Source: Niveispirillum lacus | GTDB lineage: Bacteria; Pseudomonadota; Alphaproteobacteria; Azospirillales; Azospirillaceae | Assembly (NCBI RefSeq): GCF_002251795.1 | Contig: NZ_NOXU01000032.1 | Location: 496,001-560,000, forward strand | Length of the DNA stretch: 64,000 nucleotides | Reading direction: 5' to 3' | In this document: piece by piece, positions 1 through 64,000 of the stretch | How positions within the stretch are numbered: the first letter of the stretch is position 1 | Layout of the letters: every line of letters starts with the position of its first letter | Notes under the pieces: model-generated | Database searches by the model: none | What the model saw: only the letters and a program-made list of their open reading frames with translations | Told to the model about the DNA's origin: nothing | Translations under genes and position numbers: made by a program

Positions 1-1029
1 CACCCCGGCCAGGCCCGTGCCTACGGTGCCGCGCGGCCCGCAGGCAGCCCCCAAGCCGATGCCGGCCAGAACGGCGGGCGGCAGGCTGATACAGGCATTG
101 TAGACGGACGCGATGGACTGGCTGGCGGGATCGGTGATGGTGCCCAGCAAGGTACTGGGGGCCGCCTGTTCATTGGCCCAGGAGGCATCGCCGGCCAGGA
201 CCAGCTTCACATCCTGGTTCGGGGTGAAGGCCAGCTTACCGCGCAGCGTGCGGACATTCTCATTGCCCTGCCGGTCACCGCCCGGCGGGCGCGAGGTGAT
301 GAAACGGCCCGTGTCCGTGACAAACCGTTCCGCACCGGGAAACGGGATACGCTTTTGATAGCCATCCCGTTCCTTCGACGAGAAGGAGACAGAGGCTGCA
401 AGCTTTTCCGCGACCAGCGGCACATTGATGGTGCCGCGCGCATCCAACCGATGGAAGCTGCCGGTCGTCATTTCCGCCTTGTATTTGAATTCATCGGTCG
501 GGTCGGCAGTGACCACCGACAAGGCACCGCCGATGGTATTGCGCCCGAACAGGGTGCCTTGCGGCCCCTTCAGCACCTCCACCCGCTCAATATCCAGCAG
601 ATCGACGGCGGCGCCCACAGTGCGGGCGAAATAGACGCCGTCAACATACAGGCCAACGCCCGGTTCCATATTGAAGGCAAAGTCGTTCTGCCCGATGCCG
701 CGCACGAAGGCCGAAACGATGGTGGAGGAACCCGCGAAGGGCGAGGCCTGATCGATCTGGATATTGGGGGCGAAGTCGGTGACCTGGGTGACATTGGTCA
801 GGCCCTTGGCCTCCAACGCATCGGCACTCAGCGCCGTGATGGCGATGGGCACTTCTTGAAGATTTTCGGCCCGCTTCTGGGCCGTCACGATAATCTCTTC
901 CAGCGTGGCGACACCGGCATTATCCTGTGCCTGCGCGGCACCTGCCAGCCCCAGAAACGATACGGTAAACGGCAAAGCGGAAACGCATGCCTTTAACAGC
1001 GCGGAAACCGCGCGCTTGCTGCCCTTCAT
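1..1029 (-). CDS. TonB-dependent receptor, N-terminal part (cut by window edge)
   Basis: The gene starts at an ATG at 1029 behind a GGGAGG ribosome site and stays open to base 1, giving 343 residues. The product begins with a signal peptide ending near AGAAQA, followed by a TonB-box-like segment (LEEIIVTAQKRAENLQEVP). A plug domain follows, with the typical FVRGIGQNDF, DGVYFART and VEVLKGPQGTLFGRNTIGG motifs; the last is the plug end seen in most TonB receptors. The beta-barrel begins after about residue 185 and continues outside the window. Such proteins import large or scarce substrates across the outer membrane using ExbBD-TonB. The substrate cannot be told from this part. The AraC-type gene just upstream on the same strand is the likely regulator. 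Start and family are secure; specificity is unknown. Confidence 0.93.
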   Translation of the reverse strand, partial: MKGSKRAVSALLKACVSALPFTVSFLGLAGAAQAQDNAGVATLEEIIVTAQKRAENLQEVPIAITALSADALEAKGLTNVTQVTDFAPNIQIDQASPFAGSSTIVSAFVRGIGQNDFAFNMEPGVGLYVDGVYFARTVGAAVDLLDIERVEVLKGPQGTLFGRNTIGGALSVVTADPTDEFKYKAEMTTGSFHRLDARGTINVPLVAEKLAASVSFSSKERDGYQKRIPFPGAERFVTDTGRFITSRPPGGDRQGNENVRTLRGKLAFTPNQDVKLVLAGDASWANEQAAPSTLLGTITDPASQSIASVYNACISLPPAVLAGIGLGAACGPRGTVGTGLAGV

Positions 1030-1167
1030 GATGTACCTCCCAGTACGAGGCGCCATTGTTATTGGCGTTAATTGTACTGTGATATAATCATTTTCCAGGC
1101 AGGACTGCTTGACCGGGGCGGCAGGGAAACTTGGTCAGAACGGCAATCACACCAGCGGCATGAAATC

Positions 1168-1182
1168 TTGACCTTTGGTCAA
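1168..1182. promoter_or_regulatory. Perfect palindrome TTGACC-TTT-GGTCAA
   Basis: An exact inverted repeat with 6-bp arms lies about 140 bp upstream of the TonB receptor start. It shares the GGTCA/TGACC core with the longer palindrome at 1271-1289. It may be a regulator half-site pair for the receptor promoter; the cognate regulator is unknown. Confidence 0.45.
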
Positions 1183-1270
1183 ACGTTCCTGCTCCTCAAT
1201 CGCCGGCGCCAGCATCCGCTGGCTCGGGCACGCCGCCTGTGCGGCGCGGCGGCGGTCGCCGCCGTACCAG

Positions 1271-1289
1271 CGGTCATAAGTTATGACCG
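1271..1289. promoter_or_regulatory. Perfect 19-bp palindrome between AraC gene and TonB receptor gene
   Basis: CGGTCATAAGTTATGACCG has exact 9-bp arms around one central base. It sits just past the stop codon of the AraC-type gene (1296) and upstream of the TonB receptor. There is no T-tract, so an operator is more likely than a terminator. AraC proteins usually bind direct repeats, so another dimeric regulator could be involved. Confidence 0.5.
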
Positions 1290-1295
1290 TTGGTA

Positions 1296-2258
1296 TCAGA
1301 CCACCGAAAACGGGTCCTGCCGGTAATCGCGGGGTGTGCGGCCGAACCGGGCCTTGAAGGCGCGGGAGAAATGGCTGGCATCATTGAAGCCGCAGGCAAA
1401 GGCCAGTTCCGTCACGCTGCGCCTGGCATGGCGCGGATCACGAAGCTGCCGCGCGCATTCCTCCAACCGGCGGCGCAGGATATAGGCGGTCAGACCCTCT
1501 CCATCGCCGGCCAGCAGCAGGCGCAGATATCGTGGCGACAGGCCCAGGGCCGCGGCAACGGCGGCGGGGCCCAGTTCCGGGTCGAACAGATGCGCCTCCA
1601 CATGGCGGCGGATGCGGGCACGGTGGCCATCGGCCAATGCCCCTTCCTCTGCCCCGGCGCCGAACTGCATGTGACAGGCCGTGGCAAACAGGTCCAGGAT
1701 GGTGGCACCCAGCCGTTCACCCACCGGCTGTGACAGCTCATCCCCACCATCAGCCTGTTCCCAGACCTCCGTCACCAGGGTCCGGACCATCCGCATGGGG
1801 CCCGCCGCACCCTGCAATCGCCGTCCCAGCAGGCCGTGCGGCGCCACGACCCGCCGGCGCAGTTCAGAGGCCGGAATCCCCAGGATCAGGGTCCGCGATG
1901 TGCCTGACAGGCCCAGATCATAGGGGGCGGCCGCATCGCACAGGACCATATCGCCCGGTTCCAGCCAGCCTTCGCGCCCATCCTGCACCGCATGCATGCG
2001 CCCTTCCAACTGTGTGTGCAGAAAATAAAGATGTTCGCCTGCTGCGGTGACACCATGGCGACGGATGATGCGGGCTGGCGTAGAGGTCGCGTGCGTGATC
2101 GACAGGCCGCCCAATCCGGTACTGCGGAGATGATTATCGAAATCCCCCGGCACATCCGGTTCCACATCCAGATCCGTAAAGACGGAGGACAGGATCTGCT
2201 TCAGATAATCGATCTTAGCGCGCGGCGACGGAAGGCCGCTGGTGGAGAAACGTTGCAT
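1296..2258 (-). CDS. AraC-family transcriptional regulator
   Basis: This is a 320-residue cytoplasmic DNA-binding protein. The N-terminal ~190 residues resemble the AraC-binding-like sensor domain found in FeaR-type regulators, with the cupin-like stretch GWLEPGDMVLCDAAAPYDL at about 98-116. The C-terminal ~100 residues hold a double helix-turn-helix, ending with the AraC signature ELAFACGFNDASHFSRAFKA and the closing GRTPRDYR. The ATG at 2258 follows GGAGA. It is read in the same direction as the downstream TonB receptor, with two palindromes between them, so it probably controls that receptor in response to a small aromatic or sugar-like ligand. The ligand cannot be named from the sequence. 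Confidence 0.88.
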   Translation of the reverse strand: MQRFSTSGLPSPRAKIDYLKQILSSVFTDLDVEPDVPGDFDNHLRSTGLGGLSITHATSTPARIIRRHGVTAAGEHLYFLHTQLEGRMHAVQDGREGWLEPGDMVLCDAAAPYDLGLSGTSRTLILGIPASELRRRVVAPHGLLGRRLQGAAGPMRMVRTLVTEVWEQADGGDELSQPVGERLGATILDLFATACHMQFGAGAEEGALADGHRARIRRHVEAHLFDPELGPAAVAAALGLSPRYLRLLLAGDGEGLTAYILRRRLEECARQLRDPRHARRSVTELAFACGFNDASHFSRAFKARFGRTPRDYRQDPFSVV

Positions 2259-2338
2259 GGGCTCTCCTTGACCAACGGCGCGACTCTAACACAGGGCGCA
2301 ACATTGTTCATCGACGTAATCATCCCGGCCAAAACGCA

Positions 2339-2372
2339 CATCATCCTGGTGCCGACGGGCACCAGGATGATG
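2339..2372 (-). terminator. Terminator of the RND efflux operon
   Basis: A perfect 15-bp stem (arms CATCATCCTGGTGCC and its complement) with a 4-base loop lies 19 bp past the permease stop codon. On the minus strand it is followed by TGCGTTTT, a short T-rich tail. It insulates the efflux operon from the AraC gene. Confidence 0.75.
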
Positions 2373-2390
2373 GCGTTCCACCGGCACTGG

Positions 2391-5300
2391 TCAGCCGGCG
2401 GTGGTCGTCACCACCCGATGGCCAAACCGACCCCGCAGGCGACCTAAACGCCGCTTGCCGTCTTCCACCAGCATCAGCAGTGCCGGCATCAGGAGAAGGA
2501 CCAGAACCGTGGCCGTCCCGATGCCGAACACGAAGGTGATGGCCATCGGCACCAGGAACGCCGCCTGGAACGCTGTCTCGGTCAACAACGGCAGCAGGCC
2601 GAAAATGGTGGTCAACGAGGTCAGCAGCACCTGACGCAGCCTTTCTGCGGCGCCATGCACCACAGCACTGTCCACAGCCTCCCCTTCCTTGATGCGATCA
2701 TCAATGCTGCTGACCACCTGGATACTGTCATTCACCAGCACACCGGCCATGCCCATGATGGCGATGTAAGACCAGATGGTCATATCCGCCCCCATCACCC
2801 AATGGCCGAAGATGGTGCCGGCGATGGAGAAGGGAATGATCATCAGCACCGCGAGCGGCCGGGCAAAACTGCCCATGATCCAGGCCAGCACCAGATAGAT
2901 GGCCCCCAGCGACACCAGCATGCCGATCATGAAATCAGCCCAGAATTCCGCTTCCTGACGTGAACCGTCATTCTGGTCCTGCTTGACGCCATATTTCTCC
3001 ATGATGCCGGGCAGATGGTTCTCTTCGATATCCTTGCGAATCTCACCGCCATTGGCCTTCAGGTGGTCGACCTCAGCAAAGATGGACACGGTGCGCTGGC
3101 CCTTGTTACGCACGATCCGTGACAGGCCCGGCCGTTCGGACAGTTCGACCACATCCGCCAGCGGCACCTGCATGCCCGTGGGCGACCGCAGTTTCAGATT
3201 GGTCAGCAGCGCCTCGGTCTGATCGGCCTCCGGCAACCGGACACGCACCGTCACCTCTTCATCGCCACGGGCAAAGCGCATGGCGATGGCCCCATCCATG
3301 GCGTCACGCAACTGGCGGCCGACATTCTCGGTGGTGAAGCCCAGAGCCTCGCCGCGCGGCGTGACCTTGACCACCAGTTCCGGTTTGCCCGCCGGCAGGT
3401 TGTCACGGGCCCCGCTGACCCCGCCATAGGTCATGATGATCTTCTTCAGTTCCTCTGACGCGGCCTTCAGCACATAGGGGTCATTGTGGACCAGCCGGAA
3501 ACCGAACCCATCGCCGCCGAAACCATCCTGCTCGGTGGAGAAGATCACCTGGTCGATACCGGGCAGCAGCTTGGTCTCCGCCTCCCACTTCTTCATTATG
3601 TCGGGCAGGCGCTGGTCGCGGTCATCGGCAACCGAGAACTCGACATTCATCGAGCCGATATAGTCGCCGACCTGTTCAGGCAGGTTGTCACCGGTGGTCA
3701 CGCCCAGCTTGCCGAACGTCATCTTCACGATCTCACCCCGGGGCAGACCATAAGCGGCTTCCACGCGGTAAAGGGCGGCTTCGGCCTCGTCGATCTGTTT
3801 GGCCACCACTTCACGCGGCGTGCCCGGACTGAACAGCAGGTTCAACTGCGCCTGATTGCCCTCCGGTTGCGGAAAGAAGGCGAACTTCACATGCCCACCC
3901 GCCTGCAACCCGATCGCCAGCGCCATGATGGTCAAGGCCGACGCCACGGTGATGCCGCGATTATGGGTGGCCCAGGCAATGGCCTGTGTGAACGGCCCGT
4001 CGCGGAAGCTGATGAATTTCGCATCGAACGCCACACGCAGCTTTGACGGCGGCGCGTTGCGACCCTTCTCCAGCGCGTGGCGCATGTGGGAGGGCAGCAT
4101 CAAGAAGCAGCCCAACAGTGACGCGATGATCACCGCGATGGAGATGGCGGGCAGCGGCATCACATATTGCCCTGTCGTCCCACTCATCATCAGCATGGGG
4201 CCAAAGGCGGCAACGGTCGTGATGGCGGCCGCCGTGACGGGCCAGAACATCCGCTGGGCGGCGCGCTCCACGGCCTTGGCGGGCTCCAAGCCTCTGTCCA
4301 TCAACGTCTGGCCATGTTCGGCGACCACGATGGCATCGTCACAGATGATGCCCGTCATCATGATCAGGGCGAACAGGCTCATCACATTGATGCTTTGCCC
4401 GATCATGACCATGATGGCAAAGGTGACCAGGAAACTGACCAGGATGTCCACGGCGATCCAGAATGTCACCCAGGGGCGCAGGAACACAACCAGCACCGCC
4501 ATGACCAGCACCATGCCGCCGACAGCATTGTCCATCAGCATGCCGATCCGGTCTTCCAGCGCATCGGAATTGCGGTCATAGCTTTCGACCGTCACACCGG
4601 GCGGCAGCGTGGGGCGCAGCTTTTCCAGATACGCATCCACCCGTTCGGTGATGGCGATCAGATTGCCGTTCTTGGAAGTCTGAAGCGACAGGTTGATGGC
4701 CGGGTGGCCATTGCGGCGGCCCGTGACACCCCGGTCATAGAACGTATCGCTGACCGTTGCCACCTGGCCCAGACTGACGCGTTGCCCCTGTTCATCGGTC
4801 CGCAGGGTCAGTCCGGCAACACCGGCCGCATCATCCTGCCGCCCCATTGAACGCATCTGCTTCTCGATCGTGCCGGACAAGGTACCCGATGGCACATCGG
4901 CCGACGCCTGGGCCAGACGTTGGGCAACTGTGCCCAGCGTCGTATCCAGGCGCTGCAGCTCCGCCGCCGGCACCTCGACCCAGATCTCAGCGGCACGCAG
5001 ACCGGTCATGTAAACACGGTCCACGCCCTGCGCCGTCACCCCGTCACGCACCTGTTTGGCCAATGCACGCAAGGCAGGTTCCGGCAGCGGACCGGAGATG
5101 GCCAGTTCCATCAGCTCGTCCGTGATGGTGAAACGGTTGATGACGGGACGTTCGGCGCTCTGCGGCAGGGTGGTGATGTTATTGATGGCACTTTCGACTT
5201 CCGACAGGGCCTTGGCCATGTCGGTGCCATGCTTGAAATTGATGAACAGTTCGCCGATGCCTTCACGCGACCGGCCCGTTACCTGATCAACGCCCTCCAG

Positions 5301-5528
5301 GAAACGCACTTCACGTTCCATGGCCTCGATGATGGAACGGTCAATATCGTCGGCGGATGCACCCTGCCAGACGGTCCCGACATAGATACCCGGCACGTCA
5401 AAGTCCGGTTCCATCTGTCGTTCGAGTTTGGCCAGCGCCCAGAAGCCGGCGATCATCATCATGATCATCAGAATATTGGCCGCCACCTTGTGGCGGATAA
5501 AGGTGCGGATCAAGCCGGCGCTGCTCAT
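2391..5528 (-). CDS. RND-family efflux permease (AcrB/HAE-1-like)
   Basis: This 1045-residue inner-membrane proton/drug antiporter has the usual RND length. It shows the N-terminal transmembrane helix, a first periplasmic porter domain, a helix cluster carrying the paired acidic residues of helix 4 (TGIICDDAIVVAEHG), a second porter domain after about residue 550, and a terminal helix cluster with MGMAGVLVNDSIQVVSSID. The gene overlaps the upstream adaptor gene by 4 nt, so the two are translationally coupled. No TolC-type outer-membrane factor is encoded nearby, so the pump probably shares one from elsewhere. Substrates cannot be predicted; the divergent sequence places it outside the well-studied AcrB/MexB core. 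Confidence 0.93.
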   Translation of the reverse strand: MSSAGLIRTFIRHKVAANILMIMMMIAGFWALAKLERQMEPDFDVPGIYVGTVWQGASADDIDRSIIEAMEREVRFLEGVDQVTGRSREGIGELFINFKHGTDMAKALSEVESAINNITTLPQSAERPVINRFTITDELMELAISGPLPEPALRALAKQVRDGVTAQGVDRVYMTGLRAAEIWVEVPAAELQRLDTTLGTVAQRLAQASADVPSGTLSGTIEKQMRSMGRQDDAAGVAGLTLRTDEQGQRVSLGQVATVSDTFYDRGVTGRRNGHPAINLSLQTSKNGNLIAITERVDAYLEKLRPTLPPGVTVESYDRNSDALEDRIGMLMDNAVGGMVLVMAVLVVFLRPWVTFWIAVDILVSFLVTFAIMVMIGQSINVMSLFALIMMTGIICDDAIVVAEHGQTLMDRGLEPAKAVERAAQRMFWPVTAAAITTVAAFGPMLMMSGTTGQYVMPLPAISIAVIIASLLGCFLMLPSHMRHALEKGRNAPPSKLRVAFDAKFISFRDGPFTQAIAWATHNRGITVASALTIMALAIGLQAGGHVKFAFFPQPEGNQAQLNLLFSPGTPREVVAKQIDEAEAALYRVEAAYGLPRGEIVKMTFGKLGVTTGDNLPEQVGDYIGSMNVEFSVADDRDQRLPDIMKKWEAETKLLPGIDQVIFSTEQDGFGGDGFGFRLVHNDPYVLKAASEELKKIIMTYGGVSGARDNLPAGKPELVVKVTPRGEALGFTTENVGRQLRDAMDGAIAMRFARGDEEVTVRVRLPEADQTEALLTNLKLRSPTGMQVPLADVVELSERPGLSRIVRNKGQRTVSIFAEVDHLKANGGEIRKDIEENHLPGIMEKYGVKQDQNDGSRQEAEFWADFMIGMLVSLGAIYLVLAWIMGSFARPLAVLMIIPFSIAGTIFGHWVMGADMTIWSYIAIMGMAGVLVNDSIQVVSSIDDRIKEGEAVDSAVVHGAAERLRQVLLTSLTTIFGLLPLLTETAFQAAFLVPMAITFVFGIGTATVLVLLLMPALLMLVEDGKRRLGRLRGRFGHRVVTTTAG

Positions 5529-6970
5529 TCGCTCTTCTCCCCGGCCCCGGCCTTGTCCTGAGTGTCCTTGTCCTGGGTTTCCTTGGGTGGATTGGTGGCG
5601 ACCTGAGCGCCGGTGGCCGACGCCTCCCGAACCGCCACTTTCAGGCCGGGGCCGATCTCCTGGAACCGGGTGGTGACCACCTTGGCACCATCGTTGAGCC
5701 CTTTATCGACGAACACCGCATCACTGGTACGGGCCACGACATGTACGGTCGCGCTTTCCAGCCGCCCGTCGGCAGTGGCGACATAGACGGTGTTATTGCC
5801 ATGCACTGCCGTGACGGGCAGACGATGGACCGCAACATAGGCACGGTCGGGCAACGCCACCTCTACAAAGGCGCCGGGGCGCAACGGCTGGTCCAGGCTT
5901 TGGGGTTCCAGTCGTACAAAAATGGTGACGCCACCGGTGGCGGTATCAATCCGGTCAATCACCCGTTCCACCGTCGCCGGATAGGTCAGGCGCTGTTCCC
6001 CCAGCTTCCAGGTCACCTCGGCCCGGCGACCCACCACACCTTCCCCATCCGCCGCCAGTCGGCCATAGGCTTCGGTCGACAGGGTGACACGGGCCTCCAG
6101 CCCCTCTGCTCCGGACAGCACAGCCACCCGATCGCCCGGCGACACACGCATGCCCACCTCGGCCTTGGTCTGGCCAACAAAGGCATCGAAGGGCGCTGTC
6201 AGTTTCGTACGCGCCAGATCGGTTTCCGCCCGGTCCAAGGCCGCCTTCAGCCGGTCGATGCTGGCTTCCTGCTGACGCACGCGCGCAGCCCCGGCCTGCG
6301 CCCCATTTTCCATGGCGGCCAGGGTCTGGCGTTCGGCCGCCAGGGCGCCCTGCGCCTGTTCCAGACGCGCGATGGAGATGGTGCCCTTTTCAAACAGGGC
6401 CTGGGCGCGTTCCTGCTCCCGCTCCTTGAGGCCCAATTGCTGTCGGGCCAATTCAGCCCGCGCCTTTTCCGCGGCGGCGGTGGCGCGCAACTCATCCAGA
6501 CGGGCTTTCGCTTCGGCCAATTGTGCCCGCGTCTCCCGCACAGTCAGCTCATAATCCCAGGGGTCGATCTCCAACAGGGTTTCCCCGGCCTTGACCAGAC
6601 CGCCGTCGCGCAGGGCCGGCGACACCGACCGGACGGTGCCGGCCACCAGGGGCCGTAGTTCCGCCGACCGACCGGCGACCAGGGTCCCCATCAGGCTCAT
6701 GTCCGGGCGGTGATCGGCGCGGGCCACTGTGACCGCATCGACGGACCAGACCCGTTCCGGCCGGTCTTCCCGTGCCACTTCCGGCTTGCTGGCCACCATC
6801 AGGGTGAAGCCGCTGACGCCCAGCAGCAACACACCGCCAATAGCCACAACCCGCTTCGACCGCGGGCTCAAGGACGCCCATTGAGGCCGGCGCAGCCGGT
6901 CCCCCCACCCCCGCAACGCCCAATGGCGTCCGGACTGCATCACGGCATCCTTTTCCATACCAACCCCCAT
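5525..6970 (-). CDS. RND efflux periplasmic adaptor subunit (membrane fusion protein)
   Basis: This protein of up to 481 residues links the RND permease to an outer-membrane channel. After a basic cytoplasmic stretch there is one membrane anchor (VVAIGGVLLLGVSGFTLMVA, about 45-64). A split lipoyl domain follows (PLVAGTVRSVSP and LTAPFDAFVG), flanking a long alpha-helical hairpin rich in Ala, Arg and Glu at about 145-260. The beta-barrel and membrane-proximal domains come next, and the tail is Lys/Asp/Glu-rich. A second ATG at 6958, just behind GGGGGTTGGT, is an equally good start and would shorten the product by four residues. It overlaps the permease gene by 4 nt. Confidence 0.92.
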   Translation of the reverse strand: MGVGMEKDAVMQSGRHWALRGWGDRLRRPQWASLSPRSKRVVAIGGVLLLGVSGFTLMVASKPEVAREDRPERVWSVDAVTVARADHRPDMSLMGTLVAGRSAELRPLVAGTVRSVSPALRDGGLVKAGETLLEIDPWDYELTVRETRAQLAEAKARLDELRATAAAEKARAELARQQLGLKEREQERAQALFEKGTISIARLEQAQGALAAERQTLAAMENGAQAGAARVRQQEASIDRLKAALDRAETDLARTKLTAPFDAFVGQTKAEVGMRVSPGDRVAVLSGAEGLEARVTLSTEAYGRLAADGEGVVGRRAEVTWKLGEQRLTYPATVERVIDRIDTATGGVTIFVRLEPQSLDQPLRPGAFVEVALPDRAYVAVHRLPVTAVHGNNTVYVATADGRLESATVHVVARTSDAVFVDKGLNDGAKVVTTRFQEIGPGLKVAVREASATGAQVATNPPKETQDKDTQDKAGAGEKSE

Positions 6971-7167
6971 ATGCCCTGGCTTTCGCCTTCAACGGTTGGG
7001 CCGGTCCGCCGCTTCCCCGGTACGAACCGCCCCGTTGGGCACTGTTGATTGCAGACACCGTGCCAAAGGGGGAAATGGCGGAAATGCGGGGTCGGTCGCC
7101 TGAGCCACGCCAAAGTCGATGGCTGGCACCACCACATTTTCGCCTGATCGGCAACTGGTGGTGATTC

Positions 7168-8376
7168 TCACCGCCACTCGGGGCGGGCGACGACGGCCTT
7201 GAAAAAGGCCAGTGTTTCATCCTCAAGAGGCTTTACCCAGGCGGTGGGCCAGTGGGACAGTTTCACAATCACAGTCTGGCTGGCCGGATCAATCCAGATA
7301 AACTGACCATGGACACCTTTGGCCATGTAGGCGTCGCTGTCGGGCAAGGTCCACCATTGATACTGGTATCCCTGCACCCGGTCGGCGGCGGCCGGTTCCG
7401 TTCCCTGCGGCAGGGTCGATGCCGCTACCCACGACGCAGGCACCACCTGACGGCCATTGGCCCGGCCATTGTTCAACATCATCAGTCCCAGACGGCCATA
7501 GTCGCGCAGGCGGGCGTTGAAGCCGGCCCCGGCCCACGCACGGCCCACCCCCGGCGGTCCATCCATCAGCCAATATCCCGGCGCCTCCATGCCCGCTGGT
7601 TGCCACAGCCTTTCGGCCATATAATCGGCCAGCGGCTGTTTGACGGCGCGTTCCAGGACCCAGCCCAGGACACCGGTCTCCAGCGTGGAATAATTAAAGA
7701 AATCACCGGGCGGATGCGCCCGTTCGATAGACAAGGCCAAATCGGTAAATCGCTGCCGCCCGGTGACCAGACTGTTTTCGTAGAGTTCCTCCATCTGGCT
7801 CTTCTGTCCGAAACCATAGGTCTCACGGAACCCGACGCCTGACCGCATCAGCAGCGCCTGTCGGATGGTCACCCCCTCATAGGCGCCACCGGCCAGTTCC
7901 GGTACATAGCGGGTAACCGGGTCATCCACTCCGCCGATAAGCCCATCGGCGATGGCCTGCCCGATCAGCACCGAAATAATTGATTTTGCTATCGAGAATG
8001 AGATGAACCGGCTCTCCGGCCCGCTCTTGTTGCGGTAAATCTCATGCACGATGCGCCCGTCCCGGATGACCAGTAAGGCATTGGTGCGTGTACGTTCCAG
8101 GAAATCAGCGGTCGTCCGCTGCTGTCCGTCGACCCTGTACAGAATGTCAAGCGCCTGGATCTGTTCGGGCAAACGCCATACCCGCTGGCCAGACGACACC
8201 GGAACAGTGTCGAAAATCTCGTCCATATGGCGGAAGGTCAGGCTGTTCAGCTTCTCCCCATACAGCGCGCGCCGCGCTTCCTGCTGACTGGGTGTCACCT
8301 GCGCCAGGACCGGAGGGACGAGCAACCCCAGCGCCAGAAGCAAGGCGGTGATGGGGCGGGTCCTGCGGCGGGACAT
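7168..8376 (-). CDS. Serine hydrolase, class C beta-lactamase/penicillin-binding fold
   Basis: The product is an exported protein of about 402 residues. The ATG at 8376 is preferred over the one at 8418 because GGGAGA precedes it and a clean signal peptide follows (basic SRRRTRP, a Leu-rich core, then PPVLAQ). The active-site S-x-x-K appears in SFSIAKSI and the second motif as Y-S-T in FNYSTLETG. A KTG-like triad is replaced by a KGVHGQ segment near the C-terminus. Family members act as beta-lactamases, esterases, peptidases or transesterases, so the substrate is open. It follows the TPR gene by 38 bp and precedes the efflux genes by about 200 bp, so it may share their transcript. Confidence 0.87.
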   Translation of the reverse strand: MSRRRTRPITALLLALGLLVPPVLAQVTPSQQEARRALYGEKLNSLTFRHMDEIFDTVPVSSGQRVWRLPEQIQALDILYRVDGQQRTTADFLERTRTNALLVIRDGRIVHEIYRNKSGPESRFISFSIAKSIISVLIGQAIADGLIGGVDDPVTRYVPELAGGAYEGVTIRQALLMRSGVGFRETYGFGQKSQMEELYENSLVTGRQRFTDLALSIERAHPPGDFFNYSTLETGVLGWVLERAVKQPLADYMAERLWQPAGMEAPGYWLMDGPPGVGRAWAGAGFNARLRDYGRLGLMMLNNGRANGRQVVPASWVAASTLPQGTEPAAADRVQGYQYQWWTLPDSDAYMAKGVHGQFIWIDPASQTVIVKLSHWPTAWVKPLEDETLAFFKAVVARPEWR

Positions 8377-8414
8377 CACTTTCTCCCGAAAATAGGGGCG
8401 ACCGGTGGCGGCTG

Positions 8415-9683
8415 TCACCGGCCGCCCTTGTGCAGCAGGGCCCAGACCTGGCCCATACGCGCCTCATCGCTGCCCGCCGGCAGGCCCGCCAGGGTCTGGG
8501 CCGCCGCCTGACTTTGCCCCGCGCGATATTGCAGCATGGCCAAACGCAGACGGACGGCGGCTGGCGACATCAGCTTGCCCTTCAACGCCTGTTGCAGCAG
8601 GGCAATCCCCTGATCCACCTGTCCCAGAGAGGCGCGGATCATGCCCAGCTTGGCGATGGCATTGGCATCCTTGCCAGCCAGAACCTGACGCTGCCGTTCG
8701 TCCAACTCCTGCCGCTGGGTCTGCAACTGCCGGGCGGCATAGTCGCGCAGACGCTGTTGGCGTTCCAGCTTGGGGCCGGGCTTCCCCAGAATGCCCAGCG
8801 CCCAGCCCTTGGCCAGCACCGCCTCGGCCTCGGCTGGCAACTCCTCGACCATGGCGCGTTGCGCCATCTCGGTATAGCTGTCGGGATTTTCATAGGCACC
8901 GGCGGCGAGGCGCAACCGCGCCCAGTCCAGATCCAGCCGGTCGGGGATGGGCTTCTCCCGCTGCATGGCGTCGAACAGGCGCAACCAGGTCAGCTTGCTG
9001 TTATCGCCATTCTGGATCTGCTCGCGCAGGGTCTTGATATAGCCAGCACTGTTGCCGCTGTCGAATTCCGATGCCGCCAGAAGCTGGAGAATATCCTGCG
9101 ACGGGGCGCGGCCGGCCTTACGCTGATCCTCGACCAGGGCCTTGGCCAGCTTGGCAGCCGGCTGCGGCTGTTTGCTGCGGTAATAGGCTTCAGCCACCAT
9201 CTGGCGGAACGCATCGCTGCGCCGGCCGGCCGCCATGGCCTTTTCCCCAAAATCGGCGGATTTGGCATAATCGCCGGCCCGGTACCAAAGCTGGGACAGG
9301 GTTTCCAACGCGCCGCCCTGATCTTCCGCCGACATCGGCACCAGGGTCAATGCCGCCTCGAACGCATTGGCCGCCAGATCGAAGCGCGACTGCGCTTTGT
9401 AAATGGCGGCCCGCGTCAGTTCGATGGCCCATTTTTCCGAGGCTGTGGCCGTGGTGACGGCGCGGGCCTTTTCAATCTCCACCAGCGCCTGATCATACCG
9501 TTTGGCCGCAAGGGCCGCCTTCGCTGCCTGCAACGGTACACCGACAGCGGGGCTCACCGTGATTTCAGGGCCCGCCGCACGCGCCGGTGGCGCCATCAGC
9601 ACCGGCGACCCGATCAATGCAGCCGCCAGGACGGCCAGCGGCAGCAGGCGGCGGCATGGGGAAAGGGTACTGGCCTTCAACAT
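8415..9683 (-). CDS. Exported tetratricopeptide-repeat protein
   Basis: The product has 422 residues and starts at an ATG directly behind GGAGG. A signal peptide ends near APPARAAG. The rest is almost wholly alpha-helical with TPR-like units, for example the helices around AKRYDQALVEIEKA, SRFDLAANAFEAALTL and GDYAKSADFGEKAMAA. A further repeat group lies near the C-terminus (GQVDQGIALLQQALKG). TPR proteins are scaffolds in the periplasm or envelope, and no catalytic motif is visible. It lies upstream of the serine hydrolase on the same strand, which hints at a shared envelope role. The specific function is unknown. Confidence 0.83.
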   Translation of the reverse strand: MLKASTLSPCRRLLPLAVLAAALIGSPVLMAPPARAAGPEITVSPAVGVPLQAAKAALAAKRYDQALVEIEKARAVTTATASEKWAIELTRAAIYKAQSRFDLAANAFEAALTLVPMSAEDQGGALETLSQLWYRAGDYAKSADFGEKAMAAGRRSDAFRQMVAEAYYRSKQPQPAAKLAKALVEDQRKAGRAPSQDILQLLAASEFDSGNSAGYIKTLREQIQNGDNSKLTWLRLFDAMQREKPIPDRLDLDWARLRLAAGAYENPDSYTEMAQRAMVEELPAEAEAVLAKGWALGILGKPGPKLERQQRLRDYAARQLQTQRQELDERQRQVLAGKDANAIAKLGMIRASLGQVDQGIALLQQALKGKLMSPAAVRLRLAMLQYRAGQSQAAAQTLAGLPAGSDEARMGQVWALLHKGGR

Positions 9684-9795
9684 CTGTCCTCCGGCGGCAC
9701 GGCTACACCAAACACCCCGCGGTTTTGCGTGAAGCCGCGCCCCGGTTCAAGACCCCGGGCGCCTGATGCCCGTACTTTTGTCGCCAGACCCGCCG

Positions 9796-12132
9796 TTACT
9801 CCCGCACCACATAAGTATAGAAGCGGGTCCGGCCATCGGCATCCTGCTTGCGATAGACCCCCTGAATTTCATTATCGAAGCCAGGGAACAGGTTCGCCCC
9901 CTTCTCGAACACTTTCAGATAATCGATCATGGGACGGGCGGCCTCTGTCAGCCGCTCCCCCGGCAGGACCGTGGCGATACCGGGCGGGTAGACCAGCATC
10001 AAGGTGGTGGCAATCCGGCCCGGCAGCTCGTCCAGGGTGACAAAATCCACTTTGTTGCGAACAAGCTGCTTGGCGGCCTTATGCGGCAGCATGGCCATTT
10101 CCGGCAGATGTTCGGGCCGGAACTGGGCGCGCTGCAACGCGCTGATATTATGTTCGCGGTAGAAGGCATGGATGTCACGGCACAGGTCGCCCAGCCGGAC
10201 ACCATTATAGCGCGGCGCCCGCCGGCGCACGAAATCGGGCATGATCTCATCCAGCAGGGCATTATCGTCATGCAGCCGCTTGAAGAAGATCAGCGCACTC
10301 ATCAACCCGCCGGCCTTGCTGCTTTCCACACCGGGCGTCAGCAGGAACAGCAGTGAGTTCAAGTCGTTCTTTTCCGGCACGATCTGGTTCTCACGCAGAT
10401 ATTCAGCCACCACCGGGGCCGGTATCCCCTGATCCAGATAGGCGCCTGTACGCCGGTCAAAACCCGGCGTCAGGATGGTCAGCTTGTTGGGGTCGGTCAT
10501 GGCATAATTGGGGCCCAGATGGCTGAACCCATGCCAGCCGCGCCCCGGTTCCAGCATCCAATGCGCGGGATCGCGGGCCAGATCGTCCGTGGGCACATCT
10601 TCCCACCGCATATCGCGGCCCTCAAACCGGGTGACATCGGGCACGAACGGATCGAAGAACCATTGCCGGGTGGGATCGCTTTCCTTGTCGATGAATTCCC
10701 GCGCGATGGCGCGCAGCTTCTTGCGCGTCTCGATACCCAGGCGGATCGTATCGTCCCACAGGACCTCACCCGACTTACCCTTCATCATCTGGGCACCGAC
10801 ATCCAGTGACGCGAAGATGGGGTAGAAGGGACTGGTGGAGGCGTGCTGAAGGAAGCTCTCATTGAACCGGCGATGTTCGACACGGCGTTCGATATCGCCG
10901 ATATGCTTGTCCTTCACATGGATCTGGGACGCCTGGCTGAAACTGGCCAACTGCTTGTGCGTGGACTGGGTCGTGATGATGCCGGGGCTGTCGGGGCCCA
11001 GGTTTTTCACGCCCATGCCATAGCGGCCCTGGAACAGTGGGTGGAACTTCATGAAGCCGGCCCAGGCCTCGTCAAACATGATGTAATCACACAGCGGGCC
11101 CAGCTTTTCGACCAGCAGATCGGCATTGTTGATGGTGCCGTCATATGAGCATTGCTGGATCACCGCGACGCGGAAAGGCCGCGGTTTCTTCCAGGCGTCG
11201 GGGTCCTTCACCCAGGGGCTGGTACGGATCTTCTCTCTGATCTTATCCTCGTCCAGCGCCTCATAATCGATGGGACCGATCAGGCCAAAGGCGTTGCGGT
11301 CAGTCTCCAGGAAAATAGGCGTACCCTGGCCCAACAGCAGGGCGCCATGATGGGCGGCCTTGTGGTTATTGCGGTCGAACAGGACAAGGTCGTCCTCGGC
11401 CACCAGGGCGCCCAGAACGACCTTGTTCGACGCCGAGGTCCCGTTCAGCACAAAATAAGTGCGCTCTGCCCCGAAAATCTTGGCGGCCTCCTTCTGGGCG
11501 CGCAGGGCCGGCCCCTCATGCACCAGCAGATCGCCCAGATCGACGACGGAATTATCCAGATCGTCGCGGAAGATCGCCTCGCCCAGATGTTCCACAAAAA
11601 TGCGGCCAATGGGGCTGCGGCTATAGAAAATGCCACCATTGTGGCCTGGGCAGGTCCACATCTGGTTGCCTTCCTCGGCATAATCGACCAGCGCGCCGAA
11701 AAAGGGGGTCTTCAGGGATTCCGCATATTGGCGCAGGCGGCTGATCAGGTTCTTGGCGATGAATTGCGGCGTCTCCTCGGCCAGGAAGACATAGCCGTCA
11801 ATCTCCCGCATCACCTCAACCGGGATATCCTCCAGCCGCTTGCGCCGGACCAGCAGTACGATGGGCATTTCCAGTCCGCGGGCGCGGACCAGAGAGATCA
11901 GGGCCGCCGCCTTGCCCTCTGACCAGCGCTTGCCCCAGTCCAAGACCATGCAGCCGATGGCAGCGTCGGTGCGGATGGCCAGTTCGGCATCCTCGATCCG
12001 CCTGGCCTTGGTGACCTCAAATCCCAGCCTCTCCACCTCCCCAATGATATCCTGCAGCCGCGACCCTTCCAGTTCATCGGCCTCAAAGGCCGGCGCGCAG
12101 ACCAGGAAATTGAAACGGCGGAAGAAATCCAT
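9796..12132 (-). CDS. Orn/Lys/Arg decarboxylase, class III PLP (fold type I)
   Basis: The product has 778 residues from the ATG at 12132, chosen because GGAG lies 8 nt upstream and the protein then begins with the receiver-like wing domain (FNFLVCAPAF). A start at 12189 would add 19 unlikely residues. The wing domain covers about 1-130, the PLP-binding core about 130-590 and the C-terminal domain the rest. The Schiff-base lysine sits in QSTHKQLASFSQ at about K393, after the MFDEAWAGFMKFHP segment. The enzyme removes CO2 from arginine, lysine or ornithine to give agmatine, cadaverine or putrescine; motif reading cannot choose. Its place beside the RpiR regulator of the amino-acid uptake/cyanophycinase cluster favours arginine. 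Confidence 0.92.
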   Translation of the reverse strand: MDFFRRFNFLVCAPAFEADELEGSRLQDIIGEVERLGFEVTKARRIEDAELAIRTDAAIGCMVLDWGKRWSEGKAAALISLVRARGLEMPIVLLVRRKRLEDIPVEVMREIDGYVFLAEETPQFIAKNLISRLRQYAESLKTPFFGALVDYAEEGNQMWTCPGHNGGIFYSRSPIGRIFVEHLGEAIFRDDLDNSVVDLGDLLVHEGPALRAQKEAAKIFGAERTYFVLNGTSASNKVVLGALVAEDDLVLFDRNNHKAAHHGALLLGQGTPIFLETDRNAFGLIGPIDYEALDEDKIREKIRTSPWVKDPDAWKKPRPFRVAVIQQCSYDGTINNADLLVEKLGPLCDYIMFDEAWAGFMKFHPLFQGRYGMGVKNLGPDSPGIITTQSTHKQLASFSQASQIHVKDKHIGDIERRVEHRRFNESFLQHASTSPFYPIFASLDVGAQMMKGKSGEVLWDDTIRLGIETRKKLRAIAREFIDKESDPTRQWFFDPFVPDVTRFEGRDMRWEDVPTDDLARDPAHWMLEPGRGWHGFSHLGPNYAMTDPNKLTILTPGFDRRTGAYLDQGIPAPVVAEYLRENQIVPEKNDLNSLLFLLTPGVESSKAGGLMSALIFFKRLHDDNALLDEIMPDFVRRRAPRYNGVRLGDLCRDIHAFYREHNISALQRAQFRPEHLPEMAMLPHKAAKQLVRNKVDFVTLDELPGRIATTLMLVYPPGIATVLPGERLTEAARPMIDYLKVFEKGANLFPGFDNEIQGVYRKQDADGRTRFYTYVVRE

Positions 12133-12250
12133 CGGGTAGGCTCCACGGGACAAAAGGCCTGACATTGGCCAGGCCGGGTCCGGGAGCATGACGCGTTCAC
12201 CGCCGCAAATGAAGTTACAAAGCAGTGTCAGCGCCAGACACCATGCAAAC

Positions 12251-13195
12251 TCACGGATTATGCAGGTAACTGGAAATGGCGTCCGTCAGGCTTTCGGCGC
12301 GGGCGACATTGTCGCGGTTGGACAGCATCATGGCCGTTACCAGCGTTTCCACCATCAACACCGCCGCCGTCAGACTGCTGGACAGGACCGGATGGGCGCT
12401 TTCCGCCAACAGGACAGTATCCGCCCGCTGTGCCAGCGGGGAGACCGGGCTGTCGGTGATGGCCACCACATGCGCCCTGCGCGATTTGGCAAAACCTGCC
12501 AGATGCAGCGCTGCCTGGGCGTAGCGGGGAAAGGCGATGGCGATCAGCACATCCCCCTCACCCAGATTCATCAGTCGGCCCGCCGCCACCTCCGTGCCGC
12601 CAAATTCAACGACATTGACCAGGTTGCCACAAAAGGGCTGCAAGCCGAGGGCCAGCAACCCTGCGACATGCGCCGACAGGCCGAAACCCATGACATAGAT
12701 CGAGCGTGCGGCGTTCAGTCGGGCGACCAGTTCTGATAGCTGCGTGCCCCCCGCCAACTGATCCGCCACCCGCGACAGGTGCGCCAGTGTGGTTTCCAGC
12801 CCCTCGCTGATCGCGGCCTGGGTCGGGTCGGCACGGTCGAAACTGCTGCGCAGTTTTTCAACAGGCCGCAGCACCGTCTGCAACGTCTCCGCCATGCCGG
12901 CCCGCAGGTCGGGGTAGCCTGAATATCCCACGGCGCGGGCAAACCGGCTTAAGGTGGCATTCGACACACCGATGGCGCCCGCCAGATCCTCGATGCTCCA
13001 CGCCGTGATGCGCACGGGATTACGCAGCAGATGTTCAGCAATCGTCCGGTTCGATGCCGTCCCATCCGCCATCACCGCCAGCAGCCGTCGGCCCAGGTCG
13101 GTATCGGCAAAAGCCACCTCGGTTGAGGGGGCGGATTGGCTTTGCGCGTCGCCCTGGCCCGGGGCGTGAAAATCAGCCTGAGAGGATTTTTTCAT
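12251..13195 (-). CDS. MurR/RpiR-family transcriptional regulator
   Basis: This is a 314-residue cytoplasmic repressor or activator. An N-terminal helix-turn-helix (SIEDLAGAIGVSNATLSRFARAVGYSGYPDLR, about 70-105) is followed by a SIS sugar/phosphate-type sensing domain (YVMGFGLSAHVAGLL to TDSPVSPLAQRADTVL). RpiR proteins usually sense sugar phosphates, but several control amino-acid or peptide catabolism. It is divergent from the ABC transporter operon, separated by 80 bp, and precedes the decarboxylase on the same strand by about 118 bp. It is therefore placed to control both sides of the cluster. No clear operator palindrome could be fixed in the 80-bp divergent region. Confidence 0.9.
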   Translation of the reverse strand: MKKSSQADFHAPGQGDAQSQSAPSTEVAFADTDLGRRLLAVMADGTASNRTIAEHLLRNPVRITAWSIEDLAGAIGVSNATLSRFARAVGYSGYPDLRAGMAETLQTVLRPVEKLRSSFDRADPTQAAISEGLETTLAHLSRVADQLAGGTQLSELVARLNAARSIYVMGFGLSAHVAGLLALGLQPFCGNLVNVVEFGGTEVAAGRLMNLGEGDVLIAIAFPRYAQAALHLAGFAKSRRAHVVAITDSPVSPLAQRADTVLLAESAHPVLSSSLTAAVLMVETLVTAMMLSNRDNVARAESLTDAISSYLHNP

Positions 13196-13275
13196 GGATT
13201 GATCTTATGAAAATTCCGTGTCATTGTCCATGTCATCGAGCCGATCATTGCGAAACGTGCCGGAAGCCAGTTGCC

Positions 13276-14055
13276 ATGATGCGCCTTATGTCCCTGACGG
13301 CGGGGTTCGCCGCAAGTCTCTTGCTTCTGACCGTCGCTGCCGATGCGCAGAACGCCCGCATGCGGGTGGGGGTGGAAGGCAATTATCCGCCCTTCTCGGT
13401 GATTGGGCCGGACGGGAAACTGTCTGGCTTTGATATCGACATCGCCAACGCGCTGTGTGCGGAAATGAAGGTCGATTGCACCCTGGTGCAGCAGGAATGG
13501 GACGGGATGATCCCGGCGCTGAACACCCGCAAGTTCGACATGATCGTCGCCTCCATGACGATCACCGCCGACCGGGCGAAAATCGTCGATTTCTCCGACG
13601 TCTATTATGATGTCCCCTCCCGGTGGGTCGCCAAGCAGGGCGCCTTTACGGAGCCTACGCCGGATGCGCTGAAGGGCAAGACGATTATCGTCCTGCGTAA
13701 CAGTCCGCGCGCCAAACATGCCAAGGAAAAATATCCCGACAGCCGCCTGCTGCTGGTCGCCAAAGAGACGGATGTCTATCTGGAACTGCGGGCAGGACGC
13801 GGGGATATCGCGCTGGGCTCATCGGTGATTGCAGAAGGCCTGTTCCTGAAGCGGCCGGAAGGGGCAGGGTTCGCTACTGTGGGCGAGCCCTTGCGCCTGA
13901 AGGGTGACAGTGATGTCGGCATTGCCGTGCGCAAGGGCGACACCGCGCTCCGCGACAAGATCAACACCGCGTTGCGCGCCATCAAGGCCGATGGCCGCTA
14001 TCAGCAGATCGCCCAACGTTATTTCACGTTCGATGTTTCGGGCGGGAACTCCTGA
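13276..14055 (+). CDS. Amino-acid ABC transporter, periplasmic binding protein (HisJ/ArgT type)
   Basis: The product has 259 residues. The ATG at 13276 is preferred because GGAAG lies 9 nt upstream and a signal peptide (MMRLMSLTAGFAASLLLLTV, cleavage after AADA) follows at once. Upstream in-frame starts would run into the divergent rpiR gene. The mature part matches the SBP_bac_3 fold: GVEGNYPPFSVIGPDG, GFDIDIANALC, WDGMIPALNTRKFDMI and TITADRAKIVDFSDVYY. Family members bind polar or basic amino acids, opines or short peptides in the periplasm and deliver them to the permease pair encoded next. The context suggests arginine or beta-Asp-Arg as ligand; this is inference. Confidence 0.93.
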   Translation: MMRLMSLTAGFAASLLLLTVAADAQNARMRVGVEGNYPPFSVIGPDGKLSGFDIDIANALCAEMKVDCTLVQQEWDGMIPALNTRKFDMIVASMTITADRAKIVDFSDVYYDVPSRWVAKQGAFTEPTPDALKGKTIIVLRNSPRAKHAKEKYPDSRLLLVAKETDVYLELRAGRGDIALGSSVIAEGLFLKRPEGAGFATVGEPLRLKGDSDVGIAVRKGDTALRDKINTALRAIKADGRYQQIAQRYFTFDVSGGNS

Positions 14056-14085
14056 GGGATAGGGCGGCACCGCCGCCCTGATCCC
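14056..14085 (+). other. Intercistronic hairpin after the binding-protein gene
   Basis: GGGAT and GGGCGGC pair with GCCGCCC and ATCCC around a 3-base loop, starting right after the TGA. There is no T-tract. Such hairpins after binding-protein genes commonly stabilise the upstream mRNA segment so that the binding protein outnumbers the permeases. Confidence 0.55.
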
Positions 14086-14153
14086 ACCCCGCCCCTTTTA
14101 CCACCGCCCTTCCCTCCCCATCCCCGGCCCTGCCGGGGGTGAACGCCGGTTGC

Positions 14154-14846
14154 ATGCCCATGCTGATCGAGTATCTGCCCATATTGCTTGACGGATTGCT
14201 GACAACCCTATCGGTGTCGCTGGTGTCGCTCGCCATCGCGTCGCTGTTCGGTCTGGCCGGCGCCTTGGCCAAGCTGTCGTCGGGTCGCGGGGCCCGGGCT
14301 GTCGCTGGCACCTACACCACGCTGATCCGTTCCATCCCCGATCTGGTGCTGATGCTCGCCCTGTTCTATGGCGGTCAGGCCCTGGTCAATGATATCGGCC
14401 TGCGTCTGGGCTGGGATTATATCGATGTCGATCCGTTTCTGGCCGGCAGCCTGACCCTGGGTTTCATTTATGGCGCCTATCTGACGGAAACCTTCCGGGG
14501 CGCCTTCCTGTCCATCCCCAAGGGGCAGGCCGAAGCCGGTCTGGCCTATGGGATGAGTGGGGTGCAGGTTCTCTGCCATATCACCCTGCCGCAGATGATC
14601 CGCCATGCCATTCCCGGCTTTGCCAATAACTGGCTGGTCATGGTCAAGGCCTCGGCCCTGGTATCGATCATCGGTCTGGACGACATGGTCCACCGCGCCA
14701 GCCTGGCGACCGCCGCCACGGCCCAGCCTTTCACCTTCTATGCCGCCGTCGCGGCCATTTATCTGGTGGTGACGACGGTCTCTATCCTGGCGCTTGGCCA
14801 GGTTGAAAAGCGCTTCTCGCTGGGCGTGCGCAAGGCGGTGCTGTGA
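14154..14846 (+). CDS. Amino-acid ABC transporter permease (HisQ type)
   Basis: The product is an inner-membrane permease of about 230 residues with roughly five membrane helices. The start is unsure: the GTG at 14139, ATG at 14154 and ATG at 14160 are in frame, with GGGGGTGA upstream. The first helix (YLPILLDGLLTTLSVSLVSLAIASLFGLAG) and the EAA loop (EAGLAYGMSGVQVLCHITLPQMIRHAIP, written in parts) are typical of the HisMQ group. The loop contacts the ATPase. The stop overlaps the start of the second permease by one base (TGATG), so the two subunits are translationally coupled and presumably form a heterodimer. Confidence 0.92.
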   Translation: MPMLIEYLPILLDGLLTTLSVSLVSLAIASLFGLAGALAKLSSGRGARAVAGTYTTLIRSIPDLVLMLALFYGGQALVNDIGLRLGWDYIDVDPFLAGSLTLGFIYGAYLTETFRGAFLSIPKGQAEAGLAYGMSGVQVLCHITLPQMIRHAIPGFANNWLVMVKASALVSIIGLDDMVHRASLATAATAQPFTFYAAVAAIYLVVTTVSILALGQVEKRFSLGVRKAVL

Positions 14847-15547
14847 TGGTCGATCTTCAGATTATCCAGGACAATCTGCCCGCCTTCCTGGACGGCGCGC
14901 GCGTTACCCTCCTGCTGCTGCTGGCCTCGGCCGCTGCCGGCCTGTCCTTGTCGCTGCCGCTGGCGGTGGCGCGGGTGTCGGCCAACCCGTTCCTGTCGAA
15001 GCCCGTTTTTTTGTTCACCTATGTGCTGCGCGGCACACCGCTGCTGGTGCAGCTTTTTATGGTCTATTTCGGACTGGCACAGTTTGATCTGGTCCGCGAA
15101 AGCAGCCTCTGGCCGCTGCTGCGGGAGCCCTGGTTCTGCGCCTGGATCGCTTTCACCCTGAACACCGCCGCCTACACGACCGAAATGCTGGCCGGCGCCT
15201 TGCGCGCCACACCGTCAGGTGAAGTGGAAGCGGCGCGCAGCCTGGGCATGACGGGTTTTGACATTTACACCCGCATCCTGATCCCCGGCGCCATCCGCCG
15301 CGCCCTGCCGCAATATGGCAATGAGCTGGTGATGCTGATGCATGCCACTTCCATCGCCAGTGCGGTGACCCTGGTGGAGATCACCCGCGTGGCCCGTGAC
15401 GTCCATGCCAACACCCTGTTGGCGGTGGAAGCGTTTGGAACGGCGGCCCTGTTCTATCTCGCCCTGACCCTGTGCATCACCGGCCTGTTCCGGCTGCTGG
15501 AGCGCCGCCTGCTGCGGCATCTGGCGCATCCGGCCGGTGCCTCTTGA
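14846..15547 (+). CDS. Amino-acid ABC transporter permease (HisM type)
   Basis: This is a 233-residue inner-membrane permease and the partner of the preceding one. It begins at the ATG of the TGATG overlap. Motifs are VLRGTPLLVQLFMVYFGLAQ, typical of HisM, then FTLNTAAYTTEMLAGALRA and the EAA loop EVEAARSLGMTGFDIYTRIL. About five membrane helices are visible. Together with the binding protein and the ATPase encoded at 16686 it completes an importer; the gene for a hydrolase lies between them. Confidence 0.92.
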   Translation: MVDLQIIQDNLPAFLDGARVTLLLLLASAAAGLSLSLPLAVARVSANPFLSKPVFLFTYVLRGTPLLVQLFMVYFGLAQFDLVRESSLWPLLREPWFCAWIAFTLNTAAYTTEMLAGALRATPSGEVEAARSLGMTGFDIYTRILIPGAIRRALPQYGNELVMLMHATSIASAVTLVEITRVARDVHANTLLAVEAFGTAALFYLALTLCITGLFRLLERRLLRHLAHPAGAS

Positions 15548-15561
15548 GGAGCGGCACCATC

Positions 15562-16677
15562 GTGCGATCTGAAACCCTGTCCCTGCCCGGCACGACGCAA
15601 GGCACCCACCGTACCGTGACGGTGCAGCGCTTCGGCCCCCCCGGCGGGCGGCCCCGCATCCATATCCAGGCCAGCCTGCATGCCGATGAAATCCCCGCCA
15701 TGTTGGTGGCCGACAAGCTGCGCCGTCACCTGACGCGGCTGGAAGCGGAAGGCAAGCTGCTGGGCGAGGTGGTGCTGGTTCCCATCGCCAACCCGATCGG
15801 CCTGTCACAGGCGGTGCTGGGCGACATGCTGGGCCGGTTCGACCTGACCGATGGTCGCAATTTCAACCGCGACTTCCCCTGGCTGGCCCCGGCCGCTGCC
15901 GCCCGCGTACAGGGCAAGCTGGGCGACAATGCCGAGGCCAACACGGCCCTGATCCGGGCGGCCCTGGCCGATGCGCTGTCGGAAATGCGGCCGCAATCGC
16001 CGGCCCAGCATTTGAAAGTGCTGCTGATGTCGCTGGCCGTGGGGGCCGACTGGGTGCTGGACCTGCATTGCGACCATGAGGCCGTGATGCATCTCTATAC
16101 CCTGACCCCCCTGGCAGCAGAGATGGAACCCCTGACGCGCCTGTTGGGGGGCCAGGCCCTGCTGACCGCCGATGAGAGCGGCGACAACCCGTTCGACGAG
16201 GCCGTGAGCCGTCCATGGAAGGCCCTGCGCGACCGTTTCCCCCATCTTCCCATTCCGCTGGCCTGTCGTTCGGTCACGGTGGAACTGCGCGGGCAGGCGG
16301 ATGTCGACCATGATCTGGCGGATCGCGACGCCCGTGCGCTGGTGGATTTTCTGACCCATGCCGGGGCTGCCAAAGGCCCTGCCCCCACCCTGCCCCTGCC
16401 GCTCTGTGCCCCCACCCCGCTGGAAGCGGTTGAACCGCTGATCGCCCCGGCGGCCGGTGTCCTGGTCTATCGCCGGCCCTTGGGCGCGGCGGTAGAGGCC
16501 GGGGAGATTATCGCCGACATCATCGACCCCGTTACCGGTCAGTCCGTCCCGGTTGCCAGCCAGGGCGGCGGCCTGCTGTTCGCCCGCATCGCCACCCGCA
16601 TGGCCTTCCCCGGCAACCGCCTGGGCAAGCTGGCCGGCACCCGCCTGCGCCGTTCCGGCAATCTGTTGAGCCCGTGA
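15562..16677 (+). CDS. Zinc hydrolase of the succinylglutamate desuccinylase/aspartoacylase (M14-like) family; CphZ-type candidate
   Basis: The product has 371 residues from the GTG at 15562, which follows GAGGAG. An earlier in-frame start at 15472 would overlap the permease deeply. Zinc ligands of the AstE/AspA group are visible as HADE (H40, E43) and DLHCDHE (H169). The substrate-arginine region is [11 protein letters not shown], and a C-terminal beta-domain ([24 protein letters not shown]) resembles the lid seen in these enzymes. The family cleaves N-acyl amino acids or carboxypeptidase-type bonds in the cytoplasm. The gene lies inside an amino-acid ABC operon next to a cyanophycinase. M14-family enzymes that hydrolyse the cyanophycin dipeptide beta-Asp-Arg (CphZ) are known, so that activity is my leading hypothesis. 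An N-acyl amino-acid deacylase is the alternative. Confidence 0.85.
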
Positions 16678-16685
16678 GACACCCC

Positions 16686-17468
16686 ATGGAAATCAAGCTG
16701 CAAGCCGACAATATCGCCAAACGTTATGGCAGCATCGACGTCCTCCACGATGTTTCTTTGCAGGCCCGCGCCGGGGATGTGATCGCCCTGATCGGTGCAT
16801 CCGGATCAGGAAAAAGCACCCTGTTGCGTTGTCTGAACCTGCTGGAACGCCCGAATGCCGGCTGCTTGACGGTGGCGGGGGAGCGTCTGGCCCTGACGCC
16901 CGACCGGGCAGGAGAGCTGACCGCCGCCGATCCCGCCCAGTTGCGCCGCCTGCGCGCGCGCCTGTCGATGGTGTTCCAGCAGTTCAATCTGTGGGGCCAC
17001 ATGACGGTCCTGCGCAATGTCATCGAGGCACCGATCCGGGTCAATGGCCTGTCCAAGGCGGAAGCGATTGAACGGGCCGATCATTACCTGGCCCGCGTTG
17101 GTGTCTTGCACCGCCGCGATGCCTATCCCGCCCATCTGTCGGGCGGGGAACAGCAGCGCGTGGCCATCGCCCGTGCGCTGGCCATGGAACCCGACGTGAT
17201 GCTGTTCGATGAACCGACCAGCGCGCTTGATCCCGAACTGGTGGGCGAGGTGCTGCGTGTCATGCGGGGTCTGGCGGAGGAAGGGCGGACCATGGTGGTC
17301 GTGACCCATGAAATGGCCTTCGCCCGCGATGTCGGCAGCCAGCTTGTCTTTCTGCACAAGGGCCGGATCGAGGAACAGGGTACGCCATCCGACCTGATGA
17401 CCAATCCGCAGAGCGACCGCCTGCGCACCTTCCTAGCCAGCAGCCTGCACCGCGCCGGCCACGCCTGA
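16686..17468 (+). CDS. Amino-acid ABC transporter ATP-binding protein (HisP/GlnQ type)
   Basis: This is a 260-residue ATPase that powers the preceding permeases. The ATG at 16686 is favoured over the GTG at 16674, since the protein then starts with the usual first strand ([15 protein letters not shown]). Walker A is GASGSGKST, the Q-loop is [11 protein letters not shown], the ABC signature is [15 protein letters not shown], Walker B is [12 protein letters not shown] and the H-loop is VVVTHEM. All catalytic elements are intact. It closes the operon that runs from 13276, with a gap of only 8 bp from the zinc hydrolase gene. Confidence 0.95.
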
Positions 17469-17566
17469 GCCAAACCGAAACGCCACCCAACCATTATGGG
17501 CGCCAGACCCGGCAAACGGGCAGCCCCATCCAGAAACTCGGGAGACTTCAGTTGAGGGACATGACC

Positions 17567-20500
17567 ATGAAAACCAAACATCTGCTGGTGACCACCACCG
17601 CGCTGGCCCTCCTGGCCAGCCCCGCCATCGCGCAGGAAGGCGGGCTGCTGGAAGAAATTGTCGTGACCGGTTCGCGCATCGCGCGCCCGGCCGAACAGAG
17701 CCCCGTGCCTGTCACGGCGCTGGGCGAGGCGGAACTGTCGGCGCGTGGCATCACCAGCATCTCCGATGCGTTGAACCGCCTGCCCGCCCTGCAGAACACC
17801 CGCTCGTCGGACCAACTCTCCTCTGCTGCCCCTGTCCCCACCGCCAATCTGCGCGGCCTGGGGGCGGCGCGCACCCTGGTGCTGGTCAATGGCCGCCGCC
17901 ATGTTGCCGGTATCGCCGGTGAGGCATCGGTGGACATTTCCACCATTCCGTCGGCCCTGGTCGAACGCGTCGATGTGCTGACCGGCGGTGCGTCGGCCGT
18001 CTACGGTTCCGACGCCGTGACCGGTGTGGTCAACTTTGTCCTGAAGAAGGATTTCGAAGGTCAGGATCTGACGGCGCAATACGGCCTGTCGGAAAAGGGC
18101 GATGCCGACCGCCGTTATGTCGCCGCCACCATTGGCCGCAATTTCGATGACGGCAAGGGCAATATCACCCTGTCCCTGTCCTCAGTGGATCAGAAGCCAC
18201 TGGAATTCGGCGACCGCAAATGGTCGCGCGGCAATGGCATCGCCGATGACACGGCCAACCCGGAACTGTTCATCCAAGAAACGGACCTGACCCCGGCCCT
18301 GCGTGCGGCCGGCGTCACCGCTGGCACCCGCATCCTGTCCCTGTCCACGGCCAATCAGGCCATTGCCGGCCAGACCCTGATCGCCCGCGCCCAGAATGCC
18401 AAGGCCCGCGCCTTCGGCACGAACCAGCGTTTCGGCCTATCCTCCATCTACGGCATCATCGGCTTTGACCCACGCGGCACGGGTTTCCCCGTGTCCGGCA
18501 CCAACAGCCGCGCACCCAATATCGACCTGGACAATAACGGCACCCGCGACTGCCTGCAGAATTATCCGGGCCGCCGTGGCTATGGCTGCTTGGTCATTGA
18601 TCCCAGCACGGGTCGCATCCGCCCATTCCAGGACGGTATCTTCGCCAATAATGACCAGCTTGGTGGGGATGGCACACCCGATTATCTGGACCGCGCCACC
18701 CTGGTCGGTGACCTCTCCACGCAAACGGCCAACCTGAATGCCCGCTACGAGGTCAGCCCCTACTTCAAACCGTTCGTGGAAGCCAAGTACGTCCGCAACA
18801 CCAGCCGTCAGGTCGAAAGTGTCCGCACTTTTGACGACAGCATCCGCATCAAGCTGGACAATCCCTTCATTCCGCAGCAGTTGCGTGACATCGCCAATGC
18901 CCAGATCGCGGCGGAACCGGCCCTGGCCAATACCTACCAGTTCATCATCACCCGCGACCATTCAGACGTGGTCGACCCGGTCGTCCGCAACAATCGCGAC
19001 ACCTATCGCGGCGTGCTGGGCTTCGAGGGTGAGTTGGACAATGGCTGGGCCTATGAAGCCTCCTACAACTACGGTCGCACCGATGCCACCGACAAGCGCC
19101 CGACCCGCCTGAACGACCGGTTCTTCGCCGCCATCGACGCCGTGCGCGCCCCCAACGGCCAGATTGTCTGCCGGTCCGACCTGAACCCCACCTCGGTTCC
19201 GTCTGTGTCGGACTTCCCGGTCTTCTCCTGGTCCGGGTACAACACGTTCAAGGCCGGCGACGGTTCGTGCAAGCCCTTGAACCTGTTCGGTCTGGGAGCC
19301 CCGTCAGAAGCCGCACAGGATTTTGTCACCTACGACAATCCCATCAAGTCCACCATCAAGCAGCAGGTCTGGAACGCCAGCATCACCGGCGACCTGGGCG
19401 AAACCCTGGCCCTGCCGGGCGGTCCCATCGGCTTTGCCGCCGGTCTGGAACACCGCAAGGAAGACAGCCGTTTCGAGGTCACGGAGTTTGAGCGTCTCAA
19501 CTACACCGACCGTGGCGGCCGCCAGAATGTGGTCGGTGGCTTTGACGTCACCGAAGGCTTTGTCGAATTGAACGCCCCGCTGCTGGCCGACCTGCCGGGC
19601 GTGGAGTTGCTGTCGCTGGATGGCGCCTATCGTTATGGCGATTACAGCACGGTGGGCGGTGTGAATACCTGGAAGGTGGGCGGTGTCTATGCCCCGGTAG
19701 CGGATATCCGTGCGCGTGGCGGTTATTCCCGCACCATCCGCGCCCCCAACATCCAGGAACTGTTTGCCCCGCGTTCGTCCACCCTGTTCTCTGTCGTTGA
19801 TCCCTGCGATGCCGGTCAGATCGGCACTGGCCCCAACCCGGCCAACCGCCGCGCCAACTGCGCCGCTGACGGCATCCCCAATGGCTGGCTGGACACCCGC
19901 ACCGCCCGCGTACCGGGCTTTACCGGCGGCAACCCGGACCTGGACCCGGAAACCTCCACCAGCTATACGGCCGGTGTGGTGCTGACGCCGTCCTTCCTGC
20001 CCCGCTTCTCGCTGGCGGTCGATTACTGGAACATCAAGATCGAGGATGCGATCAGCCAAGTGACGGGCCAGAACATCCTGAATGCCTGTTATGATGCGCC
20101 CAGCCGGGACAATCCCTTCTGTTCGCAGGTGGGTCGTAACCGCACCAGCACCTCGCCCACCTTCCTGGCCGTCAATTCGCTGAACCAGACGACGATCAAT
20201 TTCGCCCGGTTCGAAGCCAGCGGCATCGATTTCGATCTGGTCTACCCCGTGGATCTGGAAGAAATCGGCTTGGGTGAGAATGGCCGCGTCACGCTGGGCC
20301 TGACGGGCACCTGGAACGAGAAGAACCGCACGTTCCAGAGCCCCAGCAACGCCGCCGCTGCCAACAACGCTCTGGGTGAACGTCTGTTCCCCGAATGGAA
20401 CCTGAACCCGTCCGTGTCGTGGAGCGACGATGTCTGGAGTGTCGCCTGGTACGGCTTCTACCAGTCGCGGCAGACCCTGACCGGCGTTGAAACAGAAACG

Positions 20501-20698
20501 GCCAGCACCTTTGTTCAGGCCTACGCGCCTGCTGCCTGGGTGCATGATGCGACCGTGTCCTATCAGGTGACGGACGAGATGCGGGTGACCGCCGGCGTCA
20601 ATAACCTGACCAACAAGGGCCAGTTCTTTGGCGATATCGGCCGTCCGGCCTCCGCCATCGGCCGGTCCTACTATCTGCGCACCCGTCTGGTCTTCTGA
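17567..20698 (+). CDS. TonB-dependent receptor of the cyanophycinase/ABC cluster
   Basis: The product has 1043 residues and starts at the ATG at 17567, 9 nt after GAGGG. A signal peptide (KTKHLLVTTTALALLASPAI) is followed by a TonB box (LEEIVVTGSRIAR). The plug shows RGLGAARTLVLVNGRR and VDVLTGGASAVYGSDAVTG, and the long barrel ends in the aromatic terminal strand SYYLRTRLVF. The type matches the large Caulobacter/Xanthomonas-style receptors that import oligomers. It lies 98 bp after the ABC operon and ahead of an exported cyanophycinase, so it may take up cyanophycin fragments or dipeptides across the outer membrane. That substrate is inferred from neighbours only. Confidence 0.93.
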   Translation: MKTKHLLVTTTALALLASPAIAQEGGLLEEIVVTGSRIARPAEQSPVPVTALGEAELSARGITSISDALNRLPALQNTRSSDQLSSAAPVPTANLRGLGAARTLVLVNGRRHVAGIAGEASVDISTIPSALVERVDVLTGGASAVYGSDAVTGVVNFVLKKDFEGQDLTAQYGLSEKGDADRRYVAATIGRNFDDGKGNITLSLSSVDQKPLEFGDRKWSRGNGIADDTANPELFIQETDLTPALRAAGVTAGTRILSLSTANQAIAGQTLIARAQNAKARAFGTNQRFGLSSIYGIIGFDPRGTGFPVSGTNSRAPNIDLDNNGTRDCLQNYPGRRGYGCLVIDPSTGRIRPFQDGIFANNDQLGGDGTPDYLDRATLVGDLSTQTANLNARYEVSPYFKPFVEAKYVRNTSRQVESVRTFDDSIRIKLDNPFIPQQLRDIANAQIAAEPALANTYQFIITRDHSDVVDPVVRNNRDTYRGVLGFEGELDNGWAYEASYNYGRTDATDKRPTRLNDRFFAAIDAVRAPNGQIVCRSDLNPTSVPSVSDFPVFSWSGYNTFKAGDGSCKPLNLFGLGAPSEAAQDFVTYDNPIKSTIKQQVWNASITGDLGETLALPGGPIGFAAGLEHRKEDSRFEVTEFERLNYTDRGGRQNVVGGFDVTEGFVELNAPLLADLPGVELLSLDGAYRYGDYSTVGGVNTWKVGGVYAPVADIRARGGYSRTIRAPNIQELFAPRSSTLFSVVDPCDAGQIGTGPNPANRRANCAADGIPNGWLDTRTARVPGFTGGNPDLDPETSTSYTAGVVLTPSFLPRFSLAVDYWNIKIEDAISQVTGQNILNACYDAPSRDNPFCSQVGRNRTSTSPTFLAVNSLNQTTINFARFEASGIDFDLVYPVDLEEIGLGENGRVTLGLTGTWNEKNRTFQSPSNAAAANNALGERLFPEWNLNPSVSWSDDVWSVAWYGFYQSRQTLTGVETETASTFVQAYAPAAWVHDATVSYQVTDEMRVTAGVNNLTNKGQFFGDIGRPASAIGRSYYLRTRLVF

Positions 20699-20718
20699 TC
20701 TGCCGGTCGAGCGTTGTC

Positions 20719-20770
20719 GCGGTCTTGCGGGAGGGGCACATTTCCCGCAAGACCGCCTTTTCTTTTCGCC
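20719..20770 (+). terminator. Strong rho-independent terminator/attenuator upstream of cyanophycinase
   Basis: Arms GCGGTCTTGCGGGA and TCCCGCAAGACCGC form a perfect 14-bp stem with a 10-base loop, followed by CTTTTCTTTT. It lies 20 bp after the TonB receptor stop and ends about 20 bp before the cyanophycinase start, leaving almost no room for a separate promoter. Confidence 0.85.
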
Positions 20771-20790
20771 ACCCACGCCCGGATGTCCCC

Positions 20791-22002
20791 ATGCGCCGCT
20801 TTGTCCTGTGTCTGCTTGCTGTCATCGCAACGGCCCTGCCGGCATGGTCGGAACCGGTGAAAGGATCGCTGCTTATTGCAGGGGGGGATTTTAAACTGGA
20901 GAATCCCGGTTGGTCCCGGCTGGTGGATCTGGCCGGCGGCAAGGGGGCCATGATCCTGGTCCTGCCGACCGCCAGCGGCGATCCCGTCGGCAGCGGTGGG
21001 CGCATCGTGGAACATCTGCGCAGCCTTGGTGCCAATGCCATGCTGCTGCCGCTGGCCGAAAAGGGCTTTGATCGTCCCCCGGCGGCGATTGTCAGCGATC
21101 CCCTGTGGGTCGACCGCGCCCGCCATGCCGGCGGCTTCTTCCTGGTGGGCGGCGATCAGTCACGCTATACGGCAGCCCTTCTTCGTGCCGACGGGTCTGA
21201 CACGCCGCTGCTGGCCGCCATCCGCGCCGCCCACGCGGCGGGCGCCGTGATTGGCGGTTCTTCCGCCGGGGCCGCCATCATGTCCGCCACCATGATCAAG
21301 GACGCGCCCGAAACGCTGGACCTGCTGGACGCCGGCCCCATCGCGGGCCGTACCCTGGGTCCGGGCCTGGGCTTCATCGGCCCCGACTGGTTTGTGGATC
21401 AGCATTTCCTGGCCCGCGGTCGTTTCGCCCGCACCCTGGTGGCCATGGATGCCGCTGGCTATACGCGCGGCTTGGGTGTGGATGAGAATACCGCCATCAT
21501 CATCCGCAAGCGCCAGGAGGCGGAGGTGGTGGGGGCCAGCGGGGTTGTGCTGCTCGATACCCGCACCGCCACCCGCCGCCCCGGTTGGCCCTTCGCGCAG
21601 ACGGGTACGGTAGTATCTTTGCTGCGGGATGGTGACCGGCTCGACCTTGTCAGCGGTACCGTGACACCCGGCCCGACCCGGGCCGCAGCACCGATCGCAC
21701 CGTCCAGCCCCGGTTTCGCCCCTGATCCGGAATTGCCATCCATCCTGGCAACGGGGGACATTCTGGCGCCCTGGCAGTTCGGGCGGCTGATGGCACAGGT
21801 ACTGGAAAGCCGCCAGGGTCAGGCGACAGGACTGGCCTTCGATGCCGCCGATCCCGCCCGCCGCCCCGCCTTCCGCATGCTTCTGTCCCGCCGCTCCGAC
21901 AGCCAGGGCTGGGCTGGAAATGGCGTCACGGCCTTGAACCTGTCCTTGGATGTCGAACCGGTACGGATGGCCGATCCCCTGTTCAGCCCCGCGCAGCCCT
22001 GA
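20791..22002 (+). CDS. Exported cyanophycinase (peptidase family S51)
   Basis: The product has 403 residues. The ATG at 20791 gives an immediate signal peptide (RRFVLCLLAVIATALPAWS). The family hallmarks are all present: FFLVGGDQSRY (the GGNQ-like loop), GGSSAGAAIMS with nucleophile S158, DQHFLARGRFARTL with H205, and GLGVDENTAIII with E232. These match the catalytic and Arg-binding segments of CphB-type enzymes, which release beta-Asp-Arg dipeptides from cyanophycin. Known CphB is about 270 residues and cytoplasmic; here a signal peptide points outward (CphE-like), and about 130 extra C-terminal residues of unknown role follow. A general S51 peptidase on other isopeptides is the alternative. 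Confidence 0.9.
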   Translation: MRRFVLCLLAVIATALPAWSEPVKGSLLIAGGDFKLENPGWSRLVDLAGGKGAMILVLPTASGDPVGSGGRIVEHLRSLGANAMLLPLAEKGFDRPPAAIVSDPLWVDRARHAGGFFLVGGDQSRYTAALLRADGSDTPLLAAIRAAHAAGAVIGGSSAGAAIMSATMIKDAPETLDLLDAGPIAGRTLGPGLGFIGPDWFVDQHFLARGRFARTLVAMDAAGYTRGLGVDENTAIIIRKRQEAEVVGASGVVLLDTRTATRRPGWPFAQTGTVVSLLRDGDRLDLVSGTVTPGPTRAAAPIAPSSPGFAPDPELPSILATGDILAPWQFGRLMAQVLESRQGQATGLAFDAADPARRPAFRMLLSRRSDSQGWAGNGVTALNLSLDVEPVRMADPLFSPAQP

Positions 22003-22099
22003 CCCGGTCCAGCCTCTTCTGTCGGCATCGGGGCTGGCATCTGCGCCGCGATACCCCATGTCCATCATGGTGTATTTTCCGGACAGGGGGAGAGACAGG

Positions 22100-23125
22100 G
22101 TGCCGGATGCGTACTGGGCTCTGCGGCAGCATAAACAGCCTGTCGCCATCATTGGCGCCGGTGTCGCGGGACTAACCGCTGCGCGCCTGCTGTCGCCACG
22201 CATCCCCACCGTGCTGTACGACGCAGCGGCCAGTGTGGGGGGGCGGCTGGCCACACGGCGATGCGACGGGCACGCTTTCGACCATGGCGCCCAGTTCTTC
22301 AAACCCCGCCATCCCCGGTTTGCAGCAGAGGTGCGCCGCCTGGTCGACCAGGGGGTGGTCGCACCCTGGATCGCACGGTTTGCGGAATTCCGGGGCGGCA
22401 CCATCGCGTCGCGTCGACAATGGACCTCAGAGAGCGCGCATTATGTGGGGATCGGTGGCATGGGGGCCCTTGCCGCCTCCTGGGCGACCGGTCTGGATCT
22501 GCGCCTGTCGCGCCGGGTGACCGGCCTGCGCTCCGCCCTGGATGGCACATGGCTGACCCTCGACAGCGATGGTGAACAGGGACCATTTGGTCTGGTCATC
22601 CTGGCGCTGCCGGCCCCAGGGGCGCATGCGCTGCTGCCGGCTGATTGCCCGCTGCGGTCTGTCACCGCCCGCGCGCGGATGAAGTCCTGCTACGCCCTGA
22701 TGCTGGGTCTGGACGGCGACCTTGATCTTGGTTTCGATGCCGCCCTGGTGAAGGACGCCCCACTTAGCTGGATCTCGGTTACCGGGTCGCGACCGGGGCA
22801 CCAGGGGCCATCCGGTATCGTCGCCCTTGCCGCCAATGCCTGGGCCGATGCCAACCGCGACCGCCCCCCGGCCGACATTCAGGCGGCGTTGCTAGCGGCT
22901 CTTTCCGACCTGTGTGAACGTCCGTTTCACGCCAGCGTAACAACCCTTCATCACTGGCCGTCCGCCAATAGCGACCCTGTCCGCGCGGACGGCCCGCAGA
23001 TCGATCCCGACCATCGGATCGCCTTGTGCGGTGACTGGCTGCGTCAGGGCCGGGTGGAGGCCGCCTTCCTGTCCGGCGCACAGATCGCTGACACCATCAT
23101 CGCCGCCATGGTCACCAAAGGTTAG
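22100..23125 (+). CDS. FAD-dependent NAD(P)H oxidase-like protein, renalase type
   Basis: The product has about 341 residues. The GTG at 22100 is favoured by a strong GGGGGAGAG just upstream; the in-frame ATGs at 22058 and 22067 are possible. The Rossmann dinucleotide motif is VAIIGAGVAGLTAARLL, followed by the GGRLATRR arginine motif of amine-oxidase-like flavoproteins and the HGAQFFKPRHPRF stretch typical of bacterial renalase-like proteins. A C-terminal flavin-binding GDWLRQGRVEAAFLSG is present. Bacterial renalases oxidise aberrant isomers of NAD(P)H in the cytoplasm; whether this one does is inference. It converges on and overlaps the virB11 gene by 4 nt, with no functional link apparent. 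Confidence 0.83.
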   Translation: MPDAYWALRQHKQPVAIIGAGVAGLTAARLLSPRIPTVLYDAAASVGGRLATRRCDGHAFDHGAQFFKPRHPRFAAEVRRLVDQGVVAPWIARFAEFRGGTIASRRQWTSESAHYVGIGGMGALAASWATGLDLRLSRRVTGLRSALDGTWLTLDSDGEQGPFGLVILALPAPGAHALLPADCPLRSVTARARMKSCYALMLGLDGDLDLGFDAALVKDAPLSWISVTGSRPGHQGPSGIVALAANAWADANRDRPPADIQAALLAALSDLCERPFHASVTTLHHWPSANSDPVRADGPQIDPDHRIALCGDWLRQGRVEAAFLSGAQIADTIIAAMVTKG

Positions 23126-24081
23126 ACGGTCGACCAGATCGCACTGATCCCGCGCTGGCCGTCGCGCCGGTCCAGTTGCACGATCACATCCACGACTGAC
23201 CGGGCATAGGCGATCGTATCCTGTACCGACAGGTTGAAGCCTGTCTGCATCACCATCAGGGCCAACTGCTGCAGGGCACCTTGCGGGCTGTTGGCATGGA
23301 TGGTGCTGACAGAGCCAGGATGGCCGGTATTGACGGCGCGCAGGAAACTGACCGCCTCTCCCCCGCGTAACTCGCCCAGAACAATGCGGTCCGGTCGCAG
23401 GCGCAACGACGCCTGCAACAGGTCGTTGGTGGTCACCCGTGCCTCCCCCATTTCCCCCTTCACCGCCACAAGGCCCAGGGCGTTGGGGGCGGACAGGGTG
23501 ATCTCCGGCGTATCCTCCACCACGACCAGCCGGTCCTGTTCCGGCATCTGCCGCAGCAGGGCGTTCAGAAAGGTGGTCTTGCCGGTGGAGGTGCCGCCGC
23601 TGACCAGAATGGTGCGCCGGGCCTTGATGGCGGCCGTCAGATAGGCGGCGGGGTCTCGCATCGGATCAAGCCCCCGCCACCCCTCATCAGCGGCCGGCGC
23701 CAGGGCGGCATAGGCTGACAGCGGCACATCGACCAGACGGTGGCGGCGGATGGCCATGGCCCAATGGCCGCGTGTCGCGGACGGCGCCACAAACTGCACC
23801 CGCGCCCCATCGGGCAGTCGACCGGACAGCAGCGGTTGGTTGCGATTGATCCCCTGATTGGACAGGCGCGCCACCTGCTCGGCCAGGCGGCGCAGCAATC
23901 GCTCGTCGATACGCGGGTCTGTCAGGCGAACCATGCCGCTGCCCGCCCGCTCCGCCCAGATCTCACCGGGCCGGTTCACCATGATTTCCGTGACCAAAGT
24001 GTCGTTCAGCAAGGGCTGGAACGGGGCCAGATACTCGGCCAGATAGACGGCTTCGTTCAGGATGGCGACACTGGCATTCAT
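23122..24081 (-). CDS. virB11: Type IV secretion ATPase VirB11
   Basis: This is a 319-residue hexameric traffic ATPase at the cytoplasmic face of the secretion machine. The ATG follows GGAGG by 6 nt. Walker A is SGGTSTGKTT at 151-160. The Asp box is near VVVEDTPEITL, the His box near SVSTIHANSPQGAL, and Walker B is in LRPDRIVLGELRGGEA. The N-terminal domain includes the conserved LVTEIMVNRPGEIW. Length and motifs are full, so the gene looks functional. It is the last gene of the operon and overlaps virB10 by 4 nt. Confidence 0.95.
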   Translation of the reverse strand: MNASVAILNEAVYLAEYLAPFQPLLNDTLVTEIMVNRPGEIWAERAGSGMVRLTDPRIDERLLRRLAEQVARLSNQGINRNQPLLSGRLPDGARVQFVAPSATRGHWAMAIRRHRLVDVPLSAYAALAPAADEGWRGLDPMRDPAAYLTAAIKARRTILVSGGTSTGKTTFLNALLRQMPEQDRLVVVEDTPEITLSAPNALGLVAVKGEMGEARVTTNDLLQASLRLRPDRIVLGELRGGEAVSFLRAVNTGHPGSVSTIHANSPQGALQQLALMVMQTGFNLSVQDTIAYARSVVDVIVQLDRRDGQRGISAIWSTV

Positions 24082-25169
24082 GACCGGCCTCCGTTGGCAA
24101 CAAGGGAGAAGTCAAGGTCGCGCGCCACGAAGACGCGAATGGGCTGTCCCTGGTCAATGCGAATAGTGGGCGGGATCTGGCTGTCGCGTTGTGCGGCGAC
24201 ACTGGCCGCCGACTGAGAACCCGACAGGATCAGGGCCGCATTGCCGATGGCCGACAGGGCACCAACCACCGACAGCATGGTTGCCGACCCGAACCGTTCC
24301 ACAAAATGCGTATCGACATCTCCGGACAGGCCGGACTTGCCGTCCTGGCTGATGGCCGGCGATGCCAGCGCCACCGAGACGCCATCAGGCCGGATCAGCC
24401 GGGTCCACAGCACATAAACCCGCTTCTGTCCTGCTTGCAGGCCGGACTTGTACTGTCCGATCAGGCGGGAGGTGCGGGGGACCAGGACCCGGCTGCCATC
24501 GAACGACCGCACATCCTGGCTGACCACGGCACGGACATGGCCGGGAAGGTCACTGTCGATGGCGGTTTCAAGCACAGCCGAAATGAATGCCCCCTGCGCC
24601 ACCGTCGTGGATGGCGCGATGGCATGGACAGCGCTGGCCGTATCCACCCCGCCATTGCCGACGCGCAGGGCAAAGGCCTCATTGTCTGACAGGGCGCCGG
24701 GGGCCGCCGGCACCGCTGCGACCGGCCCTGGGGGGGCGGATGCGGTGGTCGGGGCCGCCATGGGGGACGTGGCGGGTGCCGGGACTGACATGTCAAAGAC
24801 CATGACGGGGGCGGCCAGCCGCTGTGGGTCTGGAACGCGCGCCGGCTGCGGCAGGGGCGTCACCGCCACCGGCGCCAGGGCCGGGGGTGGGACCGGCAAG
24901 GCGGCCAATGGCGCCGGTGGCGGGACGGGCGGGGCCGGCAGCGGGGCGGGTTCCGCCACCGGTTGCCGCGCCTGGTTCAAGCCCCAGAAGGTGAGACCAC
25001 CCAGGGCCAGGACACAGGCCAGGCCGGCGGCCAGCCCCAGAGTGCCCGCGCCGCGCCTGTCGGCCACGGTCGGGTAATGGGTACGGCCCGCCAGGACCAG
25101 GGCCCCGGCCGACATGGACAGGCGGGGATCGTCACTGACGCGGACGGGGTCGGCGCTGAAGCTCATCAC
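24078..25169 (-). CDS. virB10: Type IV secretion protein VirB10 (TrbI-like)
   Basis: The product has 363 residues. A short cytoplasmic part precedes one membrane helix at about 43-64 (LGLAAGLACVLALGGLTFWGL), then a Pro/Ala-rich periplasmic linker of about 100 residues. The C-terminal TrbI domain follows, with GAFISAVLETAIDSDLPG, SRVLVPRTSRLIGQYKSG and the PTIRIDQGQPIRVFVARDLD ending. VirB10 spans inner and outer membranes as the core-complex energy sensor. It overlaps virB9 and virB11 by 4 nt on each side. Confidence 0.95.
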   Translation of the reverse strand: MMSFSADPVRVSDDPRLSMSAGALVLAGRTHYPTVADRRGAGTLGLAAGLACVLALGGLTFWGLNQARQPVAEPAPLPAPPVPPPAPLAALPVPPPALAPVAVTPLPQPARVPDPQRLAAPVMVFDMSVPAPATSPMAAPTTASAPPGPVAAVPAAPGALSDNEAFALRVGNGGVDTASAVHAIAPSTTVAQGAFISAVLETAIDSDLPGHVRAVVSQDVRSFDGSRVLVPRTSRLIGQYKSGLQAGQKRVYVLWTRLIRPDGVSVALASPAISQDGKSGLSGDVDTHFVERFGSATMLSVVGALSAIGNAALILSGSQSAASVAAQRDSQIPPTIRIDQGQPIRVFVARDLDFSLVANGGRS

Positions 25170-25915
25170 GGGGTCCTTTCCGCGGTCTGGGTGACGGGGG
25201 CCAGGCTGGCCGTGCGCTTGCCATTGCGCAGGGTGATACGGCGCGGCACCCCATCCAGGACGATCAGATCATTGCGCAGGGCGTAATTGGCGGGACCATC
25301 GACACCGTCGGGACCGGCCACCAGAATGGCCGGCACCTCGGCCCCGGCCTCCCAGCGCAGATATGTCGAATGACCATCGTCAAACACCTGCGCCGGCAGC
25401 ATCTTTTCCGGGCCCTCCTTCTCCCACGCAAAGTTCAGATCGCTGGGCAGCGGGGGCTGGGCCTGCGTGGTCTCCGCCGGGACCGGGTTGGTGGTGATCT
25501 CGGGCGGTGGTGCCTCTGCCACTACGGGGGCCGGTGGGGCAAAGGGCTTGGGATAGCTGAAGCGCATGACATACAGCGGGCCGCCCTTGCCCCCCGTTGT
25601 CAGGTCGAACAGATAGGTGCGGCGGTCGGTAACGACCGTCATGTTGGTGCGGCTGTCGGGCAGGATCGGCTTCAAGAACAGAAGGTCGGCGCGGCGGTTG
25701 GGCGTGACCTGCCAGCCCGCACTGTCGCCGATGGCTACATTTTCGATCCGTTCCCCCGCCTCGAACTGGATCGTCGTCTGGATGCCGGCACGGCCCGGCA
25801 CGGTGACGACGGCGGCCTCGTCATAGTCCTTCCACAGGATGCGATGGTCGGCAAAGCAGGGCGTGGTGGTCAGCAGGGCCGCCAGCAGCGGCAGGGTCAA
25901 CAGGCGCTTGGTCAT
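25166..25915 (-). CDS. virB9: Type IV secretion protein VirB9
   Basis: The product is a 249-residue outer-membrane core-complex protein with a signal peptide (TKRLLTLPLLAALLTTTPCFA) and an ATG 7 nt after AGGAG. The N-terminal domain shows GERIENVAIGDSAGWQVTP and the FLKPILPDSRTNMTVVTDRR segment common to VirB9/TrbG. The C-terminal domain shows FDDGHSTYLRWEAGAEVPAI and NYALRNDLIVLDGVPRRITLR, the part that meets VirB7 and VirB10. A Pro-rich linker joins them. No VirB7 lipoprotein gene is evident beside it. Confidence 0.94.
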   Translation of the reverse strand: MTKRLLTLPLLAALLTTTPCFADHRILWKDYDEAAVVTVPGRAGIQTTIQFEAGERIENVAIGDSAGWQVTPNRRADLLFLKPILPDSRTNMTVVTDRRTYLFDLTTGGKGGPLYVMRFSYPKPFAPPAPVVAEAPPPEITTNPVPAETTQAQPPLPSDLNFAWEKEGPEKMLPAQVFDDGHSTYLRWEAGAEVPAILVAGPDGVDGPANYALRNDLIVLDGVPRRITLRNGKRTASLAPVTQTAERTP

Positions 25916-25917
25916 GA

Positions 25918-27108
25918 TCAGGCTCCTTTCACGGATGGGCGGCGGAAACGCTGGCCCAGACCCGTGGCGTGGCGGTTACGCGGGGCAGCGGTCGGGTTCT
26001 GGCGGGCGGCATCGCCCGGCTGGGTCAGCCCACCGGGCAGCGCCATGGCGGCGGCGCGCGGCGCGGTCTGAAAGGAATTCTGGGTCAGCAGCGCCGCGCC
26101 CGACAGGGCGGCGGCGGCGTTACTGTGGGCGCTGGCACTGGCGCGGGCAGCAGTGGCAGCGGGAGCCTGGACAGTGACCAGGGGGGCACCGGTGCGGGCG
26201 GGCCCGGCCTGACGGCGGACTGTATCAGGCTGTCCATGCAGGTTCAGGCGCCAGCCCGCCGTCAGTGTTGCCGCCACCCGCAGGACCAGCAGCATCAGCA
26301 GGCTGAACACGCCTGCCCCCAGCAGGACCGACACGGCCAGTTCCGGCGTCGGGGTCCCGCCTGCCAGGGCCAGGTCCGACAGCATCGGCGCAATCAGGGC
26401 CAAGGCACCGGTACCCACCAGCACAGTCAGCAACGGCACGATGGCAAACAGGATGGCGGCACGCAGCCACCCTTCGAACAGGCCACTGGTTGCCCTGAAC
26501 AGGGCGAGAATGATGAAGACCGGGCCCAGCGCCAGCAATGCCGCCAGCGCGATCTTGGCAGCAACCAGCACGCCCACGGTCCCAAACAGCAACAGCAGCG
26601 AGGCGATCCACAGCAAGTCCGCCGGGCGCATGCCGGCCAACATCGTCGGTTTCTCAGCCCCCGCAACCGCCGACTGTCGCGCTGCGTCCAGTACCAGTTG
26701 AAAGAGCTGATCCAGACGGTCAGCGAACAATGACGGGGCCGACCCGCGTGTCCCGGCCAGCAGCGAGGCCAGATGGTCGGGCGCTCCCACCAGCAGGTTC
26801 CAGACCACCTGATGATAGGCGGCCCAGGAGGTGGCAAAGCACAGGACCAGGCCCAGCCCCATCATGCGCGGGGTCAGGCTGGACAGGCCCACCCCGGTGC
26901 GGCCTGTCAACATCCGCACCGCCATCAACGCGACATAGAGCGTCAGCAGCAGGGTCAACGCCTGACCCAGCGCACCATCAGGGCCCAGCAGGGTCGAAAA
27001 GGCCTTTTCCGTGGTCTGGGCGGCCAGACAGTCTACGGCGCGCAGCGCAGCGGCCACACCGCCTTGTCCATCCAGACTGGAAAATCCGGGGCAGGTCGCG
27101 TTGCTCAT
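25918..27108 (-). CDS. virB6: Type IV secretion inner-membrane channel protein VirB6
   Basis: This 396-residue polytopic protein has about six hydrophobic segments between residues 48 and 285. The conserved central stretch is LGPVFIILALFRATSGLFEGWLRA, as in TrbL/VirB6. The last ~110 residues are Ala/Pro/Arg-rich and low in complexity, probably a cytoplasmic or periplasmic tail. VirB6 forms part of the DNA or protein path through the inner membrane. The start overlaps the virB4 stop (ATGA), and its stop lies 2 bp before the virB9 start. The usual virB8 gene is missing from this junction. Confidence 0.9.
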   Translation of the reverse strand: MSNATCPGFSSLDGQGGVAAALRAVDCLAAQTTEKAFSTLLGPDGALGQALTLLLTLYVALMAVRMLTGRTGVGLSSLTPRMMGLGLVLCFATSWAAYHQVVWNLLVGAPDHLASLLAGTRGSAPSLFADRLDQLFQLVLDAARQSAVAGAEKPTMLAGMRPADLLWIASLLLLFGTVGVLVAAKIALAALLALGPVFIILALFRATSGLFEGWLRAAILFAIVPLLTVLVGTGALALIAPMLSDLALAGGTPTPELAVSVLLGAGVFSLLMLLVLRVAATLTAGWRLNLHGQPDTVRRQAGPARTGAPLVTVQAPAATAARASASAHSNAAAALSGAALLTQNSFQTAPRAAAMALPGGLTQPGDAARQNPTAAPRNRHATGLGQRFRRPSVKGA

Positions 27109-29501
27109 TCCGCTGCCATCCTTTCCACATTGGGCCGATCCGTCGCGCCGGGCCAGGGCGTGCCCGTCAGGCGGGGATACCAGCGGTCGGGATCATCGCC
27201 GGTGCTGGCGCGGATCATGTCCAGACGGCGGACAGTGGCCTCCCGCCCCGACAGCACCATCAGCATGTCATTCATGCCGCCCAGATCCAGGCGCGGCACA
27301 ATGGAATGGTTGGCGTGGCGAACCAGGAAGCAGCGGCCATGCGCCGGCAACCCACGGATCAGGTCCAACTCATGCGCCGACAGGCCGAACCCGGCGCAAT
27401 AATCATCCTCCCGCGCCTTGGGATTGGGCATGAAGATCATGGTGGAGGTCTGTTCGACAATGGCGCTGGCGATGCGGCTGTCCAGCGCGTCGCGGGCCGA
27501 TTGCGTGGCGAAGCCGACAATGGCGTTGCGCTTGCGCAGTGTCTTCAGCCAGTCGCGGATACGCGCTGCAAAAACCGGATCGTCCAGTGCCTTCCAGCCC
27601 TCATCAATCAGGATCATGGACGGGTCCCCGTCCAGCCGCTCGTCAACCCGGTGGAACAGATACATCATGGCCGGCGTGCGCAAGGCCGGCACGTCCAGCA
27701 GCGCCGTCATGTCAAAGCCCAGGACGCGCGCATCCAGATCCAGCCGGTCCTCACCATTGTCGAACAGCCATGCATGTTCACCCGCCCCGATCCAGGGCGA
27801 CAGACGGCTGGCCAGATCGCCCGGCATGGGCCGGCTGGCGCCCGACAGCAGTTCGCGGAAGTGACGCAGGCGGCGCAGATGCGGGGCATGGTCGAAACAG
27901 GCATCAACAGCATCGGCAATCGCCGCCTCTTCCTCCGGCCCCTCTGCCTTCAGCAGGCACGCCAGCCACAGGCGCAGAAAGGCGCGGTTGACGGGGCTGT
28001 CGGGCAATTGCAGCGGGTTCATGCCCGACGGCTCGCCGGGCAGCAGGCGGCTGTAATGGCCGCCGATCCCGCGCAGGAAAATCTCCGCCCCCCGGTCCTT
28101 GTCAAAGAAGATGGTGCGCGGCTTGAATTTCTGCGCCTGGGCCGCCAGGAAGTTCAGCACCACCGTCTTACCCGACCCGGAGGGGCCGATGATGGTGAAA
28201 TTGCCCAGATCGCCTTCGTGGAAATTGAAGAAATAGGGCGTGGCGCTCGTCGTCTCGAACATCGTGACGGCGTCACCCCAATGGTTACCGCCGGCGCTGC
28301 CCAGGGGGAAACCATGCAGCGACAAGAAGCCGGCGGCATTGGCCGTAGAAATCAGGGCGCGGCGGACCAGGAAACGCTCATTGCCGGGGAACTGGCCCCA
28401 GAACAGCGGTTCCAGGTTCACATCTTCGCGCACGGCAATGGCACCCAAATCCGACAGGGCGGCACCGGCCAGGGCCACGGCATCATCCAATGACGTCAGG
28501 TTATCGGCTCGCACCACCAGCCCCAGATGGTGATCCCCGAACCCAACCTGCCCCGCCGACACCGCGTCGCGTGCGGCCAGCATCTCCGCCCGTTCGGTCA
28601 CCGTGTCCTCATCCGTGGCACGATGACGGCGCAGTGCCAGATCCATCCGTTCGCGCGCCGTCTGCCGGTCCACCGGGGCAAAGCTCTCCGTCAGGGTCAA
28701 TTCGATGGGCAGGCGCAGGATATTGTCCAGAAGGCCGGCGCGGGTGGCGTCGGGATATTCCTTCACCGACAGGCCGGCGGCCACCTGACGGCCCTGCGGA
28801 CCTGCCAGTTCCAGCGCCTCGACACCGAAGCTGACACGGGCATAGGGGATATGGCGGCCGATATCGGTGCCCTTGGGCGGCAGCAGGACGGGCCGCATCT
28901 CCCCGTTATACAGCGCCGACAGCAGCTCCAGCACTTCCGAGCAGGGCCCATGTGCCGTGTCATAGGTGCCGAGGGCCCGCGCGCTATAGGGCTCCAGACC
29001 GGCAAGCAGGGCGCCCACTGCGGCGTCCAGGGCACGACGTTCGCTGTCCAGCCGTTGGGCCGACCGGCCCCGCGACAGGATACGATCCACCAGCCCAGCC
29101 TTGCCCCGCGCGGGGCGACGCAGAATGGTCAGGAACTGTTCATTGATGAACAGCCGACGGTCAGACAGCCGTTCTTGCCAGCGGCGGTCGATAAGGCCCG
29201 CCAGCGGGCTGTCGAATGTCGCGGTCAATTCCGGCTGGATACGGCGGCGGATGACATGGTGATAGATGACATGACGGGCATCCAGCGCGGACCGCAGCAT
29301 CACCTCCCGGACCGCCAGCCGGTGGTTCAGCGCCTCTGAATCCTCTGTTTCAAAGGCCAGACCCGCGACATGGAGGGTGCGCAGCAGCGACCCGTCGCGC
29401 AGCAGCAGGCTGCCATCCTCCAGCAGCGCCTTATAGGGCAGCCGGTCGCCAGCGCAGGCTTCTCCACCGGCCCAGGATGCGGGGCCTTTCCATGTCGGCA
29501 T
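27105..29501 (-). CDS. virB4: Type IV secretion ATPase VirB4
   Basis: The product has about 798 residues from the ATG at 29501, chosen because GGAG precedes it. A start at 29603 would overlap the virB3 gene. The CagE/TrbE/VirB N-terminal domain covers roughly 160-370, and Walker A is GPSGSGKT at about residue 438. Walker B is SMILIDEGWKALDD, and the FATQSARDALDS segment is conserved in VirB4 ATPases. The enzyme powers pilus assembly and substrate transfer at the inner membrane. All motifs are intact, so the machine is probably not a relic. Confidence 0.94.
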   Translation of the reverse strand: MPTWKGPASWAGGEACAGDRLPYKALLEDGSLLLRDGSLLRTLHVAGLAFETEDSEALNHRLAVREVMLRSALDARHVIYHHVIRRRIQPELTATFDSPLAGLIDRRWQERLSDRRLFINEQFLTILRRPARGKAGLVDRILSRGRSAQRLDSERRALDAAVGALLAGLEPYSARALGTYDTAHGPCSEVLELLSALYNGEMRPVLLPPKGTDIGRHIPYARVSFGVEALELAGPQGRQVAAGLSVKEYPDATRAGLLDNILRLPIELTLTESFAPVDRQTARERMDLALRRHRATDEDTVTERAEMLAARDAVSAGQVGFGDHHLGLVVRADNLTSLDDAVALAGAALSDLGAIAVREDVNLEPLFWGQFPGNERFLVRRALISTANAAGFLSLHGFPLGSAGGNHWGDAVTMFETTSATPYFFNFHEGDLGNFTIIGPSGSGKTVVLNFLAAQAQKFKPRTIFFDKDRGAEIFLRGIGGHYSRLLPGEPSGMNPLQLPDSPVNRAFLRLWLACLLKAEGPEEEAAIADAVDACFDHAPHLRRLRHFRELLSGASRPMPGDLASRLSPWIGAGEHAWLFDNGEDRLDLDARVLGFDMTALLDVPALRTPAMMYLFHRVDERLDGDPSMILIDEGWKALDDPVFAARIRDWLKTLRKRNAIVGFATQSARDALDSRIASAIVEQTSTMIFMPNPKAREDDYCAGFGLSAHELDLIRGLPAHGRCFLVRHANHSIVPRLDLGGMNDMLMVLSGREATVRRLDMIRASTGDDPDRWYPRLTGTPWPGATDRPNVERMAAE

Positions 29502-29527
29502 AGGATCTCTCCACCGGAAGGGGGCGG

Positions 29528-29806
29528 TCACGCCCCGTAGGAATTGCAGCGCCAGCGCTTCCAGTTGCGGATACGCGGACAGGTGGTGACCTTGGTCAGC
29601 CACAGATCAAAAATCCGGGGCTCACGCAGGCAGGCCAGGTAGCCGGCGCCATGCACCAGCAACGCGACGGGCAGGGCCAGAAAGGACCGCGTGACCAGAA
29701 AGGCTTCCGTCGTCACCAGCAGGTTGATGACAAAGAAGTTGTAGGTCACGCCCGCAAACATCTGCGGCCGGGTCAGGGCGCGGAACACGGGAGCACGGGT
29801 CAGCAT
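29528..29806 (-). CDS. virB3: Type IV secretion protein VirB3
   Basis: This is a 92-residue inner-membrane protein of the usual VirB3 length. A hydrophobic pair of helices (TYNFFVINLLVTTEAFLV and FLALPVALLVHGAGYLA) is followed by the conserved region around REPRIFDLWLTKV. VirB3 assists VirB4 in pilus assembly. It sits 12 bp after virB2 and 26 bp before the preferred virB4 start. Confidence 0.88.
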   Translation of the reverse strand: MLTRAPVFRALTRPQMFAGVTYNFFVINLLVTTEAFLVTRSFLALPVALLVHGAGYLACLREPRIFDLWLTKVTTCPRIRNWKRWRCNSYGA

Positions 29807-29817
29807 GGACAGCCCCC

Positions 29818-30135
29818 TCAGCGCGCGACGGATGTCGTTGCCTGGATGCCCGACACGATGGCCCCGGCCCCGAACAGGATAAAACAGCCCATCACCACCG
29901 TGGCGCCAAAGCGCCAGTTGAGGCGGCCCGTCAGCATCAGGAACCCGACCGCCGCCACAGCCATCACGGCCACCGTCGTAGCGACATTGCCCATCAGCGT
30001 TCCCTGCATCCAGGACAGGGCGGCCACGATGGGACCGGCCCCTTTGGGATCGCCGCCGATAGTCTGTGCCAGGGCCGCAGGGGCCGACAGCAACAGCGGC
30101 GCCAACACCGCCAGAGTTCGTTTCAGGCTACGCAT
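29818..30135 (-). CDS. virB2: Type IV secretion major pilin VirB2/TrbC
   Basis: This 105-residue pilin precursor has a long signal peptide (basic RSLKRT, then a Leu/Ala core to PAALAQ) and two hydrophobic segments joined by a short basic loop around LTGRLNWRFG, the classic pilin topology. The ATG follows GGGAGA. It heads the secretion operon, opposite in direction to the response-regulator gene. Confidence 0.87.
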   Translation of the reverse strand: MRSLKRTLAVLAPLLLSAPAALAQTIGGDPKGAGPIVAALSWMQGTLMGNVATTVAVMAVAAVGFLMLTGRLNWRFGATVVMGCFILFGAGAIVSGIQATTSVAR

Positions 30136-30351
30136 GCTTTTCTCCCTTGGGAATGATCAGAACCGGGACCAAGGGATAGGGGACGCGCTTTGCCTGCATA
30201 TGTCGGAACGATGGAGCCCCACGCCATGTTGTGTCAGCCGCATTGCTGACGGGGGCATCACGGCCCACGGACTGCAACATGCTGAAACAATCCGACATGG
30301 GGCAGAGATTTTCAGCTCGTACAGAGAGGGGCACGACGCCATAATCGGGAT
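30136..30351. promoter_or_regulatory. Divergent promoter region of virB operon and response regulator, with nested inverted repeats
   Basis: This 216-bp region holds a hairpin GTCAGC-N6-GCTGAC (30233-30250). It is nested in longer arms CATGTTG (30225-30231) and CAACATG (30278-30284). A further inverted pair, TGTCGGA and TCCGACA, lies about 90 bp apart. These may be regulator sites or a structured leader. No promoter boxes can be assigned with confidence. Confidence 0.4.
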
Positions 30352-31092
30352 ATGGATCTGATGACCCGCATATTGATTGTAGATGATGATCCGGGCCTGC
30401 GTGGCCTGATCTCCACCTTTCTGGACCGGCACGGTTACCGTACGGATACGGCCGGCAACCCGCATGAAATGCGGACCAAACTGGCTTCCGGCAGTTACGA
30501 TCTGATCGTCCTGGATGTGATGATGCCGCAGGAAGATGGCCTGACGGCGCTGAAGGGGCTGGTCGCTGGCGGCGGTCCCCCCGTGATCATGCTGTCGGCG
30601 GTCGGCGGCGATGTCGACCGTATTGTGGGCCTGGAAATGGGGGCCGAGGATTACATGGAAAAACCATGCAATCCGCGTGAATTGCTGGCCCGCATCCGCA
30701 CCGTCCTGCGCCGCAGCCGGGGGAGCGCCATTGCCGCAGAGCCAGCGCCAACCATGGCCCCGCCGCCGGTGGCGGAGAACTGGATCGGCTTTGCCGGCTG
30801 GCGCATGCAGCCGGACAGCCGGATGGTCTCTGCCCCGTCCGGACAGGATGTCACCCTGTCGGATGCAGAGTTCCGGCTGCTGCGCGCGCTGGTCGATCAT
30901 CCGCGCCGGGTGCTGACCCGCGATCAATTGTTGGATTACGCCCATGGCGAAAGTGCCGATCACTTTGACCGCGCCATTGACGTGCAGATCAGCCGCTTAC
31001 GCCGCAAACTGGCCGCCGCCGATGACAGTGCCGAACTGATCCGCACGGTGCGGAACGAAGGGTACATGTTCGTCCCTGCCGTCACCCGCTAA
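30352..31092 (+). CDS. OmpR-family response regulator
   Basis: The product has 246 residues (an ATG at 30361 is also possible). The receiver domain has the acidic pocket DDDPG at 11-15, the phospho-acceptor D55 in LIVLDVMMPQEDG, the switch Ser in IMLSAVG and the Lys in YMEKPCNPRELL. A winged-helix DNA-binding domain follows at about 145-245 (LSDAEFRLLRALVDHPRRVL, DRAIDVQISRLRRKL, VRNEGYMF). It is the partner of the kinase encoded at 32245, although a dioxygenase-like gene separates them. It probably binds the phased TGACA repeats just downstream at 31160-31197. Confidence 0.94.
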   Translation: MDLMTRILIVDDDPGLRGLISTFLDRHGYRTDTAGNPHEMRTKLASGSYDLIVLDVMMPQEDGLTALKGLVAGGGPPVIMLSAVGGDVDRIVGLEMGAEDYMEKPCNPRELLARIRTVLRRSRGSAIAAEPAPTMAPPPVAENWIGFAGWRMQPDSRMVSAPSGQDVTLSDAEFRLLRALVDHPRRVLTRDQLLDYAHGESADHFDRAIDVQISRLRRKLAAADDSAELIRTVRNEGYMFVPAVTR

Positions 31093-31159
31093 GGATTGCA
31101 GCATTCTTGCCACACCCCCTTTCGATCGTGATGGCGGAGCGCTGACATCATTTTTCAGG

Positions 31160-31197
31160 CGACATAATTTATCGCACCCCATGACACATGCCTGACA
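31160..31197 (+). promoter_or_regulatory. Phased TGACA/CGACA direct repeats upstream of the dioxygenase-like gene
   Basis: CGACA at 31160 and TGACA at 31182 and 31193 are spaced 22 and 11 bp apart, the helical phasing typical of OmpR/PhoB-type tandem sites. They lie about 85-120 bp before the ATG at 31280 and directly downstream of an OmpR-type regulator gene. The regulator-site match is inference. Confidence 0.4.
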
Positions 31198-31279
31198 TTT
31201 CCAGGCAACATCCAGCCGCCATCCCTTGAACCGCGAACGGCGGTGCTCCCGTCGGACACCCCCAAAATGGAGACAAGAG

Positions 31280-32170
31280 ATGAGCGAACATCACATCGAC
31301 GATCATGACCGTGGCCTGCTCTTCGATCTGGAAACCCTGAACACCAAGATCCTGGAACGCCGTCGCGCCCTGTCGCTGTTGGGTGGCGCAGGTCTGGCGG
31401 CCCTGCTGGCGGGCTGCGGCGGTGGCGGCGGCTCGGACAGCACGACCAGCAGCAGCACGACCACCACCGGCAGCACAACGGGCACCACCACAGGCGGGAC
31501 GACCACAACAACAGGCGGTTCCTGTGTTGACTATCCTACCGAAACAAACGGTCCCTACCCCGCCGATGGCACCAATAGCTCCAGCGGTGCGACGTCAAAC
31601 GTCCTGACCTCGTCAGGTGTGATCCGTTCCGACATTCGGTCCAGTTTCATCAGCTCCACGACCCAGGCGACGGGCGTGCCGATGACGCTGACCATCAATT
31701 TGCAAAATTCCACGGGCTGCACGCCGCTGTCGGGTTATGCCATTTACATCTGGCACTGCGATGCAGCGGGCAGATACTCACTTTATGATCTTCCGACCGA
31801 GAGTTATCTGCGCGGGGTGCAGATTTCCGACAGCAATGGACAAGTGACCTTCACCACCATCGTGCCCGGTTGTTATTCGGGCCGGTACCCGCATATCCAT
31901 TTTGAAGTGTTCACCAGCCAGGCGGCCGCGACCAGCGGCACGGGCCGCACCGCCGCCCTGATTTCACAGTTCGCGGTGCCGGGCAGCGTCTGTGCCACGG
32001 TCTATGCCGCCGGCGGCTATGGCAACAGCACGGCAGCCTTAAACGCCATCACCCTGTCCAGCGACAATGTGTTCGGTGACAATACCGCCGCCCAGGTCGC
32101 CGCCCAGACCCTGACCATGTCGGGCAGCGTGTCGGCAGGTTACACTGCAACGGTGACAGTTGGCGTCTGA
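31280..32170 (+). CDS. Exported intradiol ring-cleavage dioxygenase-like lipoprotein
   Basis: The product has 296 residues from the ATG at 31280, just behind GGAGACAAGAG. The N-terminus has an RRRALSLLGGAG twin-arginine-like region and a lipobox LLAGC (about 50), then a linker of mostly Ser, Thr and Gly at about 52-82. The body matches the intradiol dioxygenase fold: YPTETNGPYP, the strand GYAIYIWHCDAAGRYSLY, and the iron-site segment PGCYSGRYPHIHFEVF with the expected Tyr and two His. The family opens catechol-type rings with Fe(III). Exported members of unknown substrate are common. Placement between a response regulator and its kinase suggests control by that system. Confidence 0.88.
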   Translation: MSEHHIDDHDRGLLFDLETLNTKILERRRALSLLGGAGLAALLAGCGGGGGSDSTTSSSTTTTGSTTGTTTGGTTTTTGGSCVDYPTETNGPYPADGTNSSSGATSNVLTSSGVIRSDIRSSFISSTTQATGVPMTLTINLQNSTGCTPLSGYAIYIWHCDAAGRYSLYDLPTESYLRGVQISDSNGQVTFTTIVPGCYSGRYPHIHFEVFTSQAAATSGTGRTAALISQFAVPGSVCATVYAAGGYGNSTAALNAITLSSDNVFGDNTAAQVAAQTLTMSGSVSAGYTATVTVGV

Positions 32171-32244
32171 CGCTGGTATCGGTGGCTTGCCCCTTCGCAA
32201 GGGCGAGCCTCCCGCCTATCCTGTTGCTGAGATCATGGCATAAG

Positions 32245-33708
32245 GTGGCTGCGCTGTTCAGATTTCCAAACCTCCTCGCCGGCTGGCCCTTGTTCGTGCG
32301 CATCTTTGTGCTGATGCTGGCCGGCGTTGTCCTGGCCCAGGCACTGAATTTTGTGCTGCTAGTGACCGCGCCGACACCACCGCCCAGCCAGCATATGCTG
32401 GCCGGCGTGGTGGCAACGCTGCGGACGGGTCTGCCCGCGCCAGGGTTTGACGTCGCGGTGACAACGAAGCCGCCACCCAACAACGGCCCTCAGGAGCGGC
32501 TGCGCGTCAACCGTCAATGGCTGGTCGACGCCCTTGGCGTCGATGAAAGTCTGGTCCGACTGGATCTGCGCGGGCCGCGGCAGCAAGCAGGCGCCGACCT
32601 GATGGCACCGCCATCGGCGGGACAAAGGCCCCCACCCCCCGGCGGCGACCGCCCGCCGGCCGATGGGTATCGGCCACCGCCCCCCGATGGCGGTTTCGGT
32701 GGCGCACATCCGGTTCCCCCGATGCCGCTTCCCGCCGGCATGATGCACCGTGACGACGCCATTATCGGCGATTTCTCTGCCGCCCTGAAACTGCCCAGCG
32801 GGGAATGGCGCGTTGTGCAGCCCGCCGGTGGCGGGCTGCGGGGCTGGTATCTGCGCATGTTTTATTGGCTGATCGCCGGCCTGGGGGTGGTGGTGCCGCT
32901 GGCCTGGTGGCTGGCCCGCTGGCTGGCCGGTCCCATTGCCATGTTCGCCCAAGCGGCCGAACAATTGGGACGCGATCCTGGCGCCCCGGCACTGCCCACC
33001 CATGGCGGGCCGCCGGAGGTCCGCGCTGCCGCCACCGCTTTTAACCAGATGCAGGAAAGGCTGCGCCGTTACGTGGAAGACCGAACCATGATGGTGGCCG
33101 CGATTGCCCATGATCTGCGCACACCGCTGGCCCGGCTGGCCTTCCGATTGGAAGAAGCACCCGACGCCGTGCGCGAGGCAGCGGCCGGAGACATTGCCGA
33201 AATGCGGGAAATGATTGCCGCCACCCTGTCCCTGGTCAAGGACATGTCACAGCCGGTGACGCGGACCCGGATCGACCTGCTGGCGCTGCTGCAACGCCAG
33301 ACAAAGGCCAGCCGCCAGATGGGGGAACCCGTCACGGATGGGCCCATGGAACCTGCCTGGGTTGAGGGTGATGCGTCGGGCATTGCCCGCATGGTGGATA
33401 ATCTGATCGGCAATGCCGTCACTTATGGCCAGTCGGTCACTGTTTGCCTGACGGTCGAACGCGATAGTGCGATTATCCAGGTCCTGGATGATGGGCCGGG
33501 TATTCCCGACGCCCTGCTGGAACGGGTCTTCGAGCCGTTTTTTCGCCTGGAACCGTCACGGAACCGGCATACGGGGGGCGCCGGGCTGGGCCTGGCCAGT
33601 GCGCGGGCTGTGGCCCGTGCCCATGGCGGCGACCTGACCCTGTACAACAGGCCAGAAGGGGGACTGCGGGCGCAGGCGACCCTGCCGCTGCACCGCACCG
33701 TCCGGTGA
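32245..33708 (+). CDS. Sensor histidine kinase
   Basis: The product has about 487 residues; the start is unsure between GTG 32182 and GTG 32245. A first membrane helix (VRIFVLMLAGVVLAQALNFVLLV) leads to a periplasmic domain with an unusual Pro/Gly-rich insert at about 119-165 (runs such as RPPPPGGDRPP). A second helix follows, then a HAMP-like linker (ARWLAGPIAMFAQAAEQLG). The phospho-acceptor is H289 in AIAHDLRTPLARL, the N box is MVDNLIGNAVTYG, and the G boxes are DDGPGIP and TGGAGLGLASARAVA. All catalytic motifs are intact. The stop of the dioxygenase-like gene lies 12-75 bp upstream, so the two are co-transcribed. Confidence 0.92.
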   Translation: MAALFRFPNLLAGWPLFVRIFVLMLAGVVLAQALNFVLLVTAPTPPPSQHMLAGVVATLRTGLPAPGFDVAVTTKPPPNNGPQERLRVNRQWLVDALGVDESLVRLDLRGPRQQAGADLMAPPSAGQRPPPPGGDRPPADGYRPPPPDGGFGGAHPVPPMPLPAGMMHRDDAIIGDFSAALKLPSGEWRVVQPAGGGLRGWYLRMFYWLIAGLGVVVPLAWWLARWLAGPIAMFAQAAEQLGRDPGAPALPTHGGPPEVRAAATAFNQMQERLRRYVEDRTMMVAAIAHDLRTPLARLAFRLEEAPDAVREAAAGDIAEMREMIAATLSLVKDMSQPVTRTRIDLLALLQRQTKASRQMGEPVTDGPMEPAWVEGDASGIARMVDNLIGNAVTYGQSVTVCLTVERDSAIIQVLDDGPGIPDALLERVFEPFFRLEPSRNRHTGGAGLGLASARAVARAHGGDLTLYNRPEGGLRAQATLPLHRTVR

Positions 33709-33799
33709 CCCAGGCGATGGGTGGCCCGTGCCGGCATAATTGGCAGAAACTTCGCCGGTGCCGGGTGCAGTGGGTTGACGGACGCTCAGACGGGCCATA

Positions 33800-33813
33800 T
33801 GGTAGCGCTATCA
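33800..33813. promoter_or_regulatory. LacI/GalR-type operator TGGTAGCGCTATCA
   Basis: This 14-bp near-palindrome is centred on GC (12 of 14 bases symmetric), the form bound by LacI-family repressors and like known TGTTAGCGCTACCA-type sites of alphaproteobacterial sugar regulators. It lies about 770 bp before the GH43 gene. Confidence 0.6.
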
Positions 33814-33969
33814 AACAAAAATAACATGAATGTAGCAGGGAGATGAAGCAGCGGACGCAGGTACCGACCCTTCCGTAAAGTGCAGGATTGCTGAACCGAT
33901 CAGCAAGGCTATACGGTTATGTTGACACCCTGTGGCGGCCCAAAACGGGCCGCCGAAAAACCATTGGCA

Positions 33970-33983
33970 TGACACCGGTATCA
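33970..33983. promoter_or_regulatory. LacI/GalR-type operator TGACACCGGTATCA
   Basis: This 14-bp near-palindrome has a central CCGG (12 of 14 symmetric). It is almost the same as the site at 37666-37679 in front of the pectinesterase gene, which supports a shared regulator for both pectin transcription units. Confidence 0.65.
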
Positions 33984-34000
33984 ATTGCAGAATCTGCAAT
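33984..34000. promoter_or_regulatory. Perfect 17-bp palindrome abutting the LacI-type operator
   Basis: ATTGCAGAATCTGCAAT has exact 8-bp arms around one base and begins at the base after the operator at 33970-33983. It could be a second regulator's site or a small hairpin in the leader. Confidence 0.45.
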
Positions 34001-34571
34001 CGGGACGGATCGGCAGTGCCAGTGTCTACCCTGCTTCAGTCTCCCACCCGGCTGTTGGACCCGCAAACCATGAACGAGAGCAGGAATGACCGTTTGGACC
34101 CGAAAACAGGCCCGCAAGGGCCGTGGTGCCAGTACCCTGACCGCCCCCGATCTGGCGCACCACCATACCAGCACGGCGGCCAGCATGGGGGCCGCACCCA
34201 CCGCCGCCCACAGATGGCGGCCGCTGCAAGATCCTATGCGACAGGACGGTCTTAGCCCTTGGGCAGCGGTAAACCGCCCGATGACGACCGGCCTGCACCT
34301 ATCGCTGATCGACCGGCACAGCCGTTCCTGCCAGGCAGCGCAGCGGATAAGATGGCCAAAGGCGAGGCACCTGACCCAGGTGGCACCGACACCAGTCCGG
34401 GCCAATGCGGCTGTGGCGCCGAGGGGTCCGGCAACATTGCCCGTCGACAAGACCCATCCGGGGCCCGGCAGGCCGATGATCCTGCCACCATGGTGACCAG
34501 GAAAATGGCCGATAGCGTGCCACCACTGTGCCGTCTCCAGATCCCCTGACCAAACCGACGTGAGAAAAGAC

Positions 34572-36206
34572 ATGACCGATATCTCCCGCCGCAACGCGCT
34601 GAGCCTGGCCCTGATGGGTGGTGCGGGCCTTGCCGCCGGTCCCGTACTGACCTCCGCTGATGCTGCTGTGCCGTCAACCCCGGTTGCCTGCATCCCGCCC
34701 GGCAAGCCCGGTGGCCTGCAATGGGCGCGTGGCCTGGACAATCAGCGCAAGCCCGACCTGGGTGATGGTCGTTTCCTGAACCCGCTGTTTTCCGGCGACC
34801 ATCCCGATCCCACGATCCTGAAGGATGGCAAGGATTATTACATCACCTTCTCCACCTTCGACAGCTATCCGGGTCTGGTCATCTGGCATTCCCAGGACAT
34901 GCTGAACTGGACCCCCGTGACGGCGGCACTGACCAAGAATCTGGGCTCTGTCTGGGCGCCGGAACTGATCAAGCATAACGGCCGGTACTTCATCTATCTG
35001 CCGGTCAAAGGCACGCCGACCGGAACCTATGTTATCTGGGCTGACAAGATCGAAGGGCCGTGGAGCGAGCCGAAATATCTGGGCCTGCCCAACTATATCG
35101 ACCCCGGCCATGCCGTCGGTGAGGATGGGTCACGCTGGCTGTTCCTGTCGGGTGGCAGCCGCATCCGGTTGACAGATGACGGCTTGTCGACCGTTGGGGA
35201 GCCGGAAAAGGTCTATAATCCCTGGCGTTACCCGTCCGACTGGATTGTGGAAAGTTTCTCCCCCGAAGGGCCCACGATCACACGCCATGGCGACTATTAC
35301 TACATGATCACCGCCGTGGGTGGGACGGCCGGCCCGCCGACCGGCCACATGGTGATCGCCGCCCGTTCAAAATCCATCCATGGCCCCTGGGAGGACTGCC
35401 CCCATAATCCCATCGTCCGCACCCTTAGCAATGATGAATATTGGTGGTCACGGGGCCACGCGTCGCTGGTGGAAGGGCCTGCGGGGGATTGGTGGTCCGT
35501 CTATCACGGGTATGAGAATGGCTTCTGGACCTTGGGCCGGCAGACCCTTCTGGACCCGATCGAATGGACGGCGGATGGCTGGTTCCGCATGACAGGTGGG
35601 GATCTTTCCCAACCGCTGCCGTCGCCCAAGGGGGGCAAGAAAGGGCCGCATGGCATGGCGCTGTCGGACGATTTCAAGACCTTGCAGATCGGCACCAAGT
35701 GGAATTTCTTCAAACCCAGCCCGACCGAAGGCAGCCGTGCCAGCGTTGCCAACGGCACACTGTCCTTGGTAGCCAGTGGCACCGCCCCCAAGGACAGCTC
35801 ACCCCTGCTGCTGGTGGCCGGCGACACCGCCTATCAGTTTGAATGCGATATCGAGATCGACGCCGGCGGCGTTGCCGGCATGGTGCTGTTCTATGATGAA
35901 AGGCTCTATTGCGGTGTCGGTTTCGATGAGAAGCGCTTTGTGACACATCAATACGGTATTGAACGCGGCCGCCCTGCCAACCCACACGGGCGCAAGATGC
36001 GGATGCGTACCACGAACGACCGCCACATCGTCTATTACGATTTCAGCGGCGATGGCGGCAAAACCTGGACCCGGTTTGACCGGGGCATGGAAGTGTCGGG
36101 GTACCATCATAATGTGCGCGGCGGCTTTCTGATGCTGCGACCGGGGCTCTATTCTGCCGGGGCCGGCACCGCTAAATTCTCCAACTTCACGTTCAAGGCG
36201 CTGTGA
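34572..36206 (+). CDS. Glycoside hydrolase family 43 enzyme (arabinan/xylan-type), exported
   Basis: The product has about 544 residues (GTG 34560 is the alternative start). A twin-arginine-like signal (SRRNALSLALMGGAGLAAG) ends near ADAAVP. The five-bladed propeller begins at NPLFSGDHPDPTILKDGKDYY, whose Asp is the expected general base. SVWAPELIKHNGRYFIYLP follows, then a YIDPGHAVGEDGSRWLF segment and ESFSPEGPTITRHGDYYYM with the expected acid Glu. A C-terminal beta-sandwich covers about 370-540, as in many GH43 xylosidases and arabinofuranosidases. It probably trims arabinose or xylose side chains of pectin. It overlaps the pectate lyase gene by 4 nt. Confidence 0.88.
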   Translation: MTDISRRNALSLALMGGAGLAAGPVLTSADAAVPSTPVACIPPGKPGGLQWARGLDNQRKPDLGDGRFLNPLFSGDHPDPTILKDGKDYYITFSTFDSYPGLVIWHSQDMLNWTPVTAALTKNLGSVWAPELIKHNGRYFIYLPVKGTPTGTYVIWADKIEGPWSEPKYLGLPNYIDPGHAVGEDGSRWLFLSGGSRIRLTDDGLSTVGEPEKVYNPWRYPSDWIVESFSPEGPTITRHGDYYYMITAVGGTAGPPTGHMVIAARSKSIHGPWEDCPHNPIVRTLSNDEYWWSRGHASLVEGPAGDWWSVYHGYENGFWTLGRQTLLDPIEWTADGWFRMTGGDLSQPLPSPKGGKKGPHGMALSDDFKTLQIGTKWNFFKPSPTEGSRASVANGTLSLVASGTAPKDSSPLLLVAGDTAYQFECDIEIDAGGVAGMVLFYDERLYCGVGFDEKRFVTHQYGIERGRPANPHGRKMRMRTTNDRHIVYYDFSGDGGKTWTRFDRGMEVSGYHHNVRGGFLMLRPGLYSAGAGTAKFSNFTFKAL

Positions 36207-37519
36207 CCGTGCCGGCTCTGCTGCTTGCCGCCGCCCTGGCCACCACCATACCCGCCTTTCCCGGTGCCGAGGGCGCGGGTGCCGCCGCCCTGGGCGGGCG
36301 GGGTGGCGTGGTCCTACGGGTCACGAACCTGGACGATAGCGGTCCGGGGTCGCTACGGGCAGCGGTGGAGACGGCGGGGCCGCGCACCATCATCTTTGAT
36401 ATCGGTGGCACCATCACCCTGAAAAGCCCGCTGACAGTTCGGCAAGGGCGCCTCACCCTTGCCGGGCAAACGGCGCCCGGCGGTGGCATTACGCTGCGCG
36501 GGCAGCCGTTCCGCATCCATGCCGATGATGTGGTTGTCCGCTATCTGCGGGTACGGTTGGGGGATGAACAGGGCATTGAAAGCGATGCGTTTGAAATCAC
36601 GGGCGGACGGCGGATCATGGTCGACCATGTCTCCGCCAGTTGGTCCGTGGATGAAAGCCTGTCGATCGGGTCCACCTACAAACAGGTGGCGGATGGGCCC
36701 TATGACATCACCGTGCAATGGTCGATCATCGCCCAGTCGCTGAACAGATCACTGCACGGCAAGGGGCAGCATGGCTATGGCACGCTGCTGCGCTGTTCCC
36801 ACGGGGCGAAGATCAGCTTTCACCATAATCTCTGGGCCCACCACATGGCCCGCATGCCCCGGCCGGGCAATACCCAGATGCCACCGGTAGACAGCATCGG
36901 CCCCTTCTACCAGTTCCAGTCCAATGTCTTTTACAATTGGGGCGGTACGGCATCAGGATATAATGCGGACCAAGGCCGCAAGGCCTCCATGGTCAGTTAT
37001 GATTTCATTGATAACAGCTACATCCCTGGTCCGAACTCCCAGGGAAAACTGGCCTTTGAGGAGGCCAACCCCAATGCAAGCCTGTATTTTGCCGGCAACA
37101 GCATGGAAGGAACCGTTCCCGTCGACCCCTGGTCGCTGGTCCAGGCCCCGGTTGGTACGCGCCGTGACGCCCCCCTGCCGGACCTGCCATTGCTGACACA
37201 AGACCCGGCGGCGACGGCGCTGCCACGGGTACTGGCCAGTGCCGGCGCCTCCCTTGTGCGCGACCGGATCGACGAGCAGGTGGTCACCAGTGTGACGCAA
37301 GGCACCGGCACCCTGATTGACAGCCAGACCCAAGCGGGCGGCTGGCCCGATCTGGCCCGCGGCCAACCCTGGACGGACAGTGATGGTGACGGGATGCCGG
37401 ATGCCTGGGAAACCGCCAGACGGCTCAACCCGCAGGATCATCGTGACGGCCCCCTGATCGGTGCCGACGGATACAGCAACCTGGAACAATGGCTGAACGG
37501 TCTTGTCCCGCCCCTGTGA
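36203..37519 (+). CDS. Pectate lyase, polysaccharide lyase family 1-like, exported
   Basis: The product has 438 residues; the GTG start lies in the GTGA overlap with the GH43 gene. A short signal peptide (PALLLAAALATTIPA) precedes FPGAEGAGAAALGGRGG, the usual N-terminus of bacterial PL1 enzymes. The right-handed beta-helix shows RIMVDHVSASWSVDES, the lyase VDH motif, and ISFHHNLWAHHMARMPRPG, the HHN...R.PR motif with the catalytic Arg. The C-terminus has a calcium-type DSDGDGMPDAWE loop. It cleaves polygalacturonate by beta-elimination outside the cytoplasm, after demethylation by the CE8 enzyme encoded downstream. Confidence 0.9.
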   Translation: MTVPALLLAAALATTIPAFPGAEGAGAAALGGRGGVVLRVTNLDDSGPGSLRAAVETAGPRTIIFDIGGTITLKSPLTVRQGRLTLAGQTAPGGGITLRGQPFRIHADDVVVRYLRVRLGDEQGIESDAFEITGGRRIMVDHVSASWSVDESLSIGSTYKQVADGPYDITVQWSIIAQSLNRSLHGKGQHGYGTLLRCSHGAKISFHHNLWAHHMARMPRPGNTQMPPVDSIGPFYQFQSNVFYNWGGTASGYNADQGRKASMVSYDFIDNSYIPGPNSQGKLAFEEANPNASLYFAGNSMEGTVPVDPWSLVQAPVGTRRDAPLPDLPLLTQDPAATALPRVLASAGASLVRDRIDEQVVTSVTQGTGTLIDSQTQAGGWPDLARGQPWTDSDGDGMPDAWETARRLNPQDHRDGPLIGADGYSNLEQWLNGLVPPL

Positions 37520-37642
37520 TAGGGCCGCAGCATAGCCAGGGTATCATCACAAAAATCGCCGGCGGCAAGGGACAACCAACAGGGACCCGCGCCCGACGAT
37601 CGTTCTCCCCCTGCCAATCGCTTGCGGCCGCACCGCAAATTC

Positions 37643-37656
37643 CGTTATCGCTAACA
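37643..37656. promoter_or_regulatory. LacI/GalR-type operator CGTTATCGCTAACA
   Basis: This near-palindrome of the TGTTAGCG(C/T)TAACA class lies 10 bp from the second operator. Its centre and that of the site at 37666 are 23 bp apart, about two helical turns, so the two sites could be bound on one face of the DNA. Confidence 0.6.
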
Positions 37657-37665
37657 TTTTCACGT

Positions 37666-37679
37666 TGACACCGGTGACA
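37666..37679. promoter_or_regulatory. LacI/GalR-type operator TGACACCGGTGACA
   Basis: This near-palindrome has a central CCGG and is nearly identical to the site at 33970-33983. It overlaps a TTGACA hexamer at 37665-37670 that could serve as a -35 box, so bound repressor would block transcription of the pectinesterase and receptor genes. Confidence 0.65.
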
Positions 37680-37899
37680 GCGATACTTAACCTTTTATTC
37701 ATAAGGTCAATCCGATGGACCTATCTGGGACCGGATTGGTATGCGGCGATAACGCCCGGAACGCCGGCTACGGCGTCGACCACGTAAGGGGAGGCACATG
37801 AAAACCCGGACAAACCGCCATCCAGTGTAACGGTCTTCTGCGTTCGGGGCCGCCGCGCCGCACAACCAAGACCGCCCATATGTTTTTCAGGAAATCGTC

Positions 37900-38994
37900 A
37901 TGTCCACGCCCCGCCTTTCGGTGGACGGCGCACGCGATTGTTTTGCCATGAACCGTCGGCTGTTCCTGGCAGGCGTTGCCGTGGCCGGTATTCTGCCACC
38001 CCCCGCAATTGCCGCTGCCCAGCCGGATGTCCGGGTGGAAAAGGCTGGCCGGGCCGGCACTTTCCGCAGCGTGGCGGATGCGCTGGCGGCTGCCCCTTCG
38101 GACCCCGCAAAGCCATGGCATATCGCGATTGGCCCGGGGATTTGGGAAGAGAAGCTGCGCATCACACGGCCGCATGTCACCCTGTCGGGCGCGGGTCGGG
38201 ATCGGACCATCCTGACCTACTCTATCGCCGCTGGCATGAAGCGACCTGACAAGGGCAATTGGGGCACCTATGGGTCGTCGGCGGTCACGGTGGAGGCACC
38301 GGATTTCACGGCCACCCGCCTCTCCATCCGGAATGACTTCGATTATGTCGCCAACACGCTGCGGCCCGACGGTATCAACGGGGCGCAGGCCGTGGCTCTG
38401 GCGCTGGGACCGGGAGCCGACCGGTCGGTGCTGCGGGATGTGGCCATCATCGGACACCAGGATAGTTTGTACCTGCGCGCGGGCCGCACATTGGTGGCAG
38501 ACAGCCTGATCGCCGGCAGCGTGGATTTCATCTTTGGCGGGGCTGCCGCGCTCATCCGCCATTGTGAGATCCGGTCCCGCCGGCGACCCGGTGATGGGGT
38601 TCAGGGTTTTGTGTCCGCTCCCAGCACACACCAGGCGCAGTCGGTTGGTTTTGTGTTCCGCAATTGCCGTCTGACACGGGAACAGGGTCTGCCGGATGGC
38701 TCTGTCTATCTGGGTCGGCCCTGGCGGGCGGGGGGCAATATGGACCTGCTGGGCGCCAGCGCCTTCATTGATTGCTGGATGGATGCGCATATCCATCCCG
38801 ATGGCTGGACATCCATGGGCTATGCCCGCAATGGCGCGCGCGCCCAACTGACACCGGAAGAAGCACGGCTTTTTGAATTTGGCAGCCAGGGACCGGGGAG
38901 CGGCAGTGCCAGCCGCAGCCGGCGCCTGCTGTCAACGGCTGATCTGGCGACATTCGACACATCAAACATCTGGGGCGACTGGCAACCGGCATGA
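37900..38994 (+). CDS. Pectin methylesterase (CE8), exported
   Basis: The product has 364 residues from the ATG behind CAGGAAATCGTC; an ATG at 37948 (MNRRLFLAGVAVAG) is a plausible alternative and begins the signal peptide directly. The enzyme removes methyl groups from pectin. CE8 signatures in order are NGAQAVAL, IGHQDSLYL (first catalytic Asp), GSVDFIFGGAAALIRHCEI (second Asp, nucleophile) and YLGRPWRAGG (binding Arg and Trp). All are intact. It lies 43 bp before the TonB receptor gene and shares its promoter with the tandem LacI-type sites. Confidence 0.92.
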   Translation: MSTPRLSVDGARDCFAMNRRLFLAGVAVAGILPPPAIAAAQPDVRVEKAGRAGTFRSVADALAAAPSDPAKPWHIAIGPGIWEEKLRITRPHVTLSGAGRDRTILTYSIAAGMKRPDKGNWGTYGSSAVTVEAPDFTATRLSIRNDFDYVANTLRPDGINGAQAVALALGPGADRSVLRDVAIIGHQDSLYLRAGRTLVADSLIAGSVDFIFGGAAALIRHCEIRSRRRPGDGVQGFVSAPSTHQAQSVGFVFRNCRLTREQGLPDGSVYLGRPWRAGGNMDLLGASAFIDCWMDAHIHPDGWTSMGYARNGARAQLTPEEARLFEFGSQGPGSGSASRSRRLLSTADLATFDTSNIWGDWQPA

Positions 38995-39037
38995 CAGACC
39001 GGGAACACCAGCGCCTGACAAGGGGAGGTAGAGGAAG

Positions 39038-42000
39038 ATGAGTGTAAAGCAGACCCTGACACGCGGCCGCGGTGGTTGTTCCATCCTGGCTCTGGCCATT
39101 GCCGGCTTGGTCATTCCTGGCACCGCATCGGCACAGTCGGCGCCGGCCAGTTCGGGCACCACCGGCACCGCCCTGGAAGAGATCATCGTCACCGGCTTTC
39201 GTGCCTCGCTGCGCTCCGCCCTGACCGAGAAACGCAACACCACCGAGCAGGTGGATGCCATCAATGCCGAGGATATTGCCGACTTCCCCGACAATAATCT
39301 GGCAGAAAGCCTGCAACGCCTGCCTGGTGTGTCGATCGACCGTGATAATGGCGAAGGCCGTTCAATCACGGTGCGCGGTCTGGGCGGCGATTTCAACCGC
39401 ACCCGCCTGAACGGTCTGGAAGCGTTGTCCACCGCTGGGTCCAATGATGCCGGCACCTCGCCCAACCGGTCACGGTCCTTTGACTATTCTACCTTTGCCT
39501 CAGAACTGTTCTCATCACTGAAGGTGCAGAAATCCGCGTCCGCAGAGACCGACGAGGGCTCTCTTGGCGCGACCATCGACCTGCAGACCGGGCGGCCCTT
39601 TGACTACCGGAAAGACACCTACGCCCTGTCGACCGAGGGCAGCTACAATGTGAATTCCGGCAAGATCAACCCCCGGACAGCCGGCCTGATCTCCCACCTG
39701 TTCAATGACAAGACGATGGGCATCCTGATTTCCGGGGCCTATTCAAAATCAGTGAACGAGATTGACCAGTTCCGCCGCAGTCCGGGTCAGTCGGATTATC
39801 TTTACCGCGGTTCGCAATGGGCGGGGGAAGAGAACCCGCAGCGCGCCGGCTTCTCCGCGCCGGTCGGTACAACATTCGGCAATGTCATCACCAACCCAGA
39901 CGCCATTGCCTTCCAGACCGGGTCCGACCCGGCAGCCTATGCCAAGCTGTATCCAGGCGCGCCATTCAACACGCCCGGTCGCTTCAATGACAGTCGGGTG
40001 CGTATCCCCGCGCTCGCGTCGATCGAGCAGCAGGATGTCAAGCAGGAACGGCTGGGCCTGACCGCGGCGTATCAATGGCAGGTCAATGACCGCACCAAAT
40101 TGTCGATCGACGGCGCCTATTCCCGACTGGAGAATCTGTCGACCTTCAATCAGGTGTCCAGCGTCGGCCTGAACCGCAACAACACCAATGCCGCCTACAA
40201 CACGGCCAGCAACTCGATCACGCCCGTGGCGGCACGCGCGCTCTACCCCGGCCTTTGCGTGCCCAACGCCGGCAGCGATCTGGTGCCCGCACAGGATTGC
40301 GGACAGCAGCTCTACGGCACAACACCGGCCTTCTCTACCGCTTTCAACGCCGCGGGCCAGCGGGTCGCCTCAGTCCTGGGTTCGGCCGCGATTGTACCGG
40401 GGGCCACCACACCCGGCACCGCCAACATCTTTTCGACGAACCCTTTCAATCTTGATCCCTACGATTACTACAACAACCCCAGTTCCGTGGGGTATATCCC
40501 GTCCAGCAACCGTCTGGCCTTCCGTGGCAACCTGATCGGCCGCCCCAGCGTCGATGTGCTGGATGCCAATGTCACCAATGGTCTGGCCGATTACCTGGTT
40601 CTGCGGAATGTCGATTTCCGCTCGGCCGCCGATCAGAGCCAGTATGTGACGAAGTTCCAGCAGGGCTCGTTGCAGCTTGATCATGATTTCAGTGAAGATT
40701 TCACCATGCGGATCATCACCGGCATGTCGAAATCGACCAATAACAGCCAGGGGTTGCTGGTTGAATTCAACCGTATGGATAGCCAGGGTCTGTTCGTTTA
40801 TGACGAGCGGGGCGGCGGTTCCATGCCGGTGATCGATTTTGGCTTTGATGCCGCCAACCCTGCCAACTGGGAAACCGTCAAGGGCTTCTCCGGCATCCGC
40901 CACTTCCGGCGGTCGGTGGAGAACACCTACAAGCAGGGTAAGATCGATTTCGACTGGCAGATCATGGATGAGTTCAGCCTGGGTTTCGGGGCGAACTACA
41001 AGGAGTTCGCGTTTAAAACGGACCAGTTTGAACGCAACAATGATCTGTTGAACCCGACCCTGAAGGAAGCGGGCGTCACGACGGCCAGCGTCAGCCGCGT
41101 GGTGGAATTTGGCCAGGGGCTGAAGGTGCCGGATGGCACCATGACCAGCTTTGTCGTCCCCTCCATCCAGGCTTTCGACGAGCTGTTTGACTTCACCTGT
41201 AACTGTGTCAACAAGTGGGGTGATTGGCGGATCACCAACAAACGGAATGGCGGGCGCGAGCGCTACAGCGTGACCGAGCGGGATACCGGCTATTACGTCC
41301 AGGGTGACTGGGACCTGGAACTGTTCGGCAATCCATTCCGCGGCAATATCGGCACCCGCATCGCGGTGACGGAAGTCGACAGCCTGGGCAACAGCAATGC
41401 CGGCCGGCCGCTGAAGGGCTCCAACAAATACACCGACATCCTGCCCTCGCTGAACATGGTGTATGAACCCATCGATGATGTGCTGCTGCGGTTTGGCGCA
41501 TCCAAGGTGATGGCCCGCCCGCTGCTGGGCAATCTGTCACCGACCATCACGGCCCTGTCGATCCCCAACACAGGGGCGACCACGGGGGCGACACTGACCA
41601 TCGGCAATCCGAAGCTGAAGCCCTTCCGCTCGGACAATTTTGATGCCAGCGTCGAGTGGTATTTCCAGCCGGGCGGCCTGATCTCCATTGCTGGTTTCAG
41701 CAAGGATATCGGTAGCTTCCCGCAAACGGTGCTCTATTCGGCCAATCTGTCCGACTTCCTGGATGAAGAAGGCATCCAGGCCATCCGCGCCGGCTTCACC
41801 AATGCCCAGCAATTGGCCTATCTGGATGGTGGCTACGAATTCACGGCGCGACAGTTCCGGGACGCGCCTGGTGGTTGGCTGCGTGGTTTTGAAGCCAGCT
41901 TCCAGATGGACTTTACCTTCCTGCCGGAATTCTGGTCGGATTTCGGAACCCAGCTCAACTATACCCACATCAAGAGCAAGCTGAACTACATCCTTGACCC

Positions 42001-42445
42001 CGGCACGGCCACGGTTGCCCCGACCATTGCCACCGGCCCGTTCCTGAATGTATCGCCGGATGCCTTCAACGCCACCCTCTATTATGAAACGGATCGCTTC
42101 CGCGCCCGTGTCTCGGTGGCGCAGCGTAAGGGCTACAGCACGGCCTACCCCATCGCCGCCGGCGCCTGCGCCCCCGGCCTGCAAAGCCCGGTGCCGACCA
42201 GTCCGGCCACACAGGGCACGGCCTGCGACAGCCCGCTGATCAACGATTTCGTTTTCAGCCGGTCGACCGCCAACATTGATGCCTCGATCAGCTACAAGCT
42301 GACCGATCTGATTACGGTGACGGCGGAAGGCCTCAACCTGACGAACCAGACCAGCGACCGCTACGCCTATGAAGGTCAGGAGGCGGTCACGCAATATGCC
42401 AGTTCCGGTCGTATCTTCCGTGTCGGCACCCGCGTCCGGTTCTGA
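39038..42445 (+). CDS. TonB-dependent receptor of the pectin locus
   Basis: This is a 1135-residue outer-membrane receptor. The ATG follows GGGGAGG and GAGGAAG. A signal peptide ends near PGTASAQ, followed by the TonB box LEEIIVTGFRASLRSAL. The plug, with INAEDIADFPDNNLAESLQR, VSIDRDNGEGRSITVRGLGG and RTRLNGLEAL, is the hallmark of the Caulobacter-type carbohydrate receptors. The barrel ends in RIFRVGTRVRF. Its position after pectinesterase and pectate lyase points to uptake of oligogalacturonides. Strong terminator structures follow the stop codon. Confidence 0.94.
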   Translation: MSVKQTLTRGRGGCSILALAIAGLVIPGTASAQSAPASSGTTGTALEEIIVTGFRASLRSALTEKRNTTEQVDAINAEDIADFPDNNLAESLQRLPGVSIDRDNGEGRSITVRGLGGDFNRTRLNGLEALSTAGSNDAGTSPNRSRSFDYSTFASELFSSLKVQKSASAETDEGSLGATIDLQTGRPFDYRKDTYALSTEGSYNVNSGKINPRTAGLISHLFNDKTMGILISGAYSKSVNEIDQFRRSPGQSDYLYRGSQWAGEENPQRAGFSAPVGTTFGNVITNPDAIAFQTGSDPAAYAKLYPGAPFNTPGRFNDSRVRIPALASIEQQDVKQERLGLTAAYQWQVNDRTKLSIDGAYSRLENLSTFNQVSSVGLNRNNTNAAYNTASNSITPVAARALYPGLCVPNAGSDLVPAQDCGQQLYGTTPAFSTAFNAAGQRVASVLGSAAIVPGATTPGTANIFSTNPFNLDPYDYYNNPSSVGYIPSSNRLAFRGNLIGRPSVDVLDANVTNGLADYLVLRNVDFRSAADQSQYVTKFQQGSLQLDHDFSEDFTMRIITGMSKSTNNSQGLLVEFNRMDSQGLFVYDERGGGSMPVIDFGFDAANPANWETVKGFSGIRHFRRSVENTYKQGKIDFDWQIMDEFSLGFGANYKEFAFKTDQFERNNDLLNPTLKEAGVTTASVSRVVEFGQGLKVPDGTMTSFVVPSIQAFDELFDFTCNCVNKWGDWRITNKRNGGRERYSVTERDTGYYVQGDWDLELFGNPFRGNIGTRIAVTEVDSLGNSNAGRPLKGSNKYTDILPSLNMVYEPIDDVLLRFGASKVMARPLLGNLSPTITALSIPNTGATTGATLTIGNPKLKPFRSDNFDASVEWYFQPGGLISIAGFSKDIGSFPQTVLYSANLSDFLDEEGIQAIRAGFTNAQQLAYLDGGYEFTARQFRDAPGGWLRGFEASFQMDFTFLPEFWSDFGTQLNYTHIKSKLNYILDPGTATVAPTIATGPFLNVSPDAFNATLYYETDRFRARVSVAQRKGYSTAYPIAAGACAPGLQSPVPTSPATQGTACDSPLINDFVFSRSTANIDASISYKLTDLITVTAEGLNLTNQTSDRYAYEGQEAVTQYASSGRIFRVGTRVRF

Positions 42446-42451
42446 TCTGAC

Positions 42452-42476
42452 CATGTCAGATCGGTCATCTGACATG
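42452..42476 (+). other. Alternative hairpins just after the receptor stop codon
   Basis: CATGTCAGAT and ATCTGACATG form a perfect 10-bp stem with a 5-base loop. An overlapping palindrome TCTGAC-CAT-GTCAGA (42446-42460) uses the same bases, so the two folds exclude each other. There is no T-tract; mRNA 3'-end protection or a regulator site is possible. Confidence 0.5.
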
Positions 42477-42519
42477 TGAACCCGTTCGGCGGGCTGACTT
42501 CCTTCCCCGCACGATCACT

Positions 42520-42559
42520 GGCCCCGCCCCTGGCAACAGGAGCGGGGCCTTTTTTTTTT
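42520..42559 (+). terminator. Rho-independent terminator of the pectin/TonB operon
   Basis: Arms GGCCCCGC and GCGGGGCC plus an inner CCTG/CAGG pair close on a GCAA tetraloop, followed by ten T residues. Confidence 0.93.
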
Positions 42560-42720
42560 AAGAAGGATCAGCCCTGCTCATCTCTTTAAAACAATGGGTT
42601 ATAGCCAAACCTGTGGATGGCGATCCATCGGATGGGATCTGCCCGCGACAGCGTTGGCGGCGCCGCGACTGCGGGCGATCACGGGCAGAGGGTATGGGCC
42701 CGACACGCTATCTGGCGGGC

Positions 42721-42757
42721 AAAGAAAACACCCCGCCGGTCTTTCTCCGGCGGGGTG
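42721..42757 (-). terminator. Rho-independent terminator of the cco operon
   Basis: A perfect 11-bp stem (CACCCCGCCGG with its complement, loop of 7) lies 32 bp past the ccoP stop. On the minus strand it is followed by TTTTCTTT. Confidence 0.9.
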
Positions 42758-42788
42758 CAAGTGCGGTGGGGGCAAAGGGGTTGGGGGG

Positions 42789-43658
42789 TTACTGCCCGCC
42801 ACCAAGGGCGTGAACATAAGTGGCCAGCACCTTGACCGTGGCCGGGTCGAGACGTTCGATCCAGGCCGGCATATTGCCACGGCGGGCATTGGTGATGGTG
42901 TCGACCACAGACTTGCGGTCCCCGCCATAGAGCCAGATGCCGTCCGAGAGACGGGGGCCGCCCATATCCTGGACGCCTTCGCCCTTTTCGCCATGACAGG
43001 CGGCACAGTTTTCGGCAAAGACCACGGCACCGCGTTCCAGCACTGCCACGTCACCAGCCGTTCCCGACAGCGACAGGACATAATCGGTGACGTCACTGAT
43101 CTGTTCCTTGGTCAGCAACTGATCGGCGCCGAAACGCGGCATGTCGGAGATACGGCTGTTTTCATTGGCGTTGCGGATGCCATAGGTGATGGTTTGCAGG
43201 ATCTGGTCCGGCTTGCCGCCCCAGATCCAGTCATCATCGGCCAGCACCGGGAAGCCCACGGCACCGGCACCGCCCGCCCCGTGACAGCCCGCGCAATTAT
43301 CCGCAAAGGCAACACGGCCCGCCGCCTGGACATAGCCCATCAGGGCCGGATCCTTGCGGATGCTGTCAATATCCATGGCCACGATCTTTTCACGCAGATC
43401 GGCCTGTCCGGCCTTCTGTGCGGCCAGATCCGCCGCCACGTCGGCCCGCTGCGAATAGCCGGACGTGCCGCCGAAATGGCTGGACAGGGTGGGCCAGGAC
43501 GGGAACAGGACCGTATAGATCACGCCCCAGACGATGCAGGCATAGAAGGTATAGAGCCACCATTTCGGCAGCGGCGTGTTTAATTCCTTGATGCCGTCCC
43601 ACTCATGGCCCGTCGTGTCCGTGCCCGTGGCGGCGTCCTTTTCGATCTTCGTCGGCAT
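42789..43658 (-). CDS. ccoP: cbb3-type cytochrome c oxidase subunit III (CcoP), dihaem
   Basis: The product has 289 residues: a membrane-anchored cytochrome c that passes electrons to the CcoNO core. The N-terminal part has WDGIKELNTPLPKWWLYTFYACIVWGVIYTVLFPSWP, read in parts, with the anchor helix at about 35-52. Two haem-binding CxxCH motifs follow: NCAGCHGAGGAGAVGFP and NCAACHGEKGEGVQDMGGP, each with a downstream Met ligand region. It closes the ccoNOQP operon and lies 4 bp after ccoQ. Confidence 0.96.
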   Translation of the reverse strand: MPTKIEKDAATGTDTTGHEWDGIKELNTPLPKWWLYTFYACIVWGVIYTVLFPSWPTLSSHFGGTSGYSQRADVAADLAAQKAGQADLREKIVAMDIDSIRKDPALMGYVQAAGRVAFADNCAGCHGAGGAGAVGFPVLADDDWIWGGKPDQILQTITYGIRNANENSRISDMPRFGADQLLTKEQISDVTDYVLSLSGTAGDVAVLERGAVVFAENCAACHGEKGEGVQDMGGPRLSDGIWLYGGDRKSVVDTITNARRGNMPAWIERLDPATVKVLATYVHALGGGQ

Positions 43659-43662
43659 GGGA

Positions 43663-43830
43663 TCACCTGTTGTTTCGGGCGGGGCTGGGATCGTCGTTCA
43701 GGGGGATCATGGCGTCGGCCTCAAACCGGCGCTTGGCACCGGGCCGAAGGGCCCAGAACACGATGCCCAGGAACAGAACCAGGAACCAGACCAGCCAGAG
43801 CTGTTTCAGAAGGGGGAGAAGTTCATGCAT
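43663..43830 (-). CDS. ccoQ: cbb3-type oxidase subunit CcoQ/FixQ
   Basis: This 55-residue small membrane protein starts with MHELLPLLKQLWLVWFLVLF. One hydrophobic helix at about 11-28 is followed by FWALRPGAKRRFEADAMIPL, the conserved FixQ end, and by a short polar tail. It sits 10 bp after ccoO and 4 bp before ccoP in the standard order. CcoQ stabilises the oxidase complex. Confidence 0.9.
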   Translation of the reverse strand: MHELLPLLKQLWLVWFLVLFLGIVFWALRPGAKRRFEADAMIPLNDDPSPARNNR

Positions 43831-43840
43831 GACATCCCCC

Positions 43841-44569
43841 TCACTGCTTCAGATCGTCGGGATTGATCTTGGTGAAATCGACCAGCGTGCCCAGCATCTG
43901 GAGATAGGCGACCAGGGCGTCCATCTCCGTCACCTGTTCCGGCTTGCCGTCGAAATCACCCAGGTTCGCCTTGGGATAGCGGGCCAGGAGGTCGGCACTG
44001 TCCGCATCCGGAAGGGCACCCGCCTGGAGCTTCAGATCGCTCGCGGCATTGGCGATGTCATCTTCGGAGTAGGGCACGCCAACGGCGCGCAGTGTCTTCA
44101 GATGATCCGCCGCATCCGCGAATGTCAGCGGCCGGTTCAGGAAGGCATAGGACGGCATGATCGATTCCGGCACCAGAGCGCGCGGATTGTTCAGATGCGC
44201 CACATGCCAGTCGTTGGAATATTTGCCGCCGACACGGGCCAGGTCTGGCCCCGTCCGCTTCGACCCCCACTGGAACGGGTGGTCGAACATGCTTTCTGCC
44301 GCCAGGCTGTAATGGCCGTACCGTTCGACCTCGTCCTTGAAGGTACGGATCTGCTGGCTATGGCAGACATAGCAGCCTTCGCGGATATAGATGTTGCGAC
44401 CGGCCAGTTCCAGCGGGCTGTAGGGGCGCATGCCCTCGACCCGCTCGATGGTGGTTTCCACCGTGAACAGCGGCACAATCTGTACCAGACCACCGATCGA
44501 CACCGTGATCAGGGTCAGGACGGCCATCAGGATAACGTTCTTTTCGATGATCGCGTGGGAGAACTTCAT
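43841..44569 (-). CDS. ccoO: cbb3-type cytochrome c oxidase subunit II (CcoO), monohaem
   Basis: The product is a 242-residue membrane-anchored cytochrome c of usual length. An N-terminal anchor ([21 protein letters not shown]) is followed by the signature [26 protein letters not shown] with the haem motif [31 protein letters not shown], in parts, and the Met-containing [11 protein letters not shown] follow. It lies 13 bp after ccoN. Confidence 0.96.
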
Positions 44570-44582
44570 GGTTCCGTCCCCC

Positions 44583-46064
44583 TTATTCGGCAGCCACAGC
44601 GGCGCCCTGCGGCACCGGCTCCAGGGCCGGGCTGCGGGTAACCGTGCGGATCAGGTTGATGACCATCAGGATGGCGCCGGTCAGGAACAGAAGACCGCCA
44701 ATGCCACGGATGATGTAATAGGGGTGCATGGCGGCGACCGTCTCCACGAACGAATACTGAAGGAACCCGTATTCGTCATAGGCGCGCCACATCAGGCCCT
44801 GCATGATGCCGCTGACCCACATGGCGGTGATGTAGAAGACAATGCCGACAGTTGCGGTCCAGAAGTGCCATTCGACCAGGCGGGCGGAATAGAGCCGCTG
44901 CTTCTTCCACAGGACCGGCACCAGATAATAGATCATGCCGAAGCAGATGAAGGCGACCCAGCCGAGCGCACCGGAATGCACATGGCCGATGGTCCAGTCG
45001 GTATAGTGCGACAGGCCGTTGACCGCCTTCACCGACATGACCGGGCCTTCAAACGTGCTCATGCCATAGAAGCCGACGGCGGTGACCGAGAAGCGCAAGG
45101 ACGGATCGGTGCGCAGCTTGTCCCAGGCGCCTGACAGGGTCATGATCCCGTTGATCATGCCACCCCAGCTTGGCATCCACAGCACGACCGAGAACACCAT
45201 GCCCAGCGTCTGCGTCCAGTCGGGCAGCGCGGTATAGTGCAGATGGTGCGGACCCGCCCAGATATAGAGGAAGATCAGCGCCCAGAAATGGATGATCGAC
45301 AGGCGGTAGCTATAGATGGGCCGCTGTGCTGCCTTGGGGATGAAGTAATACATCATGCCCAGGAAGCCGGCGGTCAGGAAGAAGCCCACTGCATTATGCC
45401 CATACCACCACTGGATCATGGCATCCTGCACCCCGGCCCAGGCCACATAGGACTTGGTGCCCGTCAGGCTGACCGGCAGCGAGGCATTATTGACAATATG
45501 CAGCATCGCAATGGTCAGGATGAAGGCCAGATAGAACCAGTTGGCCACATAGATATGCGGCTCGCGCCGCTTCATGATCGTGCCGACAAACACGACCAGA
45601 TAGACGACCCAGACCAGGGTCAGCCACAGATCGACATACCATTCCGGCTCGGCATATTCTTTACCTTGGGTGATGCCCAGCAGATAGCCGGTGGCTGCCA
45701 TCACAATGAAAAGCTGGTAGCCGAAGAAGATGAACCAGCCCCATTCCCGTCCACCAAACAAGGGTGCGCGACAGGTACGCTGCACCACATAAAGCGACGA
45801 GCCGATCAGGGCGGACCCGCCAAAGGCGAAAATCGCGGCGGATGTGTGCAGCGGGCGCAGCCGCCCGAATGTGGTCCATTCCAGGCCCAAATTCAGGTCG
45901 GGAAAGGCCAGTTGGAATGCGATATAGACACCGACGGCAAACGCCGCGATGCCCCAGAACATGGCGGCGATCACGAAAGCACGGACAACGTCCTCGTGAT
46001 ACGCCTCGACGGGTACGGCTTGGCCGTTGCCCCCATACGCCCCGTCGGCGATTGCTACACCCAT
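44583..46064 (-). CDS. ccoN: cbb3-type cytochrome c oxidase catalytic subunit I (CcoN)
   Basis: The product has about 493 residues from the ATG at 46064, behind a G-rich ribosome site; an in-frame start at 46202 would add a non-conserved basic stretch. About twelve membrane helices hold the haem b, haem b3 and CuB ligands. Recognisable segments are [40 protein letters not shown] (CuB His and Tyr region), [19 protein letters not shown] (paired His) and [19 protein letters not shown] (haem His ligands). The enzyme reduces O2 with high affinity under low oxygen. A FixK/FNR-type box lies about 100 bp upstream. Confidence 0.97.
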
Positions 46065-46161
46065 GACAAACCCCCGGTGTCGGCGGAAACTTTTTGAACG
46101 GGACCAGACCCCTGCCCGGTCCCCGACCCTGCCTTCATGGGCCATGCCGGGGGGATGTGCA

Positions 46162-46175
46162 TTGACATGCATCAA
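46162..46175 (-). promoter_or_regulatory. FNR/FixK-type box TTGACATGCATCAA
   Basis: This 14-bp element has half-sites TTGAC and ATCAA with four bases between, one base from the ideal TTGAT-N4-ATCAA. It lies 98 bp before the ccoN start, in the region shared with the divergent DUF2189 gene. Low-oxygen activation of cco operons from such boxes is well established in alphaproteobacteria. Confidence 0.8.
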
Positions 46176-46420
46176 GGCGGCGATGGTTCGGGCGGGAAAC
46201 ATCCGGTGACTGGAAGATCAAGGGGGTGGGTGCATGGAAAGCCCGGCAGGCGGCCGCTGGACCGGCCTTGCCCGCGAAGACCAGGAAGACCTTTCAGGCA
46301 AGACCTTCTCACAGCCCTAATATTCACCTGAAGCATAGCCCCCCTTCCCATGTCCGGAAAACCTGCCATACTCAAGAAAAGCCGTAAAAAGCGATGCTTG
46401 CCGAACTATTGGGGTAGGAA

Positions 46421-47221
46421 ATGACAATCGACCAACAAGATGATGTCGGCCCCGTCCCTGTATTCAGTGGACCGGTGCCCCATATCCGTCACGTCGCCGT
46501 GGATCGGCCGTGGCATTGGCTGCAACTGGGCATGGCGGATCTGGGGGCTGCCTGGCGGGTCAGCCTGACCTACGGCGCCCTGATCGCCGCGTTCAGCCTG
46601 GCACTGACCCTGCTGGTGGCAGGGTCGGGCCATGTGATGTTGATGCTGCCTTTGACCGCCGGCTTTACACTGGTGGCACCGCTGATTGCGGTGGGGCTTT
46701 ACGCCACATCCCGCGATATCGCCGCCGGTCGGGCGCCCGATCTGGGCCGCGCACTGAGAGCCTGGCAAGTCAATCCGCTGCAGGTCGGGTTCCTGGGCGT
46801 GCTTTTGCTGCTGCTGCACCTGTTCTGGGTGCGGGTGGCGACCTTGATGTATGCGCTGTTCTTCTCTGAACTGTCGCCCACCCTGGACACCCTGGTCACC
46901 ACGCTGTTCCAGAGCGGGGCAAGCCTGCCCTTCCTGATCGTCGGCACGGCAGTGGGGGCGGGTTTCGCTGCCGTCGCCTTTGCCGTCTCGGTCGTCTCCA
47001 TCCCCATGCTGCTGGACCGGCGCACCAACGCCTTTACTGCCATGGCGACCAGCATCATGGCGGTGCGGGTCAACCTGCCAGCCATGGCCCTCTGGGCCTT
47101 CATCATCGTCTTTCTGACGATGGTTGGCATTGCGACCCTGTTTGTCGGCCTGGTCTTCACCCTGCCATTGATCGGGCATGCAAGCTGGCATGCCTATAAG
47201 GATTTGGTGACAGAGCAATAA
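46421..47221 (+). CDS. DUF2189 family integral membrane protein
   Basis: This 266-residue inner-membrane protein has about six hydrophobic segments. It starts at an ATG behind TAGGA. The N-terminal PVPHIRHVAVDRPWHWLQLG matches the DUF2189 family, as does IPMLLDRRTNAFTAMATSIM in the second half. The function is unknown. Members are often found beside cbb3 oxidase genes, as here, divergent from ccoN with the FNR-type box between them. A role in oxidase assembly or low-oxygen membrane function is possible but unproven. Confidence 0.85.
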   Translation: MTIDQQDDVGPVPVFSGPVPHIRHVAVDRPWHWLQLGMADLGAAWRVSLTYGALIAAFSLALTLLVAGSGHVMLMLPLTAGFTLVAPLIAVGLYATSRDIAAGRAPDLGRALRAWQVNPLQVGFLGVLLLLLHLFWVRVATLMYALFFSELSPTLDTLVTTLFQSGASLPFLIVGTAVGAGFAAVAFAVSVVSIPMLLDRRTNAFTAMATSIMAVRVNLPAMALWAFIIVFLTMVGIATLFVGLVFTLPLIGHASWHAYKDLVTEQ

Positions 47222-47228
47222 GGATGGC

Positions 47229-47262
47229 CCCCCGCCTGCGCCCCGCCGGGTGCAGGCGGGGG
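47229..47262. terminator. Bidirectional hairpin between convergent genes
   Basis: CCCCCGCCTGC and GCAGGCGGGGG form a perfect 11-bp stem with a 12-base loop between the convergent DUF2189 and deacetylase genes. No T-tract follows, so it may be a weak terminator for both. Confidence 0.6.
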
Positions 47263-47272
47263 AAGGACAGCG

Positions 47273-48022
47273 TCACCCCTCCCATGCCACATGCACCAGC
47301 CTGTAGCCTTTCTGTTTGATCACCCGCAGCAATGTCGGTATCGCCGCCGCAGTGGGGGGATTGGCATCATGCATCAGGATGATGCCGCCCCCCTTCTCAT
47401 CCAGGGCCTTGGACAAGCGGTCAGCCAGGATGGCGGTTGTATCGGCGGGCTGCCAATCGGTGATCCCCAGGTCAATGGAAAAGACCGTGACGCCATCCTT
47501 AGCCAGGGCCGCCATCAACACCGGAGTTTCCCCTAGGAACGGAAAGCGGTAGGATGGGGCTGGCACGCCAAACACTCGCTGATAGGCCGCCTGTGTGTGT
47601 GACAGATCGTCCAACTGCGCCGCCGCGCTCAAAGTGCCGAGCTGCGGGTGACTATAGCTATGGATACCCGCCGAATGGCCCTCTTCGGTGACCCGCTTGG
47701 CAATCTCGCCATGGGTATCCAGATTGCTGCCCGTCATAAAGAAGGTGGCCTTGGCGCATTCCGCTTTCAGTGCGTCCAGGACCTGCGGTGTCAATGCCGG
47801 CACCGGCCCGTCATCAAAAGTCAGCACCACCTCTCCGGGCGCCAGACCCGGCAGAGCTGCATGCTGCAAACTTCCAAAGGCACCACCCGTGCCACGTTTC
47901 AACAGCAAGGTACGGCTCGTGCCCAGCGCGTCCGGCCCACAATCGGCCGCCAGGACCGGCATTGAAAGCAGCACCGCAGACATGATCAGGGCGCACTTTG
48001 CCCCATAGTGCAGCAAACCCAT
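47273..48022 (-). CDS. Exported polysaccharide deacetylase (CE4/NodB fold)
   Basis: The product has 249 residues from the ATG at 48022, just behind GGGGGGAGGAG. A signal peptide (CALIMSAVLLSMPVLA) is followed by the NodB motifs: VVLTFDDGPVPALTPQVL (catalytic Asp pair), HSAGIHSYSHPQLGTL (H-x-x-x-H zinc site), YRFPFLGETP (motif 3 Arg) and GGIILMHDANPPTA (motif 5 His). It removes acetyl groups from chitin, peptidoglycan or plant polysaccharide; the substrate is not clear. The upstream LacI-type operator at 48052 suggests control by sugar availability. Confidence 0.9.
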   Translation of the reverse strand: MGLLHYGAKCALIMSAVLLSMPVLAADCGPDALGTSRTLLLKRGTGGAFGSLQHAALPGLAPGEVVLTFDDGPVPALTPQVLDALKAECAKATFFMTGSNLDTHGEIAKRVTEEGHSAGIHSYSHPQLGTLSAAAQLDDLSHTQAAYQRVFGVPAPSYRFPFLGETPVLMAALAKDGVTVFSIDLGITDWQPADTTAILADRLSKALDEKGGGIILMHDANPPTAAAIPTLLRVIKQKGYRLVHVAWEG

Positions 48023-48051
48023 CTCCTCCCCCCGCACCGGCTTTCCGGCAC

Positions 48052-48065
48052 TGTTAGCGTTAACA
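48052..48065 (-). promoter_or_regulatory. LacI/GalR-type operator TGTTAGCGTTAACA
   Basis: This near-palindrome (12 of 14 symmetric) has the same class of core as the sites at 33800 and 37643. It lies 30 bp before the deacetylase start, where a bound repressor would block transcription. The regulator could be the LacI protein encoded at 52178-53209. Confidence 0.65.
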
Positions 48066-48106
48066 ATTTCGCTCAATATACGGGAGGAAGGAGGGAATTG
48101 CCACTG

Positions 48107-48634
48107 TTACAAGGCCACGTCCTTTTCCCCGTCGTTCCCCAGGAAAGTCAGGGTACGAATCCGGTCGGGGCCGCGCCCGGTATCAACATTCACTTGGTTG
48201 ATCTGTGTCGGGAAGATATCGCGCAGGATCATGTTGCGTACCAGGAGACGGGCTGGCAGTGCGGTCAGGGGGACTTCCTGATAGACATGGATGTTATCGC
48301 CCAGCAACTCCGCTCCCAGTATTTTTAAGGGCAGGGTCAGACCATCAGGCAGGGTCAGGGCGAAACGCGCCTCGACATAAAGCGCCAGCCGCGCCTGATC
48401 CTCCAGCCGTGACAGATCGGGGGCACCGACCCCACCGGTCCGGGACAGGGCGACTTCCGCGTCATGGGCATGCAACGCATGGTCGATTTCCAGCAGTCCA
48501 GCCGCCTTGTTCCAGGTGACCAGGGTCAAAGCCGCCTTGGCCCGGTGCGCGTTGGCCGTCCGGGCGAAGCCCATCAGCAGCCCGGCCCCTGCCAGCGCCA
48601 GAAACTGACGCCGGCCGTTAAGGTCATGGGTCAC
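48107..48634 (-). CDS. DUF6702-family exported protein, partner of the M1 peptidase
   Basis: This 175-residue protein has a Tat-like signal (GRRQFLALAGAGLLMGFART) ending near ANAHRA. The mature part starts with the H-A-H/R-type N-terminus and alternates beta strands, with the conserved-looking LLEIDHALHAHDAE and LTFLGNDGEKDVAL. It resembles the DUF6702 family, which is often found next to M1 aminopeptidases. The gene overlaps the M1 gene by 4 nt, supporting a joint role outside the cytoplasm. The biochemical function is unknown. Confidence 0.75.
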   Translation of the reverse strand: MTHDLNGRRQFLALAGAGLLMGFARTANAHRAKAALTLVTWNKAAGLLEIDHALHAHDAEVALSRTGGVGAPDLSRLEDQARLALYVEARFALTLPDGLTLPLKILGAELLGDNIHVYQEVPLTALPARLLVRNMILRDIFPTQINQVNVDTGRGPDRIRTLTFLGNDGEKDVAL

Positions 48635-51111
48635 TGCTGCCCTCCGGGCGTCAATGGCACGTCCTTGGCCCCTTCCTTGCCCTCCCCTTCCTTCTTGGCC
48701 TTCAGTTCAACCAGCATGTCGGCCATCAGGTCCTTCTGCTCGTCCTTCATCTTGTAGAGTTCAAGGCGCGAAGCGGCGATTTTGCGCGGGTAGGCATTAT
48801 TGGAAACATCGGCGTCGGCAATCTCCTGACGCGGGTCGAGCTCAATCGCCACCACCTGCTTGCGCAAGATCAGCATCTTGGTCACAGCCTTGGCATTGTA
48901 ACGCCAGATCTCCGCCGGGATCATCATGAACTCCTCGGTCCCGTCGGCATATTTCAGTTGCAGCGGCAGCGGCATGACCAGCCCGCCCTTGTTGGCGAAG
49001 TCCAGGAAATACACCCAGTCGCCATCCTTCTCTGCCCGCGCCAGCGCCTCACGTTCCCAGGGTTCCAGCCCCTCGATCAAATCGGCAAACTTGTTGCGGT
49101 CCTTGTTGGTGGGCGTGAACTGGTCATTCTCATTATAGAAATCCTTCAGGCCGGGTTCCTGCTCCAGCAGGGTCTTTATCCCCTGTTCGCGGTTGCGGAT
49201 CTGGGCCAGCGGTTCTGCATTGTCACGACGGTATTCAGCGCGTTCCAGCGGCTTTTCAATATCCGGATTACCTGTGGAGATGCGGTATTCACGCACGCTG
49301 GCAAGGTCAATATCGACATGGTCGGTCGTATAGAACCAACCGCGCCAGAACCAGTCCAGATCCACACCCGACGCATCCTCCATGCTGCGGAAGAAATCCG
49401 ATGGGGTGGGGCGCTTGAACTTCCAGCGCTGTGAATATTCACGGAAAGCGTGGTCGAACAATTCCCGACCCATCACCGTCTCGCGCAGGATGGTTAATGC
49501 CGTGGCCGGCTTGGTATAGGAATTGGGCCCGAATTGTAAGACCGAGTCCGACTGGGTCATGATCGGCACCTGACCCTGACTGGTCATGTAACTGGTGATT
49601 GCGGCGGGCAGGTTCGGGTTACGACGGTGTTCGCCGAAATACTCCTCCCATTCCAGATGGGCGACGTTCTGGACAAAGGTGTTCAGGCCTTCATCCATCC
49701 AGGTCCATTGCCGCTCGTCGGAATTCACGATCATCGGGTAATAGAAGTGCCCGACCTCATGGATCACCACCCCGATCAGACCATATTTCGCATTGGCGGA
49801 GTAGGTGCGCTTGCCGGTTTTTTTGTCCGTGGTAGGACGAAAACCGTTGAAGGAAATCATGGGATATTCCATGCCGCCCCCGTCCCAGGTATTCACCGAC
49901 TGTGCTGTCGGGTACGGATAGGCAAAGGAATATTTGCTGTAGGTCTTGATCGTGTGCGCCACAGCCCAGGTCGAATATTTCGACCAGAGCGGTTCGGCCT
50001 CGTTCGGGTAAAAGGACATGGCCAGGACGGGATTGCCCACAGGATTATCCTGCTTCACCCCCATCGCATCCCAGATGAACTTGTTGGAACTGGCAAAGGC
50101 AAAGTCGCGGACATTCTTTGCCGTAAAGCGCCAGGTCTTGGAGCCGTTATCCGTCTCCTTCTCATTGGCCAGGGCTTCGTCAGGGGTCACAATGAACAGG
50201 GGCTGATCGGCCTTGGCGGCCTTGGCCAGGCGATCACGCTGTGTTGGCGTCAACACCTCATTGGGATTCTGCAATTCGCCCGACGCCGATACGATATGAT
50301 CGGCCGGCACCGTGATGGCGACATCGTAATCGCCGAATTCCAGCGTGAATTCGCCACGCCCCAGAAAGGCCTTGTGCTGCCAGCCGGCATAGTCGGTATA
50401 GGCGGCCATGCGCGGGAAAAATTGCGCCAGGAAGAACAGATCGGTGTTGTTGTCGCGGAAATGCTCATACCCGCTGCGGCCGCCGACAATATCCTGATTG
50501 ATGATATTGTGCGCCCATTCCACCTTGAAGGTGAAGCTAGCGCCGGGGGCCAGCGACCGGGGCAGGTCGATGCGCATCATCGTGTCGACGATTGTGTAGG
50601 GCAGCTTGCGCCCGCCTTCATCCGTGACGGACCCCACCTCGACACCATATTGGGTGTCTTTCAGCGCCTGCGCGCGGGCCAAGGTGCCATAGCTGATCTG
50701 ATCACCACCATCCTTGGCCGGGCTGGCCGTGCGGGTCAGTTCGGCGATGGATGTTTCCTTGAAGATATTCTGATCCAGCTGCAGCCACAGATAGCGCAGC
50801 GTGTCGGGGGAGTTGTTGTGGTAGCGCACGGTCTGGCGCCCGGTCAGACGCTTGCCTTCCGCGTCCAGCTTCAGGTCCATGCTGTAATCGGCGCGCTGTT
50901 GCCAATATTGGTGGCCGGGTGCGCCCGATGCGGTGCGATAGGTATTGGGGGTGGGCAGGTCCACGTCCAACTGGCGGAACTTGTCCTGCCAACTGCCTTT
51001 GGTCTGTTCGATTGCGTCAGCCAAGGCCATGGGAACCAGTCCCAAACCGGCCGAAAACACAAAAGAAACGGCTGCCACCAGGCGCGCCGTGCGTCCCTGC
51101 CAATACCCCAT
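48631..51111 (-). CDS. M1-family zinc metallopeptidase, exported
   Basis: The product has about 826 residues from the ATG at 51111, which gives a direct signal peptide (RLVAAVSFVFSAGLGLVPMALA). The N-terminal beta-saddle covers about 30-280. The catalytic domain has the GGMEYPMISF exopeptidase loop (the usual GAMEN is replaced) and the zinc site VVIHEVGHFYYPMIV, followed 18 residues on by WMDEGLNTF with the third ligand Glu. A thermolysin-like helical domain and a long charged C-terminus rich in Lys and Glu follow. It trims peptides in the periplasm or on the surface. It is co-transcribed with the DUF6702 gene. Confidence 0.92.
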   Translation of the reverse strand: MGYWQGRTARLVAAVSFVFSAGLGLVPMALADAIEQTKGSWQDKFRQLDVDLPTPNTYRTASGAPGHQYWQQRADYSMDLKLDAEGKRLTGRQTVRYHNNSPDTLRYLWLQLDQNIFKETSIAELTRTASPAKDGGDQISYGTLARAQALKDTQYGVEVGSVTDEGGRKLPYTIVDTMMRIDLPRSLAPGASFTFKVEWAHNIINQDIVGGRSGYEHFRDNNTDLFFLAQFFPRMAAYTDYAGWQHKAFLGRGEFTLEFGDYDVAITVPADHIVSASGELQNPNEVLTPTQRDRLAKAAKADQPLFIVTPDEALANEKETDNGSKTWRFTAKNVRDFAFASSNKFIWDAMGVKQDNPVGNPVLAMSFYPNEAEPLWSKYSTWAVAHTIKTYSKYSFAYPYPTAQSVNTWDGGGMEYPMISFNGFRPTTDKKTGKRTYSANAKYGLIGVVIHEVGHFYYPMIVNSDERQWTWMDEGLNTFVQNVAHLEWEEYFGEHRRNPNLPAAITSYMTSQGQVPIMTQSDSVLQFGPNSYTKPATALTILRETVMGRELFDHAFREYSQRWKFKRPTPSDFFRSMEDASGVDLDWFWRGWFYTTDHVDIDLASVREYRISTGNPDIEKPLERAEYRRDNAEPLAQIRNREQGIKTLLEQEPGLKDFYNENDQFTPTNKDRNKFADLIEGLEPWEREALARAEKDGDWVYFLDFANKGGLVMPLPLQLKYADGTEEFMMIPAEIWRYNAKAVTKMLILRKQVVAIELDPRQEIADADVSNNAYPRKIAASRLELYKMKDEQKDLMADMLVELKAKKEGEGKEGAKDVPLTPGGQQ

Positions 51112-51233
51112 CCCAACCCCCAGCCATACGACCGGGCCCATGTCCGGATGGGCCCGCTGCCGACAAGACACTGATAATGCTTAGAACTGATATCGACGCA
51201 AAATGATTTCGCGGCATTGGGGTCGGGAATATT

Positions 51234-51249
51234 GTAACGGGTCGGTAAC
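51234..51249 (+). promoter_or_regulatory. GTAAC direct repeat, 11-bp spacing
   Basis: GTAAC occurs at 51234 and 51245, one helical turn apart, in the 260-bp region between the divergent M1 peptidase and phosphopantetheinyl transferase genes. This is the layout of an OmpR-type response-regulator site; no regulator can be named. Confidence 0.35.
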
Positions 51250-51375
51250 AGACATGAAATCGCCCGCCCTTCGGGAATCGCGGGGCCGCCTTCACCCTGC
51301 GTCGGGGCTTCTGTTCTTACCAAACCAAGTCGAAACGCCTATGATCCGCGCTTTCTGGGGAATAGGGGGCATCGG

Positions 51376-52143
51376 ATGCGGGACGGTTTTTCCGTGCGTG
51401 GCGATTGGCGACATGACGTGATCGTGCTGACCTTAGCCGTGGATGGCCTGGGCACGCGGGATCTGGCGCCCCTCTCCCACACGCTCGACCGGACGGAGCG
51501 GGAACGCGCCGCCCGTTTCCAGTTCGACGCAGACAGAAACGCCTATATCGCCGCCCACGGCCTGACCCGCCTGTTCCTGGGCGCCTGGACCGGCCGGTCG
51601 CCGGGATCGCTGGCCTTCAATGCCGGGCCGTATGGGAAACCGGTCTTGGTGCGTGGCGGCGCGTCTTTCAACCTGTCGCATACACGGTCCATGGTGGCCG
51701 TTGCCGTCTCTGCGCAGGGGGAGGTCGGGGTCGATATTGAACCCCTGGTGCCCAACCGGACTGTCGAACTGGACATCGCCGACCGCTGGTTCTCCCCGCA
51801 GGAAGTCGCACAGATCGGCACGGAACTGGATGAAGATGCCAAGCGTACCCGGTTCATGCGCATCTGGAACCTGAAGGAAGCGGTAATCAAGGCGACGGGC
51901 CGTGGCCTGTCACAGGAATTGACGGGTTTCACCGTCACCCCGCCGACGGCGGAGACGGGCCCCAGCATGACCACGCAAGAGGACTGGCTGCGCGCCGGCG
52001 ACTGGCGCCTGTCGCAATGGGACGTCGATGGTCATGTACTGGCGGCGGCCAGCCTGGACGGCCCGCCGGGCACCCTGCGTCACCTGCGTGTGACGGCCGA
52101 CGGTCTGGCGGCCCTGGCCGACGGCGCGCCGATATTGGTTTAA
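51376..52143 (+). CDS. 4'-phosphopantetheinyl transferase (Sfp/AcpT superfamily)
   Basis: The product is a 255-residue cytoplasmic enzyme that moves phosphopantetheine from CoA to carrier proteins. The hallmark motifs are FNLSHTRSMVAVAVS, GEVGVDIEPL (metal-binding Asp and Glu) and FMRIWNLKEAVIKATGRGL (the W-x-x-KEA motif). Length suits the two-domain Sfp type, which activates polyketide, peptide-synthetase or fatty-acid carriers. No such synthase or carrier gene is in the window, so its client is encoded elsewhere. It converges on the LacI regulator gene. Confidence 0.92.
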   Translation: MRDGFSVRGDWRHDVIVLTLAVDGLGTRDLAPLSHTLDRTERERAARFQFDADRNAYIAAHGLTRLFLGAWTGRSPGSLAFNAGPYGKPVLVRGGASFNLSHTRSMVAVAVSAQGEVGVDIEPLVPNRTVELDIADRWFSPQEVAQIGTELDEDAKRTRFMRIWNLKEAVIKATGRGLSQELTGFTVTPPTAETGPSMTTQEDWLRAGDWRLSQWDVDGHVLAAASLDGPPGTLRHLRVTADGLAALADGAPILV

Positions 52144-52177
52144 AGCCAAGGCCCTGCAGGCAGAACGCTGGGTAAAC

Positions 52178-53209
52178 CTATTCCCGCCGTCGGGTCGACC
52201 CGCGCAGCACCAAGCGGGCGGGGATGATGGTCTGCTCCAACGACCGGCCATTCATCAGCCGCAACAGGTTCTCCACCAGCAACTCACCGGCCGCCACCGT
52301 ATCCTGGCGGACGGTGGTCAGCGGTGGATTGGTGTAGCTGGCGGCCTGGATATCGTCGAACCCGACCACCGACACGTCGCCCGGCACCGAGACACCCCGG
52401 TCGCGCAGCGCGTGCAGCGCCCCGATGGCCACCAGATCACAGGCCGCCACCACGGCATCGAACCGGTGCCCACTGTCCAGCAGACGGATGGCCGCAGCAT
52501 ATCCCGCCTCCTCAGAGGTCTGGCTGTCGATGCGCAGGACCGGGTCGGCCGACAGGCCACAGGCGGCCAGGGCCTTCAGATAACCCTGGTGCCGGTCACG
52601 ATATTCGGGACAATTCTCCGATATATCGCCGAGAAAGGCGATATCGCGGTGGCCGGTGGCAATCAAATGTGACACGGCCTCTGCCGTGCCCTGCACATTG
52701 TCCGAACCGATGAAGTGACCTGGTTGGCCGGGGATCACCGGGCCCCAGGTGATGTATTCGATTCCCGCTTCATCCAGGGACGATATCTTGTCCAGATAAG
52801 CTGTGTAATCACCATAGCCCAGGAAGATGATGCCGTCGGCCCGTTTGGAGGCCGCATAGTCGGCGTTCCAGTCCGCGCTGGACTGCTGAAACGAAATCAA
52901 CAGATCATAACCACGTTTGGCACTGGCCCGCGTGACGCTGCCCAGGATGGACAGGAAAAACGGATTGATCAGCGACTCCGATGTCCCTGGATCTTCATAC
53001 AACAGCAAGGCCAAGGTATTGGTGCGCTGCGAGCGTAGGTTGCGGGCGTTGACATCCACCTTATAATTCAACTGTCGCGCCGCCTGTTCCACCTTCAGAC
53101 GCGTATCTTCGCTGACCATGCTGTCATGGCGCAGGGCGCGCGACACGGTGGATTGCGACACACCCGCCAGTTCCGCAATGTCAAAGGACGTCGGCCTTTT
53201 CGCCCGCAT
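52178..53209 (-). CDS. LacI/GalR-family transcriptional regulator
   Basis: This 343-residue repressor has an ATG behind AGGACAAC. The N-terminal helix-turn-helix with hinge is FDIAELAGVSQSTVSRALRH to AARQLNYKVD. A periplasmic-binding-protein-like sensor domain follows, with LNPFFL-type spacing (NPFFLSILGSVTRASAKRGY), HRDIAFLGDISENCPEYRDRHQG read in parts, and SVVGFDDIQAASYTNPPLTT. It is the only LacI-type gene in the window and so the nearest candidate for the LacI-type palindromes at 33800, 33970, 37643, 37666 and 48052, though a distant regulator is equally possible. It is divergent from an alpha/beta hydrolase. Confidence 0.93.
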   Translation of the reverse strand: MRAKRPTSFDIAELAGVSQSTVSRALRHDSMVSEDTRLKVEQAARQLNYKVDVNARNLRSQRTNTLALLLYEDPGTSESLINPFFLSILGSVTRASAKRGYDLLISFQQSSADWNADYAASKRADGIIFLGYGDYTAYLDKISSLDEAGIEYITWGPVIPGQPGHFIGSDNVQGTAEAVSHLIATGHRDIAFLGDISENCPEYRDRHQGYLKALAACGLSADPVLRIDSQTSEEAGYAAAIRLLDSGHRFDAVVAACDLVAIGALHALRDRGVSVPGDVSVVGFDDIQAASYTNPPLTTVRQDTVAAGELLVENLLRLMNGRSLEQTIIPARLVLRGSTRRRE

Positions 53210-53381
53210 TGTTGTCCTGGCTTCTGCCTGTTATCTCCCAACTACACCATATAGAGCGTCGTGGGCATCTGGCAATCAGCGCGAAAGGGCAGGAGAGGGG
53301 CCACACCCACAATCACCCGCTTGTATTTAGCACGATCGTTCGTTATCTTTTGCCCGGTACCCTTGTTGAAGGACAAATCCC

Positions 53382-54254
53382 ATGCAACAGGCCGACGGCG
53401 CACAATCGGAAGAAACAGTCAACATTCCCTGTGCCGACGGGCCGGTTCTGGCGGGGCGGCTGTTCCTGCCGCTCGCGGGGGGTACACCGGCCCTGGCGAT
53501 GGTCATGCACGGAGCCACCGGTGTGCCGCGGGATTATTATGCGCGCTTTGCCGCCTGGTTCGCCCAGTACCGGCAGGCAGCGGTGCTGATCTATGATTAC
53601 CGCGATTGCGGCCATTCAGCCCGCGGGCCGGTACGCCGGGCCCGGTCGGATATGGGGGACTGGGCCGTTCGGGACCAGGGCGCAGCACTGGACTGGCTGG
53701 CGGCCCGTTTTTCGGGGGTGCCGCTGGAGGTGATGGGCCATTCGCTGGGGGGCATGGGCCTGCCCTTTCATGAAAAGGCGGGCATGGTGCGTCGCCTGAC
53801 CACAGTCGCCACCGGCCCGGCGCACTGGACCCGCCACCCGCGCCACTTCATCGGCAAGGCCATGGCCTTTTGGTTTCTGCTGGGCCCGGTCGCCACCCTG
53901 ACCCTGGGCTATCTGCCGGGGCGCATCCTGGGCCAGGGGGCTGACCTGCCTGCCCGCGCTTTCTGGCAATGGCGCCGCTGGTGTATCCGGCGTGGCTTTT
54001 ACCGGCATGACTGGGGGCGGGCTCTGCCGCAGCCCGACCTCTCACGCATGACGGGAGAGGTGCGGCTGATCGCGATCGAGGATGATGAGATGATCCCGCC
54101 TGATGTGGTGCGCGACCATGCCGCCTTTTTCCCCGCAGCCCGTGTCAGCCACCACACGATCCCGGTGGCCGCCGCCGGCGTACGCGCCATCGGCCACCTG
54201 CGCATCTTTTCCGAACGCTGCAAGGACGCCTGGCCGCTTCTGGCAGAGGCGTGA
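53382..54254 (+). CDS. Alpha/beta hydrolase
   Basis: This 290-residue protein starts at an ATG 8 nt after AAGGA. The oxyanion segment is VMHGATGVPRDYY, and the nucleophile elbow is EVMGHSLGGMGLPF with the Ser between His and Leu. A later Asp lies in LIAIEDDEMIPPDVV, and a catalytic His probably in IGHLRIFSE. A cap region with a hydrophobic helix (AMAFWFLLGPVATLTLGYLPG) lies between. No signal peptide is present. Substrate is unknown; it is divergent from the LacI regulator and might belong to its regulon. Confidence 0.85.
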   Translation: MQQADGAQSEETVNIPCADGPVLAGRLFLPLAGGTPALAMVMHGATGVPRDYYARFAAWFAQYRQAAVLIYDYRDCGHSARGPVRRARSDMGDWAVRDQGAALDWLAARFSGVPLEVMGHSLGGMGLPFHEKAGMVRRLTTVATGPAHWTRHPRHFIGKAMAFWFLLGPVATLTLGYLPGRILGQGADLPARAFWQWRRWCIRRGFYRHDWGRALPQPDLSRMTGEVRLIAIEDDEMIPPDVVRDHAAFFPAARVSHHTIPVAAAGVRAIGHLRIFSERCKDAWPLLAEA

Positions 54255-54710
54255 TTATTCCTCGGCCGCACCACTGCTGAGGGTCTTCACATCTTCGTTC
54301 GGGGCAATCTCGCGGGCCTTGATGGCGCTGACCGCAAGTACCTGGCCCATCAAACCTTCCAGATGGTCATTGGCGGCGCGCAGATTACGGGCCAGAATGC
54401 GGACGATGCTGGCCACAAACGGGTCGGCATCGGCCAGACGCTGGCGCACCTTTTCCCCGGAAATGACGATCAGCGTCGTATCCTCCACCGCGTGGGCGCA
54501 GGCCGACCGGGTCCCTTCATCGATCAGGGCCATTTCACCGAACAGACAGTTCGGCCCCACCTCGGCCAGCACGACCGGATGCTCCGGTTCGCCCCGCCAG
54601 ATGCGGATGCGGCCCGATTGCACCAAATACATATGCTCGCCCCGGTCTCCGGTCAGGAACAGTTGCTTGCCAGCGGGAACAAATTTACGGTTGAGGATAC
54701 CTTCGGCCAT
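54255..54710 (-). CDS. Stand-alone cyclic-nucleotide-binding domain protein
   Basis: This 151-residue protein is essentially one cNMP-binding domain (AGKQLFLTGDRGEHMYLVQSG at the start, then NCLFGEMALIDEGTRSACAHAVEDTTLI). The phosphate-binding cassette FGEMALIDEGTRSA keeps the Gly-Glu and Arg used to hold cAMP or cGMP. A helical tail of about 40 residues follows, with no helix-turn-helix, so it is not a Crp-type transcription factor. It lies 70 bp downstream of the cyclase gene in the same direction and is the obvious candidate to read the cyclase signal. Confidence 0.87.
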   Translation of the reverse strand: MAEGILNRKFVPAGKQLFLTGDRGEHMYLVQSGRIRIWRGEPEHPVVLAEVGPNCLFGEMALIDEGTRSACAHAVEDTTLIVISGEKVRQRLADADPFVASIVRILARNLRAANDHLEGLMGQVLAVSAIKAREIAPNEDVKTLSSGAAEE

Positions 54711-54780
54711 TGCCCGATCCCTGAATTAGCATACGGTGGTTATCGTTCCCTGCACCCGCGCTGGCAAGGTAATGTTGGGA

Positions 54781-56724
54781 CTACTTGTCACTCATGATGA
54801 CAAGGTCGCTGTCCCCGCCCTTGGCCAGCCGTTCACGATGCAGCGCGACCGGCCCATCATCAGGCTGCTGCATCGCCAGGGCCTCAAACAGTGCTGCTGC
54901 CCCCGTCTGTCCCGACGCCAAGGCGGCATAGGCCCGCTGATAGCCCTGCATGAAGACACTTGCCGCCTCTTCATCCGTCAGGGGCTGGAACACCGCGATG
55001 GGTTCGGTCTTGCCCTTGAGGACGATCCGGCCGATGGGCCGGCGCGGGAGGTCAGGACAGCGCTCCGCCGTCGCCCCGCTCATCGCCACCCGGGTACCGA
55101 AATACTTGTTCAGGCCTTCCAGCCGGGCGGCCGTATTCACGGCATCGCCCAGGGCAGTATATTCAAACCGCGCCTCGGACCCGAAATTGCCCACGCTGGC
55201 CGGGCCGGAATGAACCCCGATACGGGTCATGCCAAAGGGACGCCCCGCCGCGGTTTCCGCCGCCAGGAAGGATTGCGCGAACCGATCTAGCTCCAGGGCG
55301 CAAGCGGCTGCACGGGCGGCATGGTCCGGCATATCGCGCGGGGCCCCAAACAGGGCAAAGACGGCGTCACCGATGAACTTGTCCACCGTACCGCCATGGG
55401 CGAACACAACCTTCACCATTCCGTCCAGATACCGGTTCATGACATCCGCCAGGGTTGTGGCGTCCATGCCCTCCGATATGGTGGTGAAACCGGCAACGTC
55501 GGTGAAGACATAAGACATGTCACGACGCTTCGGATCGATAGACAATTTTGACGGGTCCTTCAGGATATCATCCAGCAGGACCGGCGACAGATATTTGGCA
55601 AAAGCCGCCTGCACGAACCGTTTCTGGTCCCGCTCCTGCCGTCCGCGCCAGATATCGGTCAGCCACAGGCCCAGCAGCACTGACAAGGAGGGGCCGATCT
55701 GCGGCAGCAAGAGATTGCCTTTGGCAAAGGCCGGCCCCGCCAGCAGCCAGAGACCCGCCACCACCCCGAACCCCAGCAGCGCACGCAGCCATAGCGAGAT
55801 TTCCACCAGACCCAGGATCAAACCCAGGCCTGCCGCGATCAGCCCGGCAGCCACCGCCAGCGCCAACCCCTGGTTCGGGGCCGTCCGCTGCTCCAGCAAT
55901 TGTGACAGCGCATGGGCATGGATGGTGATACCGGGCAACACCCCGGCATTACCGGCAAAGGCCGTGCGATAGGGCGTCACATGCCGGTCACGGTCCGACA
56001 GGTCGGCCCCCACCAGGACAATCTTGTCCTTGAACCAGGCCGGCGGCAGCAGCGAGACAGCATGGGCCGGAAACTGCCGGAAAGGGGCCGTCGCGGCATC
56101 GGGCCGTCCGCGCCAGGCGATGGGTATCAGGCTTTTTGGGGGGGACAGGCCCAGATGCGCTGCCAGGGCCGGCACCACGCCGGCCTGCCACTGTCCATCC
56201 GCCCCCGGTTTGCCGGGGAAAATCCAACGGACGGTTCCATCCAGATTATCCTTGACCAGGTTGGCCCAGCCGCGCCGGTCGGGCGGCACGAAATCGTTAA
56301 TATAGGCCACTTGCGCTTCGGTCAGCCCTTCTGCGGCACTGCCGTGACTGACCACCAGCGGGATGGTCAGTTCACGCAGGGCCGCCGCCAGGGCAGCATC
56401 CTTTACCGCTTCCGTGGGTTGATCCAGCAGCACGTCCAACAGAACTGCCTTCGCCCCCTTGGCCTGCAAATTGCGCAGCAGATCGGCCAGGAACGCCCGG
56501 TCGACGGGGGAACGATAGGGAAACCGCGCCAGCGTATCCTCATTGAGGGCGACAATAACGATGTCAGGCTGCTGCGGTTGCGCCGGTGTCAGGGTCGCCA
56601 CCCGATAATCCGCCACCCAATTCTCGATCCCCTGCAGAAACGGGGCCGCCCGTACCAGCAGTACCGGGGCCAGACCCGCCAGCAGCAGGATCACAAGCAT
56701 GGTCGTGAGGCGGCGAACGGGCAT
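54781..56724 (-). CDS. CHASE2-domain class III adenylate/guanylate cyclase
   Basis: This 647-residue membrane signalling enzyme has an N-terminal helix (TTMLVILLLAGLAPVLLVRA) leading to an extracytoplasmic CHASE2 sensor domain at about 25-270 (QPDIVIVALNEDTLARFPYR, RAFLADLLRNLQAKGAKAVL). Three closely packed helices follow at about 285-355, then a short linker and the cyclase domain. The catalytic domain shows SYVFTDVAGFTTISEGMD (metal Asp), KFIGDAVFALFGAP (Lys and second Asp) and FEYTALGDAVNTAARLEGL (Asp, Asn and Arg). All catalytic residues are present, and the Lys/Asp pair favours ATP. It lies 6 bp after the FecR-like gene. Confidence 0.93.
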   Translation of the reverse strand: MPVRRLTTMLVILLLAGLAPVLLVRAAPFLQGIENWVADYRVATLTPAQPQQPDIVIVALNEDTLARFPYRSPVDRAFLADLLRNLQAKGAKAVLLDVLLDQPTEAVKDAALAAALRELTIPLVVSHGSAAEGLTEAQVAYINDFVPPDRRGWANLVKDNLDGTVRWIFPGKPGADGQWQAGVVPALAAHLGLSPPKSLIPIAWRGRPDAATAPFRQFPAHAVSLLPPAWFKDKIVLVGADLSDRDRHVTPYRTAFAGNAGVLPGITIHAHALSQLLEQRTAPNQGLALAVAAGLIAAGLGLILGLVEISLWLRALLGFGVVAGLWLLAGPAFAKGNLLLPQIGPSLSVLLGLWLTDIWRGRQERDQKRFVQAAFAKYLSPVLLDDILKDPSKLSIDPKRRDMSYVFTDVAGFTTISEGMDATTLADVMNRYLDGMVKVVFAHGGTVDKFIGDAVFALFGAPRDMPDHAARAAACALELDRFAQSFLAAETAAGRPFGMTRIGVHSGPASVGNFGSEARFEYTALGDAVNTAARLEGLNKYFGTRVAMSGATAERCPDLPRRPIGRIVLKGKTEPIAVFQPLTDEEAASVFMQGYQRAYAALASGQTGAAALFEALAMQQPDDGPVALHRERLAKGGDSDLVIMSDK

Positions 56725-56730
56725 GGTTGA

Positions 56731-57411
56731 TCAGTTCGCGGCCAGCAGCGCGCGCGCCTGCCGGTCGCACTGCTTGGCTGCCATCCAGCCGGCCGCCATT
56801 TTCGGCGCGGAGATGCTGGTCGGCAACTGGTGGAACGTCACCGCCGACGCTGTCCCGTCCAGCTCAAACAGCAGTGTCCCACCATCAGTGATGGGCAGTT
56901 CTGGCAGGGCCAAGCGCCCCTCCCCCGCCGGCCATTCGGCATTGGCGGTCCAGGCCCGGTCGGCGGGCATCAGGGTCAGGCTGGCGGCTTTGGCCGAATC
57001 GGCCCGCCATAACACCAGTTCCTGGCCCGGCTTCACGCAGACCGCACCCGATACCGCCGGGTCGATCACCCACGCGTCCGGCAGCGGACCCGGCGTTCCG
57101 GCATCCCGCACGGCCCCCAGGCTGGTCGTGTCGTTACCCCGTGCCGACAACAGGCCCGCCAATGGCTGGGTGGCCCCCTGTCCGACACTGACCGGGGTGC
57201 CCTTGAACGGTCCGCGCAGCGTCACCTGCGACCCGTCCTCACCGATCAGGACCAACCGCGCCCCATCAGCCAGGGTCAGCGGGACCTTGTCATCAATGGT
57301 GGCACCGGGGGTCAGGTCCGTACCCTTGGCCTCCACCACCACCAGCGGGGCCGCATGGGCCGGAAGGGCCAGGAACAGGGCCAGCGCCAGGATCGTGACG
57401 GGGCGGAACAT
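56731..57411 (-). CDS. Exported FecR-like protein of the CHAT/MBG operon
   Basis: The product has 226 residues, with an ATG 7 nt after AAGGGAG. A signal peptide (PVTILALALFLALPAHAA) is followed by a beta-rich region like the FecR beta-helix (TLADGARLVLIGEDGSQVTLRGPF at about 48-71), which is the feature used for the call. The second half has GQELVLWRADSAKAASLTLM and a Cys near the end. No membrane helix remains after cleavage, so it is probably periplasmic. FecR-like proteins with CHAT and CHASE2-cyclase neighbours occur in several lineages; its role is unknown, perhaps as a ligand of the CHASE2 sensor. Confidence 0.65.
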   Translation of the reverse strand: MFRPVTILALALFLALPAHAAPLVVVEAKGTDLTPGATIDDKVPLTLADGARLVLIGEDGSQVTLRGPFKGTPVSVGQGATQPLAGLLSARGNDTTSLGAVRDAGTPGPLPDAWVIDPAVSGAVCVKPGQELVLWRADSAKAASLTLMPADRAWTANAEWPAGEGRLALPELPITDGGTLLFELDGTASAVTFHQLPTSISAPKMAAGWMAAKQCDRQARALLAAN

Positions 57412-57414
57412 GGA

Positions 57415-60384
57415 TCAAACTCCCTTGTCGGATTGCGGGGCGGCACCCACCAGGGTAAAGGCCGCCCAATTGAAAGGATGCGCCGAGGCGGGATCGGACG
57501 CCAGACTCCTTTGCGCCCGTGCCAAGGCAACCGCGATATCGCCCTCACCGGCAAACAGGCCAGTCATCAGGCGGACAGTCGGCACCGACGGCACCTGCCA
57601 ATGACTGACCAGCAGCGAGCGTGCGCCGGCGAAAAAGAAACTTTCCGCCAGACCGGACAGCGCCTCACCACCCAGCCGCGCATCCCCCCCCGCCGTATTA
57701 CAGGCCGACAGAACCACCATATCCGCATTCAGGCGCAGAAGGGCGATATCAGAAGCGGTCAGCAGACCATCATCGGCGGGGCTGGAGGGTGGGACAGGGG
57801 GCGGGGCCAACGCCAGACCGGGCTGCGACTGGCAACGCAATTCTCCCGGCAACAAGCCATGGGTAGCGAAATAGACAATACGATATTGGTCCAGGCCTGC
57901 CCCGCGCACCGCGGCCTTAGTCACCCTTTCCCCGGTGATCAGATCAGCGGGGGCGGCACCCAGCCGCCCACCGATGGACCGGATCTCATCGGCCGTTTCC
58001 GGCAGCGGCGCCAGGGCGCGGAGCAGGGCCGGGTCCAGGGCGGCATCGGTTCGGCATTCCTCGCCCAGCGCTTTCAGCCCGCCTGTATCCCGTCCCTGAA
58101 ACGGGGGGGCGGCAAAACCAATGAAGGGTTTGGGTGCCGATGCGCGGGCCGTCGTCCCCGCCAGCGCCAGGAAGGACGGGACCGACGGCACCACCGACAC
58201 CGCCATGTCACGGACCAGCCAGGAGGCGCCGGCATAATCGCGCGCTGTCGGCCTGTCGCGGACCAGAAGGGCGGGCGGCAGGCTGGAAAGGGCAGCCGAC
58301 GGCACCAGTACCAGGTGCTTCACATCGGACAGAAGATCTGTGGCCCCACCGAACAGCCGACCATAGAGATCGTAAGACAGGTCCAGATCGAAGGGCGGCA
58401 GCACGCCGGCGCGCGGCGTAATCGAGCGGCGTAACTCCCCCACTTGGTCCTGCAAGGCGGCACGACTGATCGGAACTGGATAGGCGAAGACCCCCTTGTC
58501 GGTCAGGATGAACCCGTATGATCCCGCCATGCCGAACGCAAACTGCACCAGGGCCTGACCCGGTCGCAGCCGGGACGATAGATCGGCGGGGCGTACAGGC
58601 CCCGGTTTGGTCAGCCTTGCATAATCAGGGAAAGCCGCCTGCAGCTGCCGCTCCAACCCCTGGGCAACATTTGTGGCTTCTTGCAACTGCTTGACCAGGG
58701 CTTCCTCGCGTGCCCGGTCCCGTTGTCCGTCCAGCTTTGCGGTTTCGGAGGCCAGTTCGATCCGCAGGCGGTCGCGGCTGCGCACAGCGTCCTGCTGCTG
58801 CCGGATCAGGTCGGAAACGGCGGGATCGCTGCTGGCAAAACGGGCGGCGGCACGGGTGATGGTCTGCCCCACCACCCCTTCACGCACAGCCTGCAGGGCC
58901 GTGAACATTTCCGCATGAAACTCGGCCCGTCGGTCGGGTTCCGCCTGGGCCATGCGATACAGCGTATCCAGGAACGGGATCAGGCGGTCCAACGGCAATT
59001 GTCCGCGCTCCGTATCCAACCCCGCCACCATCGACAGCGCCTCGCGATAGATGGCCAGGGCTTCCGCATCCAGGCCAGCCTGGGCATAGACACGACCCAG
59101 TTCCAACATGCTGGATGCGACGGGCCATCCGGCCCCGAATAATTGTTTGTTGGACGCAACAGCCTTTGACATCAGGGCAGCGCCGCCCGCCGCGTCACCC
59201 TTGCCGGCCCGCGCCAGCCCCTGCATGCCCAAAATCCGGGCATGCCACCAGGGCGGCAGGCCGCGTGTACGGCTGAACAGGGTCGCGGCCTCCAGGGTCG
59301 CCGCTTCGGCCAATCCGAACTGTTCCAGGCGCAGGGAAACCGTTGCCTCCAGCAGCAGTGAATGGATCAGGTCACCTCGGGCTGCGGCCAGACTGCCCAG
59401 CACGGCCCGGTTGGCCCCACCGCCGGCCTGTTCCTCCAGATCATCGACCAGGGCCCGGCGGATGGCACTGCTGTCGCGGCCCAATGACAAGGCGCGGCGC
59501 GCATCACCGGAATTGGCGGCGTGAAACGCCATGTAACTGCCCAGTCGCGCCCGCGCCGCCTTGTCAAAACTCTTCTGCAACAAGGCATCGGCGCGACGGA
59601 ACAGGGCATCCGCCTCCGGTCCCCGTCCCTGGTTCGACACTTCCAGGGCCAGCGCCATCAGCGTATCGCCCGCCCCCGGACTATCGGGGCCCAGGGCACG
59701 GGCCTGCAGGTCCAGCGCCTTACGATAGGCGGCTTCCGCCCCGGCATAATCCTCCACCGAATTGGACAGGCGCCCTACTTCCGACAAGCGCTCAAAGCTG
59801 TTCAGGTCCCCCCGCCCGAACCGCAACGCCTCATCCCCCAGCGCAGCGCGCAAAAGGGCTGATATATCCTGCTGTTGTGTGACCGGTCCGGCCTTCAGAA
59901 GGGCGGGGGCTGCCATCATCAGATCCGCCACGGCCGGAATGCCATCAGCCTGCACCAGGCGCCGACCTTCCACCAGGCTGATGCCGATATAGGGCCAACC
60001 ACCTTCGCGCAGTTGGCATTGGGCCAGCAATCCACCCGGCACGGGCTGTGCTGGTTGACAGATGGCTTTCTGGGCCAGCGATCCGGCCCAGGCCGTGCGA
60101 TTGGTCTCCAGAACCAGTTGCCGCGCCCGCGCGTCCGGCGCTTCCGGCAACGGGTCGTAAAGCTGGGTCACAGCGATGGTACCGCTGGGCTGTTCCCAAA
60201 GCCCGCAATAGAGCGCATAGGCCTCACCGTCCGCACTGTCGGTTGGCAGGGCGCGGCATTCCTCGCCGATCATGTTGCGGCCCATGGCGATGGGCCCGGC
60301 GGCCTGTTCCGGCGCTGGCGGACCTTTGCCGGCACAGGCCGTCAGCAACAGCGCCAGGATCAGAAGGGACAGGCTGCGTATCAT
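57415..60384 (-). CDS. CHAT-domain TPR lipoprotein (caspase-like protease fold)
   Basis: The product has 989 residues from the ATG at 60384, which overlaps the stop of the MBG gene by one base (TGATG). A lipoprotein signal ends in LLLTACAGKG. TPR helices cover about 190-500 (for example AGAEAAYRKALDLQARALG and AGLDAEALAIYREALSMV), followed by a charged coiled coil at about 545-610. The CHAT domain occupies about 680-985. Its catalytic dyad is visible as His about 842 in YFATHGLLPGE and Cys about 895 in VLSACNTAGGD. CHAT proteins are caspase-like cysteine proteases, usually activated through attached repeats. Export as a lipoprotein next to a giant surface protein suggests processing of that protein. 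Confidence 0.92.
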   Translation of the reverse strand: MIRSLSLLILALLLTACAGKGPPAPEQAAGPIAMGRNMIGEECRALPTDSADGEAYALYCGLWEQPSGTIAVTQLYDPLPEAPDARARQLVLETNRTAWAGSLAQKAICQPAQPVPGGLLAQCQLREGGWPYIGISLVEGRRLVQADGIPAVADLMMAAPALLKAGPVTQQQDISALLRAALGDEALRFGRGDLNSFERLSEVGRLSNSVEDYAGAEAAYRKALDLQARALGPDSPGAGDTLMALALEVSNQGRGPEADALFRRADALLQKSFDKAARARLGSYMAFHAANSGDARRALSLGRDSSAIRRALVDDLEEQAGGGANRAVLGSLAAARGDLIHSLLLEATVSLRLEQFGLAEAATLEAATLFSRTRGLPPWWHARILGMQGLARAGKGDAAGGAALMSKAVASNKQLFGAGWPVASSMLELGRVYAQAGLDAEALAIYREALSMVAGLDTERGQLPLDRLIPFLDTLYRMAQAEPDRRAEFHAEMFTALQAVREGVVGQTITRAAARFASSDPAVSDLIRQQQDAVRSRDRLRIELASETAKLDGQRDRAREEALVKQLQEATNVAQGLERQLQAAFPDYARLTKPGPVRPADLSSRLRPGQALVQFAFGMAGSYGFILTDKGVFAYPVPISRAALQDQVGELRRSITPRAGVLPPFDLDLSYDLYGRLFGGATDLLSDVKHLVLVPSAALSSLPPALLVRDRPTARDYAGASWLVRDMAVSVVPSVPSFLALAGTTARASAPKPFIGFAAPPFQGRDTGGLKALGEECRTDAALDPALLRALAPLPETADEIRSIGGRLGAAPADLITGERVTKAAVRGAGLDQYRIVYFATHGLLPGELRCQSQPGLALAPPPVPPSSPADDGLLTASDIALLRLNADMVVLSACNTAGGDARLGGEALSGLAESFFFAGARSLLVSHWQVPSVPTVRLMTGLFAGEGDIAVALARAQRSLASDPASAHPFNWAAFTLVGAAPQSDKGV

Positions 60385-63300
60385 CACCACACCCGCCCCA
60401 GATTGGGAAATTGCTGTTCCAGGCCGGGCGTTCCCTCTGGCGTTTCGCCCGGCAAGCGGCGCTGCTGTGACAATAGACCGGGGATCATCTCCTCCGCGGC
60501 GCTGTCATCATCGGCAGCAGACCCACTGGCAGATTGCACATTCTGGTTCACCGCGGCCAGGGCAGCGCTGCCGCCGTCGGTGGTCGGCGTGGACGGAGCA
60601 GTCGCCGGGGGCGGGGCGGTGCTGACCGGCGCGGCCGGCGCAGCAACCGGGGCGGCTGCGGTCACGGTCGGCACGCTCGGGGCCCGTACCGGCTGTGTCA
60701 CCGTGGTCACCGGGACCGTTTCGGCCACCACCGGTGGCAGGACACCGCCACCGGTCACGGTCAGCACACCATCAACATAGGTGATCTGGTAATTGGCATT
60801 GGCGATGCCGCCAGCACGGATCGCATAGGTACCGGCTGGCGAAGCGCTATCAGCGCTGGTCAGCAAGGACAGGCCGGTCAGGCTGCTCTCCGTGTCGCCA
60901 TTGACCAACCCCTGGAACCGTGCGGTAAAGACGGGATTGGCGGCACCGGCCTGACGTGTCGCATTATCGACCAGCACCGACAGGGGCGCGGGGGTGATGA
61001 CCAGGTCGGCGCCCTGGAAACTGATCCGGTAATTGCCATTGGCGGTCAGGCTGCCCTGGCCGATGGCATAACGCCCGACCGTGGCCCCGGCGGCGCGCGC
61101 CAGGGTGCCAGACAGCACGGTTTCCCCTGCATCCCCGCGCTTCAGTCCTGAGAGCGTGTAGGACAGGGTCGGGTCGGCCGCCCCATAGAGCCGGGTGACG
61201 GCGTTGGCTGTTACCGACAGCAGGGCCGGGTTGATGGTCAATGTCGCGCCCGTGAACGACAAAGTATAATTGCCATTGGCCAGCCCAAGGCTGCCTTGCC
61301 CAATGGCATAAGACCCTACATCCTCCCCGGCCGCCCGTGACAGCGCGCCGGTCAGAACCGTACCGGCACTATCCCCACCTTTCAGGCCCGACACGGCATA
61401 GGTCAGCGTTGGGTCGGCATCGCCATAGGTGCGGGTCACCATCAGGGCCGCCACCGACAGGTTGGCTGGGCTGATCGTCAGAGTACCGGGGGTGAAGACC
61501 AGGACATAATTGGGGTTACTGACCGCCAGACTGCCCTGGGTGATGGCATAGGTTCCCACCGCCTCACCCGCCTCACGGCTCAGGCTGCCGGACAGCACAG
61601 TGCCCACCTTGTCCACACCCTTAAAACCGCTGGCTGTGTAGCCAAAGACCGGATCGGGATCGCCATAGACCTTGGCGGTATTGGCCGCAACAACGGCCAG
61701 GGTCAGGTTGGCCGGGGTGATCGTGAAATCGGCGCCGGTGAAGCGCAGCGTGTAATTGCCATTGGCGGTCAGGCTGCCTTGGCCGATCGCATAGGTACCG
61801 ACATTTTCCCCCGCAGCCCGGACCAGACCACCCGACAGCACGGTGGTGGCCGCATCGCCCCGCTTCAGTCCTGACACACGATAGGTCAGATCCGGGTCGG
61901 CATCGCTATAGACGCGGGTTATCGCGCTGGCGGTCACGGACAGGGCGGCAGGGGTGATGACCAACTGCCCCGACTGGAACGCAATGTCATAATTGCGGCC
62001 CGCGGTGAGGCTGCCCTGTTCGATCGTGTAGGTGCCAACATTTTCCCCGGCCGCCCGACGCAGATCGCCGGTCAGGCTGTCGCCCGTCACAAGACCGGAA
62101 ACGCTGTAGGACAGGCCGGGGTCAGCGTCGCCATAGATTTTAGTCGCCGACAGGGCGGTGATGGTCAGGGGGGCCGGATTGATGGTCAGGGTCCCGTTCT
62201 GGAAGCTGACGCTGTAATTGGGCCCGGCAGACAGGCTGCCCTGGCTGATCGCATAGGTGCCGACATCCTGTCCAGCGGCGCGGGTAAGGCTGCCGGTGAC
62301 CGCATCCCCGCTGACCAGTCCCACCACCTTATAGGTGAGGGCGGGGTCAGCGGCGCCATACAGGCGGTGCAGACTGTCCGCCGTCACGGTCAGGGGTGCC
62401 GGCGTCACGATCAGGGTGGCCGTGGTCCCCGGCCCGCCGGATAGGGTGTAGTTACTGGCCGAACTGCCGGTCAGGCCCGTCACCCGCTGGGTATAGGTGC
62501 CGACCCCCAATTTCGGTCCCAGGGCAACAGTACCGCCGCCGCCTTCCACCACCAGATCAGCCGTGACATCATCGCCCGCCATGACACCGGTGAGAGCGAC
62601 AGCCCCGACCGAAGCCGCCTGACCATAGATGCTGCTGACGTTGGCGACGCTGACTGTCAGCGCCTTGGGCGTAACGGTCAGGATGCCGTGACGGTTGCCA
62701 GCATCGGCAATGACATAATTGGCCGCCGCACTGCCTGTCAGGTCACCAAGCCGCAGCGTGTAGGACCCAACCGGCAGCCGCTCCGACAGGCTGCCGCTTT
62801 GCAGGACGGCGGTGGCTCCGATGACATCACCCTCCACCACCCCGGCCAGGACCGGTGTGGGCGCCAACGGTGCCGTGCCGTAAAGGCTGGTCGTGTCGGC
62901 AATGCTGTAGGTCAGCGATCTGCGCGCCACGGTCAGGGTGCCGATGGCATTGCCATTGTCCGCGACCCGGTAATTGGACAGATCGCTCCCCCCCAGGGTG
63001 ATGGTCTGGTCATAGGTGCCGGCTGCCAGTCTCGCCGAAAGCGTGCCGCCGGCCAGGCCCACCGTGGCAGAGACATCATCACCGTCGATCACGCCTGACA
63101 GGGTCGCCGTGCCAAGGGTGGCCAGGGTGCCGTAAACGGAATTGACCGCCGCCACAACATAAGTCAGGGCCCTTTGTGCAATGGTCAGGCTGCCATCATT
63201 ATTGCCAGCGGTGGCAATCTGGTAATTGGCCGCGTCGACACCGGTCAGCGACGTGACCCTCTGTGTCAGGGTGCCCACCGGCGTCCGGCTGGCCAGGGTT

Positions 63301-64000
63301 TCGACCGTGCCGTTACGATAGGTGGTGACCATACCGCCAACATCATCCCCATTCACCACGCCGGTCAGGGTGACGGCCCCATTGCCCGCCAGCGTGCCAT
63401 AGGTGACGGTGCCATTAGCGACCGAATAGGTCAGGTCCTTGCGGTTGATGGTGAGGGCGGCAGTGACGGGTCCACCTGTCAATTCATAATTGGCCGCTGA
63501 ACTGCCTGTCAGACCGGTCACGGTCTGGGTGTAGGAACCGGCATCGAGGGTAGGCGACAGGGTGACCGTTCCCCCAGTGCCCGACACAGCGACGACACCG
63601 CCGACGGTATCGCCATCCAGAACACCGGTGAAACTGACCGGACCCGTAGTGGCTGTGGTGCCATAGGTGGCCGTAACCGCGGCGATGCTGGCCGTCAGGC
63701 TTTTGCGCGCCACCGTCAGGGTACCGGCGGTGTGCCCGCTGCCGGCCAGCATATAATTGGCGGCAGATGCGCCGGACAGGGCGCCACTGACCAGCGTATA
63801 GCTGCCGGCGGCCAGTCGCGATGTCAGGGTGCCGCTTTGCAACTGCGCCGCCGAGGTCACGGTGTCCCCGGACAGAATACCGGTCAGGCTGGGCGTGGGA
63901 AGGGTGGCCAGGGTGCCATAGGTGCTGGTCACATCACTGATGACATAGGTCAGGGGTTTGCGCGCAACGGTCAGTTGCCCGATTGTATTGCCTGTGCCGG
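60384..64000 (-). CDS. Giant MBG/YDG-repeat surface protein (filamentous-haemagglutinin type), C-terminal part
   Basis: The frame is open through the right edge, so the N-terminus is missing; 1204 residues are visible. Two classes of Ig-like beta repeats follow each other: six copies of about 85-90 residues with an S-x-YGT start (YDG-like), then six of about 75-82 residues with YGDADP-x-L-x-Y-x-V-S-GL (MBG-like), then a degenerate one. The last ~125 residues are Pro/Ala/Thr-rich and end in a charged tail without membrane anchor or sorting motif. Such proteins are often secreted by a TpsB outer-membrane pore; that gene would lie beyond 64000. It begins the CHAT-FecR-cyclase operon. Confidence 0.9.
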   Translation of the reverse strand, partial: GTGNTIGQLTVARKPLTYVISDVTSTYGTLATLPTPSLTGILSGDTVTSAAQLQSGTLTSRLAAGSYTLVSGALSGASAANYMLAGSGHTAGTLTVARKSLTASIAAVTATYGTTATTGPVSFTGVLDGDTVGGVVAVSGTGGTVTLSPTLDAGSYTQTVTGLTGSSAANYELTGGPVTAALTINRKDLTYSVANGTVTYGTLAGNGAVTLTGVVNGDDVGGMVTTYRNGTVETLASRTPVGTLTQRVTSLTGVDAANYQIATAGNNDGSLTIAQRALTYVVAAVNSVYGTLATLGTATLSGVIDGDDVSATVGLAGGTLSARLAAGTYDQTITLGGSDLSNYRVADNGNAIGTLTVARRSLTYSIADTTSLYGTAPLAPTPVLAGVVEGDVIGATAVLQSGSLSERLPVGSYTLRLGDLTGSAAANYVIADAGNRHGILTVTPKALTVSVANVSSIYGQAASVGAVALTGVMAGDDVTADLVVEGGGGTVALGPKLGVGTYTQRVTGLTGSSASNYTLSGGPGTTATLIVTPAPLTVTADSLHRLYGAADPALTYKVVGLVSGDAVTGSLTRAAGQDVGTYAISQGSLSAGPNYSVSFQNGTLTINPAPLTITALSATKIYGDADPGLSYSVSGLVTGDSLTGDLRRAAGENVGTYTIEQGSLTAGRNYDIAFQSGQLVITPAALSVTASAITRVYSDADPDLTYRVSGLKRGDAATTVLSGGLVRAAGENVGTYAIGQGSLTANGNYTLRFTGADFTITPANLTLAVVAANTAKVYGDPDPVFGYTASGFKGVDKVGTVLSGSLSREAGEAVGTYAITQGSLAVSNPNYVLVFTPGTLTISPANLSVAALMVTRTYGDADPTLTYAVSGLKGGDSAGTVLTGALSRAAGEDVGSYAIGQGSLGLANGNYTLSFTGATLTINPALLSVTANAVTRLYGAADPTLSYTLSGLKRGDAGETVLSGTLARAAGATVGRYAIGQGSLTANGNYRISFQGADLVITPAPLSVLVDNATRQAGAANPVFTARFQGLVNGDTESSLTGLSLLTSADSASPAGTYAIRAGGIANANYQITYVDGVLTVTGGGVLPPVVAETVPVTTVTQPVRAPSVPTVTAAAPVAAPAAPVSTAPPPATAPSTPTTDGGSAALAAVNQNVQSASGSAADDDSAAEEMIPGLLSQQRRLPGETPEGTPGLEQQFPNLGRVW
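60900..64000 (-). repeat. Tandem coding repeats of the MBG/YDG protein
   Basis: Units of about 255-270 bp (62400-64000) and about 225-245 bp (60900-62400) repeat head to tail in frame. Copies differ in sequence but keep spaced motifs such as AAGENVGTYAIGQGSLTANG in the second class. The array may recombine and change length between strains. Confidence 0.85.

Follow-up and report, generated by a model that had tools for sequence, protein, structure and literature searches.

Do a giant surface protein, a caspase-like protease and a cAMP module that are encoded side by side in Niveispirillum lacus also work together? The question arises from a window of 64,000 nucleotides (contig NZ_NOXU01000032.1, positions 496001-560000), in which the original prediction had read an operon of five same-strand genes with overlaps or gaps of at most 70 bp. 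The five open reading frames (ORFs) were found just so, in one packed run on the minus strand (positions 54255-64000), with an overlap of 7 bp between the TpsA and CHAT genes and gaps of 3 bp from the CHAT gene to the third gene, 6 bp from there to the CHASE2 gene and 70 bp from the CHASE2 gene to the cNMP gene (Table 1). The MBG gene extends past the end of the window, and the run was completed by reading further along the same contig, where a predicted TpsB, the pore whose presence beyond 64000 had been proposed as a check, lies 9 bp upstream of it. The complete unit consists of TpsB, TpsA, a TPR-CHAT lipoprotein, the third gene, a CHASE2-adenylate cyclase and a cNMP-binding protein. A promoter and terminator scan returned sites no commoner than in shuffled sequence.

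Table 1. Features of the operon (window positions unless marked as contig positions)
Feature	Position	Strand	Basis or remark
TpsB	contig 565891-567576, beyond the window	-	ShlB/POTRA_2
TpsA, C-terminal part of an MBG-repeat two-partner-secretion exoprotein, 3165 aa in full	60384..64000, on to contig position 565881	-	ORF, domain search
TpsA conserved C-terminal tail IPGLL...FPNLGRVW	60387..60485	-	common to CHAT-linked exoproteins
TPR-CHAT lipoprotein, 991 aa: lipobox, N-terminal domain with four invariant Cys, KLC-like TPRs, caspase-like CHAT domain	57415..60390	-	
Predicted catalytic His of the CHAT dyad (FATHG)	57859..57861	-	H in 91/91 aligned domains
Predicted catalytic Cys of the CHAT dyad (SACNTA)	57700..57702	-	C in 91/91 aligned domains
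Third gene, 226 aa, at the 'FecR' position: exported, with a predicted signal peptide, a pair of invariant Cys and a C-terminal half that is Ig/Fn3-like	56731..57411	-	
CHASE2-adenylate cyclase, 647 aa: CHASE2 domain, complete class III cyclase residues	54781..56724	-	
Stand-alone cyclic-nucleotide-binding protein, 151 aa, phosphate-binding motif FGEMALIDEGTRSA	54255..54710	-	

Gene products of the operon

The giant MBG protein, which contains 15 stretches of MBG_2 repeats, carries the filamentous-haemagglutinin secretion domain TIGR01901 at its N-terminus (48.5 bits, cut-off 29.1), and the adjoining TpsB has both POTRA and barrel parts (POTRA_2, 70.7 bits; ShlB, 88.1 bits). On these two grounds it was assigned as a two-partner-secretion (TPS) exoprotein, in line with the proposal that it is a secreted surface protein; the Pfam TPS family itself found no match in TpsA in the Pfam scan. 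Elsewhere in the same genome (contig C25, locus L154, 8445-10432), TpsB, secretion-domain and CHAT fragments lie in a row as a broken second TPS-CHAT set. In another locus (L002, 18773-19999) a metallo-beta-lactamase-fold hydrolase is encoded upstream of TpsB, with a weak likeness, far below cut-off, to a cyclic-nucleotide phosphodiesterase model.

The next protein, described in the original prediction as a CHAT protease lipoprotein, has a CHAT domain (173.7 bits) and TPRs, a lipobox (LLTAC) at its N-terminus and an intact His-Cys dyad. Most CHAT proteins of the aligned set bear a lipobox or a signal peptide by simple sequence rules, and the four N-terminal Cys are kept across an alignment of 15 relatives, a pattern that would fit an oxidizing compartment. 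The protein thus looks exported, and we regard it as a predicted caspase-like protease of the envelope. Its AlphaFold model (mean pLDDT 81.8) matched the Craspase TPR-CHAT protein (Csx29) and separase in Foldseek, and its TPRs scored best against kinesin light chain. It shares with Craspase TPR-CHAT the TPR and CHAT architecture and fold and the His-Cys dyad, but differs in being exported by sequence rules and tied to secretion genes. The large envelope protein DdvA, a transmembrane anti-sigma factor with a different output, was also among the top Foldseek matches, at a low TM-score.

The 'FecR-like' label given to the third gene found no support in its sequence: the protein has no Pfam match at E<=1, PF04773 included, and profile comparison gave no alignment with a FecR protein. 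A DUF928 identity was likewise rejected by profile comparison. A profile search of solved structures with this gene found nothing, and Foldseek with its structural model was uninformative (best TM-scores about 0.28 to the query). For the C-terminal half VIA-align returned many Ig/Fn3 rows, with MtxA among them as a weak match (Z 5.4 over 98 residues). According to the accessible text of PMC4439547, MtxA is a periplasmic protein of magnetotactic bacteria, in Magnetospirillum encoded just before a CHASE2 cyclase gene as the third gene is here; that text, unlike the present operon, describes no TPS or CHAT, and it reports no phenotype for an mtxA deletion.

The last two genes bore out what had been claimed for them. 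The cyclase protein combines a CHASE2 domain (123.8 bits) with a class III cyclase domain (60.4 bits) bearing the complete set of predicted adenylate cyclase residues. Across 43 aligned CHASE2-cyclase proteins the two metal Asp positions, the Asn and the Arg are kept, with Glu at one Asp position in a single protein, and the Lys varies in six. The final protein consists of a cNMP_binding domain (67 bits) with no other Pfam domain, and its phosphate-binding motif is kept in 18 of the 19 cNMP genes near a CHASE2 cyclase. In two relatives that were scanned (L057, 15617-17077; L059, 15606-17048) the last operon gene encodes both an MscS beta-domain and a cNMP domain, as in bacterial cNMP-gated MscS channels; the gene in the window lacks the channel part.

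Recurrence of the gene grouping

CHAT loci were sampled in three ways, from the organism's own family, as the best CHAT hit per genome in 60 genomes of the class outside the family, and as relatives in named genome contigs, and custom-built profiles served to type the genes lying up to 3 kb from CHAT. Among the 60 alphaproteobacterial loci outside the family, TPS genes were found within 3 kb in 14 and CHASE2 in 19, one or the other in 29, and the third gene in 8. At three further loci (L072, L099, L128), additional to the 14, CHAT is adjoined by a giant ORF that went undetected by the profiles but resembles an exoprotein in composition. As background, ShlB hits occur in 41 of 142 genomes of the class and CHASE2 in 186 of 385. 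Per-locus rates of 3% and 2.2%, which we set as deliberately generous estimates and not by empirical shuffling, gave binomial probabilities of about 2e-9 for TPS and 3e-17 for CHASE2, tails that serve as guides only because the loci are related by descent. Linkage of CHAT to TPS and to CHASE2 is far above chance.

Confinement of the gene order to close relatives was the main result that the original prediction had named as counting against it. The full order TPS-CHAT-third gene-CHASE2 cyclase-cNMP was found in the Niveispirillum group, in Rhizomicrobium and in several other lineages, and the same gene set was found again in many alphaproteobacterial families, so conservation extends well beyond close relatives. 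In Sphingobium, Crp, CHAT, CHASE2, a third-gene relative, TpsB and a giant exoprotein stand in one row. Elsewhere in Pseudomonadota, eight loci showed TPS-CHAT or CHAT-CHASE2 neighbors (L134-L136, L139-L141, L144, L151), and the survey reached Cyanobacteria in part, on the basis of two plasmid loci, TPS-CHAT in Trichormus and CHAT-DUF928-CHASE2 in Calothrix. A search of viral contigs found no relative. The best match in a plasmid collection was a plasmid of N. cyanobacteriorum, with identical gene order and 82% identity in CHAT. The window also encodes a VirB4-type conjugation ATPase (27105-29603), which agrees with the operon being plasmid-borne in that species.

The set is not fixed. TpsA-CHAT occurs without CHASE2 (L036, L044), CHAT-CHASE2 without a detected TPS in 15 of the 60 loci, and a FecR-CHASE2 pair without CHAT (L029). 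In one locus of the organism's own family (L183, 6613-17517) a CHASE2 cyclase, TpsB and TpsA share a strand with gaps of 3-9 bp, and no CHAT was detected in the 20 kb locus. Each of the three pairings of TPS, CHAT and CHASE2 is therefore found repeatedly and in several arrangements, none of the pairs is indispensable and the modules can part; since CHASE2 or the third gene is missing from several relatives, the unit is better described as a core of TPS and CHAT to which a cAMP module may be added. The coupling of the genes itself is well supported. On a FastTree built from 120 CHAT domains, 10 changes are required to explain the TPS label. Taken over all association groups, clustering was stronger than with shuffled labels, none of 200 shuffles scoring as low; the two small groups that lack the C-terminal tail described below showed no clustering on this tree.

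A shared tail in CHAT-linked exoproteins

Most CHAT-linked alphaproteobacterial exoproteins share an ending, IPGLL and/or G-N/K-E/D-x-L-W, which was first noticed in a set of exoprotein C-termini, the search patterns being derived from much of the data later counted. The strict pattern G[NK][EDTS].L[WF] was present in the last 60 residues of 17 of 5071 ORFs, all of them giant proteins at CHAT genes, and IP[GN][LIM]L in 26 of 5071, all in CHAT operons; some rows are duplicates of one locus. One exoprotein with the strict tail (L193) is directly adjoined by its CHAT gene. The strict pattern (GNExLW type) was absent from all members of a small control group, seven complete exoproteins away from CHAT. 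When both patterns were pooled and alphaproteobacterial-type tails tallied by hand, the tail was present in 20 of 24 CHAT-linked exoproteins against none of these seven (Fisher test, 1e-4, patterns and counts coming from largely the same set). Outside Alphaproteobacteria the strict tail was not seen, and CHAT-linked exoproteins of other groups have different endings.

This shared tail of the CHAT-linked alphaproteobacterial exoproteins, which appears to be new here, suggests a physical relation between CHAT and the exoprotein, and is a better candidate contact for CHAT than the TpsA repeat units. Since the kinesin light chain family binds Trp-acidic peptides, the tail may be a plausible ligand of the TPRs of the CHAT protein.

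A possible envelope circuit and its alternatives

From the gene order, domains, export signals read by sequence rules, intact active sites, conservation and tail motif observed here, we infer the following binding, cleavage, chemistry, signal direction and output. TpsB would secrete the MBG exoprotein N-terminus first, so that the tail would be the last to leave the periplasm. The TPR-CHAT protein, either anchored in the envelope or free within it, would bind this tail, probably via its kinesin-light-chain-like TPRs, and clip, release or clear the exoprotein. The state of the CHAT-exoprotein complex would be sensed across the periplasm by the CHASE2 domain and the product of the third gene, the cyclase would make cAMP in response, and the response would be carried by the cAMP receptor that the operon itself encodes, a free-standing domain here and an MscS-type channel in other families. 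This model as a whole, in which a TPS system is equipped with an envelope protease and a cAMP read-out of its own, is the best explanation we can offer, at somewhat less than an even chance. Its best supported step is that CHAT works with the exoprotein, which is fairly probable given adjacency in many families, export signals, the intact dyad and the shared tail. The chance that CHASE2 reads the state of CHAT and exoprotein is about even, on the basis of linkage and of the CHASE2 cyclases of Sinorhizobium meliloti, which respond through an outer-membrane barrel acting upstream (PMC13001267); the dispensability of the S. meliloti FecR-domain protein SMc02177 for signal perception, given in the accessible part of PMC5498481, counts against the model. 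Output through the local cAMP receptor is suggested by gene order.

The operon might instead join two separate modules for expression only, a TPS exoprotein with a CHAT maturation protease and a sensor of an unrelated outside signal made up of the 'FecR'-position protein, CHASE2 and the cNMP protein, with no signal passing between them. TpsA-CHAT and FecR-CHASE2 each occur alone, as noted above, and FecR-CHASE2 operons are known in Burkholderia (accessible text of PMC5192318), but CHAT also lies near CHASE2 where no TPS was detected and the CHASE2 cyclase lies beside TpsB and TpsA where CHAT was not, and we consider such independence doubtful. The tail could also serve TpsB as a signal for outer-membrane retention or for interaction with the pore, with CHAT acting elsewhere, for example in clearing stalled or misfolded envelope proteins. 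Other TPS exoproteins anchor via their C-terminus, the tail is the last secreted part, and its restriction to Alphaproteobacteria, with different endings on other CHAT-linked exoproteins, would suit this idea. The co-occurrence of tail and CHAT across families, and the lack of the strict pattern in the seven exoproteins that have a TpsB and no CHAT nearby, make it unlikely.

Least probable by far is a self-killing or defence circuit with the CHAT protease as effector, as in Craspase. Defence systems do contain CHAT, cyclase and cNMP-binding parts, the cyclase has a PADLOC match to Pycsar PycC, and the CHAT fold matches that of Craspase, but the PycC match spans the cyclase domain only, the CHAT protein, which appears to be exported, goes unmatched in PADLOC, and the cNMP protein has no fused TIR or membrane effector. 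With its cyclase fused to CHASE2 and its 151-aa cNMP protein free of other Pfam domains, the operon was not assigned to Pycsar.

Returning to the model of an envelope protease with a cAMP read-out, its closest known counterparts each hold a part of it. The FhaB TPS system of Bordetella likewise has a giant exoprotein, processed from the C-terminus in the periplasm, but through the proteases DegP, CtpA and SphB1, where the present operon encodes a caspase-like CHAT protein together with a cAMP module (PMC8263021). In BiofilmReg of Burkholderia and CyaD1/SMc02177 of S. meliloti, too, the gene of an exported protein adjoins or lies close to one for a CHASE2 signalling protein, but the accessible portions of these reports (PMC5192318, PMC5498481) describe no TPS or CHAT, the Burkholderia signalling protein is a histidine kinase, and the third gene here, unlike those of FecR-CHASE2 operons, has no detectable FecR sequence. 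A full-text literature search, with subscription papers mostly outside its reach, found no paper that brings CHAT together with TPS or filamentous haemagglutinin, or with CHASE2.

The grouping appears to be a so far undescribed means of processing a surface protein and of informing the cell about it. A speculative extension, which we hold to be rather unlikely, is an envelope circuit of wide distribution: an exported protease of the caspase-like kind would read the tail of a giant exoprotein, and a CHASE2 cyclase would pass this on as local cAMP, gating an MscS-type channel in some lineages. If true, exported CHAT proteins would gain a candidate substrate, with a tail motif that a short peptide could probe, CHASE2 domains would gain a candidate input, and surface-protein secretion would be linked to cAMP signalling across many families.
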